Both the position numbers and the translations under genes were made by a program. 64,000 bases of DNA from contig NZ_CP007145.1 in NCBI RefSeq assembly GCF_000576555.1, positions 3,162,001-3,226,000 on the forward strand. The letters run 5' to 3'. How positions within the stretch are numbered: the stretch's first letter is position 1; every line of letters begins with the position of its first letter. Below are positions 1 through 64,000 of this stretch, one piece after another. This stretch comes from Hymenobacter swuensis DY53. GTDB taxonomy: Bacteria > Bacteroidota > Bacteroidia > Cytophagales > Hymenobacteraceae. The notes under the pieces were generated by a model. That model saw nothing but the letters and a program-made list of their open reading frames with translations, had not been told where the DNA came from and ran no database searches.

Positions 1-817
1 CCACAATGCCGGGGCCACCATTGAGCAACAGCTCGTGCGGGTACCAGTCGGCGGCCTTGGTGACGGGCGTGCCAGGCTCCACGGTAGGTCCCAGCATGCC
101 CCGGCGCGCCACCTGCATACCCAGCGCGTTGGCCACTACGGCCTGCTCGAAGCTGATTTTGCTGCCATCGGCAAAGCTGGTAACCATGCTCGGGTTCTGG
201 CCCCACTGGCGAGCAAAGCCTTCCTGAGTGGTAGGGTTGCGGTACGGGTCGTGCAGGCCTTTGATGTTGCCGCACAGTACCGGCGTAACGCCCAGTCCCT
301 TCACGAAGCGGGCCAGGTTCAGAGTCACGCCCGGCTGGTCGCCGTCGGACACGGTGTACACCACTCCGGCCCGGTCGGCGTACACTTTCAGAATTGGTCC
401 CACGGTACCATCCAGCTCGGCATTAAGCAGAATGATGTGCTTGCCGTGCCGAATGGCTTCCAGCACCACCCGGGCTCCGTGCTCCACGGCCCCGGTCACC
501 TCAATGATGGCCTCAATACCGGCGGCGCGGCTCAGCAGCAGGGCATCATCGGTAATAGCGGGGCGCCCCTGCTCCAGGCAGGCTTCCAACTGGGCCACGG
601 AGCCTACTTCCACCACATCCGTAACGCCGGCTTCGGCATAAATGGCGCGGGCTTTTTCGGGGGTGCGGTTGGCAATGGCCACCAGTTCCATACCGGGTAC
701 GTAGCGGCAAATCTGACGGGCTACTCCCCGGGCCATGAAGCCCGCGCCCACCATAGCCACCCGAATCGGGCGGCCTTCGCGCTGGCGCTGTTGTAAAGCA
801 GTATCAATGATGAGCAT
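1..817 (-). CDS. Homoserine-dehydrogenase-like NAD(P) oxidoreductase, partial (C-terminus off window)
   Basis: Read from the ATG at 817, the frame stays open to base 1, giving 272 residues without a stop. Residues 18-31 form a Rossmann nucleotide-binding turn (GAGFMA at 24-29). The rest resembles the predicted homoserine dehydrogenase-like family (COG4091 type), which usually ends in a SAF domain that would lie beyond the window. It is the last visible gene of the minus-strand run rfbF, SDR, RmlC-like epimerase, so a role in making a modified nucleotide sugar is inferred from context rather than homoserine metabolism. The family call is from remembered similarity; the substrate is unknown. 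Confidence 0.7.
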   Translation of the reverse strand, partial: MLIIDTALQQRQREGRPIRVAMVGAGFMARGVARQICRYVPGMELVAIANRTPEKARAIYAEAGVTDVVEVGSVAQLEACLEQGRPAITDDALLLSRAAGIEAIIEVTGAVEHGARVVLEAIRHGKHIILLNAELDGTVGPILKVYADRAGVVYTVSDGDQPGVTLNLARFVKGLGVTPVLCGNIKGLHDPYRNPTTQEGFARQWGQNPSMVTSFADGSKISFEQAVVANALGMQVARRGMLGPTVEPGTPVTKAADWYPHELLLNGGPGIV

Positions 818-819
818 CT

Positions 820-962
820 TGCAAGGAGTAACTGAGTGAAAGAGTAACTGAGTAAGGGATTGACTGAGTGAAAAACGGCTGATTAGCAGCGCACTTGCCT
901 GAAAGCCACGCATACTGTGCGCGCGGTCCAGGCAAATACTCCGGTACTCAGCTTACTCCGTT
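820..962. repeat. Type A intercistronic inverted repeat
   Basis: The gap between the oxidoreductase and the RmlC-like gene is filled by iterations of a GAGTAACTGAGT-like word on the left. A complementary ACTCAGCTTACTCC word lies on the right, with one base inserted. It resembles the elements at 2667-2769, 4718-4837 and 51662-51776 in style and position. Confidence 0.5.
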
Positions 963-963
963 A

Positions 964-1512
964 CTATACCGGCTCGGGTACCCGCAGGTAGAAGTCGGGG
1001 TGATGCTGGTCCTTCTCTGAAATGAGCAGGGGCTCAAAGGGCCACTGAATCCCGATGGCCGGATCGTTCCAGCGCAGCCCCCGCTCATGGCCGGGCGCAT
1101 ACTTAGCCGATACCTGGTAGCACACATCCGTATTATCCTGCAGCGTGAGGAAGCCGTGGGCGAAGCGGCCGGGCACAAACAGCATCCGGAACGAGTCGGC
1201 GGTCAGCTCTACGCCCAGCCACTGCCCGTACGTGGGCGACTCTTCCCGTAGGTCCACAATCACATCGAGAATGGAGCCGCGGGTGCAGCGCACCAGCTTG
1301 GTTTCCTCGTGGGGCGAGAGTTGAAAGTGCATGCCGCGCAGTGTGCCCCGGTGCGGATTGGAGGAGACATTGGCCTGCAGGGGCGGCATGAGAATGCCGT
1401 GCGCGGCAAACTCGTCTTCGCACCAGGAACGGGCAAAAAAGCCGCGCTCATCAGCCATACGGTCGACGTCGATGATGAAAGCGCCGGGCAGCTCGGTTTC
1501 GGTGAAAATCAT
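964..1512 (-). CDS. rfbC: RmlC-type dTDP-4-dehydrorhamnose 3,5-epimerase family protein
   Basis: This 182-residue protein has the usual RmlC length. It carries the family signature R-G-T-L-R-G-M-H with the catalytic base His62, and the active-site tyrosines fall at Tyr132 and Tyr138, close to classical RmlC numbering. These enzymes epimerise C3 and C5 of 4-keto-6-deoxy sugar nucleotides in the cytoplasm. No RmlA, B or D is visible; the neighbour is a glucose-1-phosphate cytidylyltransferase (rfbF). The real substrate may therefore be a CDP-linked 4-keto sugar rather than dTDP-rhamnose precursors (inference). It starts 57 bases after the upstream SDR gene, in an apparent operon. Confidence 0.85.
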   Translation of the reverse strand: MIFTETELPGAFIIDVDRMADERGFFARSWCEDEFAAHGILMPPLQANVSSNPHRGTLRGMHFQLSPHEETKLVRCTRGSILDVIVDLREESPTYGQWLGVELTADSFRMLFVPGRFAHGFLTLQDNTDVCYQVSAKYAPGHERGLRWNDPAIGIQWPFEPLLISEKDQHHPDFYLRVPEPV

Positions 1513-1569
1513 GGATAGTGGCGGTTAAGGTTGATAGAACGGTGGGGACAGGTCAGGGAGAAGAGAAAG

Positions 1570-2664
1570 TCAGGCCCCAACGGGCACCGGCACCCCCAGC
1601 GGCCGGGCGCTAACGGTGCGTACCCAGCTCAGGTCGTCGCCCAGCTCGTGCGTATCGCGCAGGCTGGTGAGTACCCGCAGGCGCATCAGCTCCGACGACC
1701 GGAAGGCGGCATCCCGGAAGTTCATGCGCAGCAGACCGTCACGCAGTTCGACAATGGCATCGGTGAGGGTGCGGCGGGGCTGGTGAGCCGGGGCCAGCTC
1801 CTGGTACAGGCTAAAATCGACGCGGTAGGAACGTTTATCCGGCGGCGCATCGGTGTTGAGGCTCACGCGGGTGCCGGGCAGGGCGTCGGCTACAGCGTAG
1901 GCCAGGTCGCGCACCTGGTAGTTCCATTGGTCGGAACCAGTGTTTACGGCCAGGAAAGTGCCACCCACTTCGGCCGGGCGGCCAATGGCCCACTCGATAG
2001 CACGGGCCATATCCTGCACATGAATGAGGGGCCGCCAGGGCGTACCGTCGCTCAGAATGCTGATTTCGCCGGCGGCCACGGCTCCGGCCACAAAGTCATT
2101 TACCACCAGGTCCAGCCGCAGCCGGTCACTCCAGCCGCAGGCCGTGGCAAAGCGCAGGCAGGTTACCAGAAAGTTCTCATCGGCCAGCGGGCGCAGGTCC
2201 TGCTCACTCAGCACTTTAGAGCGGGCGTAGGCCGTAAGGGGGTTCAGCTGCGAGCTTTCGGTTTTGGCCCCTTCGCCCCCGGCTCCGTACATGCTGCACG
2301 AAGAGGCAAATATAAAACTGCTCACGCCGGCGGCTTTGGCCTGGCGAGCCAGTTCAATATTGGCGCGATAGTTTACGTCCAGGGTGGCTTCCTCGTAGGT
2401 CTGGCCCATGGGGTCGTTGCTGATGGCAGCCAGGCTCACCACGGCATCAATGCCCTCCAACAAACCGGCCGGCAGGTAGCGTACGTCCCCGAAGATCTGG
2501 CGGTCCAGCCGCGACTCGGGCAGCCGCTGCGCGCCGGTCAGGCAATGTGCAAAGTAGCCCATGTCGTAGCCGATGAGTTCAGCCTGCGGAAACTGCTGGC
2601 GCAGGTGGCGCACCACGCCGGGCCCCACGTAGCCCATATTACCCGTAATTAGAATGCGTTGCAT
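1570..2664 (-). CDS. NAD-dependent epimerase/dehydratase (extended SDR), nucleotide-sugar type
   Basis: This 364-residue extended short-chain dehydrogenase has an N-terminal NAD(P)-binding motif T-G-N-M-G-Y-V-G (7-14), a serine-rich stretch at 121-123 and the catalytic pair Tyr146/Lys150 (Y-A-R-S-K). Such proteins epimerise, dehydrate or reduce nucleotide sugars. Lying directly after rfbF, it probably acts on CDP-glucose or a product of it. It could be a CDP-glucose 4,6-dehydratase-like or a 4-keto reductase/epimerase; the sequence alone does not decide. The start ATG at 2664 lies just upstream of the glycine motif, leaving no spare N-terminus. Confidence 0.8.
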   Translation of the reverse strand: MQRILITGNMGYVGPGVVRHLRQQFPQAELIGYDMGYFAHCLTGAQRLPESRLDRQIFGDVRYLPAGLLEGIDAVVSLAAISNDPMGQTYEEATLDVNYRANIELARQAKAAGVSSFIFASSCSMYGAGGEGAKTESSQLNPLTAYARSKVLSEQDLRPLADENFLVTCLRFATACGWSDRLRLDLVVNDFVAGAVAAGEISILSDGTPWRPLIHVQDMARAIEWAIGRPAEVGGTFLAVNTGSDQWNYQVRDLAYAVADALPGTRVSLNTDAPPDKRSYRVDFSLYQELAPAHQPRRTLTDAIVELRDGLLRMNFRDAAFRSSELMRLRVLTSLRDTHELGDDLSWVRTVSARPLGVPVPVGA

Positions 2665-2666
2665 AC

Positions 2667-2769
2667 AGTGAAATGGTGAAGTGATGAAATGGTGAGTTTG
2701 ATGTTCGGTAGTGACTTAGCGCAGTTTGATCCGACAAAACGGCAAACTCACCACTTCACAAGTTCACCG
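2667..2769. repeat. Type A intercistronic inverted repeat
   Basis: A GTGAAATGGTGA-like repetitive tract ends in GGTGAGTTTG (2691-2700). Its exact complement CAAACTCACC stands at 2743-2752. The element fills the whole gap between rfbF and the SDR gene, so the polycistronic mRNA would carry a hairpin here. Confidence 0.6.
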
Positions 2770-2770
2770 T

Positions 2771-3664
2771 TCAGTCGGCAGGCATGATGGTGGGGGCGGC
2801 TACGCGCTCCGTGGGCGGGGCCACCAGCGGGGAGGCCAGGATTTCGGCCAGCACGGGGTCAGGCTCAATGGGTTCGGGGGCGTTATCCCACACTTTCCAT
2901 TTGGCCCTGCCCTGTTGCCACATTTCTTCCAGCATGTTTTTGTCGCGCAGGGTATCCATGGGCTGCCAGAAACCGGTATGCCGGAACGCGGCTAAGTGGC
3001 CTTCGGCGGCCAGGCGCTCCAGCGGCGCCTTTTCCCACACGGTATCGTCATCTGCAATGTAGTCGAGCACTTCCGGCTCCAGCACGAAGAAGCCCCCGTT
3101 GATCCAGGGCGTTTCGCCGCCTTCGGGCTTTTCGGTGAAGCTACCTACCATGTTGCTGGTATCGGCGAGGTTGAAGACGCCGAAGCGGCCGGGTTGGCGC
3201 ACGGCCGTGAGCGTGGCCAGCGCGCCCTGCTGCCGGTGGTAGCGCACAGCCGCCCGAATATCCACGTCCCCTACCCCGTCGCCGTAGGTCAGGCAGAACG
3301 GCTCGCCGGGCGTCAGGTAGTCGCGCACCCGGCGCAAACGGCCGCCGGTCATGGTTTCCTGGCCGGTATCTACCAGCGTCACGGTCCAGGGCTCGGCGTG
3401 GTTCCGGTGAATCTGCATTTCGTTACGGTCCATACGGAACGTTACATCGGAGTTGTGCAGAAAATAGTCGGAAAAGTACTGCTTGATCATGTGACCCTTG
3501 TAGCCGCAGCACACCACAAAATCCCGGATGCCATGATGGGCATAGATTTTCATAATGTGCCATAGAATAGGCTTACCGCCTACTTCTACCATGGGTTTGG
3601 GCCGTACGCCGCTTTCCTCGCTGATGCGGGTGCCGTAGCCACCTGCCAGAATCACTGCTTTCAT
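2771..3664 (-). CDS. rfbF: Glucose-1-phosphate cytidylyltransferase
   Basis: This 297-residue nucleotidyltransferase opens with the pyrophosphorylase motif LAGGYGTRI (6-14), followed by the R-P-K-P-M-V segment typical of RfbF. It makes CDP-glucose from CTP and glucose-1-phosphate, the entry step for CDP-linked deoxy and dideoxy sugars of O-antigens. The length is slightly above the usual ~257 residues because of a C-terminal proline-rich tail. The gene heads the minus-strand run rfbF, SDR, RmlC-like epimerase, oxidoreductase and has a candidate promoter at 3763-3792. CDP-glucose 4,6-dehydratase (rfbG) is not clearly identified inside the window. Confidence 0.92.
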
Positions 3665-3762
3665 AGGGGTCAGGGTTGGGGAAAGACTATACCAAAGAGA
3701 GAAGTCCGTGAGAAGAGCCCCAGGCAGCTTTTACGCTCCTATCTGGTTGGGCGAAAGTTTCA

Positions 3763-3792
3763 GAAATATAGAGTTTATTATAATCTTGTCAA
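3763..3792 (-). promoter_or_regulatory. Candidate promoter of the rfbF operon
   Basis: On the minus strand TTGACA (3792 to 3787) is followed by TATATTTC (3770 to 3763). This gives TTG-N19-TAnnTTTC, one mismatch from the Bacteroidota consensus TTTG-N19-21-TAnnTTTG. The predicted start is near 3756, about 90 bases before the rfbF ATG. The surrounding DNA is strongly AT-rich and holds a perfect 11-bp inverted repeat, 3777-3787 / 3829-3839. Confidence 0.4.
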
Positions 3793-3931
3793 TATTTTTT
3801 ATTACTATTTTTTAAAATATTTAAACATAAGATTATAATTATCCTGTTACATTTTACACATACAGCCACCGCCCATCACAGATGGGAGGACAGATTAAAC
3901 AGCAGGCGGTGGGTTGGGAAGCGTGGTACCG

Positions 3932-4717
3932 CTAAGCGGTGGCACGGGGCGCGGGCCGGCCGACCAGCTGGGCGGCAGCCCGGCGGGTCAGCAGGTACAG
4001 AAAGCGGGAATTAGTAATCAGGTAGCGCCGCCACAACCGGCGCGGCTCCAGCCACAGGCGGTAGGCCCATTCCAGCCACAACCGCCGAGCCCAAGCGGGC
4101 AGGCGGTTTTCCAGGCCGGCATACACCGGAAACGCCTGGCCCACGCCCAGCATACAGGCCCGGATCTGGCCGCGGTGGGCAGCCATCCACCGCTCCTGCC
4201 GGGGGCAGCCCAGGGCTACGAACAGCAAATCGGGGTCGGCGGCGTTGATGGCGGCTACTTCGGCGGCATCCTCGGCGGGCGTGAGTGGGCGAAACGGCGG
4301 CGAGCAGGTACCCGCAACGCGCAGGGTGGGCAGTTCGCGCCGGGCCCGGGCTACCATGGCCTGCAATACGTCTTCGGTGGTACCATAAAAGTACACCGAC
4401 TGCCCGCTGGCGGCGGCGGCTTCTAGCAAAGCGGGCAACAAATCCATACCTGCTACCCGGGGCTGCGGAGCCGCATGCCCGGAGTTCAGCCACTGTACTG
4501 CAGCCGCTACCGGGCTGCCATCAGGGGCTACCAGTGCGGCCTCTTTCAGGATCTGCCGGAAACCGGCATCCTGCTGCGCCTCCACCACCATATGCACGTT
4601 GGCAAAGCAGACGTAGGCCGAAGTACGCATAGCCCCCAGCTTCAGAATAGCCGCCACGAACTCCGCCGGCGACCCAGTCGAAATCCACGAATCCAGAACG
4701 GGCAGCTTGGGCAGCAT
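3932..4717 (-). CDS. WecG/TagA/CpsF family glycosyltransferase
   Basis: This 261-residue protein carries the family signatures: the AP-D-G-S-P acceptor segment, the RVAGMDL motif, and G-C-P-R-Q-E followed by W-M. The group transfers ManNAcA-, ManNAc- or glucose-type residues to a polyprenyl-pyrophosphate-linked sugar on the cytoplasmic face of the inner membrane. The C-terminal third is rich in Arg, Trp and Leu, consistent with membrane association. It directly follows the polyprenyl glycosylphosphotransferase gene (4839-6242), so it probably adds the second sugar of the repeat unit. The donor sugar cannot be read from sequence. Confidence 0.88.
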   Translation of the reverse strand: MLPKLPVLDSWISTGSPAEFVAAILKLGAMRTSAYVCFANVHMVVEAQQDAGFRQILKEAALVAPDGSPVAAAVQWLNSGHAAPQPRVAGMDLLPALLEAAAASGQSVYFYGTTEDVLQAMVARARRELPTLRVAGTCSPPFRPLTPAEDAAEVAAINAADPDLLFVALGCPRQERWMAAHRGQIRACMLGVGQAFPVYAGLENRLPAWARRLWLEWAYRLWLEPRRLWRRYLITNSRFLYLLTRRAAAQLVGRPAPRATA

Positions 4718-4837
4718 GGGTGAAATGGTGAGGTGGTGAATCTGTGAAGTAGCGAGGTGATAAGGTGGTGAGTTTGCTGGTACGAACTGCGCGCATTAGA
4801 ACGACAACTCACCATTTTACAAATTCACCACCTCACC
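4718..4837. repeat. Type A intercistronic inverted repeat
   Basis: GGTGAGGTGGTGAAT (4727-4741) has its exact 15-base complement at 4823-4837, and an inner pair GGTGAGTT (4767-4774) / AACTCACC (4806-4813) nests inside. The whole gap between the two glycan genes can fold into one long hairpin. It has no T-tract, so it is not an obvious terminator. Confidence 0.65.
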
Positions 4838-4838
4838 G

Positions 4839-6242
4839 CTAATAGGCGTTTTTCTCGCCGCGTACCATATTCCAGACGGTGAGGAAGATGATTTTCATAT
4901 CCAGCCCAAACGACCAGTTCTCCACGTACTTCAGGTCATATTCTACCCGCTTTTCCATGGTGCCGGCCTCCCGGGTTTCGCCCCGGAAGCCGTTCACCTG
5001 CGCGTAGCCCGTAATGCCGGGCGTCACAGCATGGCGCATCTGGTAGGTGCGGATGTGCTTGCTGTATTCTTCCAGTTGCGAAATCATATTGGGCCGGGGG
5101 CCTACTACGGACATGTGGCCCAATAGCACGTTAAAGAACTGGGGAAGTTCATCAAGGTTGTACTTGCGCAGGTACTGCCCCACGCGGGTGATGCGGGCGT
5201 CGCCTTTGGTGGCCTGCAGCTCGTTCTGGCCGTGGTTGATGCGCATGGTACGCAGTTTGAAGCATGGGAACAGCTGGTTACGCTTGCCGGGGCGCATCTG
5301 CCGGAAGAATACCGGGCCCGGCGAATCCAGCTTGATCAGGGCGGCCAGCACCGTGAGGACCACCGGAAAAATCAGAAGAATAACCGCCAGGGAAAAGATG
5401 ATATCAAACACCCGCTTTACAGCCAGGTTGGCCCGGATACCCAGCGGCTCATGCCGGATGGTGAGAATAGGCAGATGGTCGTAGAAGTAAACGTTCACGT
5501 CTTTGCGGACGGTACCGCGAAAATCAGGTACGATACGAAAGGAAAGGAAATGGTCGTCGGCGAAGCGGGACAGGTCTTCGATGAGCTGCCGCCGGTCGAG
5601 GGGCATGGCGAAGTAGATTTCATCCACCTGCTCGTGCAGGCAATAGTTCTTTAGCTCGGCCAGACGGCCGCGGACCAACGGGCGCAGCTCGGCGGGCAGC
5701 GTGTGGGGCGTATCGGTGAAGAAACCCATAAACTGGTTGGCAATCGGGTCGTGCGACTCCAGAAAGCGGTACAGCTCCTGACCGCTGGGGCCACTGCCCA
5801 GAATCACGAAACGGCTGTGGGGCCGGGCCAGATGACGGTGGTAAGTGCGGTACAGAAACGTCATCAGGAACCGCCCCGCCACCACGGCCGTCACCGAGAA
5901 GGCGTACACAGCAAACAGATACCGGGCAGGCGGCCAGTAAAGCTCCAGCAGCAGAATGGTAAGCAGTACCACTCCGGCATGCAGCACGAAGGTGCGTATG
6001 AGGTAAAGCAGCTTTTCGGGGTAGGTAATCAGCCGGTCAGTACGGTAGATATTGGCGAACTGCCCCGAGAGAATCCACCAGAGCAGCGCAAAAATGACGT
6101 AGAAAAAGGGATAGTAGCCCCCAAAATGCCAGTCACCCAGCTGTTGGAAGCCGGCCAGCCGGAAAGCCCCGAAAATGAGCAGCACATCGGCCAGCGGCAG
6201 AATGATGCGGGAAGTATCAGTGTAGTGCCGGTAACGTTCCAT
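4839..6242 (-). CDS. Undecaprenyl-phosphate sugar-1-phosphate transferase (WcaJ-like)
   Basis: This 467-residue membrane protein has about four N-terminal transmembrane segments (roughly residues 12-120), a CoA-binding-like Rossmann region (V-I-L-G-S-G-P-S-G near 145-155), one more membrane segment, and the C-terminal bacterial sugar transferase domain. Domain hallmarks are C-F-K-L-R-T-M, L-D-E-L-P-Q-F-F-N and M-S-V-V-G-P-R-P. It transfers a hexose-1-phosphate to undecaprenyl phosphate and so starts exopolysaccharide or O-antigen repeat-unit synthesis. It is first in the minus-strand cluster, upstream of the WecG-like gene. The primed sugar (glucose, galactose or another) is not determined by sequence. 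Confidence 0.92.
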   Translation of the reverse strand: MERYRHYTDTSRIILPLADVLLIFGAFRLAGFQQLGDWHFGGYYPFFYVIFALLWWILSGQFANIYRTDRLITYPEKLLYLIRTFVLHAGVVLLTILLLELYWPPARYLFAVYAFSVTAVVAGRFLMTFLYRTYHRHLARPHSRFVILGSGPSGQELYRFLESHDPIANQFMGFFTDTPHTLPAELRPLVRGRLAELKNYCLHEQVDEIYFAMPLDRRQLIEDLSRFADDHFLSFRIVPDFRGTVRKDVNVYFYDHLPILTIRHEPLGIRANLAVKRVFDIIFSLAVILLIFPVVLTVLAALIKLDSPGPVFFRQMRPGKRNQLFPCFKLRTMRINHGQNELQATKGDARITRVGQYLRKYNLDELPQFFNVLLGHMSVVGPRPNMISQLEEYSKHIRTYQMRHAVTPGITGYAQVNGFRGETREAGTMEKRVEYDLKYVENWSFGLDMKIIFLTVWNMVRGEKNAY

Positions 6243-6493
6243 GTGGCAGGGAGTGAGATGTGCGCAGGAAACTCAGACAGAACGGGTGGGGACAGATCAG
6301 AGCGTAGCAACTTTCGTCTCCACAAAGGAAGCATTATTTATGTTTTAAACAATAATTTATATGACTATTTAAAATATAAATTCTAAAATAAATTAAAAAG
6401 ATTCTGTTTTAAATTCAGCAATTGGACACCAAAACCCCGCTCTTTTAGCACAGAAAGCGGGTTTTGCAGCTATACTCAGCCATGCGCAGCTGC

Positions 6494-6655
6494 CTACTTC
6501 CAGCGGCTGAAAAACTGATCGAACTGCTCCCGGTGTCCGTAGCTGACGGGGATGGTCACGTTCTGGATAGGCAGCTTGCCACGCATAACGGCCGTAATGT
6601 GGTGGAGCTCCACGATGAAGGAGCGGTGGGTGCGCATGAACTGTGAGAAAGTGAT
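6494..6655 (-). pseudogene. LytTR DNA-binding domain remnant (C-terminal half)
   Basis: Translating the minus strand from about 6655 to the stop at 6494-6496 gives a typical LytTR ending: F-M-R-T-H-R-S-F-I-V, then V-M-R-G-K-L-P-I, then I-P-V-S-Y-G-H-R, then F-F-S-R-W-K. Only about 53 residues remain of a ~100-residue domain. A stop lies just upstream, and no receiver domain or N-terminal LytTR half is seen further up. It is read as a degraded LytTR response regulator, or at best a tiny gene starting at the internal Met near 6638. Confidence 0.7.
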
Positions 6656-6660
6656 AAACC

Positions 6661-6982
6661 TGCACCCTTTCGATTACGACTTACGACGCCAATGTACCAG
6701 TGACATATACTTACCCCAATCTTACTAGGCAAACGAAGCTCGGATGCTTCACGGCAAGGCGCTACTCACCCGGCCTAATGATGTCACCGCTATTGCCCGC
6801 CTCTCACGCGCAATGAAACACAGGCTTAGCATTATAGTATAAAAAGCTGCTGAGAAAATCGGACAGCAAGCCTACTGCTTCGGTCAAAATGAATAACCGG
6901 CTAATATCCTGAAAATCAATTACCATAGCTATTATTCACTATAATTCAACCCGATACACTAACGTTTTAACGAGCTTTTATG
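6661..6982. other. Non-coding stretch upstream of the candidate small RNA
   Basis: About 320 bases without a credible reading frame. It is moderately AT-rich toward the right end. No repeat of the window's families or RNA gene was recognised. It may hold the promoter of the structured RNA at 6992-7081. Confidence 0.4.
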
Positions 6983-6991
6983 TAGTTTCGC

Positions 6992-7081
6992 CTTGCCGAT
7001 TGGTTACAGGTGTGTGTCTGTCGGCAAGAGCTGCACCTATTGCAATACAAAGGCCCCGACTGACGAGTCGGGGCCTTTTTT
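6992..7081 (+). ncRNA. Candidate structured small RNA (H-type pseudoknot plus terminator)
   Basis: CTTGCCGA (6992-6999) pairs perfectly with TCGGCAAG (7021-7028). In the loop, AGGTGT (7008-7013) can pair with GCACCT just after the stem (7033-7038; five Watson-Crick pairs and one wobble), which makes an H-type pseudoknot. A strong intrinsic terminator follows (7051-7081). A -7-like box TAGTTTCG lies at 6983-6990 but is too close to give the full 5' stem, so the start site is uncertain. Fur downstream has its own promoter, so this looks like an independent transcript. No known RNA family was recognised. Confidence 0.45.
7051..7081 (+). terminator. Intrinsic terminator of the candidate small RNA
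   Basis: A perfect 11-bp stem (7051-7061 / 7066-7076) with loop GACG is followed by a T-tract to 7081. It stands before fur and behind no recognised protein gene, so it must end a short plus-strand RNA. Confidence 0.85.
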
Positions 7082-7130
7082 ATGGTGTTGCCGCCTTCAC
7101 TAGGGCGTTATCCGGCCGGCGTATTCCGCG

Positions 7131-7138
7131 TATCTTTG
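7131..7138 (+). promoter_or_regulatory. -7 promoter element of the Fur-family gene
   Basis: TATCTTTG is an exact match to the TAnnTTTG element of Bacteroidota sigma-ABfr promoters. A weak -33 (TTA at 7108-7110) lies 20 bases upstream. The start codon is only 8 bases after the element, so the mRNA should be leaderless or nearly so. Confidence 0.6.
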
Positions 7139-7145
7139 TCTTTCT

Positions 7146-7571
7146 ATGGCAAGCCCCGACCGTATTTCCCAGACACTTACCCACCACAAACTGCGCCACA
7201 CGCCGGTGCGGCGGGCAGTATTACAGGTGCTGTCCAGCTCTCCGTTTGCGCTTTCGGGCCATGAAGTAGAACAGCAGATTAGCAGTGAGGTGGATCGGAT
7301 TACCCTCTACCGCACCTTAAAAACCTTTGAGGAAAGCGGCCTGATTCACCGCGTTATTGATACCAGCGATACGGTACGCTATGCGGCCTGCTCCATTGAG
7401 TGTAGTGTGCAGGCCCACTTTGATAACCACGTACACTTTAAGTGCACTAACTGCCAGCATATTTACTGCCTTAACCAGGTAGCCATTCCGGCTGTGGCAC
7501 TGCCCCCTGGTTTCGAGGCTGATACGCGCGACTACCTGTTGGCGGGCGTGTGCCGGGAGTGCAAGGAGTAG
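7146..7571 (+). CDS. Fur family transcriptional regulator
   Basis: This 141-residue protein has an N-terminal winged helix (roughly 10-75) with the recognition segment around R-I-T-L-Y-R-T-L (51-58). The C-terminal dimerisation and metal domain carries His95/His97 and two CxxC pairs (Cys100/Cys103 and Cys136/Cys139) that bind structural zinc. Family members repress iron, zinc or peroxide genes as metal-loaded dimers. The HHDHxH region typical of iron Fur is shortened to H-V-H-F, so a Zur- or PerR-like role is possible. It is monocistronic: the start is fixed by the TATCTTTG box, and the gene ends at a bidirectional terminator. Confidence 0.88.
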   Translation: MASPDRISQTLTHHKLRHTPVRRAVLQVLSSSPFALSGHEVEQQISSEVDRITLYRTLKTFEESGLIHRVIDTSDTVRYAACSIECSVQAHFDNHVHFKCTNCQHIYCLNQVAIPAVALPPGFEADTRDYLLAGVCRECKE

Positions 7572-7597
7572 CGGGCCCGTTACAGGATGGGTTAGCT

Positions 7598-7650
7598 GAG
7601 AAGAACAGCCGCCCCGAGTTGGTAACCGACTCGGGGCGGCTGTTCTTCTC
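7598..7650. terminator. Bidirectional terminator between fur and the GH32 gene
   Basis: A perfect 22-bp inverted repeat (7598-7619 / 7629-7650) with a nine-base loop separates two converging genes. The GC core is flanked by GAGAAGAACA / TGTTCTTCTC, giving A/T-biased ends on both strands. Confidence 0.85.
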
Positions 7651-7655
7651 AACTG

Positions 7656-9173
7656 TTATTTGCCTTTCAGACGGGCACACGTAAGCGTTTCCACTGTGAG
7701 GCCGGCAGGGGCGCGCAGGTGGAGCGTGGTCAGGGGCTGCCGGGGAAAGAAGATGTCCGTGAGGGTAGTCAGGCCGCCATCGGCAAACACTTCCACCGAG
7801 GCCGCATCGAAGAGCAGCGTGAGGTCGGCGGCGGGCCCGGTAGCCAGGCGTGGTCCAAGAGCCCGGCCGGCAAACTTCGGGCTGAAGCTGTTGTCGCCTA
7901 CTTTGCTCCGGTCGATATAATACTCGTTTTTAGCCTTATCGAAGCCGATTACCAGCTCCTCTCCCTGGGCGTTACCCAATACCAGCTGGAATTCCTGGAG
8001 CTGTTGGGTACTCATCTTCAGCTGAAACTGCGGGCCGGGATTCTGTAGCTTGCCAGCCAGACTCAGCTCGTTTTTCACCGTGAGGTTAGTGAGCTTTTGG
8101 GCAGGCTGGGCCAGCTTGGCTAGTTCCGGAGCCAGCGTAGAGGTCAGGTAGATTTCCGGGCCTACCTGCCGCAGGGCCAGGTCGCGCGGGGCCGTCATGG
8201 CACTGCGCCAGGGCGAGGTGGGCACTTGGTTGGCATACTCCCAGTTGCTCATCCAGCCCAGGAAGATTTTGCGGACACCGGTATTAGCCCAGGTTACGCC
8301 GGCATAGTTGTCCTTGCCCCAGTCTATCCATTTCTTGGTGGTAGTGGTGGGCGTGAAGGTTTTGCCATCAAACTGCCCCACGAAATACTGCGTGGCCGAG
8401 CCACCGTTGGGGCCGCCGGGGTTGATGCTCACCAGCAACACCCAGTAAGTTTTGCCGCCCAGCGTGAGCGGGAATAAATCGGGGCATTCCCATACGCCGC
8501 CGTGGGCACCCAGCTTCTCACCAAACTCGCTGAGCTTGGTCCAGGTTTTCAGGTTGGGCGAGCCGTAAAACGTAATACGGTCCTTGGTGGCCAGCGTCAT
8601 TACCCATTGCTTAGCCACTGGGTTCCAGCTTACTTTTGGGTCGCGAAAGTCTTGGATGCCGGGGTTGGGCAGTACGGGGTTGGCGGTATATTTCGTCCAG
8701 GTTTTGCCCTCGTCGAGGCTGTACGCCAGGCCCTGGTACTGGTGCTTGTTGGTATTTTTCTTCTCCTCGTCGGGGTTGTGGTAGGTGAAGATGGCCACCA
8801 GGGCATTTTTACCGAAGCCGGCGGTGTTGTTGGCATCCAGCACGGCCGAGCCGGAGAAAATCATGCCCAGCTTATCCGGAAACAGGGCAATGGCCTGCTC
8901 CTGCCAGCTCACTAGGTCGCGGCTGGTGGCGTGGCCCCAGTGCATCGGGCCCCACTCCATACCTTCGGGGTAGTGCTGGAAAAACAGGTGGTAAGTACCG
9001 TTCACATACACCATGCCGTTGGGGTCGTTCATCCAGTGAGCAGCGGGCGTGAAATGGTAGCTGGGGCGGTACTGGGGCGTAGCGGGCGGCACCAGCTTGG
9101 CCGGCTGGGTTTGCGCCGGGGCCAGTTGGGTTCCGAAGGCCAGTGCCAGCGCGAGCAGGAAGGATTTTTTCAT
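7656..9173 (-). CDS. Secreted GH32 fructan hydrolase (levanase/inulinase/invertase family)
   Basis: This 505-residue protein has a signal peptide (about 1-20). All three GH32 catalytic motifs are present: W-M-N-D-P-N-G with nucleophile Asp50, F-R-D-P with Asp178, and E-C-P with acid/base Glu229. A C-terminal beta-sandwich follows. It cleaves terminal beta-fructosides from levan, inulin or sucrose, probably in the periplasm or at the cell surface. It is the last gene of the fructan locus, after the fructokinase gene. Exo versus endo action and linkage preference are not visible from sequence. The last codons lie beside the terminator shared with fur. Confidence 0.93.
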   Translation of the reverse strand: MKKSFLLALALAFGTQLAPAQTQPAKLVPPATPQYRPSYHFTPAAHWMNDPNGMVYVNGTYHLFFQHYPEGMEWGPMHWGHATSRDLVSWQEQAIALFPDKLGMIFSGSAVLDANNTAGFGKNALVAIFTYHNPDEEKKNTNKHQYQGLAYSLDEGKTWTKYTANPVLPNPGIQDFRDPKVSWNPVAKQWVMTLATKDRITFYGSPNLKTWTKLSEFGEKLGAHGGVWECPDLFPLTLGGKTYWVLLVSINPGGPNGGSATQYFVGQFDGKTFTPTTTTKKWIDWGKDNYAGVTWANTGVRKIFLGWMSNWEYANQVPTSPWRSAMTAPRDLALRQVGPEIYLTSTLAPELAKLAQPAQKLTNLTVKNELSLAGKLQNPGPQFQLKMSTQQLQEFQLVLGNAQGEELVIGFDKAKNEYYIDRSKVGDNSFSPKFAGRALGPRLATGPAADLTLLFDAASVEVFADGGLTTLTDIFFPRQPLTTLHLRAPAGLTVETLTCARLKGK

Positions 9174-9267
9174 ATCGGTGGGTGGGAAAGAACAGAAACA
9201 ACGTCAGTCGGGGGCGCAGCCGAAGCATCCCGCACACCATCGGCGGGCGGCTGGGGCAGTATCAGCA

Positions 9268-9302
9268 CGCGAGATTCCGCGCGGGGCTCGGCATGACGTT
9301 CT
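9268..9302. repeat. Solo type D repeat (half-palindrome)
   Basis: The stretch beginning CAGCACGCGAGATTCC and ending GGCATGACGTTC shares both its end words with the long palindromes at 53675-53775 and 60917-61057. Here only one arm is present, in the gap between the fructokinase and GH32 genes. Confidence 0.5.
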
Positions 9303-9320
9303 AGAAACAATAAAAGTGCC

Positions 9321-10211
9321 TTACACCGCCTGGACGGCCAGCAACTGCCGCACATCGGCTTCCGTGAAGGCTGGCGTGGCACCCTGGTGGGTGGCCACCA
9401 ACGCCCCGGTGGCGCAGGCGAACCGCAGGGCCTCGCCGGGCTCCTGGCCCGCCTGCCAACCTTTGAGCAGCGCCGCCAGAAACGCGTCGCCGCTGCCGAT
9501 GGTGTCGCGCACTGATACCGGCACGCCGGGGGCGCGATAAAGGCGGCCGTTGGTCCAGAGCAAAGCACCCTCAGCCCCGCAGGTGACGCACACGGCGGCC
9601 AGCTCGAACCGTTCGGCCAACCACTGCATGGCGGCCTCCCGGTTGGTTTCGGGCGTAAACCAGGCCATGATTTCGGCCAGCTCGTGGTGGTTCATCTTGA
9701 CTAAATCGGCCTTTTCGAGCAGGTATTTCACCACCTCTTTCGTGTAGTGCGGGGGGCGCATGTTCACGTCGAACACCTTGAAGCGGGCGTGTTCCAGCAA
9801 CCGATACAACGTTTCGCGGGTGCCGGCCTGGCGAGCGGCCAAAGAGCCAAACACAAACACGTCGGCCTGGGCCACCAGCTGCTCCAGGGCCGGCTCGTAC
9901 TGGATGTAGTCCCAGGCCACAGGCTGCACAATTTTGTAGGTCACCTCGTTGGCATCGTCCACGTTGGCTTTCACCACGCCGGTGAGGTGAGTTTTGCCCT
10001 GCTGCACGAAGTCGGCACTAAGGCCCTTGGAAGCCACGAAAGCCGTCAACTCCTGGCCCAGCTCGTCGTCGCCCACGCGACTGATGAGCTCCACGGGCAG
10101 GCCCAGCTGGTGCAGGTGTACGGCCACGTTGAAGGGCGCGCCGCCGGGCTGCTTGCCGGTGGGCAGCACGTCCCAGAGAATTTCGCCAAAGCAGACTATT
10201 GTCTTAGACAT
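9321..10211 (-). CDS. PfkB-family fructokinase
   Basis: This 296-residue sugar kinase has the PfkB N-terminal G-G-A-P-F-N motif (23-28) and the C-terminal signature D-T-I-G-S-G-D (236-242) with catalytic base Asp242. It phosphorylates fructose released from fructan, probably giving fructose-6-phosphate in the cytoplasm. It sits between the sugar symporter and GH32 genes of the fructan locus, as expected for intracellular capture of imported fructose. Length and both signatures are normal for the ribokinase fold. Assignment to fructose rests on locus context. Confidence 0.9.
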   Translation of the reverse strand: MSKTIVCFGEILWDVLPTGKQPGGAPFNVAVHLHQLGLPVELISRVGDDELGQELTAFVASKGLSADFVQQGKTHLTGVVKANVDDANEVTYKIVQPVAWDYIQYEPALEQLVAQADVFVFGSLAARQAGTRETLYRLLEHARFKVFDVNMRPPHYTKEVVKYLLEKADLVKMNHHELAEIMAWFTPETNREAAMQWLAERFELAAVCVTCGAEGALLWTNGRLYRAPGVPVSVRDTIGSGDAFLAALLKGWQAGQEPGEALRFACATGALVATHQGATPAFTEADVRQLLAVQAV

Positions 10212-10334
10212 GAGAAGTAAGAGCTTAGAACGTAGAGGATAGAACTTAGAAGAACGAAAACCGGAGCGTGACAGTAACTTTCAATCTTGTATCGACCCTG
10301 TCTAGGCTCTTGCTTCTATTTTCTAACTTCTGAT
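10212..10334. repeat. Type B intercistronic inverted repeat
   Basis: An AGAAGTAAGAGCTTAGAA-like A/G-rich tract on the left is mirrored, imperfectly, by a T/C-rich tract with GGCTCTTGCTTCT and TTCTAACTTCT on the right. The same vocabulary recurs at 13483-13578. It fills the gap between transporter and kinase genes. Confidence 0.5.
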
Positions 10335-11678
10335 TTAGTGCATAACCAGCGTTTTGTCCATCTGCTCCAGGCTGGTGCCTTTGGTTTCGGGCATCAGGCG
10401 CCACACAAACAGCAGCTGCAGCACCATCATGGCGCAGAAAAAAGCGAAGGTGTGGCCGCCGCCGAGCTTTTCGGCCAAAGGCGGGAAGGCAAAGGCAATA
10501 GCGGCGGCCATGACCCAGTGCGTGCTGGACCCCAGCGCCTGCCCCTTGGCCCGCACCGTGTTGGGGAAGATTTCGGAGATGAATACCCAGATAACGGCGC
10601 CCTGCGAGAAGGCGAAAAAAGCAATGTACACGAACAACAGCCCCGGCACCAGCATGCCCCCGAAGGCCTGGAAGTTCTCCGAGTAAAACGCCCACGACAC
10701 CAGCGCCAGCGTTATAATCAGCCCGAAGGAGCCGATGAGCATGAGCTTACGGCGGCCAAACTGGTCGATAACCTGGCGGGCCAGCAGCGTGAAGATGAAG
10801 TTCACCAGCCCCAGCCCCGCCGACGAGAGCAAGGCCGAGCTTTTACCTAGGCCCGTCATTTCGAAAATGCGCGGGGCGTAATAAATAATGGCGTTGATGC
10901 CCGACACCTGGTTGAACACCGCAAACAGCACCGCCAGCACCACGGGCGTACGGTACTGCGGGGCCAGCAGAGAGGTGCCGCCGGCTTCATCGGCGGCGTT
11001 GGTGGTCAGGATGTCAGTGGTGAGCTGGTCGGCGGTGGCGGGGTCTACGCGGCTGAGCACGGCGCGACCTTCTCCCACCCGGCCCCGGCCAATCAGCCAG
11101 CGGGGGCTTTCGGGCACACGGAACAGAAGCAGGAAAAACGCCAGGGCCGGCACCGCCTGCACGCCCAGCATCCAGCGCCAGTCGTTTTCCCCCACGCCCG
11201 TGAGCAGGTAGTTGGAGAGGTAGGCGGCCAGAATCCCGAACACGATGTTGAACTGAAACATGGCTACCATTTTGCCGCGCTGGGCGGCCGGGGCCACTTC
11301 CGAAATGTACAGCGGGGCCGTCACCGACGAGGCTCCTACCCCCAGGCCACCTAGAAACCGGAACGCCATAAACAACACCCAGTTGGAGGTAACGGCCGCC
11401 CCCAGTGCCGATACGAAGTACAGCACCGCAATCCAGATGAGGGTTTGCCGCCGCCCGAGCCGGTCCGACGGAATGCCGCCGAACATGGCCCCGAATACGG
11501 TGCCAATCAGGGCCACGGCAATGGTGAAGCCATGCTCCAGGGCATCGAGGCCCCAGAGCTGCTGAATGGCTTTTTCGGCCCCGGATATCACGGCCGTGTC
11601 GAAGCCGAACAGAAAGCCGCCCAGCGCCACGACGAGAGACCAAAAGAATACGTTGTTATTTTTCACGGCTTTAGGCAA
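10335..11678 (-). CDS. MFS sugar porter (sugar/H+ symporter), probably for fructose
   Basis: This 447-residue inner-membrane protein has about 12 hydrophobic segments. It carries the sugar-porter signatures: G-F-D-T-A-V-I-S-G in the first segment, D-R-L-G-R-R after segment 2, Q-F-G-R-R-K-L-M in the matching second-half loop, P-E-S-P-R-W-L before the central loop, and P-E-T-K-G at the C-terminus. It imports a monosaccharide across the inner membrane by proton coupling. Placed between susD and the fructokinase gene, fructose is the likely substrate (inference from context, as in Bacteroides fructan loci). Confidence 0.92.
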   Translation of the reverse strand: MPKAVKNNNVFFWSLVVALGGFLFGFDTAVISGAEKAIQQLWGLDALEHGFTIAVALIGTVFGAMFGGIPSDRLGRRQTLIWIAVLYFVSALGAAVTSNWVLFMAFRFLGGLGVGASSVTAPLYISEVAPAAQRGKMVAMFQFNIVFGILAAYLSNYLLTGVGENDWRWMLGVQAVPALAFFLLLFRVPESPRWLIGRGRVGEGRAVLSRVDPATADQLTTDILTTNAADEAGGTSLLAPQYRTPVVLAVLFAVFNQVSGINAIIYYAPRIFEMTGLGKSSALLSSAGLGLVNFIFTLLARQVIDQFGRRKLMLIGSFGLIITLALVSWAFYSENFQAFGGMLVPGLLFVYIAFFAFSQGAVIWVFISEIFPNTVRAKGQALGSSTHWVMAAAIAFAFPPLAEKLGGGHTFAFFCAMMVLQLLFVWRLMPETKGTSLEQMDKTLVMH

Positions 11679-11760
11679 AAGGAGAAAAGTCGATAATCAT
11701 GCTGCAAAGCGGTAGTCCGGTAGCGCGTTGCAGCACGCCACCGGACCTTCACTTACCCTG

Positions 11761-13482
11761 TTACCAGCCGGGGTTCTGCTTGTACAGGCCTTTGCTGAAG
11801 TTGATTTGGTTCAGCGGAATCGGCAGGTACTCGTCGCGGCCGACGGTGAAGCGGGCGGTTTGCAGGTACTGGCGCTTGGTTTTCTCCTTATCGAAGTAGG
11901 TGTTCAGGTACGGCCCGGCAATGCCCCAGCGCACCAAATCAAAGAAACGGTAGCCTTCCATGGCAAACTCCAGCCGCCGCTCGAAGCGCAGGGCCTCGCG
12001 GGCGTATTGCTGCGTCCATTGGCCGCTCTGGTACTGCCCGATACGGTAGTTGGAGGTGTTGGTGCCGGCCGTGGTTTTGAGGCGGGCGGTGCTGTTGGCG
12101 GCCCGCTGCCGGATCTGGTTGATGAGGGGCAGCGCCTCGCCTTGCCGGCCCAGCTCAATCAGGGCTTCGGCTTTCCAGAGCAGCACATCGGCGTAGCGGA
12201 TGAGGGCCCAGTTCTTGGAAGAACCCATGAACGGCGGCGTTTTCTGGAAGCTGGGGTCCGAGGGCAACACCGTTTCCTTCATCGACATATACACGCCGTA
12301 GGTGTTCTGGTCGCGCAGCCAGGACGTGTCGAAAATAAACGGCGGCGAGTATTTGTAGGGGTGCGAAGGAATGGCCACCGTGTGGTCGAGGCGCGGGTCC
12401 ACGGTGTTGGTTTGGAAGTCCTGGGGCGTGGTTAGGTCGGCGTTGTTGAAGGTGGTAAACAGCGGCAGACCCTGGGCATCGGTCCGGAAGGAGTTCACCA
12501 GGTTCTGGCTGGGCTGGTGGAAGCCGCAGCAGCCGTAGTCGGGGTTCATGGGGTAGGCCAGCTCGTTGCCGCGCTGCACCCGGCCCTTGGGCGTGCCGTC
12601 GTTGCGCGAAAACTGAATGGCAAATACCGACTCCACCCCGTTGTCGCCGATGGTCAGGAAGTTGGTGGCAAAATCCGGGTGCAGGGAGTATTTACCCGAG
12701 CTGATAACGGCATTGGCCAGGGTAACTACTTCCTGCAGCTTGGCCTGGTCGATGGTGGTTACGGCGTGGGTTTCGCTCTGCCCGTAAGCTTGGTACAGCA
12801 GGGTTTTGGCCAGGTAGGCTTGGGCCGCCGACTTGGTGGCGCGCCCGATTTCGGGCTGGGTGTCGGGCAGGTTGGCAGCGGCGAACCGGAAGTCATCGGC
12901 AATTTTCGTCCACAGCTCGTCGTTGCTCAGCGCCACGTTCGATACCTCGCCGTACTTGTCGGTGGGCACACTCTGGTCGATGTAGGGCACGCGCTTGAAC
13001 AGCTCCTTCAGCAGGAAGTAATAGTGCCCGCGCAGGAAGCGCATTTCGCCCTGGCGCACGGCCTTGGTGGGCATGGCAGCGGCATCCACCGCGTCCAGCC
13101 GGCGCAGCGCATCGTTGCAGCGCGACACCCCGATGTAAATCAGAAACCACAGCTCGTCGGTGTTGCCCACGTCCACGCGGTTGAACGAGAAGGTTTCGTA
13201 GAAGTGGAACGCGTCCACGTCGGCCGTGCCGTTGCCGCCCTTGTAGGCGTCGCCGCCGCGCACGTTGCCGTAGGGCCACATGCTGGTGTAGGGGGCGCGG
13301 TACACGTCGTTGCCGAGCTGGGAATACGCGGCAATAACCTGTTTTTCGATGTTGGCCGGCGTGTTCAGCTGGTCGTCGCTGAGGGCCCCGATGGGGGCCA
13401 CGTCCAGGAACTTACTATCGTTGCAGCCGGTGGCCGACGCCAGCAGGCCCAGGGCCAGTATGGTGGGTTTGAGGAATTTCAT
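11761..13482 (-). CDS. SusD/RagB family surface glycan-binding lipoprotein (fructan locus)
   Basis: This 573-residue protein has a lipoprotein signal with Cys20 in S-A-T-G-C. An N-terminal SusD-like TPR region and a C-terminal RagB region follow; the ending L-P-I-P-L-N-Q-I and the last residues N-P-G-W are typical of the family. It lies in the outer membrane, where it caps the SusC channel and delivers fructan oligosaccharides. It starts about 97 bases after the susC stop; the gap holds a type B repeat that could set the SusC:SusD ratio. The start is fixed by the signal sequence. Confidence 0.93.
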   Translation of the reverse strand: MKFLKPTILALGLLASATGCNDSKFLDVAPIGALSDDQLNTPANIEKQVIAAYSQLGNDVYRAPYTSMWPYGNVRGGDAYKGGNGTADVDAFHFYETFSFNRVDVGNTDELWFLIYIGVSRCNDALRRLDAVDAAAMPTKAVRQGEMRFLRGHYYFLLKELFKRVPYIDQSVPTDKYGEVSNVALSNDELWTKIADDFRFAAANLPDTQPEIGRATKSAAQAYLAKTLLYQAYGQSETHAVTTIDQAKLQEVVTLANAVISSGKYSLHPDFATNFLTIGDNGVESVFAIQFSRNDGTPKGRVQRGNELAYPMNPDYGCCGFHQPSQNLVNSFRTDAQGLPLFTTFNNADLTTPQDFQTNTVDPRLDHTVAIPSHPYKYSPPFIFDTSWLRDQNTYGVYMSMKETVLPSDPSFQKTPPFMGSSKNWALIRYADVLLWKAEALIELGRQGEALPLINQIRQRAANSTARLKTTAGTNTSNYRIGQYQSGQWTQQYAREALRFERRLEFAMEGYRFFDLVRWGIAGPYLNTYFDKEKTKRQYLQTARFTVGRDEYLPIPLNQINFSKGLYKQNPGW

Positions 13483-13578
13483 GGGAAGGTGGGAAGTAGA
13501 GCGTAGAACTGAGATGATAGAGCTTAGAATCAGGCCATAAGAGTCTTAATTCTAAATTCTCATTTCTAGGCTCTTATC
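13483..13578. repeat. Type B intercistronic inverted repeat between susC and susD
   Basis: AGAGCTTAGAAT on the left and ATTCTAAATTC...TAGGCTCT on the right are imperfect complements around a central spacer. Word content matches the element at 10212-10334 of the same operon. Confidence 0.5.
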
Positions 13579-16500
13579 TTAAAAAGTCACGTTGAGGCCA
13601 GTGGAGAAAATGCGGGGAACCGGGTACTGGTAGTTGGTTACCTCGGGGTCGGGGCCGGTGAATTCCTTGCTCTTGATGGTGAAGAGGTTCTGGCCCTGCA
13701 CGTACACCCGCACGCCCTGGAGCTTCAGCTTCGTGGTGAAGCCTTCCGGCAGGGAGTAGCCTACCTGCACGTTACGCAGCTTCAGGTATGAGGCGTTTTC
13801 GATGAAATAAGTGGAAGCCCGGCCCTCGTTATTGGTGTTGATGAGCGTGGCGGCCGGAATACTGGAGCCGGCGTTGGTGGGCGTCCAGGCATCGAGCAGG
13901 CGCTGGCCCCAGTTCTCACCCGTCGCCAGGGACGCGAAATCGGTGCGGAATTTGGAGTTGTTGAAGGCCTCCAGGCCCTGCACGCCCTGCAAGAACACCT
14001 GCACATCGAAGCCCTTGAAGCCCGCGCCCAGGTTCAGGCCGTAGTTGAAATCGGGCACGCCTTCCGTAATCCAGGTCTGGTCGAAGTTGTCCACCTTGCC
14101 GTCGTTGTTCAGGTCCTTGTAGCGGATGCGGCCGGGGGCGGCGCCAATCTGGGTGGGGCCTTCGTTTACCTCGCCGGTGTTCTGGTAGAGGCCATCGGCC
14201 ACGTAGCCGAACACCGCGTTGATGGAGTGGCCCAGGCGCGTTATGTCCTGGCCGTTGCCACCGTAGGCGTTGATAACTTCAGCGGGCAGGTAGGTGAGCT
14301 TGTTGCGGTAGCTGGCCAGGTTGCCGGAGATATTGTAGCTGATGCCATTTTCTAGCTTATTCTGGTAGCCGAGCAAAAATTCCCAGCCCTTGTTCTCGAT
14401 GGAGGCCCCGTTCACAAACTGGTCGCCGCCCTCCCCTACTACCGCCAGAAACGGCAGATTCACGAGGATATCCTTGCTGTTTTTCACGAAGTAATCCACC
14501 GAGCCCGACAGCCGATTCTCCAGGAAACCGAAGTCCACGCCCACGTTGGTTTGGGTGGTGGTTTCCCACTTCAGGGCGGGGTTGGGGCGCTGGAAGCGGC
14601 GGTAGCCCGAAGGCAAGCTGGTGTCGTTACCGTAGATGTCGTAGGCCGTGCCCCGGTCGTATTCGAAGTTGGGGTCAATGGTGCCCAGCAACGACTGGTA
14701 CAAACCCAGAGACGCAAAGTTGGCAATGTCCTGGTTGCCGGTCTGGCCCCAGCCGGCCCGCAGCTTCAGGTCGGAAAAGAACCCGGCCTTGTCCTTCACG
14801 AAGGTTTCCTCGCTTAAACGCCAGCCTGCCGACAGTGCCGGGAACACCCCAAAGCGGTTATCGGCCCCGAAGCGGGAGGAACCGTCGCGGCGCAGGGTGG
14901 CCGACAGCAGGTACCGGTCGGCAAAGCTGTAGTTGATCTTACCGAAGTACGAGGCGAGCCGGTAGGCCGTGGCCCCGCCGCCGTTGTCTTTATTGGCCGC
15001 GCCGCCATCGAGGTAGGCGTAGTCGGGGTCTTCGGAGGCGAAGTTGGTGCGCGAGGCGTAGCTGCTCTCGTCGTAGTAGCTGATACGCTCGGCCCCGGCC
15101 AGCACGCCTAGCTGGTGCTTACCGCCCAGCAGCACGTCGTAGTTCAGCGTGTTCTGCCACACCCAGTTGCCCCAGAACCGCTCGTTGTTGGTCACGCGGT
15201 TGTTCTGCTCGGAAAGGAAACCCGCCTTATAGGTCTTGTAGATCTGACGAAACTTGTAGATGCTGTAATCAATGCCGAAGCTGCTGCGCAGGTGCAGGCC
15301 CTTCAGGATTTCGGCGTCGGCAAACAGGTTACCGAAGGCGCGGCCGGTGTTGGAGCGATTCTGCTGGTTGTTGGTGAGCAGGCGCAGGGGGTTGTCCCGG
15401 TCGCTCATGCCGGCCACGGGGCCGCCCCAGCCCACACCGTCCACGGTGCGCACCGGCACGATGGAGGGCAGCTGCGTAGTCCGGTCGCGCACCAGGTTCA
15501 GGTCGAACTCGGCCCGCTGCGACTTCACGATGGTCAGGTTTTCGCCCACCTTCAGCTTGCCGCCCAGGAAGTTGTAGTCGGAGTTCAGGCGGGCCGTCAT
15601 CCGGTCGAAGCCAGTGTACTTGAGGGTGCCGGAGTTGTCGTAGTAGTTCAGCGAGAACAAAGCCCCGCCCCGCTCACTGCCGCTGCTCACGTTCAGGTTG
15701 TAGCTCTGAATGAGAGCGTTCTGCTGGGTTTCCTTGGCCCAGTCGGTATCGGCGGCCCGCATCGTGCGGTCGGCATCAATGAATTCCGGCGTGCTCACCC
15801 CGTTCAGGATGAGGTTGCCAGCCGCGTCGCGCGAGGTCTGGAAGTTGTAGTACGGCAGGCTGGGCACTTTGCCATCGTTGATGGCGGCCCGGGCGTACAC
15901 CGTGCCGTAGTCCTGGGTATTGAGCATCCGCAGGTTCGGGCCCGGCGTCTGCACGCTGAAAAACGTGGAGAAATCAACCCGGGTAGCCCCCTTCTTGGCC
16001 TTCTTGGTGGTGATGATAATCACGCCGTTGCCGGCCCGGGAGCCGTAGATGCTGGCCGCCGAGGCATCCTTGAGCACCTGAATGCTCTCGATGTCGTTCT
16101 GGTTGATCTGGTTGATGCCTTCCTTGGTCGGGATGCCGTCGATGACGTACAGCGGGTCGTTGTTGCCCAGCGTGCCGAAGCCCCGGATGCGCACGGTGGC
16201 CGCGCTGCCCGGCGCGCCGTCGGTGGTAATCTGCACGCCCGGCACGCGGCCCTGCAGGTTGCGCGTCACGTCGTTGGAGGCCATGTCCCGGATTTCCTCG
16301 GTCTTCACCACGGCCACCGCGCCGGTCAGGTCGGCCTTGCGCTGAGTCTGGTAGCCGGTCACGACCACCTCGTCCAGGGCCGCCGCATCGGGAGCCAGCG
16401 TTACGCTGATGGCCGCGCCGCTCACTGCCACTTCCTGCGACTTATACCCCACGAAGGAGAACAGCAACGTGGTTACATTATCGGGAACGGAGAGCGTAAA

Positions 16501-16737
16501 ATTGCCGTCGTTGTCGGTGGAGGTACCGATGGCCGTGCCCTTGGCTACCACCGTTACGCCGGGCATGCCGGCGCCTTTTTCATCCACCACGCGGCCCGAT
16601 ACTTTCACGTCGGCAGTGGTGGCGGTGGTACGGGTTTCGGCCGGAGCAGCAGTAGCCGGCGTAGCGGCTGTGGCCGTAAGAGAGGCCAATAGCGTCAGGC
16701 CAGCTGCCGGACGCAGGAGGGGGTACCTGTCTTTCAT
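13579..16737 (-). CDS. SusC/RagA TonB-linked outer membrane receptor (fructan locus)
   Basis: This 1052-residue TonB-dependent transporter has a signal peptide (about 1-30) and a carboxypeptidase-regulatory-like beta-sandwich (about 44-115). The SusC TonB-box region V-V-V-T-G-Y follows, then a plug domain with N-D-P-L-Y-V-I-D-G, and a 22-strand barrel ending in an aromatic residue (V-T-F). It imports fructo-oligosaccharides with its partner SusD. It is the first gene of the operon, directly downstream of the hybrid regulator gene. The 470-base leader contains a perfect short palindrome (16824-16845) that could be the regulator's site. Confidence 0.95.
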   Translation of the reverse strand: MKDRYPLLRPAAGLTLLASLTATAATPATAAPAETRTTATTADVKVSGRVVDEKGAGMPGVTVVAKGTAIGTSTDNDGNFTLSVPDNVTTLLFSFVGYKSQEVAVSGAAISVTLAPDAAALDEVVVTGYQTQRKADLTGAVAVVKTEEIRDMASNDVTRNLQGRVPGVQITTDGAPGSAATVRIRGFGTLGNNDPLYVIDGIPTKEGINQINQNDIESIQVLKDASAASIYGSRAGNGVIIITTKKAKKGATRVDFSTFFSVQTPGPNLRMLNTQDYGTVYARAAINDGKVPSLPYYNFQTSRDAAGNLILNGVSTPEFIDADRTMRAADTDWAKETQQNALIQSYNLNVSSGSERGGALFSLNYYDNSGTLKYTGFDRMTARLNSDYNFLGGKLKVGENLTIVKSQRAEFDLNLVRDRTTQLPSIVPVRTVDGVGWGGPVAGMSDRDNPLRLLTNNQQNRSNTGRAFGNLFADAEILKGLHLRSSFGIDYSIYKFRQIYKTYKAGFLSEQNNRVTNNERFWGNWVWQNTLNYDVLLGGKHQLGVLAGAERISYYDESSYASRTNFASEDPDYAYLDGGAANKDNGGGATAYRLASYFGKINYSFADRYLLSATLRRDGSSRFGADNRFGVFPALSAGWRLSEETFVKDKAGFFSDLKLRAGWGQTGNQDIANFASLGLYQSLLGTIDPNFEYDRGTAYDIYGNDTSLPSGYRRFQRPNPALKWETTTQTNVGVDFGFLENRLSGSVDYFVKNSKDILVNLPFLAVVGEGGDQFVNGASIENKGWEFLLGYQNKLENGISYNISGNLASYRNKLTYLPAEVINAYGGNGQDITRLGHSINAVFGYVADGLYQNTGEVNEGPTQIGAAPGRIRYKDLNNDGKVDNFDQTWITEGVPDFNYGLNLGAGFKGFDVQVFLQGVQGLEAFNNSKFRTDFASLATGENWGQRLLDAWTPTNAGSSIPAATLINTNNEGRASTYFIENASYLKLRNVQVGYSLPEGFTTKLKLQGVRVYVQGQNLFTIKSKEFTGPDPEVTNYQYPVPRIFSTGLNVTF

Positions 16738-16823
16738 GGGGAGTGGGAATTTGGAAAGGTGTGGGATTCTGCTAGTGCATCGGCGCAGTCCGGGGAACTG
16801 CTACCGACCCAAGTCAGGCGGCC

Positions 16824-16845
16824 GGTAGGTATTTACTCACCTACC
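16824..16845. promoter_or_regulatory. Perfect palindrome in the susC leader, possible operator
   Basis: GGTAGGT (16824-16830) and ACCTACC (16839-16845) are exact complements separated by eight bases. It lies about 85 bases upstream of the susC start codon. It could be a binding site of the hybrid regulator or a leader hairpin; nothing in the sequence decides between them. Confidence 0.3.
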
Positions 16846-17100
16846 TTTCGAAACCAGACTGCTAACTATTATCCGCTGGCTGTCTGCCTGACTTGCTGCC
16901 CAAATGTCACCTTACTCCCCACTTTCCCCTTCTCCTATTCGCTCAAAGTATTTAGCTATTGATCCACAGCCAAATATTACTTCAACAATTTTATTTACAG
17001 AATTTTACATTAAACACTCAACTTATTATTGCAACCTGACTTTCAGTTTTGATACCTGACTTCCAAAATCTGACGCTCCACCAACCCGCACATACAGCAT

Positions 17101-17208
17101 GGAGAGACGCGACACTTCGCGTCTCTCCGTTGAAGGGCAACCATTGAATGGTAACGTTGTATGGTGCGGCCGACGAGACGCGAGGTGGCGCGTCTCTACA
17201 TGCTCCAC
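17101..17208. repeat. Type E dispersed repeat
   Basis: A hairpin GGAGAGACGCG / CGCGTCTCTCC (17101-17111 / 17118-17128) is followed by a second copy with CGAGACGCG...CGCGTCTCTACATG. The same words occur at 55222-55336 and 57308-57480, so this is an interspersed family. Confidence 0.65.
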
Positions 17209-17209
17209 A

Positions 17210-19972
17210 TTACGCCGTGGTGTGCAGCGCCCGGAACTCGGAGGGCGACACCTGGTAGCGCGCTTTGAAGCTGGTGGAGAAGTACGAGGGCGAGGAGAAG
17301 CCCAGCTGGTAGGCCACCTCGGCAATGGTCAGCTCATCGGAGAGCAGGAGCTGACGGGCCTTAGTAAGACGGATGCCCTGGATGAAATCCGTAACGCCGG
17401 TACCCAGCACGGCCTTCACTTTGCGGTAGAGCTGCACCCGCGAAATGCCCAGGCTGCGGGCCACGTCTTCCACGTTCAGCTCGGAACGCGAAAGGTTCGC
17501 TTCCACAATGGCGGTGAGGTCGGCCAGGAATTTCTGGTCCACGCGCTGCGGGGCCACCGTGGCGGTACTCACCGACAGCTCCCGGCGGAAATGCTCCCGC
17601 TGCTTCTCCCGGTTACTGAGCAGTGTGCGGATGCTTTCCAGCAAAAACGTGGGGTTGAAGGGCTTGGTCAGGTATAGGTCGGCACCGGCCTGCACGCCTT
17701 CCACCTGCTGCTCCGAAGCGCCCCGGGCCGTAAGCAGCACCACCGGAATGTGGGAGGTGCGCCAGTCGCTTTTCAGCCGGGCCACCACTTCCAGGCCGCT
17801 CAGCTCGGGCAGCATCACGTCGCAGATAATCAGGTCGGGGATGCTGTCGGCGGCCAGCTCCAGGCCTCGGGCCCCATCAAACGCCGCACTAACCTGAAAA
17901 TGGGGCCGCAGCTTCTGCACCAGAAAGGCGTTGACTTCGGGATTGTCCTCAATGACGAGGACCAGGGCTTCGCTCCCGCTCACGGCCGCCTCGGGCTCGG
18001 GGCGCAGGGCTGGCAGCAAGTCCTCTTCCACCGAGAAGCCCAGGTTGACGGGAGCCACGGCTTCCATCGATTTCAGCTCCTGGGGCAGCTCCAGCGGCAG
18101 CGTTACCACAAACGTGCTGCCCCGGCCGGGCTGACTGGTGAACGAGAGCGTACCCTGGTGCAGCCGGGTGAGGCCCAGAGCCAAGGCCAACCCCATGCCC
18201 GAGCCCTTCGCCACCGACTGCTGCCCCTGGTAAAACCACTCGAAAATGTGGGCCCGGTCCTGCTCCGAAATACCCCGGCCGGTGTCCTCCACGCTCACGC
18301 GCACGGCGTTTTCAGCGGGCACGCGCTGCATACTCACGGTAATCTGGCCACCTTCTGGTGTGAATTTGAGGGCGTTGCTGAGCAGGTTAAAGAACACCTT
18401 ATCCAGCACGTTAGCATCGAACCAGAGCGGCAGGGCCGGCTCGGCGGGCAGAAACCGGAGCCGGATACCCTGCTGCCGGGCCGGCCGCTCAAACACGTCC
18501 ATGATTTCGCGCACAAAGGCCACCAGGTTGCCTTCGGTAGCGCGCACCGGCATCTTGCCCACGTCAATCTTGCGAAAATCCATGAGCTGATTGACCAATT
18601 GCAGCAGCCGCTGGGCGTTGCGGCGCACCAGGCCCAGGTCGTGGCGCTGGGCGGCGGGCAGGTTCGGGCCGCTGGTGAGCATTTCCTCCACCGGCCCCAG
18701 AATGAGAGTGAGCGGGGTGCGCAGCTCGTGGCTGAAGTTGGTGAAGAAGCGCAGCTTGGCCTCCGTTTCCACCCGGGCCTGCTCGGCAAAATCCTGGATC
18801 TGGTTGCGCTGCGCCCTGATTTCCTCATTCTGCAAAGCCAGCCGCCGGGTAATGCGCCGGTTGGCCCGGAAGGCCCGCCACACCAGCACGCCCAGCCCGG
18901 CCGCCCCCAGTAGGGCCGCCGCCAGCACGTAGAGCACCGTCTGCTGACTGGCATAGGTGGCCCGCTGCTGCTGCAGTAGCCGCTGCTGCCGCTGGATATC
19001 CTGCTGCTGACTGCTGAGCTTTTCGGTTTGCAGCTTCATCGTCAGCACGTTGGTGGAGTCGATAACCATCGTACTGAGCGGGTTTTCCTTCTCGAAGGAC
19101 TGGTGCTGCAGAATGCGCATGGCCGTGCGGATGGCCTCCTCCCCGCCCGGCGAATACAGCAGCGTGGAGTTGATGATACCATCCTGCACCAGCTGAATGC
19201 CGCCGTGCGGCCCCGGCAGGCCATCTACGCCCACTATGCGCACCTGCCGCTCCCGCTTCAGCTGCTTGCACACTTGGTAGGCTCCCAGCGCCAGCCGGTC
19301 GTTATGGGCAAAAATGAGGTCGACTTCGGGGTGCTGCCGTAGCACGGCGGGCAGCCGTGCCAATACCGAGGGCCGCTCCCAGTTGCTGTTCACCCGGGCC
19401 ACCAGCTGCATCCCCGGATACCCGGCCAGGGCCTGGGCGAAGCCCCGGTGCCGGTCAGTGGCGGGACTGGAGCCGGGCGCACCCAGCACTTCCAGCACTT
19501 GCCCCCGTTCCCCCAGCAGGCCGGCGGCGTAGCGGGCAGCCGTCTGGCCCACCTCCACATTGTTGCCGCCCACGTAGGCCGTGTAGAGTTTGGAGGTCGT
19601 GCGCCGGTCCAGAATCACCACCGGAATGCCCCGGTTGTACGCCTCCTCCACAATGGGCGTCACCGGCTCGGTTTCGTTGGCCGATACAATCAGCAGGTCG
19701 ATGCCTTCCTTGAGGAACTCCCGGATCTGCTGCTCCTGCAGGGCCGAGCTGTACCGCGCATCCTTCATGCGGAAGCGCACTTCAGGGTGAAAGCTCAGCT
19801 CCTTCTGCATGCCCGCCAGCATGGCCTGCCGCCAGGCGTCGCCGTTGGTGCACTGCGAGAAACCGATGGTATACTGCCGCTTCGGCGCGGCCCGCGTGCA
19901 GCCCGCCAGCCCGCCAACGCCTGCATACACACTGCAACACAACCAGAAACGAACCAAGAAGCGGATAATCAT
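17210..19972 (-). CDS. Hybrid two-component regulator with periplasmic sugar-binding sensor
   Basis: One 920-residue chain holds a whole signalling pathway. It has a signal/lipobox-like N-terminus (1-25), a type I periplasmic-binding (LacI/ribose-binding-like) sensor (about 33-312), one transmembrane helix (346-366) and a coiled linker. A histidine kinase core follows with phospho-acceptor His415 (N-F-S-H-E-L-R-T-P) and ATP-binding D-T-G-R-G-I-S and G-S-G-M-G-L, then a receiver domain with Asp718, and an AraC-type DNA-binding domain (about 815-915). The known relative BT1754 of Bacteroides thetaiotaomicron binds fructose directly with such a sensor. Lying beside a GH32/SusCD/fructokinase locus, this protein probably senses periplasmic fructose and activates the operon. 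Confidence 0.93.
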   Translation of the reverse strand: MIIRFLVRFWLCCSVYAGVGGLAGCTRAAPKRQYTIGFSQCTNGDAWRQAMLAGMQKELSFHPEVRFRMKDARYSSALQEQQIREFLKEGIDLLIVSANETEPVTPIVEEAYNRGIPVVILDRRTTSKLYTAYVGGNNVEVGQTAARYAAGLLGERGQVLEVLGAPGSSPATDRHRGFAQALAGYPGMQLVARVNSNWERPSVLARLPAVLRQHPEVDLIFAHNDRLALGAYQVCKQLKRERQVRIVGVDGLPGPHGGIQLVQDGIINSTLLYSPGGEEAIRTAMRILQHQSFEKENPLSTMVIDSTNVLTMKLQTEKLSSQQQDIQRQQRLLQQQRATYASQQTVLYVLAAALLGAAGLGVLVWRAFRANRRITRRLALQNEEIRAQRNQIQDFAEQARVETEAKLRFFTNFSHELRTPLTLILGPVEEMLTSGPNLPAAQRHDLGLVRRNAQRLLQLVNQLMDFRKIDVGKMPVRATEGNLVAFVREIMDVFERPARQQGIRLRFLPAEPALPLWFDANVLDKVFFNLLSNALKFTPEGGQITVSMQRVPAENAVRVSVEDTGRGISEQDRAHIFEWFYQGQQSVAKGSGMGLALALGLTRLHQGTLSFTSQPGRGSTFVVTLPLELPQELKSMEAVAPVNLGFSVEEDLLPALRPEPEAAVSGSEALVLVIEDNPEVNAFLVQKLRPHFQVSAAFDGARGLELAADSIPDLIICDVMLPELSGLEVVARLKSDWRTSHIPVVLLTARGASEQQVEGVQAGADLYLTKPFNPTFLLESIRTLLSNREKQREHFRRELSVSTATVAPQRVDQKFLADLTAIVEANLSRSELNVEDVARSLGISRVQLYRKVKAVLGTGVTDFIQGIRLTKARQLLLSDELTIAEVAYQLGFSSPSYFSTSFKARYQVSPSEFRALHTTA

Positions 19973-20102
19973 CCTTCGAAACTACATTTTCCATTCCAAC
20001 AAGTCCGCAACGCCGCCTTTTTTCCCCTAAACGAGTTAGGTTCCCGTTCTTTTCCTCTCTCAATTATCCTTTCGGCTAAAGCAGTTGCACAGGGGTAAAA
20101 CG

Positions 20103-20134
20103 AAAAAAGCCCTGCCGCATGCGACAAGGCTTTT
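20103..20134 (-). terminator. Intrinsic terminator of tRNA-Lys
   Basis: On the minus strand the tRNA 3' end runs straight into a hairpin: AAGCC-TTGTCG, loop CATG, CGGCAG-GGCTT, with three G-U pairs. A run of T follows. Confidence 0.8.
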
Positions 20135-20209
20135 GGTGATCCCGCTGGGATTCGAACCCAGGACCCATACATTAAAAGTGTATTGCTCTACCAGCTGAGC
20201 TACAGAATC
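20134..20209 (-). tRNA. tRNA-Lys (anticodon TTT)
   Basis: The minus strand folds as a full cloverleaf. The 7-bp acceptor stem (GATTCTG with CGGGATC) contains two G-U pairs, the D arm carries AGCTCAGCTGGTAGAGC, and the anticodon loop is CTTTTAA with anticodon TTT. The T arm is GGGTTCGAATCCC, and CCA is encoded in the DNA (20134-20136). An intrinsic terminator follows at once, and a consensus promoter lies upstream. Confidence 0.97.
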
Positions 20210-20251
20210 AGTTTCTTTGTAACCAGTGGGCGTTTCCCGCTGATTGTGGCA

Positions 20252-20282
20252 CAAAAGTAGAGGGCCAAACTTAACCGTGCAA
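20252..20282 (-). promoter_or_regulatory. Promoter of tRNA-Lys
   Basis: On the minus strand TTG (20282-20280), 20 bases, then TACTTTTG (20259-20252): an exact TTG-N20-TAnnTTTG Bacteroidota promoter. The expected start near 20246 is about 37 bases before the mature tRNA. Its -33 end nearly touches the divergent gene starting at 20288. Confidence 0.6.
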
Positions 20283-20287
20283 CTGTT

Positions 20288-21007
20288 TTGCTGAAAAAAG
20301 CGCACCTTTTTTTTCTGTTTCCGGCGGTATTTTTCCAATCCGTTCAGGCACAAAAAGTTACTCCTGCACTCCAGAAAGCCGATTCCCTGTTTCAGGCTGG
20401 TCAGGTAGAGCAATCTTATCCGCTGTACCGCCAAGCCCGCGAGCAGGTGGGCGGCGCGCAGTCAATTCGGCAGCTATTACGCATGGCATATGTTCAGGAG
20501 GGGCTCGGCCATTACCCGGCAGCCCTCTATTACCTGAGTGTAGCGCAGGCGTGGCAGCCCCAGTACAGCACATGGCGCAAAATGGTGGCGGTAGCACAGG
20601 AGCATCGCCTCACGGGCTACCCCGATACGTGGCGGCAAAACCTGGCCATTACCATTCAACGCTATTATTACCGTTTGCTGCAGGCGCTGCTGCTGCTGGC
20701 CGTGGTTGTTGGCATCTTGTTGCTATTGCGTCGGCGCACTGCTGATCGGGCCTGGTGGGCCACGTACGCGGTATACTTGCTATTAGTCGGACTGTTTCTG
20801 AACCTGCTGGCCCCCGGCCGGGTAGGGCTGGTAGCCCGGCCCCGCGTCCCGCTCATGGCCGGCCCCAGCGCCGGCTCGGCGTGGCTGACTACTGCCGCCG
20901 CCGGTGACCGGTTTGAAGTGCGGGGCCAGCAGGATATCTGGTTCCGGGTGCAGTGGCAGGGCCGCGACGCCTACATCCGCCGCCCCGATTTGCTGCTGGT
21001 AGAATAG
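20288..21007 (+). CDS. BatE-like protein: TPR region, two membrane helices, C-terminal SH3-type domain
   Basis: This 239-residue protein has a signal peptide (1-21, ending V-Q-A), a TPR-like helical part (about 25-105), two membrane helices (about 130-147 and 158-175) and a C-terminal SH3-like segment (G-D-R-F-E-V-R-G ... W-F-R-V-Q-W). This order matches BatE-type proteins of Bacteroidota aerotolerance operons, although no other bat gene is nearby. No ATG or GTG is available because a stop lies in frame at 20258-20260, so the start is TTG at 20288. The 3' end overlaps the convergent AraC-type gene by 37 bases. Confidence 0.7.
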   Translation: MLKKAHLFFLFPAVFFQSVQAQKVTPALQKADSLFQAGQVEQSYPLYRQAREQVGGAQSIRQLLRMAYVQEGLGHYPAALYYLSVAQAWQPQYSTWRKMVAVAQEHRLTGYPDTWRQNLAITIQRYYYRLLQALLLLAVVVGILLLLRRRTADRAWWATYAVYLLLVGLFLNLLAPGRVGLVARPRVPLMAGPSAGSAWLTTAAAGDRFEVRGQQDIWFRVQWQGRDAYIRRPDLLLVE

Positions 21008-21978
21008 CGGCCGGTCGACCCAGGGGTTTTGCCGGGAGCGGGGCCATCCGGTTCCGGCACTTCCACTTCGGGGCGAGCAGCGGCGGGGTAGGTTTCGTCG
21101 CGGTAGGCGCGGGCACGGTAGGCCACGGGCGAGAGGCCAGTATGCTTGCGGAAGAAACGGGTGAAGTAGCCGGAATCGGCAAACTGCAGGGTATAGGCAA
21201 TTTCTGAAATCGAGGAGGACGTGTAGACCAAATGGTTGTGGGCCCGCCGGATGGTGTTGGCATTCACGATTTCCAGGGCCGATTTACCCTTTACGGCCTG
21301 GCAGATGCGGTTCAGGTGCACAGGCGTAATGTTCAGTTCACGGGCATACTCCGAAATCTTCTTCTCGAACGGCGCGGCCCGCGCCACGCTTTTCTGAAAT
21401 TCATGGAAGTAGTGCAGGTTGCGGTTGGAGCTGCCGTCGGCCTTGTTCTGCTGGTGCTTGAGCAAACGGAATAGCTTCACGAACAATAGTTTGAAATAGG
21501 CATTGAGTGCCAGCTGCCGCTCCGGCAGCTGGGAGTGCATTTCAGCATGAATCAGCCGCTCCAGGGCCAGCAGCTCGGCAAAGCTTTCCTCATCGGTAAA
21601 CTCGGTGAGCACATACAGGCTGTTGAGCTCAATCAGGATAGAAGGACTCACCTGCAGAATCGTGTCTAGCAGGGCTTCCGCAATAGTCAAGGAACGGCCC
21701 TTTACCTGGGGGCTGAACGTGAAGCCGTGCACCGTATTGGCCGGAATCAGCACCACACAGGGCGTCTGCAGCTCCTCCGAGTCAGCACCCGCATCCAGAG
21801 AAGCCTGACCGGCTTCCAGGAAAAACAGCTGGTAGAGGTTGCCGTGCACGTGCGGCTTGAGGCCCCAGTTAGTGGCCCGGTTACGGGGTGCAATTAGTTG
21901 ACTGTAGACGTAGGTGTGGGATACCTGCGCTTTGTCGTCGCCATACAGGCCGTTATAATGAGCAATATCCTTAGGCAT
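20971..21978 (-). CDS. AraC family transcriptional regulator
   Basis: This 335-residue regulator has an N-terminal cupin-like sensing part (about 35-130, with H-V-H-G and I-P-A-N-T-V-H-G-F) and a C-terminal double helix-turn-helix (about 205-300) containing S-I-S-E-I-A-Y-T-L-Q-F and the family end motif G-L-S-P-V-A-Y-R. A Pro-rich tail of about 40 residues follows and is antisense to the end of the BatE-like gene. It lies divergent to pckA, so it might regulate that gene or itself. The effector is unknown. Confidence 0.88.
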   Translation of the reverse strand: MPKDIAHYNGLYGDDKAQVSHTYVYSQLIAPRNRATNWGLKPHVHGNLYQLFFLEAGQASLDAGADSEELQTPCVVLIPANTVHGFTFSPQVKGRSLTIAEALLDTILQVSPSILIELNSLYVLTEFTDEESFAELLALERLIHAEMHSQLPERQLALNAYFKLLFVKLFRLLKHQQNKADGSSNRNLHYFHEFQKSVARAAPFEKKISEYARELNITPVHLNRICQAVKGKSALEIVNANTIRRAHNHLVYTSSSISEIAYTLQFADSGYFTRFFRKHTGLSPVAYRARAYRDETYPAAARPEVEVPEPDGPAPGKTPGSTGRYSTSSKSGRRM

Positions 21979-22098
21979 ACGTGCGGTAAACAGGTGACAG
22001 TGTCAACTTAACAGTTTTAACAAGTAACGACACTCAAAAATGTTTGTTTTGTCCTGGTAATATACCGAAACATCTCATTCGATTCGGTGCAGCGGCGT

Positions 22099-22106
22099 TA
22101 GTTTTG
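22099..22106 (+). promoter_or_regulatory. Candidate -7 element of pckA
   Basis: TAGTTTTG matches TAnnTTTG exactly. Transcription would start near 22112, leaving a leader of about 160 bases before the chosen pckA start. No good -33 TTG is seen at the right distance. Confidence 0.4.
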
Positions 22107-22272
22107 TATAGCAATTCAGTAGCTCTTTTCCTGCTACCGCCTCCTCAGCTGACTATTGCTCGGTTGCGGTATCACAAGGAGCATGTTTTGTTTGTCCGCA
22201 TTGCGGTGGGCAGCCACCCGGCCCTCGCAACGCGGATTCCTGCCTCATTTCCCACATTTTCCTCCCACTTCT

Positions 22273-23880
<1,608 letters not shown>

Positions 23881-23899
23881 GATTGTAATACCTGAATAG

Positions 23900-23936
23900 A
23901 AAAGGCCGGCCTTCCGTAGCGGAAAGCCGGCCTTTT
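23900..23936. terminator. Bidirectional terminator between pckA and terC
   Basis: AAAAGGCCGGC (23900-23910) pairs with GCCGGCCTTTT (23926-23936). One C/A mismatch and a further TTCCG/CGGAA extend the stem to a TAG loop. A- and T-tracts flank both sides, which suits two converging genes. Confidence 0.9.
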
Positions 23937-23954
23937 GCGCGTTTTAGCGGTTTA

Positions 23955-24707
23955 TCAGCGTGCCACGCGCTGCCGCAGCCACGAGGTGAACAACGGCACT
24001 GCAAACACAGCTACCGTGAGGACAGTGAGGCCGGCTTCGGCCATTTCGCTGCTGAGGAAATGACTAAAGGGGTGCGCCGGGAAGTAGTGCTCAAACAGGG
24101 AAAGCAGCAGTTTCAGGCCCAGTAGCGCAATCACCACAAAAGCGGCTGTTTCCAGAAATGGATACCGGCCCATCAGCAGCACGAAAGCCTGCGCCACCAG
24201 CCGCATGGCCAGAATACCGATGAACACGCCGGTACAAATCAGAATCAGGTTATCGGTGAAGGCTACCACGGCAAACACGTTGTCGATGGAGAAGGCTAAG
24301 TCCATCAGCTCGATGAGGGCCACCGTAGCCCAGAACTGCCCGAAAAGCCCCAGCGTGTGGCGGTATACCCAACTCTGCTGCTTATCGACGCCCTCCTCCT
24401 CGGGGGCGTTTTTGTCGCGGAAGTGGTCGGCCGCGAGGTAGAGCAGGTACAGGCCGCCCAGGGGTTTCAGAAACCAGATTTCGACCAGATACGAGGCAAA
24501 CAGAATGCAGATTCCCCGAAATACATAGGCCCCGATGATACCATAGCGAAGAGCTTTTTTGCGCTGTTCCTTGGGCAGGTCGCCCACCATGGTAGCCAGT
24601 ACGGCCGCGTTATCCACGGAAAGCAGGCTTTCGATGATGATGAGGTTGCCGACCACCGCCAGGGCCGCTAGCGGATTATCGAGGATTTGTTGGAGGTGTT
24701 GATTCAT
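23955..24707 (-). CDS. TerC/YkoY family integral membrane protein
   Basis: This 250-residue membrane protein has about seven helices. The two conserved acidic membrane motifs of the family are present: S-V-D-N-A with Asp32/Asn33 and S-I-D-N-V with Asp142/Asn143. TerC/YkoY proteins are implicated in metal (often manganese) export during membrane-protein metalation and in tellurite resistance. It appears monocistronic, ending at the terminator shared with pckA. The ~200-base leader was checked for a yybP-ykoY manganese riboswitch and none was recognised. Confidence 0.9.
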   Translation of the reverse strand: MNQHLQQILDNPLAALAVVGNLIIIESLLSVDNAAVLATMVGDLPKEQRKKALRYGIIGAYVFRGICILFASYLVEIWFLKPLGGLYLLYLAADHFRDKNAPEEEGVDKQQSWVYRHTLGLFGQFWATVALIELMDLAFSIDNVFAVVAFTDNLILICTGVFIGILAMRLVAQAFVLLMGRYPFLETAAFVVIALLGLKLLLSLFEHYFPAHPFSHFLSSEMAEAGLTVLTVAVFAVPLFTSWLRQRVAR

Positions 24708-24856
24708 ACCAGAGAAAAAAGGGCGCGTGGCAGCTTCCCGCTACCACGGCGGCCGCGCGGCTTGTACGCCACCGGGCCGCCCGAAGATATACTTTATCGG
24801 TGGGTCGGGGTTGGGCTGACTGGCTCCGAAATACGCCAGCAAGATGAAGCGAAGCA

Positions 24857-24892
24857 CAAAAAAAGGCTCCTCCTGCGAAGGAAGAGCCTTTT
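24857..24892. terminator. Terminator downstream of the M36 peptidase gene
   Basis: AGGCTC (24864-24869) pairs with GAGCCT (24884-24889), extended by TCCT/AGGA around a GCGA loop. A run of A on the left and T on the right make it usable from either strand. It lies 28 bases after the peptidase stop. Confidence 0.85.
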
Positions 24893-24919
24893 TTGAGTTA
24901 TCAGACAATCTGGGGCGGA

Positions 24920-27900
24920 CTACTCCCGCACCACGCGCAGGACCATCCGTTGCCCGTTCGGGAACTGAGCCTGCACCAGATACAGGCCGGCCGGCAGAGC
25001 AGCCGTCTGGGGCCAGGTGATGGTGGTGGTACCGGCCGCTACAGTGTTCAGTTGCTGCCGGTGCAGCAAACGACCGGTAGCATCGGTGAGCACCAGCACA
25101 AGGCCGGGCTGGGCGACGGGCGACGAGAGAACCAGCCGCACGCCTTCGGCTCCGAAGGGAGTTGGTACGGCTGACATCAACAGGCCGTTTTTAGCTTGCT
25201 GGGCGCTGAGCGGACCGGCGGGCGTCAGGAAAATAGGAGTCTGATACGAGCCAGCCAGGGCGTTTGCATTGGTAAACAGTTGTACCTGCTGAATACCACC
25301 ACAACCGTTTATCACCTGAATGTCATCTACATACCAGCCCTCATAAGCCGTTCCCTCATCTGACTGGGCCTGGAAACGTAGCCGAATAGTCTGGCCGCTG
25401 AAAGACGACAGATTGAGCGTAGTGCGAATGAACGCCGCCGAGCCGGTTTCCGTGGACGAGATACCCGAGAAACAGGGCTTATTTGGCGAAGCCGTAGAGG
25501 CATCGAACACGGAATTGTAGCCGTTCTGGAGGAAGTATGGGGCCGCGTCGATCCAGGTGGCCCCGTTATCAGTGGAAATAGCCACCATGCCGCCATCATA
25601 CGAGGGCTCCGTGTTGTAGTAATGGTAGAACGACAGCAGGGAGAAGCCTACTGGCGTGAATGCCGCCGAAGTAAGCGTGGCATCAGAAGGGGTAATGGGC
25701 TCAACAGCCTTCCAGGAAGTGGAGCCGCTATACGCCCGGGCGGTGCTGGGTGCCCAGCTGCTGCTACCGGTCAGTACGGCCGGCGTGAAGCCTCCCACGG
25801 TGTTGGTTTCGCGGTTGTCATTCACTACCGTAGTCGTGTTGCAGCCTTTACCGGCCGCCGTTACGGCCTGAATCTGGAACGTGCGCGTCTGGCCGGGCGT
25901 GAAAGCCAGGTTGGCAAACGTGACGGTATTGTTGCTCCCCAACGTACCGCTGCTGGTGCTGCTTACGTAGCTCAGATCAGCCGGCAGTTGCGCCTTGATA
26001 GAGTAAGGAGCCTGCTGGGCCTGACACTCGCAGGTAGCTGAGATATTGATGGCAAGCTGGTTACCTGTCAGCAGCTCGGTGTTTTTGCTCAGGCGTACGC
26101 CGGGCAGGTCAAAGGCAGCCGTTTGATCGGTGGCGCTGGTGGAAAGTCCCTGAACAGCGCTGGCGCCCATACCTCGACGGGCAAATGCACTCCAGATCAG
26201 ACAGTGGTACCGACCATTGTACAATAGGGAGTCGGCGGCCAGAATAGCATCACGTGAATCGAGGAAACCCGGCTGGCAGGGCTGCAGCTTCATGCCCTGC
26301 ATCACCAGCTGGAGCGCAATGGCGTTGCCGCCGGTGCTGGTACCGGTGTATAGGTTCGGCTCGATCCGGCCCTGCTGCTGGATCAGGGCCCAGGTCATAT
26401 CCCACAGCGCAGCGCACCATACCTCGCCAATGGCGTGCGACTCGGGGCTGGTAGCAACGTTGCTGTAAGTAAGCGGATTGATGCTCAAACTGGTAGAGTA
26501 CGGGTACCGACGAATGCCGCCGCCTGCAGGTGCTTGCCCGGAGGCGTACGTGCCCACAGCCCGGCTCGTGGGGCCATCGGTTAGCTGGGCAGTTTGCCAG
26601 TTGGTGGTCAGCATCAGGGCCAGATAATCACTCCAGCCTTCGCCGCCCTGCTCGGCATTGCCGAGGCAACTGGCGTTGGCGGGGCCGCCCGTGAGGCGGT
26701 TCGACACACCGTGGCCGTACTCGTGCACCACAATGCCGTTGTCAAAATCACCATCCAGCTGCGGCGCGGGCAGACTGATGGTAAGGCTTACAGTGGCGCC
26801 ATTGGTCAGCTGGGTGGCCAGCAGGTTACCGTCGGTGGTAGAAACCATGACGGCCGGAATAGTTATGGCGTTGTTGGTGCCGCCCATAGCTACTGGGGCA
26901 CCAGCATTATTCACCATAATAACGGCCCGGGCTCCGGCGTTCTGCGCGTTCAACACCTTATCGGTGTAATTGCAGGTGCCCCGGTAAATGAGGGCTATTT
27001 TACCGGTGAGCGTGGTAGATGAAGGGGAAGTACACGCCAGATGGGAAGCCGGGTTGCCGGGGTCGTTATAGAACACCAAGTCGCCGGTTACGGGGCCGGT
27101 GCTGACAAGCTTGTTGCTGGTGCTGAAGGCACTTTCCACGGTGGTGTAGCTGCCGGCCACGGGGGCGGGGGCTGTTACCGTCAGGTTGCGGCTGGCGGGC
27201 GCGCTCCACAGAAACATCTGCATCCGGCCCGACGCTCCGTCGGGCGGGGTGCTGAAGTTGGCGTTGTTGACGCCGTTGCCATCCTGCGCTTCGGCCCGCA
27301 CATGGTCCTGCCCGGTGCCACCGCGCCCGATGTTATCCGTCTGGAAGTTGCCGGCCGGTTCAGTAAATCCATACTGGTACAGGACATCGTGCACGATGTT
27401 GTTCCAGTAGAACAGGTTTACGGTAGCTGCCCGGCGGTTTTTACCCAGCTGCGGACTGAACGCAAAATCGGGCACGTAGTCGAACACCAGGGAGCTGGCG
27501 GAGGCGCCGGTGGAGGCCGCGAACCGGCCGGGAGCATTCGTTTTCAGGCTATCATCGTAGGCCCACACGTTGTTGCCGCGCGTATCGGCAAAATCGGTGC
27601 TGCCGTTGAAGTGCCAGCCGTGCGTGGTGGCGTTGTTGCCGCCCCCTGCTTTCAGCCACGGCGACGACTCAGTTTGCAGTCGGCTACTACCCGGGCTTTC
27701 CTGCGGATAGGGTATTACATAGTAAGTAGCCGGGGTAACGGCCGCAATTCCTACCGTACCGATAGGCTGCCAAGCGGCGGGGCGGGCGGCACTAGCGGTG
27801 GCTGCTGCCGGAGCCTTACGGGCCACTGTCTCATGTACCGTCCAGTTATCCTGATCCAGTACCTGTCCCGTGGCCGCATCTACCCGGATGTTGAGCCAGT

Positions 27901-28474
27901 CGGAGGAATCCAGCAGGTCTACGTTTACGTTCCAGGCCAGATGCAGCTTCTGGGCGTTATCATACACCCACACCAGACTGGCGACAATGTCGCGGCGGGC
28001 TACCCCAGCGGCGGCAAACGTCTGCCGCTGGTCGGGGCCGGTGCGGGCACTGGTGGCCGTGGGGCTGCTCAGGCGGGCGGCAGCCAGCGGGGCCAACGCC
28101 CGGTTGACGGCCGTAGCCGCTTCCAGAGCCGGTGTCGCCGAAAGCCCGGTGAACTGGCGGCCCGGGACAAATGTGCCGGCGTGGTGCCTGAACTGCTGGT
28201 TTTTGAAGGCCAGGGTCAGCACCCGATTGTACACCGGAATGCCCTTGTGCAGCTGCTGCACATACACGTAGGTGAGGCCGGTGGCCGCATCGGTGTGGGA
28301 GCTGGACACGCGCATATCGGCGGCAGTTATATTGCCGCCGGCCCATTGCTGCCGGCTCTGCCAGGCTTGCTCCGTGCCGGCCGGAGCCGCGCTGGTTTGC
28401 GCGTGAACCGGGGAGGCACAGGCTAACGCCAAAAGCCCCGCTGCCAGCCAGTTGGAGGAGTAGAGTTGTGTCAA
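24920..28474 (-). CDS. Secreted M36 (fungalysin) metallopeptidase with PA domain and T9SS type A signal
   Basis: This 1184-residue secreted protein has a signal peptide (1-25), an FTP/PepSY-type propeptide (about 30-200) and the M36 catalytic domain, with zinc ligands His584 and His588 in H-E-Y-G-H, Glu585 as base, and Glu612 in G-G-E-G-W-S-D as third ligand. A PA domain is inserted before the catalytic site (about 430-570). After it come beta-sandwich modules, including a MAM-like region, and a C-terminal T9SS type A sorting domain ending in V-V-R-E. It is expected to be released or surface-anchored and to degrade proteins outside the cell. The region behind it is non-coding for 377 bases. 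Confidence 0.92.
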   Translation of the reverse strand: MTQLYSSNWLAAGLLALACASPVHAQTSAAPAGTEQAWQSRQQWAGGNITAADMRVSSSHTDAATGLTYVYVQQLHKGIPVYNRVLTLAFKNQQFRHHAGTFVPGRQFTGLSATPALEAATAVNRALAPLAAARLSSPTATSARTGPDQRQTFAAAGVARRDIVASLVWVYDNAQKLHLAWNVNVDLLDSSDWLNIRVDAATGQVLDQDNWTVHETVARKAPAAATASAARPAAWQPIGTVGIAAVTPATYYVIPYPQESPGSSRLQTESSPWLKAGGGNNATTHGWHFNGSTDFADTRGNNVWAYDDSLKTNAPGRFAASTGASASSLVFDYVPDFAFSPQLGKNRRAATVNLFYWNNIVHDVLYQYGFTEPAGNFQTDNIGRGGTGQDHVRAEAQDGNGVNNANFSTPPDGASGRMQMFLWSAPASRNLTVTAPAPVAGSYTTVESAFSTSNKLVSTGPVTGDLVFYNDPGNPASHLACTSPSSTTLTGKIALIYRGTCNYTDKVLNAQNAGARAVIMVNNAGAPVAMGGTNNAITIPAVMVSTTDGNLLATQLTNGATVSLTISLPAPQLDGDFDNGIVVHEYGHGVSNRLTGGPANASCLGNAEQGGEGWSDYLALMLTTNWQTAQLTDGPTSRAVGTYASGQAPAGGGIRRYPYSTSLSINPLTYSNVATSPESHAIGEVWCAALWDMTWALIQQQGRIEPNLYTGTSTGGNAIALQLVMQGMKLQPCQPGFLDSRDAILAADSLLYNGRYHCLIWSAFARRGMGASAVQGLSTSATDQTAAFDLPGVRLSKNTELLTGNQLAINISATCECQAQQAPYSIKAQLPADLSYVSSTSSGTLGSNNTVTFANLAFTPGQTRTFQIQAVTAAGKGCNTTTVVNDNRETNTVGGFTPAVLTGSSSWAPSTARAYSGSTSWKAVEPITPSDATLTSAAFTPVGFSLLSFYHYYNTEPSYDGGMVAISTDNGATWIDAAPYFLQNGYNSVFDASTASPNKPCFSGISSTETGSAAFIRTTLNLSSFSGQTIRLRFQAQSDEGTAYEGWYVDDIQVINGCGGIQQVQLFTNANALAGSYQTPIFLTPAGPLSAQQAKNGLLMSAVPTPFGAEGVRLVLSSPVAQPGLVLVLTDATGRLLHRQQLNTVAAGTTTITWPQTAALPAGLYLVQAQFPNGQRMVLRVVRE

Positions 28475-28851
28475 GTAGTTAGGATTTGGTTGTGGAATTG
28501 ATCAGGAAATGTAGGCCCTGCTTATCCGAAGGGCCAGCCAAAGCATTCGTAACCGGCCGCTGCACCCGTAAAGGCAGCACAAATTGACCGGGAAGCTCAG
28601 CAAGTTAAGCCACCTTTTGTCATTATGGCAGAATATAAACGCTTTTTCTGCTTCTATTCCACAGCCCGGCTTTTGTAAGCCGACAAGTCTATACTACAGG
28701 GCTTCTTTCTTTGAAAAAACCACATTATTCATTCCGCCGCCGGGCACCTCCATTACTTGCTTATCATTAGGAAGAGCTGCCGGGCAATGCACTGGAATGC
28801 AAAGCCCGGCAGCTCTTTTGGCTACCTTTTATCGGGGAATCTGCAGCTGGT
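28475..28851. other. Non-coding gap upstream of the M36 peptidase gene
   Basis: 377 bases without a gene between two minus-strand genes. It holds the terminator at 28772-28817 and, to its left, the presumed promoter and leader of the peptidase gene. No exact TAnnTTTG box was found on the minus strand. Confidence 0.5.
28772..28817. terminator. Terminator after the SDR gene
   Basis: A perfect 14-bp stem AAGAGCTGCCGGGC (28772-28785) / GCCCGGCAGCTCTT (28804-28817) encloses an 18-base loop that contains a smaller TGCA pairing. The T-tract is better on the plus strand, yet the gene it follows (SDR) is on the minus strand. Confidence 0.7.
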
Positions 28852-29658
28852 TTACAGCACGAAATCCGGCTCCTCTTTTCGAAAGTGATTCAGCACCAGC
28901 TTATCGGCCAGCCCCGGCAGCCATTTATTGAGGAAGACGGTGAGCTTGCCCGTGCTGGTAAGCACCAGGTCGCGGCGCCGCTCGCGCACGGCCGCTACCA
29001 GGTAGCCAGCCACTTCCTCGCTGCTCATCATCTTCTGCTCGTCCCGCGGCGACTCGCCCTGTCGGGAGCCGTCGGCGGCTAAGGCTACGTTGCGGATGTT
29101 GGAAGCCGTGAAGCCAGGGCAGGCCAATAATACATGTACTCCCTGAGGCAATAGCTCGGTGCGCAGGGCCTCCAGAAAGCCGTGCATGGCAAATTTGGAA
29201 GCCGAGTACCCCGTACGCCCCGGCAGCCCTCGATAGCCCGCAATACTGCTGATGCCCACAATAGAGCCTTTGACTTGCGTGATGTGCGGCAACGCAAATT
29301 TGGTGGCGTACACCGTCCCGAAGAAGTTGGTTTGCATCAGCTGCCGGATAACGTCTAGGTCGGCGTCGCGGAAGAGGGCGCGCATACTGATGCCGGCGTT
29401 GTTGATGAGCACATCAAGGCGGCCAAAAGCGGCCACAGTTTCGCGTACGGCCCGCTCCGAGTCGGCCTCCACTCCTACATCGGCGCGTATAGTAAGGTGC
29501 TGGATGTCCAGACGGACCAGTTCTTCGGCGGTGCTTTGGAGCCGGGTTTCGTCGCGGCCGGTAATGGCCACGCGGGCCCCGGCCTGCCCGAAGGCCAGGG
29601 CCGTAGCCCGACCAATGCCGGAAGTGCCGCCCGTGATGAGGACTACTTTATCTTTCAT
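28852..29658 (-). CDS. Classical short-chain dehydrogenase/reductase
   Basis: From the ATG at 29658 the protein has 268 residues. The SDR signatures are intact: T-G-G-T-S-G-I-G (9-16) for NAD(P) binding, N-N-A-G (86-89), Ser138, and Tyr151/Lys155 (Y-S-A-S-K). The reading frame continues 28 codons upstream to 29742, but that part does not resemble the family, so the internal ATG right before the glycine motif is preferred. The C-terminal hydrophobic stretch resembles DHRS7/SDR members that act on lipid-like substrates. Substrate unknown; it appears to be a single-gene unit. Confidence 0.85.
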   Translation of the reverse strand: MKDKVVLITGGTSGIGRATALAFGQAGARVAITGRDETRLQSTAEELVRLDIQHLTIRADVGVEADSERAVRETVAAFGRLDVLINNAGISMRALFRDADLDVIRQLMQTNFFGTVYATKFALPHITQVKGSIVGISSIAGYRGLPGRTGYSASKFAMHGFLEALRTELLPQGVHVLLACPGFTASNIRNVALAADGSRQGESPRDEQKMMSSEEVAGYLVAAVRERRRDLVLTSTGKLTVFLNKWLPGLADKLVLNHFRKEEPDFVL

Positions 29659-29784
29659 GAGGGAAGAAGGCGTGAGAAAACCGCAGTAAAAGGCGGGCAA
29701 AACTACGGGTATTTTTGGCAGCCCATCGGCGTACAGCCGCAATTTGCCGATTTGGTGGCGGCCGGTTCCTCCCCTGTTTCTATA

Positions 29785-29815
29785 TTGAATTCACCGCCGG
29801 GAAAATTGTATTTTG
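29785..29815 (+). promoter_or_regulatory. Candidate promoter of the GEVED/PKD protein gene
   Basis: TTG (29785-29787), 21 bases, then TATTTTG (29809-29815). This resembles the Bacteroidota promoter but lacks one base of TAnnTTTG. Transcription would start near 29822, about 50 bases before the chosen start. Confidence 0.35.
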
Positions 29816-29870
29816 TTCCGGATTGCGGTTACCTTCGACCTTTCCCCCCCCGCCTTTTACGTCCTTATCT

Positions 29871-32117
29871 ATGACGCAACCCTTACGTACTATTTTGGGT
29901 GGCAAGGTGCGCTATGCCGCTGGTTTACTGGCCCTGGCTTTACCCCTGTTTCCACTGGTGGCGCAGGCCCAGAATTGCCCGCCAGCTGCTAGTGGCTGTA
30001 CGCCCGGCAGTGCTCCCACGGCCAATATTCCGTTCGGCATGGGCATTCTGAACGTTACGCTGGGCACTATCAACAACACAACGCCGGGCATCCAGGACGG
30101 CTATAAAGATTACTCCTGCACGCTGGGGGCGGCTACGCTCATCATTGGGGCCGATGTTCCCATCAGTATCCGGACCAATACCAACGCCGATGAGAACGTG
30201 CGGGTGTGGGCCGATTTGAACAATGACGGTACCTTCAGCCCGACGTCGGAACTCTTGTTCAGCAGCAATACCAAACGCACCCACACCGGCACGGTGCGGC
30301 TGCCCAGCGGCACGGTAACGGGCGTGCGGCTGCGGCTGCGCGTAGCCGCCGACTACGTAAACGCTACCCTGCCTTCTCCCTGCTCCACGCCGCAGTACTC
30401 TCAGACGGAAGATTACGCGGTTATTGCCTCAGCCAGCACCCAGGCCCCGGTGACGGATTTCGTGGCCGACCAGACGCGTACCTGCTCGGGCACCGTGCAG
30501 TTCACTGACCAGAGCCAGAACGGGCCGACTTCCTGGCGCTGGGATTTCGGCGACGGCACCACCAGCATGTTGGCCAGCCCCAGCCACCAGTACACTACGG
30601 CCGGCACCTTCACCGTGGCCCTTACCACCAGCAACAGCGTGGGGAGCAATACCCGAACCCGCGCCTCGTATATAACTTACGATAACGTGGTGCCGGTGGC
30701 TGCTACCTGCGCCCCGGCCACGGCGGCATTCTGCTGTGGCTACGGCATCACGCAGTTTACCCTGGGCACCCTCACCCAGATTTCGGCCAATGGTCAGGCA
30801 GGTTACGAGGATTTCACCTGCAACGGCAAGGTGGAGGTAACCGTTGGCAACCGGTATACGCTGCGCCTGACGACCAGCCCCGGCAACCCGCAGGACACAC
30901 GGGTGTGGCTGGACCTGAACAACGACGGGACCTTCGGCAGCGGGGAGCAGATTTTTCAGGCATTGAACACGAGCAATCCAACCGGCACGTTGCTGGTGCC
31001 GGCCACGGCGGTACTCAACCAGCCTTTGCGCCTGCGGGTCGTTTCCGATTACGTGGGTTCCTCCTTCACGGCCTGCGACGGTATTCAGTACGGCCAGGCG
31101 GAGGATTATACCGTAACGGTGCGCGCCAACACCAGCCCGCCCACCGCCGACTTCACCTCCAACTACACTGCCGGCTCCTGCCAGGCTGCCATTCAGTTCA
31201 CGGATATCAGCCAGAATGCGCCTAACGGCTGGCTCTGGACGTTTGGCGACGGCTCTACCAGTACCCTGCAGAACCCCAGCCACACCTACGCCAACACCGG
31301 TTCGTACACCGTGAGCCTGAGGGCGACCAATGCCTTCGGCACCACCACTATTACGCGCACCGACTACGTGGTGGTAACGGTGCCCTGCGTGCAGTACTGT
31401 ACCGCCCTTGGCGACAATGCGGCTTTCTGGATAACCAATGTGAGTCTGGCTACTCCGCAGGCTACCCCGTTCAGCAACGCCTCCGGTGCCAATACCAACG
31501 GCTATGGCAACTATGCCGGCCAGATCATGACGCTGCGCCAGGGCCAGTCGTCTACGCTTACTGTGACTGCCAACGCGAATTTTCAGCGCGTAACCACGGT
31601 CTGGGTAGACTGGAACCGGGACGGGTTCTTTGCTACTTCTGAGTTGGTTTCCAATCAGATCAGCACCAACCCCGCTACCATTACGGTGCCGGTACCGGCC
31701 CTGCAAAGCGTAGTGGGCTTCACCCGCATGCGCATCATTGCCCGCCTCAACAACAACTCGGCCTACGCCTGCACGGGCACTACTGCGCAGCCCAACACGG
31801 AAATTGAGGACTACAGCGTGCAGGTGGTATCCGCTACGGCCACGCAGGAGGCCAAATCCTTGCCGGCCCTGACGGTTTTCCCCAACCCGACCACCGACGG
31901 GCAGCTGCACCTGCGCCTCGCCGATGCCCGAGCGGCTGATACCTACTCTGTGGAGGTGGAGAATACGCTGGGGGCCTGCGTGTACCGGGGCCAGCTGCGC
32001 CTGGGCACGGCCGCCGATGCCAGCCTCGACCTAAGCGGACTGCCCCGGGGCCTGTATGTGCTGCGCCTGTGGGGCAGCCACGGCCAGAGTGCCATTCGCC
32101 GCGTGCTGCGCGACTAG
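29871..32117 (+). CDS. Secreted adhesin-like protein with alternating GEVED and PKD domains and T9SS type A signal
   Basis: From the ATG at 29871 the protein has 748 residues with a signal peptide ending A-Q-A-Q. Three GEVED-type domains (each with D-x-N-N-D-G-T-F or D-W-N-R-D-G-F-F and ending E-D-Y-x-V) alternate with two PKD domains (W-D-F-G-D-G-T-T and W-T-F-G-D-G-S-T). A type A T9SS sorting domain (V-F-P-N-P ... G-L-Y-V-L-R-L) closes it. Such architectures are surface or secreted adhesins or binding proteins. Further upstream ATGs add sequence without a signal peptide and are rejected. The next gene follows 81 bases later. Confidence 0.85.
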   Translation: MTQPLRTILGGKVRYAAGLLALALPLFPLVAQAQNCPPAASGCTPGSAPTANIPFGMGILNVTLGTINNTTPGIQDGYKDYSCTLGAATLIIGADVPISIRTNTNADENVRVWADLNNDGTFSPTSELLFSSNTKRTHTGTVRLPSGTVTGVRLRLRVAADYVNATLPSPCSTPQYSQTEDYAVIASASTQAPVTDFVADQTRTCSGTVQFTDQSQNGPTSWRWDFGDGTTSMLASPSHQYTTAGTFTVALTTSNSVGSNTRTRASYITYDNVVPVAATCAPATAAFCCGYGITQFTLGTLTQISANGQAGYEDFTCNGKVEVTVGNRYTLRLTTSPGNPQDTRVWLDLNNDGTFGSGEQIFQALNTSNPTGTLLVPATAVLNQPLRLRVVSDYVGSSFTACDGIQYGQAEDYTVTVRANTSPPTADFTSNYTAGSCQAAIQFTDISQNAPNGWLWTFGDGSTSTLQNPSHTYANTGSYTVSLRATNAFGTTTITRTDYVVVTVPCVQYCTALGDNAAFWITNVSLATPQATPFSNASGANTNGYGNYAGQIMTLRQGQSSTLTVTANANFQRVTTVWVDWNRDGFFATSELVSNQISTNPATITVPVPALQSVVGFTRMRIIARLNNNSAYACTGTTAQPNTEIEDYSVQVVSATATQEAKSLPALTVFPNPTTDGQLHLRLADARAADTYSVEVENTLGACVYRGQLRLGTAADASLDLSGLPRGLYVLRLWGSHGQSAIRRVLRD

Positions 32118-32198
32118 CGCAGGCCAACGTTTTTCCTCCTCAACAGCCGGCCGCTCAGGCAGCCTCCCTCTCTTTACTTCTTATCCTGATTCTGGCGT

Positions 32199-35100
32199 AT
32201 GCGCACACTTTTACTGCGTACCTGTTTGCTGGTGCTTATCTACCTGCTGGCGGGAATCCGGCCGGCGGCGGCTACTCACTTGCTGGGCGGCGAAATGAAC
32301 TACAAGTACCTGGATGCCAATGGGCCGGCCGGGGCCCAATACCGGTATCAGGTAACAGTCCTCGTTTACCTGAACAAGGAAGCTGGCTCGGCGGCTCCCG
32401 ATGGCCGGCCCAGTGTGGACATTGCGTTCTACAACAAGTCGCAGGGCGGGGCCCGGATTTTAACCATGACGGTGCCGCGTACCAGTTTTGCCGAAATCAC
32501 GCCGCCTTCTCCCGGGGGCTGCACGCTGCCCGGCAGTCAGCCGCCCCGCGTGACGCTGGCCAAGTACGTGACCATCGTGAACCTGCCGCTGTCGTTTGAT
32601 GGCTACTACGCCGTGTACACCGACATTGCCCGCAACGTGGACGTCACCAACCTGCAGAACCCCGGCAACACCAACATGACGCTGTACACGGACATGGCCC
32701 CGCCCCTGATTCCGAATACGTCGCCCGTTTTTTCGGATACCGCCGTGGCCGTTATCTGCACCGGAGACACCAGTATCATCATCAATAATGCCTACGATGC
32801 CGACGGTGACCGGCTGATTTATTCCTTTGGCACCCCTTACCAGGGCAACTCGCCGTTCGGTGGCTTCGCGCCGCCGCCCCAGTTGGTTACGTACGCCAAT
32901 GGATACAGCGTAACCCAGCCTTTTGGGCCGGGCGTCGGCAGTTTCGCTTCGCTGAATGCCAGCACCGGCCTGAGTCGTTACGCGGCTCCTATTCAGGGCA
33001 AGTTTGCGGTAGCGGTAGACGTGAAGGAATACCGCACCATTAACGGGCGTGAAGTGCTGGTGGGCAGCACCCGGCGCGACGTGCAGCTGGTAGCCCGGCA
33101 GTGCCAGCCCAACCAGGCGCCGGTATTTACGCCGCCCTCGGTAGTGGTCAAGGATTTCACGGTGGAGGAAGGCCGGCCTATTACATTCAACGTCACCTCC
33201 ACTGACCCCGAAGGCAAGTCGTTGACGATGAAAGTAAACAGTCCGCTTTTGGATGGCACCGGCCCGTTTGATTTCAGTGTAAACGGCAACCAAGGCGTGG
33301 TACCGTCGGGCAGCCCGACGGGCAGCGTAAATATCACGGGGACGGGCAGTGTGACAGGCAGCTTTCAGTTGAACTCCCGCTGCGGCAACGCCCGTGCTAC
33401 ACCCTACGATGTGGTGGTTACCGTGAGCGACAATACCTGCGGCAGCAAAAGTATTTCGGAGATTTTCCGGATTACCATTACCCGCGCCGCCGGCCCCAAC
33501 CGCATTCTGGGTGACTCTGTCATCTGTGACCGGGCGCAACCCCGCACGTACGCGGCCGCCGGGCCGGCTCCCGCCTCCTACCGCTGGACGGTGCGCGGCG
33601 GCACTATTCAGGGTACAGCTACTGCCGGTACGGTGCAGGTGCTGTGGGGCACGGCAGGCACCGGTACACTTACCCTGCGCGGCGTTTCCAGCCTAGGCTG
33701 TCCTACTGATTCGATAGTTCGCAACGTAGACATCCGTACCGGTACCCTGAGCGTAAGCTCCGATGTGAGCATCTGCGTGGGTGCCTCGGCCACCCTCACG
33801 GCCAGCGGAGGCCAGACGTACACCTGGACCAGCAGCACCGGCCAGACATTTACAGGAGCCAGCATCACGGTAGCCCCTACCCAGACCACCACCTATACCG
33901 TACTGACAACGGATGGCGTCTGCACGCTTACCCGGCAGGTAACGGTAACCGTAAACCCACTGGCTACGGCCAATGCGGGCAGCAACCGGGCCGTATGCTC
34001 CGGGGAAACGACAGTGCTGGGTTCGGCCACCCTAACTGGCTACACGTACCGGTGGAGCCCAGCCACCGGCCTGAGCAACAGCACCGCTGCTCAACCGGTT
34101 TTCAGCCTGGTGAATTTGACCGGCGCGGCTCAGACGTTTACCTACACTGTTACGGCTACCACAGCCCAGGGCTGCACAAACAACAGCACCGTAACCATTA
34201 CGCTGAATCCGGCCGCCGTGACCGACGCCGGCCCCGACCGGGCCACTTGCTCCGGCATTCCGGTAACGCTGGGAACAGCTGCCATTACCGGTCAGACCTA
34301 CCAGTGGAGCCCCAACACCGGCCTGAGCAGCAGCACGGCCGCTCAGCCCGTTCTCACCCTCCCAAATACCAGTAACGCGGCCCAGCTGGTCAGCTACGTG
34401 GTAACGGCTACCACGGCACAGGGCTGTGTGAGTCGGGATACGGTGCGCATTACCATTAATCCGGCGGCGGTAGCCAGTGCGGGCAGCAGCCGGGCCGTAT
34501 GCTCGGGGGAAGCCATTACGCTGGGCTCGGCCGCCCTCACTGGCTACACCTACCAGTGGAGCCCAGCTACCGGCCTGAGCAGCAGCACCGCTGCCCAACC
34601 GGTTTTCAGTTTAGTGAATTTGACCGGCGCGGCCCAGACGTTTACCTACACCCTTACGGCCACCACGGCCCAGGGCTGCACCAATACCAGCACCGTCACC
34701 GTTACGCTGAACCCGGCCGCCGTGGCCAATGCCGGCCCCGATGTAGCGTTGTGTGACGGGAAACAGGTGACTATCGGCACCACAGCCCTCGTGGGCTACA
34801 CGTACCAGTGGAGCCCGGCCGTCAACCTGAGCAGCAGCAACGCCGCCCGCCCGGTTTTCACGGCCCGTAATGTCACTCAGTCGCCGATTACGCTGACCTA
34901 CGTGGTGACGGCCACTACCAGCCTGGGCTGTGCCTCCCGCGACACAGTACGCCTCACCGTGAACCCACGGCCGCTGCCCGACAGCATCCAGGGCTCCGTA
35001 TCGGTATGCCCCACGGTGCAGGGCGTGGCCTACAGCATCCGCAACCCGCGCAACACGGCGTACCAGTGGCAGGTAACGGGCGGTACCATTGCCAGCGGCC

Positions 35101-36806
35101 AGGGTACTCCCAGCATTACCGTCAACTGGGGCGGGGCCACGGCGGCGGCGTCCGTAAAGGCGTTCCAGCTGAACACCTTCGGCTGCTCATCGGATACTGT
35201 TACGCTGCCCGTGCGCGTGAATCAGCAGCTGGCTACGCAGCGGCCTACCGGCCCGGTGCAGGTATGCATCAACGCCGGCCCGTTTACCTACCAGACGCAG
35301 TATACCAACGGCTCCGTATATGCCTGGCAGCTTGTGGGAGGCACGCAGGTGAGCACCAACCAAGCCTCCGTACAAGTGAACTGGACGCGTACCGGCCTCG
35401 TGAAGCTGGTGGTAACCGAATCGAGCAACCCGGCCGGCGGCATCTGCCGGGGCACCAGTGACACGCTGTACGTAAACGTGCTGCCCGCGCCAGCCACCAA
35501 CCTGGCTATCAGTGGGCCGAGCCGCGTGTGTGCCGGCTCCGGCAACCTCACGTTTGCCCTGCCCGGCGCAGCCAACTCCACTTACGCCTTCACCTTCAAC
35601 GGCACCACCGTCACGGGTACCGGCAACACGCTTACGCTGCCCGTACCGGCCGCCAGCGCCACGCCCTACACCGTTACCATCCGCGAAACCAACGCCAGCG
35701 GCTGCGTGGGTCAGCCCTACACCAAAACCTTCCTGGTAGTACCGCCGCTGGCCATTACCGGCCCAGCCAGCTACTGCCCCGAGTCGCGCACCGGTCTCAG
35801 CTTCTCCACTGCGGCCCTCACGGGTGGCCAATATCAGTGGACGCTTACGGGCGGCACCATTACCAGCGGCCAGGGCAGCGGCACCGTGACTATTGATGTA
35901 CCGGCCGGCACCACCAACGCCGTGCTGAGCGTGACAGAAACCACCAGCCAGAGTTGCGCCGCCACGTTCACCATTCGCCCCGACAACGCGTCCGTGGCCC
36001 TGAACACCGCCTCCGTGGATGCCGCTGCCAGTGACCGAAGCATTACCCTGGCACTGCAGATTCCCAACAACACAGGCAATACCAACCGCGTGCAGATTCT
36101 GCGACGCGACGCGGGCAGCACTGGGGCCTACACCACGGTGGGCAATGTGGCCAATACGGCTACCACTTTCACCGATAACGCGGTGGATGCCGACAGCAAG
36201 GCCTACCAGTATCAGATCAACCTGACCAACGCCTGCGGTACTGTGCTCAGTAGCCAGCAGCATACCACCATCCTCACCAAAGCCACCGCCACCCAAAGCA
36301 CCGGCGGCCGTAACGTGGGCAACGTAATGGTCAACTGGTCGGCTTATCAAGGGTTCCCAGTGAAGGAATACCGCGTAAGCCGGGTAGCCGACAACGGCAC
36401 CGCCGAGCTAGTTGCTACCGTGGCAGCTTCCGCCCTGAGCCTGGAACTACCCAGCAGCACGGCCGGCTTCAACCAGTGTTTCCGGGTGCAGGCTGTCAGC
36501 ACTGATGCCGTGGCGCGTACGTCGGCCTCCAACGATGCCTGCGTGGCCTTCGAGAACAAGCTGGGCTTCTACAACATCATCACCCCGAACGGCGACGGGA
36601 AGAACGACGTGCTGGTGATTGATAACGTGGCCCTTTACCCGCGCAACACGCTCACCATCTTCTCGCGCTGGGGCAAGCAGGTGTACGAAACCCGCAACTA
36701 CCGCAACGACTTCGGCGGCCAGGAGCAGGGCGCAGGCATGTACTACTACCTGTTCAAGCTCGAGGACGGCACCAGCTACAAAGGCTGGTTTGAAATTGCC
36801 CGCTAA
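32199..36806 (+). CDS. Giant secreted repeat protein with gliding-motility-type C-terminus (T9SS type B)
   Basis: This 1535-residue protein has a signal peptide (1-26, ending A-A-A). A mature start T-H-L-L-G-G-E-M-N-Y resembles many Bacteroidota gliding-motility-associated proteins. Immunoglobulin/PKD-like modules follow, including four exactly phased 84-residue repeats (residues about 586-921). The C-terminal CHU_C/type B sorting domain has I-T-P-N-G-D-G-K-N-D and W-G-K-Q-V-Y-E. It is predicted to be exported by T9SS and displayed on the surface, perhaps as an adhesin. It is probably co-transcribed with the preceding GEVED/PKD gene and ends at a strong terminator. Confidence 0.9.
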   Translation: MRTLLLRTCLLVLIYLLAGIRPAAATHLLGGEMNYKYLDANGPAGAQYRYQVTVLVYLNKEAGSAAPDGRPSVDIAFYNKSQGGARILTMTVPRTSFAEITPPSPGGCTLPGSQPPRVTLAKYVTIVNLPLSFDGYYAVYTDIARNVDVTNLQNPGNTNMTLYTDMAPPLIPNTSPVFSDTAVAVICTGDTSIIINNAYDADGDRLIYSFGTPYQGNSPFGGFAPPPQLVTYANGYSVTQPFGPGVGSFASLNASTGLSRYAAPIQGKFAVAVDVKEYRTINGREVLVGSTRRDVQLVARQCQPNQAPVFTPPSVVVKDFTVEEGRPITFNVTSTDPEGKSLTMKVNSPLLDGTGPFDFSVNGNQGVVPSGSPTGSVNITGTGSVTGSFQLNSRCGNARATPYDVVVTVSDNTCGSKSISEIFRITITRAAGPNRILGDSVICDRAQPRTYAAAGPAPASYRWTVRGGTIQGTATAGTVQVLWGTAGTGTLTLRGVSSLGCPTDSIVRNVDIRTGTLSVSSDVSICVGASATLTASGGQTYTWTSSTGQTFTGASITVAPTQTTTYTVLTTDGVCTLTRQVTVTVNPLATANAGSNRAVCSGETTVLGSATLTGYTYRWSPATGLSNSTAAQPVFSLVNLTGAAQTFTYTVTATTAQGCTNNSTVTITLNPAAVTDAGPDRATCSGIPVTLGTAAITGQTYQWSPNTGLSSSTAAQPVLTLPNTSNAAQLVSYVVTATTAQGCVSRDTVRITINPAAVASAGSSRAVCSGEAITLGSAALTGYTYQWSPATGLSSSTAAQPVFSLVNLTGAAQTFTYTLTATTAQGCTNTSTVTVTLNPAAVANAGPDVALCDGKQVTIGTTALVGYTYQWSPAVNLSSSNAARPVFTARNVTQSPITLTYVVTATTSLGCASRDTVRLTVNPRPLPDSIQGSVSVCPTVQGVAYSIRNPRNTAYQWQVTGGTIASGQGTPSITVNWGGATAAASVKAFQLNTFGCSSDTVTLPVRVNQQLATQRPTGPVQVCINAGPFTYQTQYTNGSVYAWQLVGGTQVSTNQASVQVNWTRTGLVKLVVTESSNPAGGICRGTSDTLYVNVLPAPATNLAISGPSRVCAGSGNLTFALPGAANSTYAFTFNGTTVTGTGNTLTLPVPAASATPYTVTIRETNASGCVGQPYTKTFLVVPPLAITGPASYCPESRTGLSFSTAALTGGQYQWTLTGGTITSGQGSGTVTIDVPAGTTNAVLSVTETTSQSCAATFTIRPDNASVALNTASVDAAASDRSITLALQIPNNTGNTNRVQILRRDAGSTGAYTTVGNVANTATTFTDNAVDADSKAYQYQINLTNACGTVLSSQQHTTILTKATATQSTGGRNVGNVMVNWSAYQGFPVKEYRVSRVADNGTAELVATVAASALSLELPSSTAGFNQCFRVQAVSTDAVARTSASNDACVAFENKLGFYNIITPNGDGKNDVLVIDNVALYPRNTLTIFSRWGKQVYETRNYRNDFGGQEQGAGMYYYLFKLEDGTSYKGWFEIAR
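33954..34961 (+). repeat. Four tandem 252-bp coding repeats (84 residues each)
   Basis: Repeats start at 33954, 34206, 34458 and 34710, each exactly 252 bases, and each begins with N-P. Common core: A-G-x-x-R-A-x-C-S-G, then Y-x-W-S-P, then T-A-T-T-x-x-G-C. Units 1 and 3 share the S-L-V-N-L-T-G-A-A-Q-T-F-T-Y segment, and units 2 and 4 share S-R-D-T-V-R, pointing to duplication of a two-unit block. Confidence 0.9.
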
Positions 36807-36824
36807 GGCGTATTGGTTCGTGGA

Positions 36825-36860
36825 AAAGCGTCGTTCAGTTCTAAGCTGAACGACGCTTTT
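36825..36860. terminator. Terminator between the giant repeat protein and the esterase-like gene
   Basis: A perfect 15-bp stem AAAAGCGTCGTTCAG (36825-36839) / CTGAACGACGCTTTT (36846-36860) has a six-base loop and ends in T. It separates two co-directional genes only 78 bases apart. Confidence 0.88.
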
Positions 36861-36884
36861 GTGTATACTCCAGGCATTTTCCAT

Positions 36885-39221
36885 ATGCGGCTATTCTATC
36901 TGATTACCCTCCTGGCGTTTCCTGCGTTGGCTCGTGCCCAGGCCCGCCTCAACCTCAATTTTGAGCCGGCCGCCAACCGCCAGCAGCCCCTGCTGCTGTG
37001 GCACACCCGCCTCGCTCCTGATCTGCTGGTTCGCCTTGATACGCTCCTGCCTGCCGCCCACGGCCGGGGCAGTCTGCTGCTCGACGCCAGTCGGGCCGAG
37101 GAACCGGTGGGCGGGGCCGTGTACACGCTCATCACCCCCATCGACTCCCTACGCGGCCAGACGGTGACCATCAGCGCCCAGCTGCGCACCTCCGATTTTC
37201 AGGGCAAAGCCTTCCTTTACGCCTACGCTCAGTCGGGCACTGCGGACGGCAACCTGGCCGGCAACGACGACTTCAACACCCCGCCGGCTCCCGTTACCAG
37301 CAACTGGCAGCGCGTACAGATCCGGCTGCCCGTGCCCGCTGCCGCCACCCAGCTGCTGGTGGGTCTGCGCCTACTGGGCCAAGGCCGCGTCTGGCTTGAT
37401 GATGTTCGGGTGGAATCTGGTAGCGGGCAGCGGCTGTATGCTGATGCCCTGCTGCCCGGCACCGAGCCGCTGCTGCTGACGGCCGTCGCCCGCAAAGCCA
37501 ACCTGGATTTTGAACGCCCGCTGCCTCCCCTGCCCGACCCGCGCTACCGTGCCACTCCCGATTCCGTGACACCGGCCCAGCACGGCCACCGCAGTCTGCG
37601 GCTGCAGGCCGTGGCCGGGACGCCAACGGCTTACCTCGGTCAGGTACCGCTCGATTCCATGATGCGCGGTAAAACGCTGGTTGTGCAAGGGTATGTGCGA
37701 CGCAGCTCAGCTACAGGCCCAGCCCCCGGCTTTGTGGCCACGCTGCTGGCTGAGAAAACGCGGGGCACCACCCGGCAGGCCGCTCGGACCTTGCTGCCGG
37801 AGTTGCCCCTGAACCTGCCTGCCGCCCCCGGCCCCGACTGGCTTCCTTTCGAGGTTGCGCTACCCATCACCCACAACGTCTTTTTCACTCACCTCACGCT
37901 GGGCCTGCGGCTCCCGGGGCCGGCACCCGTGTGGGTGGACAACCTGCGCCTGCTGGTAGATGGCCGCCCCTACGTCCCACCCGCCGACCCGACCAGTGCC
38001 GCCCTGCCCACCCCGGCCGAGCTGGCCTGGCTGAAGAAAGCCGCTCGCCCCCTACGGACGCTGCTGCCCGACGGCGGCGACTTTACCGACCTGGCTCCGT
38101 TTGGCTCTCTAGTAGGCACCAGCCAGGTTATCGGGTTGGGCGAGGTTGGGTACGGGTCGCGCGAAACGGCCCAGATTCGCCACCGGCTGCTGCGCTACCT
38201 CATCGAAACCAAAGGCGTGCGCACCCTGGCGCTGGAAACCGATCTGACCGCCTGTCTTGCTCTCAATAACTACCTGCGCACCGGCCAGGGCAACCTGCCG
38301 CAACTACTGCAGCGGCTGGGTTCCTACAATTCGGCCCAGACCCTGGCCCTGATGCAGTGGCTGCGCACTTATAATGAGCGGGCCGATACCAAGGTGCAGG
38401 TGTGGGACGTGCTGAGCGGCCAGCCAGCCGAGGCCATTGCCTGGCTGCGCGAACGGCTCCCGAAACGAACCGGCACCTTATCCAGTCAACTCACCCTGCT
38501 TGAGAAGCAGCTGCGCGAATTGCCCGCTGCTGAGCTTCGCCTCAACCCGTTCACTCAACCCGGTCCGCCTGATGCCCGCCTGCTGGCCGTGCGTGCTACC
38601 CTGCGCGAGTTGCGCGCGGCCCTCGATGAGAACAGCCGCCTCTCCGCCCGCTCCGACCTGCTGCTGACCGAAGTAGCTTTGCAGCGGCAGCTGTTTCAGG
38701 TGCTGGAGCAATATGTTACCCTGCAAACCCTCGACCCGGAGCTGACTCCGGCTTACCAGGCCGCTGCCATAGCCGAAAACACGTACTGGGTACACAGTCA
38801 GCCCGAAGGGGGACGGTTGGTAATCCTGGCCCACAACAACGTACTGGCCACTACCGGGGGCACCGGCCAGCGGCTGCGCGCCGCCTATGGCCCCGGATAT
38901 CTGGCCGTGGGGCAGTTGCTGGGCGCGGGGAGCCTTCGCACCAATGACGCCGCCGCCGGCCCGTTTCGCAGTGCTCCGGTAGCTGCTCCCGAACCCGGCA
39001 GCTACGAGTATTACTTCCGGGCCGCCGGGTTGAAACCCGCCTTGCTGCCGCTGCGCCCGGTGCCGCTCACGCCCGCCACCCAGTGGCTTTACCAGAACCT
39101 GCTGCTGCGCGACGTCGGCCACACTCCTCTCCCGAACTCCTTCCTGCGCCATGACCTGCGCCGGGAATTCGACGCCGTGCTGTTCCTGCCTGTCACCACC
39201 CCTCTCCAACCGATACCCTGA
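36885..39221 (+). CDS. Secreted erythromycin-esterase-family protein lacking the motif histidine
   Basis: From the ATG at 36885 the protein has 778 residues. It has a signal peptide (1-18), two N-terminal carbohydrate-binding-like beta domains (about 20-170 and 200-360) and a C-terminal erythromycin-esterase-like domain (about 400-760). The family motif usually reads G-E-x-x-H-G-x-R-E; here it is G-E-V-G-Y-G-S-R-E with Glu420 kept and Tyr423 in the histidine position. The later A-L-E and A-H-N-N motifs (His650) are kept. Function is unknown; resistance to macrolides should not be assumed. An upstream ATG at 36813 overlaps the terminator and is rejected. Confidence 0.8.
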   Translation: MRLFYLITLLAFPALARAQARLNLNFEPAANRQQPLLLWHTRLAPDLLVRLDTLLPAAHGRGSLLLDASRAEEPVGGAVYTLITPIDSLRGQTVTISAQLRTSDFQGKAFLYAYAQSGTADGNLAGNDDFNTPPAPVTSNWQRVQIRLPVPAAATQLLVGLRLLGQGRVWLDDVRVESGSGQRLYADALLPGTEPLLLTAVARKANLDFERPLPPLPDPRYRATPDSVTPAQHGHRSLRLQAVAGTPTAYLGQVPLDSMMRGKTLVVQGYVRRSSATGPAPGFVATLLAEKTRGTTRQAARTLLPELPLNLPAAPGPDWLPFEVALPITHNVFFTHLTLGLRLPGPAPVWVDNLRLLVDGRPYVPPADPTSAALPTPAELAWLKKAARPLRTLLPDGGDFTDLAPFGSLVGTSQVIGLGEVGYGSRETAQIRHRLLRYLIETKGVRTLALETDLTACLALNNYLRTGQGNLPQLLQRLGSYNSAQTLALMQWLRTYNERADTKVQVWDVLSGQPAEAIAWLRERLPKRTGTLSSQLTLLEKQLRELPAAELRLNPFTQPGPPDARLLAVRATLRELRAALDENSRLSARSDLLLTEVALQRQLFQVLEQYVTLQTLDPELTPAYQAAAIAENTYWVHSQPEGGRLVILAHNNVLATTGGTGQRLRAAYGPGYLAVGQLLGAGSLRTNDAAAGPFRSAPVAAPEPGSYEYYFRAAGLKPALLPLRPVPLTPATQWLYQNLLLRDVGHTPLPNSFLRHDLRREFDAVLFLPVTTPLQPIP

Positions 39222-39321
39222 CTTTCAGGGCTTTTAAAACACCTCCCAATCTTCCGCCATGACCTCCCAGTTACCGTTTACAAAATCCGATTAATCCGTC
39301 GAATCCGCTTCAATCAGTGAG

Positions 39322-39329
39322 TATCTTTG
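39322..39329 (+). promoter_or_regulatory. -7 promoter element that sets the rlmD start
   Basis: TATCTTTG is an exact TAnnTTTG element. It lies inside the longest possible reading frame (from the GTG at 39317), so the real start must be downstream. The next in-frame start, GTG at 39335, is where transcription itself should begin. Confidence 0.55.
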
Positions 39330-39334
39330 CCCTT

Positions 39335-40744
39335 GTGAGGAAATCAGTTAAAAACATCCCGGCGGAACTGCTCCGCGAAGTCGAAATCACCGACATGGTG
39401 GCCGAGGGCAAGTGCCTGGTGCGCCGCGAGAACCTGGTCATCTTTGTCACGCAAGTGGCCCCCGGCGACGTGGTGGACCTGCGCGTGACCAAGGCCAAAA
39501 AGAACTTTCTGGAAGCCGTGCCCACGCACTTCCACAAGTACTCCGAGCTGCGCGTGCAGCCGTTCTGCGAGCATTTCGGCACCTGCGGCGGCTGCAAGTG
39601 GCAGCACCTGGGCTACGAAACCCAGCTCAAGTTCAAGCACCAGCAGGTGGCCGACACGCTGCAGCGCATCGGCAAAGTGGCCCTACCAGAAATCCTGCCG
39701 ATTCAGCCTTCCCCCGACCAGACCTACTACCGCAACAAGCTGGAGTACACCTTCAGCCACAACGGCTGGCTCACCAACGAGCAGATTGCCAGTGGCCACA
39801 ACTACGAGCGGCGCGTGCTGGGCTTCCACACCCCCGGCCGCTTCGACAAGATTCTCGACATCAACCACTGCTGGCTGCAGCCCGACCCCAGCAACCAGAT
39901 CCGGCTGGCCGTGCGCGACTATGCCCTGGAGCACGACCTGCCCTTCAACAACCTCGTGACCCAGGAGGGCTTCCTGCGCAACCTCATCATCCGGACGGCC
40001 AACACCGGCGACCTGATGGTGATTTTGCAGTGCTACTACGCCCACGACGCGCTGGTGCCGCTGCTGGACTACCTGCACGAGCGGTTCCCGCAAATCACCT
40101 CCCTTAACTACGTGCTCAACGACAAGGGCAACGAAACCTTCCACGATCTGGAAGTGGTGTGCTACAAAGGCGAGCCGCACATTCACGAGGAAATGGAAGG
40201 CCTGCGCTTCCGCGTCGGCCCGAAATCCTTCTACCAGACCAACTCCGACGGCGCCTTCAACCTCTACAAAATCACCCGCGACTTCGCCCAGCTCACCGGC
40301 ACGGAGCTGGTGTATGACCTCTATACCGGGGCCGGCACCATCGCCAACTTTGTGGCCCGGCAGGCCAAGCACGTTGTGGGCGTGGAATATGTGGAATCGG
40401 CCGTGAAGGACGCCTACATCAACTCCGAAATCAACGGCACCACCAACACCGAGTTCTACGCCGGCGACATGAAGGACGTGCTCAACGCCGAGTTCATTCA
40501 GAAGCACGGCCGCCCCGACGTGGTCATCACCGACCCACCCCGCGCCGGCATGCACCCCGACGTAGTGGCCCGCCTCCTCGAAATGCGCGCCCCCCGCATC
40601 GTCTACGTCAGCTGCAACCCCGGCACCCAGGCCCGCGACCTGGAGCTACTGGACGAAGCGTATAAAGTGGTGAAAGTGCAGCCCGTAGACATGTTCCCCC
40701 ACACCCACCACGTGGAGAATGTGGTGCTGCTGGAGTTGCGGTAA
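39335..40744 (+). CDS. rlmD: 23S rRNA (uracil-1939-C5)-methyltransferase
   Basis: From the GTG at 39335 the protein has 469 residues: an N-terminal TRAM RNA-binding domain, an iron-sulfur cluster segment (Cys78, Cys84, Cys87 in C-x5-C-G-G-C), and a class I methyltransferase domain with D-P-P-R-A-G-M and the nucleophilic Cys427 in V-S-C-N-P-G-T. It methylates uracil in 23S rRNA using SAM. The start is chosen because a TATCTTTG promoter box (39322-39329) overlaps the alternative start. Its last 66 bases (40679-40744) occur again at 41202-41267, see the mosaic locus. Confidence 0.93.
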   Translation: MRKSVKNIPAELLREVEITDMVAEGKCLVRRENLVIFVTQVAPGDVVDLRVTKAKKNFLEAVPTHFHKYSELRVQPFCEHFGTCGGCKWQHLGYETQLKFKHQQVADTLQRIGKVALPEILPIQPSPDQTYYRNKLEYTFSHNGWLTNEQIASGHNYERRVLGFHTPGRFDKILDINHCWLQPDPSNQIRLAVRDYALEHDLPFNNLVTQEGFLRNLIIRTANTGDLMVILQCYYAHDALVPLLDYLHERFPQITSLNYVLNDKGNETFHDLEVVCYKGEPHIHEEMEGLRFRVGPKSFYQTNSDGAFNLYKITRDFAQLTGTELVYDLYTGAGTIANFVARQAKHVVGVEYVESAVKDAYINSEINGTTNTEFYAGDMKDVLNAEFIQKHGRPDVVITDPPRAGMHPDVVARLLEMRAPRIVYVSCNPGTQARDLELLDEAYKVVKVQPVDMFPHTHHVENVVLLELR

Positions 40745-40756
40745 GATTCAAACGCT

Positions 40757-41110
40757 ATGCTGACCCACGAGAAGCTGGATTTTTATGCGCGCTATAGGGG
40801 CACTTGGGACAACTGGCATCGTGGTATGTATTTCCTGCAGGCAGCAGAGCCTAACCTATTGGAGGATGACGAGTGGATATCGATTCACAACAGCGTACAC
40901 AACTTGTATCTCATTGACAACGGGCTGGCAGCAAAATCATATATAACCGAGCTTGAGGCCAACGTATCGGCCCTTTGCGAGGACTCCACAGTTGTGCAAA
41001 AGATGCGAGAACTAGTCCCTTACCAATATGGTCTCTGGGACCAAAAAATCTCACCGGAACAATCTTTGCCGAAACGATTTGTTGACTGGGTATTTCGTCT
41101 GTTTGCCTAA
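40757..41110 (+). CDS. Small hypothetical protein, cassette gene 1
   Basis: A 117-residue acidic protein starting 13 bases after the rlmD stop. No signal peptide or membrane helix is seen; aromatic residues are frequent (W-D-N-W-H-R near 17-22, W at the end) and the middle looks helical. I do not recognise the family. Codon use is more AT-rich than in rlmD or thiL (many ATA, AAT, TTG and AAA codons), pointing to separate ancestry. Size and context are like those of immunity or defence accessory genes, but that is only a possibility. Confidence 0.6.
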   Translation: MLTHEKLDFYARYRGTWDNWHRGMYFLQAAEPNLLEDDEWISIHNSVHNLYLIDNGLAAKSYITELEANVSALCEDSTVVQKMRELVPYQYGLWDQKISPEQSLPKRFVDWVFRLFA

Positions 41111-41129
41111 TACCTTCAGCCTGCTAAAT

Positions 41130-41267
41130 ATGGACTACACCAACGCCCCCGAACTGAACGGCAAATACCTCGGTACCATCACCAAGGACTTTACAGAGTT
41201 GCAGCCCATAGATATGTTCCCACACACCCACCATGTGGAGAATGTGGTGTTACTGGAGTTGCGGTAA
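41130..41267 (+). pseudogene. In-frame chimera: head of the 41673 gene joined to the tail of rlmD
   Basis: 46 codons including the stop. Codons 1-21 (41130-41192) match the first 21 codons of the gene at 41673 with 3 differences in 63 bases. The last 22 codons with the stop (41202-41267) match the end of rlmD (40679-40744) with 6 differences in 66 bases. Nine bases bridge the two parts and the frame is kept. It is too short to be functional as either parent and marks the junction between two cassette units. Confidence 0.85.
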
Positions 41268-41271
41268 TATT

Positions 41272-41700
41272 ATGAAAAGTTATACCCTAGCTTCTACACT
41301 CGCATTATTGTTGGGCTGGGGTACAGCTATGCTTTTTCATGTATTTTATTCATTGATAACTGGCGGCAATTTGGAGAGTGCTGATACTACCGTTGTGGCA
41401 TTTTGTTCGTTCGTTTTCATGATGCTGGCCAATGGGCTCTTTGTGCAATGGCCAGAGAAATACATAAGTCGGTATTGTCGTTCACATACCCAAACCACCT
41501 TCTTGTTTGCCTCAGTGGCTTATGCACTAGTAACATTCATTGTGCTAATTGGCTGGCTTTTTCTGAGCACTGATTTCTGGATAGTATATATAGACGCAGC
41601 TATCATCGGTTTAGGATACGGCTTTTGCTTTCCACGTTTCTGGAAGCATTCCTTTCCCCATAAAACTTCATCATGGATTACACCAACGACCCCGAACTGA
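41272..41700 (+). CDS. Small four-helix membrane protein, cassette gene 2
   Basis: This 142-residue hydrophobic protein has about four membrane helices (near 5-25, 38-58, 73-98 and 103-122) and a short basic loop after the second. It starts 4 bases after the chimera's stop, and its end overlaps the start of the next gene by 28 bases in another frame. AT-rich codon use differs from the flanking housekeeping genes. Family not recognised. An upstream in-frame ATG at 41233 lies inside the rlmD-tail copy and is rejected. Confidence 0.65.
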   Translation: MKSYTLASTLALLLGWGTAMLFHVFYSLITGGNLESADTTVVAFCSFVFMMLANGLFVQWPEKYISRYCRSHTQTTFLFASVAYALVTFIVLIGWLFLSTDFWIVYIDAAIIGLGYGFCFPRFWKHSFPHKTSSWITPTTPN

Positions 41701-42047
41701 ACGGCAAATACCTCGGCACCATCACCAAGGACTTTGCTACCGTTTCCGATACGCTGAGCGAGGCTTCCTCGCAGATCCGCAAGCGGGATATTTCCAAGTA
41801 TCCCATCTTCGTGTTTGCCCGCCAGGAGGTGCCGCTGGGTGGCCTGCTCATCAACGCCGACGAGCTGAACCTGGAGTGGCACGTATTCGCCAGCTACCTG
41901 GAGCTGTTCGTGCAACAGGGCATCGTGGGCCAGGACGGCATCGAAGCCTTCCAAAGCACCTACCGCGACGCCGACGAGTACTGCTGCCTCTTCGTGCTCG
42001 ACGAGGAGTTCACCAACTTCGTCTACATCCCTTACCCGGAGGATTAG
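41673..42047 (+). CDS. Conserved hypothetical protein downstream of rlmD
   Basis: A 124-residue acidic soluble protein (start M-D-Y-T-N-D-P-E-L) rich in aromatic residues, with no signal peptide. GC content and codon use match rlmD and thiL, so it is probably an old resident gene; its first 21 codons are copied in the chimera at 41130. The function is not recognised. The C-terminal part (E-Y-C-C-L-F-V-L-D-E-E-F-T) looks like a small alpha/beta fold. It overlaps the preceding membrane-protein gene by 28 bases, which suggests insertion right up to its start codon. Confidence 0.75.
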   Translation: MDYTNDPELNGKYLGTITKDFATVSDTLSEASSQIRKRDISKYPIFVFARQEVPLGGLLINADELNLEWHVFASYLELFVQQGIVGQDGIEAFQSTYRDADEYCCLFVLDEEFTNFVYIPYPED

Positions 42048-42048
42048 C

Positions 42049-42210
42049 TGTCATTGCGAGCCGGAGGCGAAACAATCCTTCCTTTTCAGAGTGACAAGCC
42101 TTGAGAAATGAAAAGCCCCTGACGCCAGAGCTAGGCATCAGGGGCTTTTCAGTATGTCAAAAATACGCGCCCAGAAAAGGAAGGATTGCTTCGCGCTGCT
42201 CGCAATGACA
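42049..42210. repeat. Type D inverted-repeat pair flanking a terminator
   Basis: Left arm TGTCATTGCGAG (42049-42060) and CAATCCTTCCTTTTC (42073-42087) pair exactly with CTCGCAATGACA (42199-42210) and GAAAAGGAAGGATTG (42174-42188). Between arm parts the bases differ. The terminator at 42111-42149 lies in the middle, so the element surrounds it symmetrically. Confidence 0.7.
42111..42149. terminator. Bidirectional terminator between the rlmD locus and thiL
   Basis: AAAAGCCCCTGA pairs with TCAGGGGCTTTT, with inner GCC/GGC pairing around the loop. A- and T-tracts at both ends suit the converging transcripts. Confidence 0.85.
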
Positions 42211-42215
42211 GGGGG

Positions 42216-43238
42216 CTACTCGAAGTGGTTGAACCCCTGGGCCCGCAGCGGGATGGGCTGACCAGCTTTGGTAATGAGGTTTGCGCCTTCGCTCTTGTCC
42301 ACCATGTGGCCGATGATGGTGATGTCGGGGTGGTTCTTGATTTTGTCGTGGTCTGACAGGGGCACCGTGAACAGCAGCTCGTAGTCCTCGCCGCCGTTGA
42401 GCATGCACATGATGGGGTCGAGGTTGAACTCCTCGGCCACTTCCAGCGTGGGGTTGGCAATGGGCAGGTTCTCCGTGAACACGCGGGCCCCGGTGCCGCT
42501 GGCGGCGCACAGGTGCAGCACCTCGGAGGCCAGCCCGTCGGAAATGTCAATCATGCTGGTGGGCACCACACCCAGGTCGCGCAGCTCGTGCACCACGTCC
42601 ATGCGTGCCTCAGGGCGCAGTTGGCGCTGCAGCACGTAGGGGTATTTGCCGAGCTCGGGCTGGGTTTCGGGGTCGGCCTGCCAGGCTTGCTTTTCGCGCT
42701 CCAGCACCTGCAGGCCCAGGTAGGCCCCGCCCAGGTCGCCGGTTACGCAGAGCAGGTCGTTGGGGCCGGCGCCGCTGCGGCGCACGGCTTTGCCGGCTTC
42801 AGCCAGGCCGAGGGCCGTGATGCCGATGGTCAGGCCCGAGCGGCTGCCGGTGGTGTCGCCGCCCACTACGTCCACGTTGTAGGCTTCGCAGGCCAGCCGA
42901 ATACCTTCGTAGAGTTCCTCCACGGCTTCTACCGAGAAGCGCGAGGGCACGCTTAGGGCCACCACAATCTGGGTGGGCAACGCGTTCATGGCCGCCACGT
43001 CCGATACGTTCACGGCCACGGCTTTGTAGCCCAGGTGCTTGAGGGGGCAGAACGTGAGGTCGAAATGCACGCCTTCCACCAGCAGGTCGGTGCTGATGAC
43101 TACTTCCTGCCCGGCCGGGGGCGCGAGGATAGCCGCATCGTCGCCGATGCCGAGGATGGTGCTGGGCTGCTGCAACTGCACGGTTTCCTGAATCCGGCGA
43201 ATCAACCCGAACTCGCCTACTTTATCCAAAGGGGTCAT
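42216..43238 (-). CDS. thiL: Thiamine-phosphate kinase
   Basis: From the ATG at 43238 the protein has 340 residues, the normal ThiL length. It phosphorylates thiamine monophosphate to thiamine diphosphate with ATP. The PurM-like N-terminal domain has G-I-G-D-D-A-A-I (30-37), and the ligand-binding motifs V-G-G-D-T-T-G-S, D-I-S-D-G-L-A-S and G-G-E-D-Y-E-L are all present. An in-frame start 19 codons upstream adds an Arg-rich stretch unlike the family and is not used. Single-gene unit; no other thi genes in the window. Confidence 0.93.
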   Translation of the reverse strand: MTPLDKVGEFGLIRRIQETVQLQQPSTILGIGDDAAILAPPAGQEVVISTDLLVEGVHFDLTFCPLKHLGYKAVAVNVSDVAAMNALPTQIVVALSVPSRFSVEAVEELYEGIRLACEAYNVDVVGGDTTGSRSGLTIGITALGLAEAGKAVRRSGAGPNDLLCVTGDLGGAYLGLQVLEREKQAWQADPETQPELGKYPYVLQRQLRPEARMDVVHELRDLGVVPTSMIDISDGLASEVLHLCAASGTGARVFTENLPIANPTLEVAEEFNLDPIMCMLNGGEDYELLFTVPLSDHDKIKNHPDITIIGHMVDKSEGANLITKAGQPIPLRAQGFNHFE

Positions 43239-43362
43239 ATACTCAGAGGTTATGCTGATATGGCTGCGGGCACGGCGGAGGCTGAGGGCACCCACTCAAA
43301 TCCGGAGCGCAAAGGTACAACGCCAAGCGGGTAAGCAGGTTTTCGGACTTGCTATAACGCAA

Positions 43363-43397
43363 TAAAGAGGCTGCCCCACGCAGGAACAGCCTCTTTA
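43363..43397. terminator. Terminator between thiL's upstream region and the T9SS protein gene
   Basis: TAAAGAGGCTG (43363-43373) pairs exactly with CAGCCTCTTTA (43387-43397) around a 13-base loop. It follows the stop of the minus-strand T9SS-substrate gene at 43453. Confidence 0.8.
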
Positions 43398-43452
43398 CCT
43401 ATACAATCAGCAAGCAGCAGCGCAACCGGAAAGGCCAGCGCCGGGCAGCAGA

Positions 43453-44529
43453 TTACTTTACCATTAGCTCTTTGTAGACTTTCAGCTGGCCATCCTGCGA
43501 AACGAACTGCACGAAGTACAGGCCGGGCGTGAGGCGCGAAACGTCCAGTTTCACGGTTTCCTCACTCAGGCCACGCGGCTGGGCCGTGATGGACTGACCC
43601 AGGCTGTTCATCACCACGATAGAGCCCACTTTAGCCCCTTTGATTTCCACGAAAGCCTGACCGCTGGCCGGGTTCGGGAATACGCTGATGGCGGCGTTGA
43701 ACTTTGCCAGGGTTTTCAGGGGGGCGTAGGAGCCGTATGGACCGGTGTAGTCGTTGTGCTCACCCAGGCGGGAATAGCTCTGGGCAGCGGGGTCCTGCAC
43801 ACCGCCGGGGAAGGCCGTGGAATACGATTCCCACTCAGTGGAAATGTTGTAGCCGGTACGGGCAGTGGGCGTACCACCCTGCGGCTGCGGATTTACCTTG
43901 GTACCGGCCGAAACCGTAGCGCGACGGATCAGCGACTGGTTGGCCGAGGTAACCAGCACCTTGTTCGCGTCTTCTGCCGACCAGGAAGTGCCCGGATCCT
44001 GACCAATCACCCCGAAGATATCTACCAGAATAGGCGTGCCCTGGCCGGCGTTAGCGCCCGTCCAGCGTACGAGCGCCATAGCGTCGTTGCCGCTGAAGTA
44101 GGCAGCACCACCTTGCACAATCACCGAGTTGGTAGCGGCCGGAGCCGTGGCATACGGCGCGCACAGCTGGTCTACCACGTTCAGAATCTGGGGCAAGGTA
44201 ACTTCACCGCAGGCATACACGAAGGCATCGGCGGTATTCAGTGTGTTGGCTCCCGAAGTACGCTTCAGCCCTTCCTCCTGGAACACGGCAGTAGCGCCGT
44301 TGGAGTAGCGGCGGATGGAATACGGGTTCAGATTTACGGCGTTGGTAGTCGGGTTAAATACTTCAATGGCCCGCTCGCTACCGGTAGAGGGCGTGGTGCC
44401 GCCGTAGGTAACCCCGCTCTGGTGAGCTCCCTCGTCGTATTCGGAGAAAAATAGCTCGGTGCCCTGGGCCAGGGAAGCCGTGGCAGTGGCCAGCAACAGG
44501 CCCAGTGTCAGTAAGTAATTCTTTTTCAT
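43453..44529 (-). CDS. Secreted lamin-tail-like protein with T9SS type A signal
   Basis: From the ATG at 44529 the protein has 358 residues with a clear signal peptide (1-22, ending S-L-A-Q-G). The N-terminal part (L-F-F-S-E-Y-D-E-G ... A-I-E-V-F-N-P-T) resembles lamin-tail domains found in secreted nucleases and adhesins, but no nuclease domain follows. The C-terminus is a type A sorting domain (V-F-P-N-P-A-S-G, later G-L-Y-F-V-Q). It is expected at the surface or outside the cell. The frame continues 23 codons upstream without a signal-like start, so the internal ATG is chosen. Confidence 0.82.
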   Translation of the reverse strand: MKKNYLLTLGLLLATATASLAQGTELFFSEYDEGAHQSGVTYGGTTPSTGSERAIEVFNPTTNAVNLNPYSIRRYSNGATAVFQEEGLKRTSGANTLNTADAFVYACGEVTLPQILNVVDQLCAPYATAPAATNSVIVQGGAAYFSGNDAMALVRWTGANAGQGTPILVDIFGVIGQDPGTSWSAEDANKVLVTSANQSLIRRATVSAGTKVNPQPQGGTPTARTGYNISTEWESYSTAFPGGVQDPAAQSYSRLGEHNDYTGPYGSYAPLKTLAKFNAAISVFPNPASGQAFVEIKGAKVGSIVVMNSLGQSITAQPRGLSEETVKLDVSRLTPGLYFVQFVSQDGQLKVYKELMVK

Positions 44530-44793
44530 GCGCGAGAATGATGAAGGTGTGGATGAAGCGGCCACAAAGATAAGGCAATTGCGGCGGCCTCCGGTCATAC
44601 GACACCTGGAAAAAACCAGATGCGGCAGCCGGGCTACTACGGCTTACTCCTTGTTTATCTGCTATATACCTTTTGGCTTTTATAGAAACCTGCGTTGTGC
44701 GCCGGGTTTTCAGCCGAAGAACTTTACCTGGGTTGATTGTTTTTCGGAAAATTTTCGTTGGCTTGCTACTTCATTCTGCCCCTTCTGTTTCAT

Positions 44794-45381
44794 ATGATGC
44801 GCCTCGCTTCTCTGCTGTTGGTTCTGACCACTTTCCTCACGACCATCGGCTGCAACCGCACCCCCAAACCCATTGACCCCGCCTCGGCCCAAGCCGTGAA
44901 GGTGCAGTTGGATATTCTGCAGGACAGTGTGGAAGCCCGCTGGAGCGAAATGGTAGCTTCCGACAACGCCAAGCTGCACGATACCCGCCAACTGCTGCGG
45001 GAGCTGACAACCCAGCCCGGTACCAACCGCCAGCAGCTGGCCCAGCTGCAATACGCCAACGACCGGCTGCCCCGCCGCCGCTATACCCAGCAGTCGATGG
45101 CGGAATCGGAGCGGATTGACGCTTATGATGCAGCCCAGGACTCCTTGCTGCGCGCGGTATATACTTTGCTGCCGGCTGGCCAGGAACCGACGGCGGCCAT
45201 CAAAACCCTCACCGACCAGATTCAGGTGGCCGATGGCGAGCTGATCAGCTTTCGGGTGCGCTACGACCAGGCCGCGACCCGCTTCAACAATTACATCCAG
45301 GTGCATACTGCCGAGTTGGAGCAGTTGGGCAGCAAATACGCCAACCTGAAGCCCCTGCCGCTGTTCACGCTCCAGAAATAA
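44794..45381 (+). CDS. LemA-like lipoprotein
   Basis: This 195-residue protein has a short lipoprotein signal (lipobox T-T-I-G-C, Cys20). The mature part is helical and probably coiled-coil. The C-terminal segment R-F-N-N-Y-I and the ending L-K-P-L-P-L-F resemble the LemA family, though similarity is limited to that end. Anchored in the periplasm or outer membrane; function unknown. The start is chosen to give the shortest complete lipoprotein signal. It stands alone between divergent and convergent genes, with no operon partner. Confidence 0.65.
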   Translation: MMRLASLLLVLTTFLTTIGCNRTPKPIDPASAQAVKVQLDILQDSVEARWSEMVASDNAKLHDTRQLLRELTTQPGTNRQQLAQLQYANDRLPRRRYTQQSMAESERIDAYDAAQDSLLRAVYTLLPAGQEPTAAIKTLTDQIQVADGELISFRVRYDQAATRFNNYIQVHTAELEQLGSKYANLKPLPLFTLQK

Positions 45382-45394
45382 CCCTATTACTCGA

Positions 45395-46411
45395 TTACTC
45401 GCGGGCGGTAGACTTGCGGGCAAACAGCTCCGACTTGAGGGTCAGACTTTGGCTGGGCAGAATGGGTTTTTTCTTTTCAATGGCGCGCAGCAGAATCCGG
45501 GCGGCTTCCTTGCCTATTTCGTAAGCCGGCTGTGTGATGGTGGTAAGAGCGGGGGCCAACAAAGAAGCCACGCCCAGGTTGGAAAAGCCGATGATTTTGA
45601 TAGTCTCCGGAATGGCCCGCCCCAGGTTGTGGCAGGCCTGGTAGCTGCTGATGGCCAGCCGCTCGACGGAGGCAAAAATACCGTCTATTTCGGGGCGGCT
45701 ACGCAGCAGATTGGTAATCAGTTCCGTGTTCTGCTCGTCATCCCCGTAGCCGGTCAGCACCAGGGTTTCATCGAACGGCAGGCCGTTTTCCTGCAACGCG
45801 GCCTGGTAGCCCTGCATGCGCATGCGCCCGATGGAAAGGTTGCCCGAAAGCAGCAGGTGCGCAATGTGGCGGCAGCCGGCATCCAGCAGGTGTTTGGTGG
45901 CCAGGTAGCCGCTTTCGTAGTCGTTGGTGGTCACATTGGCCGTACTCAGCGCGTCGCACACCCGGTCAAAAAACACAATGGCGGGCTTGCTGGCATACAG
46001 CTTCTGCAAATGCCCGAAATCCTGGCTGCCACTGGCTACCGACATCAGCAGCCCATCTACCCGGCCGCCGGTGAGGTACTGCGTAATGTCCACTTCTCGC
46101 TCATAATCGTCGTGGGTGAGGTAAATGAGGACGTGGTAGCCGTTCTGGCGGGCCACTTCCTCGATGCCGTTGATGGCCAGGGAAAAGAAGTGGTTGTTAA
46201 CCTCTGGAATAACGACGCCGATGGTTTTGCTGATGTTGCGGCGCAGGCTGCTGGCGTAGGCGTTGGGCTGGTAGCCCAGCTCATCGGCCAGGGCCTTCAC
46301 CCGCTCTTTGGTCTGCGCCGATACTTCATGACTATCCTGCAGGGCCCGCGAAACCGTGGCAATAGACAGGTTCAGCTCCTGCGCAAGTCGCTTTAAATTT
46401 ACTGGGGGCAT
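45395..46411 (-). CDS. LacI family repressor of the downstream polysaccharide locus
   Basis: This 338-residue regulator has an N-terminal LacI helix-turn-helix (L-K-R-L-A-Q-E-L-N-L-S-I-A-T-V-S-R-A-L, residues 6-24) and a periplasmic-binding-like effector domain starting near residue 60. It is divergent to susC at 46808, with a LacI-type operator (46602-46615) between them. It probably represses the locus until an oligosaccharide or uronate-derived ligand binds. The ligand is not visible in the sequence. Length and domain order are typical. Confidence 0.92.
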   Translation of the reverse strand: MPPVNLKRLAQELNLSIATVSRALQDSHEVSAQTKERVKALADELGYQPNAYASSLRRNISKTIGVVIPEVNNHFFSLAINGIEEVARQNGYHVLIYLTHDDYEREVDITQYLTGGRVDGLLMSVASGSQDFGHLQKLYASKPAIVFFDRVCDALSTANVTTNDYESGYLATKHLLDAGCRHIAHLLLSGNLSIGRMRMQGYQAALQENGLPFDETLVLTGYGDDEQNTELITNLLRSRPEIDGIFASVERLAISSYQACHNLGRAIPETIKIIGFSNLGVASLLAPALTTITQPAYEIGKEAARILLRAIEKKKPILPSQSLTLKSELFARKSTARE

Positions 46412-46807
46412 TGAGACGCTGTAACGAAGCCGAAGATAGGTGAAAGGGCAAAAACCGCAGGTTCGCCTGGGCTAAAGCTACGGGTTTTTGCCTTACGCCC
46501 GTACAGCCAAAAACGGCCTGTTCATTTCCAGAACGGCGTTTTATCTCTATCGACAACCAAGAGTAATTACCCACTTACCAGTGCGCAAAAACGCACACCT
46601 ATGCAAACGTTTACGTAGATAAACCGGCTGCGCTGGGCTTCAACCAGCGGGAATAGTCATGTACTTAGCAGAGCGAAAACTACCCGTGGAGTACAGCGCG
46701 GCCTGCTTGCCGGACCGGGCAGTTTTCGCGGTAGGCAGCCCGGTTCCAACCCGCTTGCCACCGCGCCCCTTCGGTTCCGCCTTTGTCACACCCCAATTCC
46801 CACACGC
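46412..46807. other. Divergent regulatory region between the LacI gene and susC
   Basis: 396 bases without a gene. It contains a 10-bp inverted repeat GGCAAAAACC (46447-46456) / GGTTTTTGCC (46483-46492) near the regulator gene and the LacI-type operator at 46602-46615. No exact TAnnTTTG promoter box was found on either strand. Confidence 0.5.
46602..46615. promoter_or_regulatory. LacI-family operator
   Basis: TGCAAACGTTTACG differs from the symmetric LacI/GalR-type operator TGTAAACGTTTACA at only two positions, with the central AACGTT palindrome intact. It lies about 190 bases from each flanking start codon, between the LacI gene and susC. Confidence 0.6.
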
Positions 46808-49800
46808 ATGACCCGTTCTTTACCTTTTTCCCAGCGCTGGACTGCCGCTCCGCTGGTGTTGCTGCCCCTGCTCGGCCCGACCCTAAGCGGCCCGTTACAG
46901 GCCGCGCCGGTAGCCAGCCGCCCGGCCATTGCCGCCGATATTACCATCAAAGGCCGCGTACTGGATGAGAAGGGCGCGCCGCTGCCGGGCGTGAACGTGG
47001 TGGTGCGGGGTACCAGCAATGGCACCCAGACTGACCCCGACGGTCGTTTTACCCTCAAGGCCCCCGATGATGCGACGCTGGTGTTCAGCTTTATTGGCTA
47101 TCTGCCCCAGGAAGTGGCTGTAGGGGGCCGCGACGCGGTAAACGTAACGCTCCAGCCCGATAACAAAACGCTGAGCGAGGTAGTGGTAGTGGGGTACGGC
47201 GTGCAGGAGAAAAAGCTCTTGGCTACTTCTATTTCCTCCATTCAGGCCAAGGATGTGGAGCTGATTCCGGTGGCTTCGCCCTCGGAGGCTCTGGTGGGCC
47301 TGGTGGCCGGTGCCCAGATTACCGAGCCCTCCGGGGAACCGGGCCAGGGGGCCGTTATCCGTATTCGGGGGCTGGGCTCCATTACGGCCGGCAACAACCC
47401 GCTGTACGTGGTGGATGGCTACCCGCTCAACAACCCCGACAGCTACTACCAGATTCCGCCCGGTGATATTCAGTCGGTGCAGATTCTGAAGGACGCGGCG
47501 GCGGCGGCTATTTACGGTTCGCGCGGCGGCAACGGCATCGTCATTGTCACCACCAAACGCGGCCGCGCCGATGGCAAGACCCGCTTCAACTTCTCAGCTA
47601 ATACTGGTGTCATTCAGGTAGCCAAGAAGATGGATCTGATGAACCGAGACGAGTTTGTGGACTACCTGCGGGAGTCTTACACCAACGGGGCCCGCACCCT
47701 CTCGCCGGAGCTGACAACGTACCTCAACTCGCCGGGCGGCCTGCCTGATACCGACTGGCAGGATGAGATATTTCGCACCGGTACGCAGCAGCAGTACCAG
47801 CTGTCGGCCTCGGGCGGCACCGATAAAGGCCGTTTTTACATCTCGGGAGGCTACTTCAAGCAAACGGGCACTCTGAAAGGCTCGGGCTTCGAGCGTTTCT
47901 CGCTGCGTGCCAACTATGATGCGCAGCTGAGTAACAAGCTGAAGCTGGGCCTGAGCCTGGCGCCCAATTTCACCCGCACCGATGTGGTACCTACTTCGGG
48001 CAGCTTCAACGGCGGCAACATCTCGGGGGGCGGCCCGAGCGGCGAAACCGGCACCATCACGGCCGCCCTGATTATGCCGCCCATTGTGCCTACCCGCCTG
48101 GCCAACGGCGACTACGCCGGCCTGCGCAATGGCACCAACAACGGCATCACTAATCCCGGCGACCTGCTGAGTCCTTTGGCCGCGCTGGATCTGTACCAGG
48201 ACCGCTCCAACGTGGTGCGCGCCCTGGGTTCTTCGTTCCTGGATTTTGAGGTCATCAAGGGCCTGAATCTGCGTACCAACTTCGGGGCTGAGCTGATTAA
48301 CTCGCGGCGCGGGATTTATGTGCCGGCCACACTGGGTACGGCTGGCAACCAGGCCGCCAACCTCTCCAATCCTATCCTGAACAACATTGACGCGCGCCGC
48401 ATCAACGGCACCAACATGAACTGGGTGTGGGAAAATACGGCGACCTACAACCGCACCCTCGGCACCGACCATAACGTGACCCTGCTGGCAGGCTATGCCG
48501 CGCAATACAATAACTTCGAGGGCAACACAGTGCTGGGCCAGACGGGCACCTACACCAACACGAATATCGACTACCCGACTGCTGCCGGCCAGGTGTTCGG
48601 GAGTGGCCTGAGCAACAACGAAAACGCGCTGACCTCAATATTTGGCCGCTTCGACTACTCGTTTAAGGAACGTTACATTCTGACGGCAGCCCTGCGCCGC
48701 GACGGTAGCTCCCGCTTCGGGCCCGACAATCGCTACGCCACGTTCCCCTCGCTGGCGTTGGCCTGGCGCGTGGCGGAGGAGAGCTTCATCAAGCAGTTTC
48801 CAACCATCAGTGAGTTGAAGCTGCGCGCCTCCTACGGCGTCACCGGCAACAACAACATCGGCGACTACAACTACCAGAGCTACCAGGAGGCGGCCAACTA
48901 TGTGCTGGGTACCGGCAACGGAGCCCGCGTGTACGGCTTCTCGCCTAACGGCGTGGCCCTGCGCAATCTGGGCTGGGAAACCAATACGCAGTTTGACGCA
49001 GGCTTCGACCTGGGCCTGTTTCGGGACCGGATTTACTTGACAGCGGCCGCTTATCAGCGCAACACCACCGACCTGCTGCTGAACCGCAACATCCCCGCCA
49101 TTCTGGGCTTCTCGTCGCGGGCCCTGGCCAACGTGGGCGAGGTGCGCAACCGGGGCCTGGAGTTCCAGCTGAACACGGCCAACATGGTGGATGGTAATTT
49201 CACCTGGAGTTCCTCGGCCAACCTGACCCTGAACCGCAACGAAGTGCTGTCCCTGGCTGGTGCTAATGAGCAGATTACCTTCGACGCCGTATTTGGCTAC
49301 ACCAGTTCCATTCGGGTGGTGCCGGGCCAGCCGCTGGGCGTGTTCTACGGTTACCAGCAGGAAGGCATCTACCGCGACCAAGCCGATATTGACAGCAGTC
49401 CGAAGTGGACGGCCAGCAATACGGTGGTGAAGCCCGGCGACTTCAAGTTCAAGGACATCAACGGCGACGGCACCATCAATACCCAGGATATTGGCGTTAT
49501 CGGCAACCCCTTCCCCAGCTTCACCTACGGCCTGCAGAACAACTTCGGATACAAGGCCTTCTCGCTGAGCGTTATCCTGCAAGGCTCCCAGGGCAATGAT
49601 GTACTGTACGGCGGCGACCGGTACACCTTCAACGCACCCGGCGGCACCAACGCCCGCGCTGAGCTGACCAACCGTTGGCGCAGCCCCGACAACCCCGGCG
49701 ACGGCAAAACGCCGCTGGCTACCACCGCTGCCTCTCTGCGCACCCAGTTCAACTCCTACTTCATCCACGATGCCTCGTTCCTGCGGGTGCGCAACGTGAC

Positions 49801-50020
49801 GTTGCGCTATAACCTGCCAACGGACTGGGCTAACAAAGCCCGGCTGCAAAGCGCCAGCCTCTACACCAGCATCCAGAACCTGTACACATTCACGAAGTAC
49901 ATCGGGTACAATCCGGAGGCCAACAACTTCGGCAACACCACTAACCCCACTTACGGCGTCGACCAGGGTTCCTACCCCATGAACCGTACCCTTACGCTGG
50001 GCGTGCAGCTGGGCTTTTAA
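46808..50020 (+). CDS. SusC/RagA TonB-linked outer membrane receptor (uronic-acid glycan locus)
   Basis: This 1070-residue TonB-dependent transporter has an N-terminal signal region, a carboxypeptidase-regulatory-like domain (about 45-120), a TonB-box-like E-V-V-V-V-G-Y-G, and a plug with N-N-P-L-Y-V-V-D-G and I-L-K-D-A-A-A-A-A-I-Y-G. The outer-membrane barrel ends in aromatic Phe (L-G-F). It imports oligosaccharides with the SusD encoded next. First gene of the second polysaccharide locus, downstream of the LacI operator. Substrate inferred from the neighbouring GH2, GH10 and uxuA genes. Confidence 0.95.
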   Translation: MTRSLPFSQRWTAAPLVLLPLLGPTLSGPLQAAPVASRPAIAADITIKGRVLDEKGAPLPGVNVVVRGTSNGTQTDPDGRFTLKAPDDATLVFSFIGYLPQEVAVGGRDAVNVTLQPDNKTLSEVVVVGYGVQEKKLLATSISSIQAKDVELIPVASPSEALVGLVAGAQITEPSGEPGQGAVIRIRGLGSITAGNNPLYVVDGYPLNNPDSYYQIPPGDIQSVQILKDAAAAAIYGSRGGNGIVIVTTKRGRADGKTRFNFSANTGVIQVAKKMDLMNRDEFVDYLRESYTNGARTLSPELTTYLNSPGGLPDTDWQDEIFRTGTQQQYQLSASGGTDKGRFYISGGYFKQTGTLKGSGFERFSLRANYDAQLSNKLKLGLSLAPNFTRTDVVPTSGSFNGGNISGGGPSGETGTITAALIMPPIVPTRLANGDYAGLRNGTNNGITNPGDLLSPLAALDLYQDRSNVVRALGSSFLDFEVIKGLNLRTNFGAELINSRRGIYVPATLGTAGNQAANLSNPILNNIDARRINGTNMNWVWENTATYNRTLGTDHNVTLLAGYAAQYNNFEGNTVLGQTGTYTNTNIDYPTAAGQVFGSGLSNNENALTSIFGRFDYSFKERYILTAALRRDGSSRFGPDNRYATFPSLALAWRVAEESFIKQFPTISELKLRASYGVTGNNNIGDYNYQSYQEAANYVLGTGNGARVYGFSPNGVALRNLGWETNTQFDAGFDLGLFRDRIYLTAAAYQRNTTDLLLNRNIPAILGFSSRALANVGEVRNRGLEFQLNTANMVDGNFTWSSSANLTLNRNEVLSLAGANEQITFDAVFGYTSSIRVVPGQPLGVFYGYQQEGIYRDQADIDSSPKWTASNTVVKPGDFKFKDINGDGTINTQDIGVIGNPFPSFTYGLQNNFGYKAFSLSVILQGSQGNDVLYGGDRYTFNAPGGTNARAELTNRWRSPDNPGDGKTPLATTAASLRTQFNSYFIHDASFLRVRNVTLRYNLPTDWANKARLQSASLYTSIQNLYTFTKYIGYNPEANNFGNTTNPTYGVDQGSYPMNRTLTLGVQLGF

Positions 50021-50140
50021 TTTTTGGTTTTCGGCTCTTGGTTCGTGGTTTTTGGCTTGCTGATTTTATGCTCCCGACGACTTGGTTCGTCTGCCGCCAG
50101 CAACCAGAAACCAGCACCTACAAACCATCCTCTTCCCACC
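50021..50140. repeat. Type C intercistronic imperfect inverted repeat between susC and susD
   Basis: A GGTTCGTGGTTTTTGG-like T/G-rich tract on the left is loosely complementary to CCAGCAACCAGAAACCAGCACC and CAAACC on the right. Style and position match the other intercistronic elements, but the words differ. Confidence 0.4.
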
Positions 50141-51661
50141 ATGACTTTCGACTACAAACACATATTTACCGGGGCCAGCGTAGCGGCGCTGCTGGGCCTT
50201 GCTACCCTAGTCACCACCTCGTGCAGCAAAGACTTCATTGACCTGAACGACCCCACCCGCCTGCCCACCACGGAAGGCTACTCCGACTCGCTGAGCATCC
50301 AGAACGGAGTAACAGCGGCGTATGCCTCTTTGCAGGATCTGTATGGCAAGTCGTCGGCTAACAACCGAGGCATCTTCGTCTTCGGCGAAATTCCCTCCGA
50401 CAACAGCTTCACGGTGGTTTCGGGGGAGCGGCTCAACGAGTTCAACGACTTCACCCTGGTCAGTGACAATCCGCGCGTGCAGAGCCAGTGGCTGATGACC
50501 TACCGCACCATTGCCCGCTGCAACATTATCCTAGGCCGGGCCGGGGCCATTAAGCTCACCGACGCCACCCGCAACCGCTACTTTGCTGAGGTACGCTTCA
50601 TCCGGGCGCTGGCCTACTTCAACGCGGTGCGCATCTGGGGTGACGTGCCGCTGGTAACCCGCGAAATTGCCTCTATTGCCGAAGCCTACGAGTTTGGCCG
50701 CACCCCGGCCGCGCAGGTGTACACCCAGATTGAAGAAGACCTGGCCTTCGCGGAAGCCAACCTACCCGTTGCGCAAACGGGGGTGAACCTGGGCCGCGCC
50801 ACGAAAGGGGCCGCGCAGGGCCTGTTGGGTAGGGTACTGCTGACCCAGAAAAAATACGCCGATGCCGCCACCAAGCTGCGCCAGGTTATCGATGCCAACA
50901 CCTATACCCTGCAAGCTGCGTACGCCAACATCTTCGCCACCAGTAACGAGATGAACAGTGAAATCCTGTTTGCCGTGCGCTACACCAAAGGTGCTTTGGG
51001 GTTGGGCAGTGCGTTTACCACCTGGTTTATGCCCGCCTATACCACGGCCCAGACCACGGCTCTGATCGGAGCCTCGTTTACCGGCCAGCAGTTCAACACC
51101 GTGGATACGGACCTGGTCAACACCTTTGTGGCCAGCGGCACCACCGATGTGCGGGCCGCCACCTCCTACACGCTGCCCATCAACCCCACGGCAACCAGCA
51201 CCTACTATACCAAGAAGTACATCGATACGCCTACTACCTCTACCGATGCTGAAAACGACTGGATTGTACTGCGCTATGCCGATGTGCTGCTGATGTATGC
51301 GGAGGCCGTGAATGAAGCCACCGGCCCGACCGCGCAGGCCCTGGATGCTGTGAACCGCGTGATTCGCCGCTCCCGCAACCTGCCCGTAGCCACCGCCAAC
51401 TCCACCGTGGACCTGCCGACCAGTACCACCCGCGAAACACTGCGTACCCGCCTAGAGCTGGAGCGGCGTCTGGAGTTGAGCTTTGAGGGCCACCGTTGGT
51501 TTGACCTGGTACGCACCGACCGCGCCATTCCGGTGATGAATGCTTTCTTCACCCGCACCAACAGCACCACCCGCATCGACCAGAACGACCTGCTGTTTCC
51601 GATTCCGATTCAGGAAATCCAGACCAACCCCATCCTGACCCAGAATCCGGGCTATAACTAG
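50141..51661 (+). CDS. SusD/RagB family surface glycan-binding lipoprotein (uronic-acid glycan locus)
   Basis: From the ATG at 50141 the protein has 506 residues and a lipoprotein signal with Cys28 (V-T-T-S-C). SusD-like N-terminal helices follow (W-L-M-T-Y-R-T-I-A-R-C-N-I and R-A-L-A-Y-F-N-A-V-R-I-W-G-D-V-P), and the C-terminal RagB part ends with the family N-P-G-Y-N. It is the outer-membrane partner of the upstream SusC. An in-frame ATG at 50024 would translate the repeat in the gap and has no signal peptide, so it is rejected. Confidence 0.93.
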   Translation: MTFDYKHIFTGASVAALLGLATLVTTSCSKDFIDLNDPTRLPTTEGYSDSLSIQNGVTAAYASLQDLYGKSSANNRGIFVFGEIPSDNSFTVVSGERLNEFNDFTLVSDNPRVQSQWLMTYRTIARCNIILGRAGAIKLTDATRNRYFAEVRFIRALAYFNAVRIWGDVPLVTREIASIAEAYEFGRTPAAQVYTQIEEDLAFAEANLPVAQTGVNLGRATKGAAQGLLGRVLLTQKKYADAATKLRQVIDANTYTLQAAYANIFATSNEMNSEILFAVRYTKGALGLGSAFTTWFMPAYTTAQTTALIGASFTGQQFNTVDTDLVNTFVASGTTDVRAATSYTLPINPTATSTYYTKKYIDTPTTSTDAENDWIVLRYADVLLMYAEAVNEATGPTAQALDAVNRVIRRSRNLPVATANSTVDLPTSTTRETLRTRLELERRLELSFEGHRWFDLVRTDRAIPVMNAFFTRTNSTTRIDQNDLLFPIPIQEIQTNPILTQNPGYN

Positions 51662-51776
51662 CGGTGAGATGGTGAACTGATGAGATGGTGGGTTGATGTC
51701 AGAACGGCGCTGTTCGCGCAGCTCGAATGTCAACTCACTAAGTCGCCAAATCACTAAGTCACTAAACCCCACTCTC
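51662..51776. repeat. Type A intercistronic inverted repeat
   Basis: GGTGAGATGGTGAACTGATGAGATGGTGGGTTGA on the left is partly complementary to TCAACTCAC, AAATCACTAAGTCACT on the right (one mismatch in the nine-base core). It is the same family as the elements in the polysaccharide cluster near the left end of the window. Confidence 0.55.
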
Positions 51777-51777
51777 T

Positions 51778-53655
51778 ATGACTTCACGAAACCTGATGAA
51801 CGCGCTGACGGCTGCGGTTCTGCTGCTGGCGGGCACGTTCAGCAGCCGGCCGCTGCGGGCCCAATCCACCCTGATTCAGAACATGCCAGGCCGTACCGTG
51901 CTGAGTTTGAACGGCAGCTGGAATTACATCATCGACCCCTACGAAAACGGCTTCTACGACTACCGCCGCGAGGCCTTCGACCAATCGAAAACCGGCAAGG
52001 GCGGCTACTACGACAACGCCAAGCCGAGCAGCAAGCAGGAAACCGAGCTGATTGAGTACGACTTCGATAAGTCGCAGGCCATGCAGATTCCGGGCGACTG
52101 GAACTCGCAGCGGCCGGAGCTGCTCTACTACGAGGGCACCATTTGGTACAAGAAAAACTTCAACCTGATGCCCAAGCCCGGCAAACGGTACTTCCTGTAC
52201 TTCGGGGCTATTAACTACGAGTCGCACATCTACCTGAACGGCAAGAAGCTGGGCATGCACAAGGGCGGCTTCACCCCGATTCAGTACGACATCACCGACC
52301 AGCTTGCCAGCACCGGCGAGAACTTCGTGGTGGTGAAGGCCGACAACACGCGCCGCCCCAACGAGGTGCCCACCATCAACACCGACTGGTGGAACTACGG
52401 CGGCATCACGCGCGACGTATTCATTGCCGAAACGCCCGACACCTACATCACCGACTACAAAGTACAGCTGGCCAAAAACGACCCGAACACGCTGGCCGGC
52501 TACGTGCAGCTGGCCGGCACCGGCAAAGCCAGCCAATCGGTGACGCTGAACATCAACGAAGCGGGCATCAAACAAACCGTGAAAACCGACGGTGAGGGCC
52601 GCGCCACGTTCAGCTTGCCGGCCAAGAAGCTGGCCCGCTGGTCGCCGCAGAGTCCCAAGCTATACGCCGTGAGTTTGACGAGCGGCTTGGACGTGGTGCA
52701 GGACCGCATCGGCTTCCGCACGATTCAAACCAAAGGCGCGGATATTCTGCTCAACGGCAAGAGCATCTACATGCGCGGCATCAGCATGCACGACGAAAAC
52801 CCGCTGATTCCGGGCCGGGCTCGGGGCGAAGGCGACTTGCGCATGCTACTGACCTGGGCCAAGGAGCTGGGCTGCAACTACGTACGCCTGGCCCACTACC
52901 CGCACAACGAAACCATGCTCAAGCTGGCCGACGAAATGGGTTTGCTGGTGTGGGCCGAGGTGCCGGTGTACTGGACCATTGCTTGGGAAAACCCCGCCAC
53001 CTACCAGAACGCCGAGCAGCAGCTTTCCGACCTGATTTCGATGGGGAAGAACCGCGCCAGCGTGGTGGTGTGGAGCGTAGGCAACGAAACGCCGCTGGGT
53101 GAGCCGCGCCTGAAGTTCATGAGCAGCCTGGCCCAGAAAGCCCGCTCCCTGGACGACACCCGCCTGATTTCGGCCGCCCTAGAACTGCACCGTACCCCCG
53201 ACAACGTAATTCACGTGGACGATCCGCTGGGCGAATTTCTGGACCTGACCAGCATCAACGAGTACGCCGGCTGGTACTGGGGCGGCAAGCCCAGCGAAAT
53301 CACCAAGTACACCTTCGACATCAAGTACAACAAGCCGGTGACCATTAGTGAGTTTGGCGGCGACGCCCTCGGCGGCTACCACGCCGACGCCGAAACGCGT
53401 TGGAGCGAGGAGTACCAGGAGGCGCTGTACGTGAACCAGCTCAAGATGCTGAGCACCATCCAGAACCTGCGCGGCATGACCCCCTGGATTCTGACCGACT
53501 TCCGCGCCACCCGCCGCCAGCACCCGGTGTACCAAAACGGATTCAACCGCAAAGGCCTGATTTCCAGCACCGGCGTCAAGAAAAAAGCTTTCTACGTGCT
53601 CCAGGATTTCTACCGCCAAATGGCCCAGAAGTATGACGGCAAGCAAGGTAAATAG
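51778..53655 (+). CDS. GH2 beta-glucuronidase
   Basis: This 625-residue secreted protein has a signal peptide (1-29, ending L-R-A-Q) and three GH2 domains: jelly-roll, immunoglobulin-like and TIM barrel. The acid/base is Glu437 in S-V-G-N-E and the nucleophile is Glu525 in T-I-S-E-F-G. The tail follows E. coli GusA closely: R-W-S-E-E-Y-Q after the nucleophile, and N590-R-K592, matching the N-x-K pair that binds the glucuronate carboxylate. It therefore probably removes beta-linked glucuronate. The enzyme sits in the periplasm or at the surface and its product would feed uxuA further downstream. Confidence 0.9.
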   Translation: MTSRNLMNALTAAVLLLAGTFSSRPLRAQSTLIQNMPGRTVLSLNGSWNYIIDPYENGFYDYRREAFDQSKTGKGGYYDNAKPSSKQETELIEYDFDKSQAMQIPGDWNSQRPELLYYEGTIWYKKNFNLMPKPGKRYFLYFGAINYESHIYLNGKKLGMHKGGFTPIQYDITDQLASTGENFVVVKADNTRRPNEVPTINTDWWNYGGITRDVFIAETPDTYITDYKVQLAKNDPNTLAGYVQLAGTGKASQSVTLNINEAGIKQTVKTDGEGRATFSLPAKKLARWSPQSPKLYAVSLTSGLDVVQDRIGFRTIQTKGADILLNGKSIYMRGISMHDENPLIPGRARGEGDLRMLLTWAKELGCNYVRLAHYPHNETMLKLADEMGLLVWAEVPVYWTIAWENPATYQNAEQQLSDLISMGKNRASVVVWSVGNETPLGEPRLKFMSSLAQKARSLDDTRLISAALELHRTPDNVIHVDDPLGEFLDLTSINEYAGWYWGGKPSEITKYTFDIKYNKPVTISEFGGDALGGYHADAETRWSEEYQEALYVNQLKMLSTIQNLRGMTPWILTDFRATRRQHPVYQNGFNRKGLISSTGVKKKAFYVLQDFYRQMAQKYDGKQGK

Positions 53656-53674
53656 TCATGCTACTTATGAAAAA

Positions 53675-53775
53675 GAACGTCATGCAGCGCAGCGCGAAGC
53701 ATCTCGCGTGCGGTCATTGCAACGCCAACTCAACGTCAGCACGCGAGATGCTTCGCGCTGCGCTGCATGACGTTC
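53675..53775. repeat. Type D perfect 37-bp palindrome
   Basis: Bases 53675-53711 are the exact complement of 53739-53775, with a 27-base loop. Ends carry GAACGTCATGC / GCATGACGTTC and the inner part GAAGCATCTCGCGTGC, words shared with 60917-61057 and 9268-9302. It fills the gap before the start of the next gene. Confidence 0.85.
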
Positions 53776-53777
53776 GA

Positions 53778-55217
53778 ATGACACGTTCTGTAATAGCTGC
53801 GGCACTTCTCGCCTTCACCCAAACCACCCAGGCCCAACAGCTCGATACCACCGAGTACACGCTACGCGTCGATGCCAAGAAAACCATCAACAACTCCACC
53901 GTGGATGGCAAGGCGGGCTTTTCGGCGTATAAGAGCTACCCCACGCGCAGCATTGCGCAGCTGCCGGGCTTTCGGCCGGGCACGGTGAAGCTGAGCAAGT
54001 ACGGCGGGCGGCTCGACAAGCGCACCAAGGCTACCGGCTTCTTCCACGTGGAGAAGATAGCCGGGCGCTGGTGGGCCGTGGACCCCGAGGGCTACTACTT
54101 CCTGCACAACGCCCCGAACGACGTGCAGCCGGGCCGCTCGGAACGGACCCAGCAGGCGCTTAAAACCAAGTTCGGCGACCAGGCCGGCTGGGCGGCCGGC
54201 ACCCGCAAGTTTCTGCAAGCCAACGGCTTCAACGGCACCGGGGCGTGGTCGGCTACCAAGGATATTCAGGCGGAAAACGCCCGGGCCGACAAGCCGCTGG
54301 CCTACACCATCAACCTGGATTTCATGAGCAAGTACGGGGACAAGCGCGGCGGCACCTACGTGCAGCCCGGCCACAAAGGCTACCCCAACGACGTGATTTT
54401 TGCCTTCGACCCCGGCTTTGAAACCTTTGTTGAGGAGCAGGCTAAACAGCTGGCGCAGAACAAGAACGACAAGAACCTGTTCGGCTACTTCTCTGACAAC
54501 GAGATGCCGCTGCTGCGCAAAAACCTGGATGGCTACCTGAGGCTACCCACTACCGAACCCGGCTACCAGGCCGCCAAAAAGTGGGCCGATGAGCGCAACA
54601 TCACCCTCGAAACCATTACCGACCAGCACCGGCAGGATTTCCTGGCCTTTGTGGCGGAGCGGTACTTTAGTATTGTGGCGAAGGCCATGAAAAAGTACGA
54701 CCCCAACCACATGTACCTCGGCTGCCGCTTCCACGGAGCCCAGCGCTACTACCCCGAGTTGATGCGCGTGGCCGGCAAGTACCTCGATGCGGTGAGCATC
54801 AACTACTACAACAACTGGACGCCAGAACCCCGCTGGGTGCGCGAATGGGAGCAGACGGCCGGCAAGCCGTTCATCGTGACGGAGTGGTACGTGAAGGGCG
54901 AGGACGCGCCCGGCCTGGCCAACACGGCCGGGGCGGGCTGGGTGGTGCGCACCCAAACCGACCGGGGCTTGTTCTACCAGAATTTCACGCTGGGCTTGCT
55001 GGAATCGAAGAATTGCGTGGGCTGGCACTGGTTCAAGTACCAGGACAACGACCCGACCATTGTGGGCGCCGAACCGTCGAACACTAACGCCAACAAAGGC
55101 ATTGTGGACAACTATCTGGAGCCTTACACGCCTCTGCTGGACAAAATGCGCGAGCTAAATCAGCAGATGTACCTGCTAGCCGATTACTTCGACAAGCGCC
55201 AACCCGTGGTCCGGTAG
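53778..55217 (+). CDS. GH50/agarase-like glycoside hydrolase (clan GH-A)
   Basis: From the ATG at 53778 the protein has 479 residues and a normal signal peptide (1-19, ending T-Q-A-Q). The frame stays open back to 53658, but those 40 codons are the translation of a palindromic repeat, so the later start is chosen. F-F-H-V-E-K-I-A-G-R-W-W-A-V-D-P-E-G resembles the start of GH50/agarase domains. Predicted catalytic residues: Glu242 in F-S-D-N-E (acid/base) and Glu369 in I-V-T-E-W (nucleophile). In this xylan/glucuronate setting true agarase activity is doubtful; the substrate is open. Confidence 0.75.
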   Translation: MTRSVIAAALLAFTQTTQAQQLDTTEYTLRVDAKKTINNSTVDGKAGFSAYKSYPTRSIAQLPGFRPGTVKLSKYGGRLDKRTKATGFFHVEKIAGRWWAVDPEGYYFLHNAPNDVQPGRSERTQQALKTKFGDQAGWAAGTRKFLQANGFNGTGAWSATKDIQAENARADKPLAYTINLDFMSKYGDKRGGTYVQPGHKGYPNDVIFAFDPGFETFVEEQAKQLAQNKNDKNLFGYFSDNEMPLLRKNLDGYLRLPTTEPGYQAAKKWADERNITLETITDQHRQDFLAFVAERYFSIVAKAMKKYDPNHMYLGCRFHGAQRYYPELMRVAGKYLDAVSINYYNNWTPEPRWVREWEQTAGKPFIVTEWYVKGEDAPGLANTAGAGWVVRTQTDRGLFYQNFTLGLLESKNCVGWHWFKYQDNDPTIVGAEPSNTNANKGIVDNYLEPYTPLLDKMRELNQQMYLLADYFDKRQPVVR

Positions 55218-55221
55218 AACG

Positions 55222-55336
55222 ATGTAGAGACGCGACACTTCGCGTCTCGGCGTCCGCGCAATTAGGATTAAACAACCTCAGCAACGACGAGACGCGAACC
55301 GAAGGTCGGCGCAGCCAAGTGTCGCGTCTATACATC
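55222..55336. repeat. Type E dispersed repeat
   Basis: ATGTAGAGACGCGACACTT (55222-55240) and AAGTGTCGCGTCTATACAT (55318-55336) are complementary with one mismatch. A smaller hairpin GAGACGCGacacttCGCGTCTC sits at the left end and GACGAGACGCGAACCGAAGG inside. Shared words link it to 17101-17208 and 57308-57480. Confidence 0.75.
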
Positions 55337-55341
55337 TCCAC

Positions 55342-56205
55342 ATGAACCACCTTTCTCTCCTGCTTCTGACCATAACCACCCTGCTAACTGGTTCGGCGGG
55401 GGCGCAGAGCCTGCGGCCGAAGGCGCGGCAGCAGGTGACGCCACCGGTGCGAAAAGAGAAGTTCCGGCTGTATCTGTTGGTGGGGCAGTCGAATATGGCG
55501 GGGCGGGGCACGGTGGAAACGCAAGACACGCTGCCCAACCGGCACGTGCTGCGCCTGAATGCGGCCGGGCAGTGGGAAGTGGCCCAAGACCCTATTCATT
55601 TTGATAAGTCTGTGGCGGGCGTGGGGCCGGGGCTGACGTTCGGCCGGACGCTGGCGGCGCAGGACACCAGCGTAGTTATCGGACTGATTACGTGCGCGGT
55701 AGGCGGCTCGGCCATCAGCTACTGGCAGCCGGGCGCGTTCTACCCGCCCACCAAAACCAACCCCTACGACGATGCCATCCGGCGGGCCCGCGCGGCCATG
55801 CAGAGCGGCACGCTGGCCGGCATCATCTGGCACCAGGGCGAATCGGACAGCAACCCGGCCGGCAGCGCGGCCTACGCCCAGAACCTAACGGCCCTCATTG
55901 CCCGTTTCCGCCAGGATTTGCAGGCACCCACCGTGCCGTTTGTGGCCGGGCAGCTGCCAGAGTTTCAGCTTGCCAAGCCCGACAGCGCCGGCCGGCCACA
56001 CACCAACCAAGCTGCCCAACGCATCAACGCCACAGTAGCCGCGCTGCGAAAAACGGTGTCGCGCTACGCCTACGTCACGGCCGAGGGCACCACCCACATC
56101 GGCGACTATACCCACTTCAATGCCACTTCGGCCCGCCTGATGGGCCGGCGCTATGCCGCGGCCATGCTGCGCCTTCAAAAAGCCAGCAAGAAAAGCTCCC
56201 GGTAA
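55342..56205 (+). CDS. CE6/sialate-esterase-like acetylesterase
   Basis: This 287-residue secreted protein has a signal peptide (1-22) and an SGNH/SASA-type esterase fold. The nucleophile is Ser50 in G-Q-S-N-M-A-G-R-G, the oxyanion region is A-V-G-G-S-A-I, W-H-Q-G-E-S-D is the family signature, and the catalytic His lies in T-H-F-N near the end. Family members remove acetyl groups from acetylxylan or sialate. Next to a GH10 xylanase gene, acetylxylan deacetylation is the best guess. The GH10 gene follows 33 bases later. Confidence 0.85.
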   Translation: MNHLSLLLLTITTLLTGSAGAQSLRPKARQQVTPPVRKEKFRLYLLVGQSNMAGRGTVETQDTLPNRHVLRLNAAGQWEVAQDPIHFDKSVAGVGPGLTFGRTLAAQDTSVVIGLITCAVGGSAISYWQPGAFYPPTKTNPYDDAIRRARAAMQSGTLAGIIWHQGESDSNPAGSAAYAQNLTALIARFRQDLQAPTVPFVAGQLPEFQLAKPDSAGRPHTNQAAQRINATVAALRKTVSRYAYVTAEGTTHIGDYTHFNATSARLMGRRYAAAMLRLQKASKKSSR

Positions 56206-56238
56206 TTGCTCCTACCCTCACGCCCCTACTTCATTCCC

Positions 56239-57306
56239 ATGAAAGCAACCATCCTGCTGAGTGCCCTAAGCCTGACCTTGCTGACGCAGTGCGGCAAGAA
56301 AGATTCCGGCAACGGCAACCCACCCGAGCCGCCGCTGCCGGTGGCCAGCCTGAGGGCAGTGGCGCCGTTTCCGGTGGGGGCGGCCGTGAACATCAACCTG
56401 CTGAAAACCCGCGCCGCCTACCGGCAGGTGATGACCACCGAGTACAGCAGCATCACAGCCGAAAACGCCATGAAATTCGGCGCCCTGCACCCGTCAGCTA
56501 CCACCTACAACTGGACTGATGCCGACTACCTCGTGGATTTTGCGCAGCAGAACAACATGCGTGTGCACGGCCACACGCTGCTCTGGTACAATTCGCTGCC
56601 GGGCTGGGTCACCAACTTTCAGGGCGACTCCATGGCCTGGGAAAACCTGATGCGCACCCACATTACAACCGTGGTGACGCACTTTCGGGGCAAGGTGGCC
56701 TCCTGGGACGTCGTGAACGAGGCCATCGACGATGCCGGCAACCTGCGCACTGCCAACGTGTGGCGCCAGCACCTCGGCGACCGGTACATCGACCGGGCCT
56801 TCCAGTACGCCGCCGCCGCCGACCCCGCCGCCCTGCTCTTCTACAACGACTACGGCAACGAGTACAGCACTACCCGCCGCACCGGCATCCTGAACTTAGT
56901 GAATGCCCTCAAAAGCCGCGGCGTGCCCATCCACGGCATCGGGTTGCAGATGCACACCAGCAGCAACATCTCCGATGCCCGCATTGCCGAAGCTATAACC
57001 ACCGCCGCTGCTACCGGCCTGAAAGTGCACGTGGCCGAGCTGGACATATCCATGAACCCCAACCGCACCGCCACGGCCACGTTCACCGAGGCCCTGGCCG
57101 CCGCCCAAAAAGCGAAGTACAAGGCCCTCACCCAAACCTTCAAAGCCCTGCCGCCCGCCCAGCGCCACGGCATCACCACCTGGAACGTAGCCGATGCCGA
57201 CACCTGGAAACGCACCGATTGCAGCTGCCCCGAGTGGCCCCTCCCCTTCGATGACAACTACCAGCGCAAACCCGCCTACGACGGCATTGTGGAGGGTTTG
57301 CAATAA
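56239..57306 (+). CDS. GH10 endo-1,4-beta-xylanase, lipoprotein
   Basis: This 355-residue protein starts at the ATG at 56239 with a lipoprotein signal (L-L-T-Q-C, Cys18). The rest is one GH10 TIM barrel: I-T-A-E-N-A-M-K and H-G-H-T-L-L-W substrate motifs, acid/base Glu161 in D-V-V-N-E-A and nucleophile Glu267 in V-A-E-L-D-I. It cuts internal xylan linkages, probably anchored to the outer membrane. A Cys pair near the end may form a disulfide. An earlier in-frame ATG at 56206 lacks a proper signal peptide. Confidence 0.95.
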   Translation: MKATILLSALSLTLLTQCGKKDSGNGNPPEPPLPVASLRAVAPFPVGAAVNINLLKTRAAYRQVMTTEYSSITAENAMKFGALHPSATTYNWTDADYLVDFAQQNNMRVHGHTLLWYNSLPGWVTNFQGDSMAWENLMRTHITTVVTHFRGKVASWDVVNEAIDDAGNLRTANVWRQHLGDRYIDRAFQYAAAADPAALLFYNDYGNEYSTTRRTGILNLVNALKSRGVPIHGIGLQMHTSSNISDARIAEAITTAAATGLKVHVAELDISMNPNRTATATFTEALAAAQKAKYKALTQTFKALPPAQRHGITTWNVADADTWKRTDCSCPEWPLPFDDNYQRKPAYDGIVEGLQ

Positions 57307-57307
57307 G

Positions 57308-57480
57308 GTATAGAGACGCGACACTTGGCTACGCCGACCTTCGGTTCGCGTCTCCACGTCCGCGTAAACTGGTTCGTCCGGTTAAACAACATCAGCACAT
57401 CGAGACGTGCAGGCTAAACAACATCAACAACGTCGAGACGCGAACCGAAAGTCGGCGCAGCAAAGTGTCACGTCTCTACA
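57308..57480. repeat. Type E dispersed repeat, extended form
   Basis: Ends are complementary: TAGAGACGCGACACTTGG near 57310 and CAAAGTGTCACGTCTCTA near 57479. Inside are GGTTCGCGTCTC and GTCGAGACGCGAACCGAAAG, and the phrase TTAAACAACATCAGCA occurs in two versions, suggesting an internal duplication. Confidence 0.7.
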
Positions 57481-57500
57481 GCCACCCAAATCGCCAGGCT

Positions 57501-57540
57501 CCCCCTCTCCTTTTCGGAGAGGGGCCGGGGGGGTGAGGCC
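57501..57540. repeat. CCCCTCTCC/GGAGAGGGG hairpin element
   Basis: CCCCTCTCC (57502-57510) and GGAGAGGGG (57516-57524) form a perfect 9-bp stem with a five-base loop, followed by GCCGGGGGGGTGAGGCCCC. Only one copy lies in the window. Confidence 0.6.
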
Positions 57541-57758
57541 CCACCAGAACGAATTCCAACTACCCGGATGCTTCCCCCTGAAGGCAGCCTTCCCAGCCAA
57601 AGGGAAGTGTAGCCAGGTTTCTTTCAACGCGTCGGCCAGCCCGTGGGAATGCTGTCCTGACCGAAAAAAGGAAAGAACCGCTGTGCTACGCTTCTCTTTG
57701 GCCGGGAAGAATCCGACTTTTCCACGGCCCCGCGCCGTTTGCTTTTACTGCCTTCCGA

Positions 57759-60008
57759 ATGCCAGTATCCCTATCCAAACGCCTCCTTTTTTCTAGCCTG
57801 CTGCTGTCGGCCAGCCTGACGGCCACGGCCCAGAAAACCAAAACGCCCGACGCCGCCACCATCGAGCAGCGCATCGACGGTCTGCTTCAGCAAATGACGC
57901 TGGAAGAGAAAATCGGCCAGCTCAACCAGTACTCCGGCCGCGAGGTGACGGGGCCGGCCAGCAACCGCAAAAACGACCTGCTCAACAGCATCCGCAGCGG
58001 GCAGGTGGGCTCCATGCTCAACGTGAAAGGCGTGGCCGACACCCGCACCATCCAGGCCGAGGCGCTGAAATCGAGGCTGAAGATTCCGCTGCTGTTCTCG
58101 CTCGACGTGATTCACGGCTACCAAACCGTTTTCCCGATTCCGCTGGGCGAAGCCGCCTCCTGGGACCTGGCCGCCATCCGCGAATCGGCGCACGTAGCCG
58201 CTCGTGAGGCCGCCGCCTCGGGTATCCACTGGACCTTTGCGCCGATGGTGGACATTGGGCGCGACCCACGCTGGGGCCGGGTGATGGAAGGCGCCGGCGA
58301 AGACACCTACCTCGGCTCCCAGATTGCGCGGGCCCGGGTGTTGGGCTTCCAGGGCGAAAAGCTGGGCGGCACCGATGCCATTATGGCCTGCGCCAAGCAC
58401 TTTGCTGCCTACGGAGCCGCCCTCGCCGGCCGCGACTACAACGCCGTGGACATGAGCGAGCAGCAGCTGTGGGAGGTGTACCTGCCGCCGTTCAAAGCCG
58501 CCGCCGACGCCGGCGTAGCCACATTCATGAACTCCTTCAACACCCTGAACGGCGTGCCCGCCACCGGCAACAGCTACTTGCAGCGCGACATTCTGAAAGG
58601 CCAGTGGCAGTATCCCGGCTTCGTGGTGAGTGACTGGGGCAGCATCGCCGAGATGGTGCCCTGGGGCTACGCCCAGAACAAAACCGACGCCGCCCAAAAA
58701 GCCCTGGCCGCCGGCTCCGACATGGATATGGAAAGCGACGCCTACCACACCACGCTGGCTCAATCGGTGAAAGACGGTAAGGCCGACGTGAAGCTGGTGG
58801 ACGATGCCGTGCGCCGCATTCTGCGCAAGAAGTTTGAGCTGGGGTTGTTTGATGACCCATACCGTTTCTCGGATTTGAAGCGCGAGAAAAAGGTACTCAA
58901 CGACCCGCAGCACCGCGTAGCCGCCCGCGACGCGGCCCGTAAATCGGTGGTGCTGCTGGAAAACCGCAACAACACGCTGCCCCTCGCGCAGCAGCGCACC
59001 ATTGCTGTTATCGGGCCGCTGGCCAAGGCCAAGCGCGACTTGGCCGGCAGCTGGATTGTGCTGGCTGACACCACCCAGATTACCTCCCTGCACGACGGCC
59101 TGACCAAACGCGCCGGCAAAAACGCCCAAATCCGCTACGCCAAGGGCTGTGAGGTAGAAGGCGACTCCCGCGCTGGTTTTGCGCAGGCCGTAGAAACCGC
59201 CAAAGCCGCCGACGTGGTGGTACTGGCCCTGGGCGAAACCTGGGACATGAGCGGCGAGGCCAAATCCCGCACCGACATTCACTTGCCCGGCGTGCAGGAA
59301 GAATTGTTTCAGGCCCTGAAAGCCACCGGCAAGCCCATTGTGATGGTGCTGCTGGCGGGCCGGCCGCTCATCTTCAACACCATTGCCGACCAGGCCGACG
59401 CCGTGCTCTACGGCTGGTTTCCGGGCTCGGAAGGCGGCACCGCCTTGGCCGACGTGCTCTACGGCGACTACAACCCCGGCGGCAAGCTGCCCAGCACGTT
59501 TCCGCGCGCCGTGGGCCAGATTCCGCTCAACTACCAGCAGTACAACACCGGCCGTCCCGTCACCAAGCCCGGCGACATCCGTTACAAATCCGCCTACATT
59601 GATGCGCCCAACACGCCGCGCTACGCCTTCGGGCACGGCCTAAGCTACACCACCTTCAAGTACGATAACCTCAAACTCAGCCAGCCGACCATGCAGGCCG
59701 GCCAAACCGTGACGCTGCAATGCACCGTTACGAACTCCGGCAAAGTGGCCGGCGAGGAAGTGGTGCAGCTTTACCTGCGCGACCTGGTGGCCTCGGTGGC
59801 CCGGCCGCTCAAGGAACTGAAAGACTTCCAGAAAATCAGCCTCAAGCCCGGCGAAACCAAAACCCTCACTTTCACCATCGACCAAAACAAGCTGGCTTTC
59901 TACAACCGCAAGCTGGAATGGCAGGCCGAGCCCGGCGACTTCCAGCTGATGCTCGGCTCGGCCTCCGACGATATTCGCCTCGAAAGCAAGCTCACGCTCC
60001 TCCCCTAA
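57759..60008 (+). CDS. bglX: GH3 beta-glycosidase (BglX-like)
   Basis: This 749-residue periplasmic enzyme has a signal peptide (1-24, ending A-T-A-Q), a GH3 N-terminal barrel with nucleophile Asp292 in V-V-S-D-W-G, a C-terminal alpha/beta domain and a fibronectin-like end domain. Length and order match BglX. It removes terminal beta-linked glucose or xylose from oligosaccharides; beta-xylosidase action would fit the GH10 neighbour. It is followed 9 bases later by the SDR gene, so these two are co-transcribed. Confidence 0.93.
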   Translation: MPVSLSKRLLFSSLLLSASLTATAQKTKTPDAATIEQRIDGLLQQMTLEEKIGQLNQYSGREVTGPASNRKNDLLNSIRSGQVGSMLNVKGVADTRTIQAEALKSRLKIPLLFSLDVIHGYQTVFPIPLGEAASWDLAAIRESAHVAAREAAASGIHWTFAPMVDIGRDPRWGRVMEGAGEDTYLGSQIARARVLGFQGEKLGGTDAIMACAKHFAAYGAALAGRDYNAVDMSEQQLWEVYLPPFKAAADAGVATFMNSFNTLNGVPATGNSYLQRDILKGQWQYPGFVVSDWGSIAEMVPWGYAQNKTDAAQKALAAGSDMDMESDAYHTTLAQSVKDGKADVKLVDDAVRRILRKKFELGLFDDPYRFSDLKREKKVLNDPQHRVAARDAARKSVVLLENRNNTLPLAQQRTIAVIGPLAKAKRDLAGSWIVLADTTQITSLHDGLTKRAGKNAQIRYAKGCEVEGDSRAGFAQAVETAKAADVVVLALGETWDMSGEAKSRTDIHLPGVQEELFQALKATGKPIVMVLLAGRPLIFNTIADQADAVLYGWFPGSEGGTALADVLYGDYNPGGKLPSTFPRAVGQIPLNYQQYNTGRPVTKPGDIRYKSAYIDAPNTPRYAFGHGLSYTTFKYDNLKLSQPTMQAGQTVTLQCTVTNSGKVAGEEVVQLYLRDLVASVARPLKELKDFQKISLKPGETKTLTFTIDQNKLAFYNRKLEWQAEPGDFQLMLGSASDDIRLESKLTLLP

Positions 60009-60017
60009 CCTTATTCT

Positions 60018-60893
60018 ATGACTACGCCATCATCTGAGCCGGCGGCTGCGTCCGTTCCTGCTTCCCGCCCTGCCTCTGCTCTCGACCAGTTTTCGCTGCG
60101 CGGTAAAGTAATTGTGATTACCGGCGCCACCGGCGTGCTGGGCGAAGCCATGTCGCGGGCCGTGGCGGAGGCTGGGGCCAAAGTCGCCATTCTGGGCCGT
60201 GATGCCGGCCGCGCCGCCGAGCGGGTGGCCGCCATTGAAGCGGCAGGCGGCGAGGCCCTAGCAGTGCTGGCCGATGTGCTCGATAAAGGCCAGATGCAGG
60301 CCGCCTGCAACGAAATTCTGACCACCTGGGGCACCATCGACGGGTTGGTAAATGCGGCCGGCGGCAACATGCCCGGCGCCACCGTCGGCCCCGACCAGGA
60401 TTTGTTTGACTTCAGCATCGAAGACACCCGCCGCGCCGTGGACCTGAATTTGTTTGGCACCGTGATACCCACCACCGTATTTGGGCGCGTGATGGCCGAG
60501 CAAGGCAAGGGCTCGATTGTGAACATATCCAGCCTGACCGCCCAACGGCCCCTGACGCGGGTGCTGGGCTACACCATGGCCAAGAAAGCCGTGGAAGCCT
60601 ACACCCAGTGGATGGCCGTGGAGCTGGGTTTGCGCTACGGCGGCGGCATCCGCATGAACGCCATTGCCCCCGGCGTGTTCCTCACCGACCAAAACCGCGC
60701 CCTCCTCGTGCAGCCCGACGGCACCCACACCGACCGCGCCCGCAAGTTCATCAACCACACGCCCTTCCAGCGTTTCGGCGAGCCGGAAGAGCTAACCGGC
60801 ACGCTCATCTACCTACTCAGCGACGCCTCCCGCTTCGTGAGCGGCGAAACGGTGCTGGTGGACGGCGGCTTCAACGCGTACAGCGGGGTGTAG
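60018..60893 (+). CDS. SDR family oxidoreductase, probable D-mannonate oxidoreductase (fructuronate reductase)
   Basis: A 291-residue classical SDR: T-G-A-T-G-V-L-G (35-42), N-A-A-G-G (112-116), Ser171/172, and Tyr185/Lys189 (Y-T-M-A-K). It lies directly before uxuA, and SDR-type enzymes that interconvert fructuronate and mannonate are commonly encoded there in Bacteroidota. That reaction would yield the mannonate used by UxuA. The role is from context; gluconate 5-dehydrogenase-like activity is the main alternative. The start is 9 bases after the GH3 stop. Confidence 0.8.
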   Translation: MTTPSSEPAAASVPASRPASALDQFSLRGKVIVITGATGVLGEAMSRAVAEAGAKVAILGRDAGRAAERVAAIEAAGGEALAVLADVLDKGQMQAACNEILTTWGTIDGLVNAAGGNMPGATVGPDQDLFDFSIEDTRRAVDLNLFGTVIPTTVFGRVMAEQGKGSIVNISSLTAQRPLTRVLGYTMAKKAVEAYTQWMAVELGLRYGGGIRMNAIAPGVFLTDQNRALLVQPDGTHTDRARKFINHTPFQRFGEPEELTGTLIYLLSDASRFVSGETVLVDGGFNAYSGV

Positions 60894-60916
60894 CTGTATG
60901 CTCCGCTCACGAAGCA

Positions 60917-61057
60917 CGTCATTCCGAGCCTGCGAGGAATCTCGCGTGCTGACGTTGCCAAACTATTTCTGTCATGCTGAGCTTGCCGAAGCATCTCTAC
61001 CGCAACAGTATATAATTTACTGTTGCGGTAGAGATGCTTCGGCAAGCTCAGCATGAC
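60917..61057. repeat. Type D repeat with perfect 40-bp palindrome
   Basis: Bases 60971-61010 are the exact complement of 61018-61057, with loop TATAATT. A half-copy (GTCATTCCGAGCCTGCGAGGAATCTCGCGTGCTGACGTT) stands just to the left at 60920-60957. Ends GTCATGC / GCATGAC and the CATCTC core link it to 53675-53775 and 9268-9302. It occupies most of the gap between the SDR gene and uxuA. Confidence 0.9.
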
Positions 61058-61090
61058 GTTCTAATTTCCCGCTTTCAAACGCTACCTACA

Positions 61091-62287
61091 ATGCCCATTA
61101 TCCAAAGCTGGCGCTGGTACGGCCCCAACGACCCCGTTAGCCTCGCCGATATCCGCCAGGCCGGCGCCACCGACGTGGTGACGGCCCTACACCACATTCC
61201 GAACGGCCAGGTGTGGACCGTGGAGGAAATCCGGCAGCGCCAGCAGGAAGTGGCCGCCGCCGGCCTGACGTGGAGCGTGGTGGAAAGCGTGCCAGTACAC
61301 GAGCAGATCAAAACCCGCACCGGCAGCTTCCAGCAGCACATCAGCAACTACCAGCAGAGCCTGCGCAATCTGGCCGCCTGCGGCATCTTCACGGTCACCT
61401 ACAACTTCATGCCGGTGCTGGACTGGACCCGCACCGACCTGGCCTACGAAGTGGAAGACGGCTCGAAAGCCTTGCGCTTCGAAAAGGCGGCGTTTGTGGC
61501 CTTTGATGCGCTGCTGCTCAGGCGCCACGGGGCCGCCGAGAAATACTCCGCCGAAGAGCTAGCCGAGGCCGAAGCCCGCCTGAATGGCATGAGCGACGAC
61601 GAAAAGCAGCTGCTCCAGCGCAATATTATTGCCGGGTTGCCGGGCTCCGAGGAAAGCTTCACGCTCCAGCAGTTTCAGCAGGCCCTGGATGCCTACGACG
61701 GTATTGACGCCGCCCGGCTGCGTGAGCACCTGGTTCTGTTTTTGCAGGAAATCGTGCCGGTGGCTGAGGAAGTCGGTATCAACCTCGCCATCCACCCCGA
61801 CGACCCGCCCTACCCCATCCTGGGGCTGCCCCGCGTGGTGAGCACCGCCGCCGACGTGCAGGCGCTGGCCGACGCCGTGCCGTCGGTGCGCAACGGGCTG
61901 TGCTTCTGCACCGGCTCATTCGGGGTGCGCCCCGACAACGACCTGCCCGCCATGGTGCAGCAGTTTGCCCAGCGCATTCACTTCATCCACCTGCGCAGTA
62001 CCCAGCGCGACGCGGCCGGCAATTTCTACGAAGCCAACCACCTGGAAGGCGACGTGGACATGTACGCCGTGATGCGCGAGCTGGTGCACGCCATGCAGCA
62101 GCGCCAGACCAGCCTGCCCATGCGCCCCGACCACGGCCACCAGATGCTCGACGACCTGCACAAACGCACCAATCCCGGCTACTCCGCCATCGGCCGCCTG
62201 CGCGGCCTCGCCGAGCTGCGGGGCCTGGAAATGGGCATTGCACGCGGCATGGAAGATGCCTTGGCAAGTACGCGGCAGGTGCGCTGA
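61091..62287 (+). CDS. uxuA: D-mannonate dehydratase
   Basis: This 398-residue enzyme has normal UxuA length. It starts [14 protein letters not shown], a family hallmark, and carries [17 protein letters not shown] and M-R-P-D-H-G-H, whose His, Cys and Asp residues hold the metal. It converts mannonate to 2-keto-3-deoxygluconate in the cytoplasm. An upstream ATG at 61034 lies in the palindrome and is rejected. Its presence tells that the locus releases glucuronate. KDG kinase and uronate isomerase are not in the window. Confidence 0.95.
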
Positions 62288-62305
62288 TGGAGGGCATCAG
62301 CGCAC
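62279..62305. terminator. Hairpin overlapping the uxuA stop codon
   Basis: GTGCGCTGATG (62279-62289) pairs exactly with CATCAGCGCAC (62295-62305) around GAGGG. The uxuA stop TGA lies inside the left arm. There is no T-tract; it separates converging genes. Confidence 0.55.
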
Positions 62306-62334
62306 CCGTTAGCAAGCCGCTGCCGCTTTCTGAC

Positions 62335-63354
62335 TTAACGCAGCAGCGGGGCTACGCGGTGACCAATCAGCTCGGTAGCCTGCAGAATTTTCTCGTGCGG
62401 CAGCACGGCTACATCCATCTGAAACGTCACGCGGGAGATGCCACCCAGCGCCTCGCTGTGGCGCAGAATCTTGGCGGCTACTTCCTCGGGGCTGCCCACC
62501 AGCAGGGCGCCCAGCGGGCCGGCCTGCGCCTCTACATGCGCCCGCGTCGGGGCCATTCCGCCCCGCTCCCGGGCCCGTTGGCCGAAGGTCTGGATGTAGC
62601 CGGGCGCGAAACCATTCAGCGCCTCTTCGGTGGTAGGGGCAACATAGCCCAGTGAGTGCAGACCTACTTTCAGCTGCTCGGGCGCGTGCCCGGCCCGGCG
62701 GCCGGCCTCACGGTAGAGGTCCAGCAGGGGCCGGAAGCGGTGGGTTTCGCCCCCGATGATGGCCACCATCAGCGGCAGGCCCAGCGCCCCGGCCCGCACA
62801 AACGACTCAGGTGTGCCGCCCACGCCCAGCCAGATGGGTAGTTGCGCCTGCGCCGGACGCGGGTACACGCCCTGTCCCGTGAGGGCGGGCCGGAACCGGC
62901 CCTGCCACCGGATTTTCTCAGCGTCCCGAATGGCCAGCAGCAGCTCCAGCTTTTCGGCAAACAGCTCGTCGTAGTCATTGAGGCTGAAGCCGAATAGCGG
63001 GAAGGCTTCCGTAGACGAGCCACGGCCCACCACCATTTCGGCCCGGCCCTGCGAAATCAAATCCAGCGTGGCGAATTCCTGGAACACGCGCACCGGATCG
63101 GCAGCCGACAGCACCGTGACGGCACTGGTAAGACGAATGCGCGAGGTGCGCGCCGCTGCCGCTGCCAGAATTACGGCCGTGGCCGAATCGAGGTACTCGG
63201 CGCGGTGGTGTTCGCCAATGCCAAACACATCGAGGCCAACCTGGTCGGCGCGTTCAATCCGTTCGAGTAGCAGGCGCATGGCCTCCGTACCGCTCAGCAG
63301 GTCGCCGCCGTTTTGAAGTAGGTGGGAGGCAAAGCTATCAATTCCGACTTCCAT
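62335..63354 (-). CDS. LLM-class flavin-dependent oxidoreductase
   Basis: From the ATG at 63354 this 339-residue luciferase-like monooxygenase family protein has the start M-E-V-G-I-D-S-F, then G-I-G-E-H-H, the S-A-V-T-V-L-S strand, and G-R-A-E-M-V-V-G-R-G-S with F-G-F-S-L-N-D-Y. It binds FMN or F420-like flavin and oxidises an unknown substrate. The frame extends 68 codons upstream without family-like sequence, so the internal start is used. It is convergent to uxuA and divergent to the helicase gene. Confidence 0.88.
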   Translation of the reverse strand: MEVGIDSFASHLLQNGGDLLSGTEAMRLLLERIERADQVGLDVFGIGEHHRAEYLDSATAVILAAAAARTSRIRLTSAVTVLSAADPVRVFQEFATLDLISQGRAEMVVGRGSSTEAFPLFGFSLNDYDELFAEKLELLLAIRDAEKIRWQGRFRPALTGQGVYPRPAQAQLPIWLGVGGTPESFVRAGALGLPLMVAIIGGETHRFRPLLDLYREAGRRAGHAPEQLKVGLHSLGYVAPTTEEALNGFAPGYIQTFGQRARERGGMAPTRAHVEAQAGPLGALLVGSPEEVAAKILRHSEALGGISRVTFQMDVAVLPHEKILQATELIGHRVAPLLR

Positions 63355-63637
63355 AAGATAAATCAGTAGGTGAAAAAAGGATTTCTGCCTGGCCCTCCGG
63401 AGAAAGCCGGGCATCTGAGCTTCAACCGGACAAAGCCGCCGCCGGTTGCCCCGTAGCCGGTAGTTGCGCCGATACGCCGCTTCGGCGCGATGATAACACC
63501 CTTTTTCAGGTCTTCCGCAGTCTGGTTTACCTGGCCGACCTCGCAGCGCGCTGCGCAACCGATAAAATATGCGTGATTCGTCGGCAGCCCGGAATTTGAT
63601 GGCACCTTTGTGGCCTGTTTTTCAGAATCAGCCCGTG

Positions 63638-64000
63638 ATGAACGCAACCGAGCAAGAAGAGAGAGAATATCTGGAGGAAATCAAGGAGAAGCTCACGCTG
63701 GCCGTGCGGCGCGTGGATGACGCCGTGAAGCAGTTTTCTAGTGAGCTGCGCCAGAAAAAGCAGTATATCCACGAGCACCAGTCGGGCATGGATGAGGCCG
63801 ACATGGTGGCCGCCGACCAGTCCATCAACCGCATGGCTCTCACGGGGGAAGGGGCCGTGGCCCGGAAGCGCCGCCTGCTCAAGCTGGTGCAGTCACCTTA
63901 CTTCGGCCGCCTCGATTTCGGCCCGAAGAACCAGGCCGTCGCGCCGGTGTACATCGGGGTGCATTCATTTTTTGATGAGCAGCAGCGTCAGAATCTGGTG
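63638..64000 (+). CDS. HelD/UvrD-like ATP-dependent helicase, N-terminal part (runs off the window)
   Basis: From the ATG at 63638 the frame is open for 121 codons to the window edge. The N-terminus is a charged helical stretch (about 1-75), followed by P-Y-F-G-R-L-D-F and Y-I-G-V-H-S-F-F-D, a pairing typical of HelD-type helicases that dissociate stalled RNA polymerase. Walker motifs would lie downstream and are not seen. It is divergent to the LLM gene, 283 bases away. Function is inferred from this short N-terminal match. Confidence 0.65.
   Translation, partial: MNATEQEEREYLEEIKEKLTLAVRRVDDAVKQFSSELRQKKQYIHEHQSGMDEADMVAADQSINRMALTGEGAVARKRRLLKLVQSPYFGRLDFGPKNQAVAPVYIGVHSFFDEQQRQNLV

Follow-up and report, generated by a model that had tools for sequence, protein, structure and literature searches.

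Our analysis suggests that the interval between rlmD and a downstream gene, here called D, in Hymenobacter is probably an exchange slot of the minimal-mobile-element type, in which short genes are swapped at the ends of the flanking genes, with a bias toward orphan immunity genes and occasional stacking of units. The array in the window, i.e., the whole 64,000-nucleotide stretch of Hymenobacter swuensis DY53 that was analyzed, is one state of this hypervariable slot. Exchange at the slot itself appears well supported by the comparison of related sequences.

In the window, all features of the array lie on the plus strand. The full-length rlmD (39317..40744), a 475-aa ORF named by an earlier sequence-only reading of the window, ends in the segment that served as reference for the tail copy (40679..40744). 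It is followed by gene 1 (40757..41110; family 9, 117 aa) with a 3′ spacer (41111..41129), a 63-nt copy of the head of D (41130..41192; 95% identical to local D, with Ala at codon 6), a 7-nt joint (41193..41199), a 68-nt copy of the rlmD tail (41200..41267; 91% identical to local rlmD and in frame with the head copy), gene 2 (41272..41700; family 0, 142 aa), and the complete D (41673..42047; 124 aa). The last codons of gene 2 run into the head of D in a different frame. D is unnamed, and no family above the cut-off was found for it in Pfam or NCBIfam. The five-part array described in the sequence-only reading proved to be real when the ORF and copy positions were re-derived; its overall order stood, while two boundaries were revised, as gene 2 starts at the ATG at 41272 and the matching tail block spans 68 nt.

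The head and tail copies are not chance resemblances, since local D matched the head copy with an E value of 2e-23 and local rlmD matched the tail copy with 2e-22, and since a whole-genome search with the joint region essentially returned only itself, the D head and the rlmD tail, plus one 22-base match at E 0.19. Re-counting gave the same differences as reported earlier: 6 of 66 bases between the tail copy and local rlmD (five synonymous and one Val to Ile), and 3 of 63 between the head copy and local D (two synonymous). Seven of the nine changes are therefore synonymous (P 0.0005 under random change). Each of the six tail-copy variants is present in functional Hymenobacter rlmD genes, and the rarest of them in just one of the 116. 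The tail copy shows six differences from its own rlmD and four from the nearest one (G075), and the head copy three from its own D and two from the nearest (G030). The earlier proposal that the copies diverged within functional genes of another lineage is thus consistent with the mostly synonymous change and with the variants found in rlmD of the genus; its donor cannot be named from copies this short. The seven nucleotides of the joint resemble neither D nor rlmD, and the same joint point occurs in L121 and L139. Together, the head copy, joint and tail copy form a single short open frame, and a functional fusion peptide was considered as a candidate. We think this unlikely because the joint carries a stop in L139 and an indel and a stop in L121.

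The two small genes of the window differ in composition and predicted topology. Gene 1 (GC 47.7%) has no predicted membrane helices and a dN/dS of 0.19–0.28 against three slot relatives, and its structure model reached a pLDDT of 62. Gene 2 (GC 42.4%) has four predicted membrane helices; its dN/dS against two slot relatives is 0.21–0.24, as calculated for a longer ORF starting upstream, and its model reached a pLDDT of 58. Neither gene matched Pfam, and NCBIfam gave only far sub-cut-off models for gene 2. Searches of plasmid and phage collections returned no match to gene 2 or D, and searches of viral contigs none to D. For gene 1, 10 other genomes yielded 11 weak matches with E values from 6e-6 to 8e-4, and all but one of these matches lay outside the slot; inspection by eye of the genes flanking seven of the 11 revealed no recognizable toxin. 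We tentatively infer that genes 1 and 2 are most likely immunity-like, and the target of gene 2 may perhaps be a membrane-active toxin. The sequence-only reading saw the slot as a site of exchange for foreign genes. A recent foreign arrival was not supported for gene 1, as the gene 1 family and a matching 3′ spacer (near-identical in G075, largely identical in G012) occupy the same position in these two close relatives. Unit 1 therefore looks inherited within the small clade of the window, G075 and G012. G075 has this unit alone, and the window and G012 have it together with differing second genes.

The comparison of related genomes suggested by that reading was run on 116 Hymenobacter genomes in which a single contig carries both rlmD and D. 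It revealed dozens of gene types and short (near-empty), single-unit and multi-unit forms, in agreement with the idea of an exchange slot at gene ends in which units can stack. An ORF of at least 80 aa was present in 110 of the 116 genomes; the interval was shorter than 250 nt in five, and one contained shorter ORFs only. The slot ORFs formed about 36 clusters, and 49 content states were counted among the 116 genomes, compared between species. The intervals were searched for ends of rlmD and D, and head or tail relics were detectable in 15 of the 25 intervals of at least 650 nt, versus none of the other 91. Most single-ORF units (78 of 85) were co-directional with the flanks, and in 61 of 78, no more than 25 nt separated the rlmD stop from the start of the longest ORF. 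Outside the genus, the rlmD–D interval was short in 30 of 32 genomes of four other genera, and of 40 stretches fetched from five other genera, 39 had rlmD next to D and the remaining one was too short.

The neighboring gaps were also examined. thiL was located in 92 of 122 genus stretches, many of which end soon after D. The D–thiL interval measured 1.1–1.4 kb in 13 of these 92 loci and 15–495 nt in the other 79, so that rlmD–D may not be the sole variable interval. In 20 close genomes, the control gaps were found in 20 of 20 for D–thiL (133–457 nt) and in 11 of 20 for thiL and its next gene (163–283 nt). Only these two could serve as downstream controls because synteny with the window is lost past the neighbor of thiL, and the gene before rlmD adjoins it in nine loci only, which made an upstream control unusable.

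Cargo distribution over the rlmD tree was almost, not wholly, random. We counted 88 changes of cargo state against a shuffled mean of 94.1 (sd 2.1, minimum 87 of 200 shuffles), and some signal is carried by the tree since the observed value lies about 3 sd under the mean; a control trait showed 7 changes versus 53 when shuffled. The same slot state was shared by 1 of 27 pairs of genomes at 96–98% rlmD identity, 9 of 91 at 94–96%, and 202 of 4908 at 75–85%. L191 and L201 share a cassette with high identity across the final 600 nt of rlmD and the initial 300 nt of D, and L145 and L183 share a cassette plus about 60–80 nt of the D head. Agreement of distances beside the slot (r 0.53) was close to that of the lowest window elsewhere in rlmD, which was hardly higher (0.56). 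Cargo dS mostly exceeded rlmD dS, and recent exchange among the sampled species is rare, since cargo was clearly younger than rlmD in 3 of 527 within-family pairs. None of the within-family pairs with dS below 1 showed dN above dS.

The tested cargo is largely confined to this address. Among genus-wide matches to seven cargo families, five of them seeded from slot members, 62 of 64 lay on the contig of D and within 4 kb of it; the tested parts of the pool occur almost nowhere else in the Hymenobacter genomes examined. By family matches, a few cargo genes look like antidotes against the toxins of other bacteria: Imm33 was matched by four, Imm21 by four and colicin immunity by one of 136 slot ORFs of at least 80 aa (E up to 0.01), and all three families reach Pfam cut-offs, with G085 alone exceeding the cut-off for Imm21 in the genus search. 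The earlier guess of immunity genes is thus borne out for these nine ORFs, a small fraction of the pool; most of the 136 match no immunity family. No array in the slot held two recognized immunity genes. No family named as a toxin was matched by the 136 ORFs, although an effector role is conceivable for the GIY-YIG and peptidase domains, and neither secretion nor named effector families were matched in the slot. PADLOC returned weak matches only (best E 7e-4), and PDB sequence searches with four profiles gave nothing meaningful; family 5 matched designed TIM barrels over 21–22 residues, with E values of 2e-4 and 7e-4, which was dismissed as chance.

These counts could also be read as a slot filled with mixed, fast-turning accessory genes of no common function, among which immunity genes are a minority by chance. 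Most slot ORFs are without any family match, and the others include GIY-YIG nucleases (16 of 136), acyltransferases (10), one M57 peptidase and one DDE transposase (with one model match each for ISAs1 and IS1380). We nevertheless regard this reading as rather unlikely: three separate immunity families occur at one small locus, six of the seven Imm33 and Imm21 matches in 120 whole genomes fall within the slot (the single non-slot Imm33 having no adjoining toxin recognizable by eye), and the small, mostly co-directional slot genes resemble orphan-immunity genes as these have been described. The abundance of GIY-YIG enzymes, among the most frequent occupants, and the weak matches of 11 ORFs to a group I intron endonuclease model (best E 3e-4) would fit a role as homing endonucleases whose action opens the slot and drives exchange, with the other genes as passengers; this is improbable, as the slot has no gene of the GIY-YIG cluster in 100 of 116 genomes, including the window. 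Local tandem duplication of a one-gene interval followed by decay, with the repeats as copies of local gene ends and both genes inherited, would explain why the copies are 91–95% like the local genes and why unit 1 is common to close relatives, but is very improbable given that genes 1 and 2 belong to unrelated clusters, that the copy changes are mostly synonymous, that G075 has no unit 2 and the second gene of G012 is a different one, and that turnover over the rlmD tree comes close to random.

Under the preferred reading of an exchange slot biased to orphan immunity genes, the unit would be a short gene starting near the rlmD stop and ending near the D start. Incoming chromosomal DNA would recombine within the common ends of rlmD and D, and natural transformation may perhaps be the route behind the exchange pattern observed. 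The anatomy of the array suggests that stacking could arise from recombination confined to one end and illegitimate joining at the other, so that the old unit is kept with a head–tail joint between units; alternatively, a tail–gene–head circle may integrate, also with the old unit kept. Later recombination between the short repeats could collapse the array. The pool would be old, under purifying selection, located mostly at rlmD–D where tested, and biased to orphan immunity genes.

As a tentative extension, which we consider possible, there may be dozens of unrelated immunity "idiomorphs" of long standing, of which each cell holds one or a few; frequency-dependent selection by the toxins of rivals would keep them in many species at once, and recombination at conserved gene ends would reshuffle them, the genome being a nearly random draw from a genus-wide repertoire. 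If so, the slot content of any Hymenobacter genome could serve as a record of the toxins that its lineage has encountered, and the slot genes together would form a catalogue of candidates for new immunity families. A further implication would be that a conserved gene pair can serve genus-wide exchange without an integrase, with stacking intermediates surviving as head–tail joints. Strains within one species are predicted to differ in slot content.

The slot can be compared with several known systems. It differs from an integron cassette array, which is marked by an integrase and attC sites, in that no integrase family was found among the slot ORFs. Replacement flexible genomic islands have differing content at one address, for which homologous recombination is proposed, and are described as large and devoted to exposed structures (PMC4033161). 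The rlmD–D slot is similar in its single address, variable content and proposed homologous recombination; in contrast, it mostly holds one small gene. For the type VI secretion system (T6SS) immunity arrays of Vibrio cholerae, homology-facilitated illegitimate recombination has been proposed to stack immunity genes (PMC5361080), which resembles the one-sided homology and illegitimate joining proposed here. Those arrays, as described, sit in secretion clusters with effectors, unlike the rlmD–D slot, in which no secretion or named effector family was matched.

rAID arrays and the rlmD–D slot both have hosts within the Bacteroidota. The rAID orphan-immunity arrays of Bacteroidales consist of co-oriented short genes with a tyrosine recombinase and conserved intergenic sequence motifs (PMC12247911). 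Co-oriented short genes and, putatively, orphan immunity are also features of the slot; however, its ORFs include no recognized tyrosine recombinase, and its flanks are two conserved genes. Polyimmunity loci bring several unrelated immunity genes together with no toxin genes between them, and their survey includes Imm33 and Imm21 (PMC3482391). The slot shares these two families with the loci described there, and may likewise gather unrelated immunity genes at one place with no named toxin between. It differs in that it usually contains one or two genes per genome, its diversity lies between genomes, and most of the families it carries are not known to confer immunity.

The minimal mobile element is not known to carry a mobility gene of its own, and among the matches listed for the 136 slot ORFs of at least 80 aa there is likewise no integrase or recombinase family, with one DDE transposase match. 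In Neisseria, such an element comprises a conserved gene pair between which differing whole-gene cassettes are incorporated via homologous recombination (PMC3082526). Differing whole-gene cassettes between conserved rlmD and D follow the same pattern. Compared with that account, the rlmD–D slot was followed genus-wide, its tested cargo is mostly at one address, its tandem units carry head–tail relics, and its recombination is proposed from sequence comparison. The slot thus appears akin to the minimal mobile element as described, and its genus-wide reach and preserved stacking relics set it apart.

The array between rlmD (39317..40744, +) and D, the unnamed 124-aa gene at 41673..42047 (+), has the order proposed in the sequence-only reading: gene 1 (40757..41110, +), a copy of D's start (the head, 41130-41192), a copy of rlmD's end (the tail, 41200-41267) and gene 2 (41272..41700, +). 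This anatomy stood with small corrections: gene 2 starts at 41272, the tail block spans 68 nt, and 7 nt at the joint are unlike either gene. Searched against the window's own genome, the joint region matched only itself, D and rlmD, besides one 22-base hit at E 0.19. Four membrane helices were predicted in gene 2 and none in gene 1. Gene 2 and several other cassettes terminate inside D's head in another frame (41673-41700 in the window; C-terminus ...TPTTPN or similar), so that D's first codons encode part of their C-terminus. Past D, a 21-nt inverted repeat (95%; 42067-42087 and 42174-42194) resembles dispersed palindromic repeats; by eye, similar repeat-like stretches adjoin GIY-YIG genes in some slots.

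In 120 genomes of the genus, one per species, D was present in 118. Locus stretches were cut for all genomes with D, the window standing for its own, and 116 loci held both genes (L111-L227 minus L185 and L206, which are without rlmD, plus the window); L028 (genome G003) was excluded as being without rlmD, L227 contained only D's start at a contig end, and L226 matched in pieces. The rlmD-D interval, or slot, measured less than 250 nt in 5 loci (a 56-aa ORF in two of them), 250-649 nt in 86 and at least 650 nt in 25, and ORFs of at least 80 aa were present in 110 of the 116. Mean GC was 41.9% in the slot (single-unit intervals) versus 60.0% in rlmD. The 160 slot ORFs of at least 50 aa formed 46 clusters (phmmer, E <1e-5, single linkage), 36 of which include a genus-locus ORF of 80 aa or longer. 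Some of the singletons and of the reverse-strand ORFs could be artefacts. Beyond the genus, 40 of 84 same-family genomes were fetched, hand-picked across five genera; rlmD lay within the stretch in 39, and D adjoined it in all 39. Thirty of the 32 genomes from four of these genera have intervals between -5 and 188 nt (exceptions, 304 and 561 nt), and in the fifth the slot was occupied in 7 of 7 readable genomes (511-2912 nt). The D-thiL interval reaches 1.1-1.4 kb in 13 of 92 loci (e.g. L144, L147 and L163), leaving room for an extra gene. Among the open-access full-text matches listed, no paper dealt with the rlmD-D locus or Hymenobacter orphan immunity.

Seven cargo families together gave 62 of 64 matches in the 120 genomes on D's contig and within 4 kb of D. 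Five were seeded from slot members, namely gene 2's family (13/13) and families 5 (9/9), 6 (10/10), 2 (15/16) and 4 (9/9), and the two Imm models were not so seeded (Imm33 4/5; Imm21 2/2). The sole Imm33 match outside the slot (L278, G055:C1:714236) has, by eye, PAP2-phosphatase-like and coproporphyrinogen-oxidase-like neighbours, and no gene nearby was recognised as a toxin. The 4 strong genus-wide matches of gene 1 all lay in the slot. Of its 11 weak matches, spread over 10 genomes, 10 lay outside the slot and the eleventh (G098:C560:8480) about 1 kb upstream of D. At L233, L234, L235, L237 and L239 the weak relatives are lone small genes flanked by larger ones; by eye, those of L237 and L239 lie between MotA/ExbB-type-like and OmpA/MotB-type-like genes, and that of L235 adjoins a MotA/ExbB-type-like gene. 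Such sites are possibly further slots. A search of about 5.8 billion proteins gave 7 matches for gene 2 and 5 for gene 1, counting gene 1 itself.

Most of the 136 genus slot ORFs scanned against Pfam (of 139 with at least 80 aa; window ORFs scanned separately) had no match at E up to 0.01. The immunity matches were Imm33 (4), Imm21 (4) and colicin immunity (1), and representative slot proteins of all three pass the Pfam cut-offs; in the genus search, 5 of 5 genomes were above cut-off for Imm33 and 1 of 2 for Imm21. The others were GIY-YIG (16), acyltransferase (10), DUF2721 (2), DDE transposase (1) and M57 peptidase (1), and no family named toxin was matched by the 136 ORFs. GIY-YIG is presumably the class termed URI. 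Since the toxins of polymorphic systems include URI-type nucleases, according to PMC3482391, the slot GIY-YIG genes may serve neither immunity nor homing. Across 17 families, dN exceeded dS in no pair with dS <1.

Slot content keeps a weak phylogenetic signal, since 49 content states required 88 changes on an rlmD tree (about 1200 nt, 3' end left out), against a mean of 94.1 in 200 shuffles (sd 2.1, minimum 87). Residue 4 of D, a comparison trait on the same tree, required 7 changes versus 53 when shuffled, and single families changed about as often as shuffled ones (family 0, 15 vs 16.0; family 5, 8 vs 7.9). By rlmD identity, pairs of the same state numbered 1/1 (>98%), 1/27 (96-98%), 9/91 (94-96%), 7/127 (92-94%), 13/177 (90-92%), 45/794 (85-90%) and 202/4908 (75-85%). 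The pool seems old, because cargo was clearly younger than rlmD (dS <0.6 of rlmD's) in just 3 of 527 pairs; codon bias may have lowered the dS of rlmD.

Two locus pairs bear on transfer tracts. L191 and L201 share a family 4 gene, and their rlmD identity is 91-100% over the last 600 nt versus 75-95% further in, the rlmD end being generally better conserved than the remainder; identity is 89-96% across the first 300 nt of D. In L145 and L183 a common family 8 gene is about 90% identical in nucleotides, against 77% for the final 100 nt of rlmD, and high identity reaches about 60-80 nt into D before falling. Each of 19 genomes examined, 13 of them from the genus, encodes a ComEC-type protein, as do 10 of 14 control genomes, including Escherichia coli, a distribution that permits natural transformation without demonstrating it.

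Relic pieces (blastn, E up to 1e-3, with the rlmD ends and D starts of all genomes as queries) occurred in 15 of the 25 intervals of at least 650 nt versus none of the 91 others. The best pieces are all on the + strand, heads of up to 94 nt, mostly from D's first base, and tails of up to 135 nt. The head is directly followed by the tail in the window, L121, L139, L141 and L166; in the remaining relic loci it runs straight into another gene, L217 having a separate tail too. The joint point is identical in the window, L121 and L139 despite different genes, the L121 and L139 copies being decayed. Five of 15 head copies, counted by eye, have Ala at codon 6 versus 2 of 116 D genes (P 0.0002), an enrichment that hints at a shared origin of several heads; the decayed L121 head, outside the 15, also has this Ala. 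In G012, a close relative of the window, a decayed head lies between a gene 1 relative and a family 5 gene (alignment z 4.9, under the blastn limit). In the L128 and L130 slots, family 12 ORFs open with some ten codons taken in frame from D's head, so that the relic supplies the start of the cargo gene.

We propose that a unit would be replaced by double crossover in rlmD and D. Stacking would proceed either by a crossover in one flank while the other end joins illegitimately, or by Campbell integration of a tail-gene-head circle, and either route would give exactly rlmD-gene-head-tail-gene-D; the data do not separate them. The shortness of the relics may reflect recombinational loss of longer repeats. 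One-sided crossover with illegitimate joining has been proposed for the immunity arrays of Vibrio cholerae (PMC5361080).
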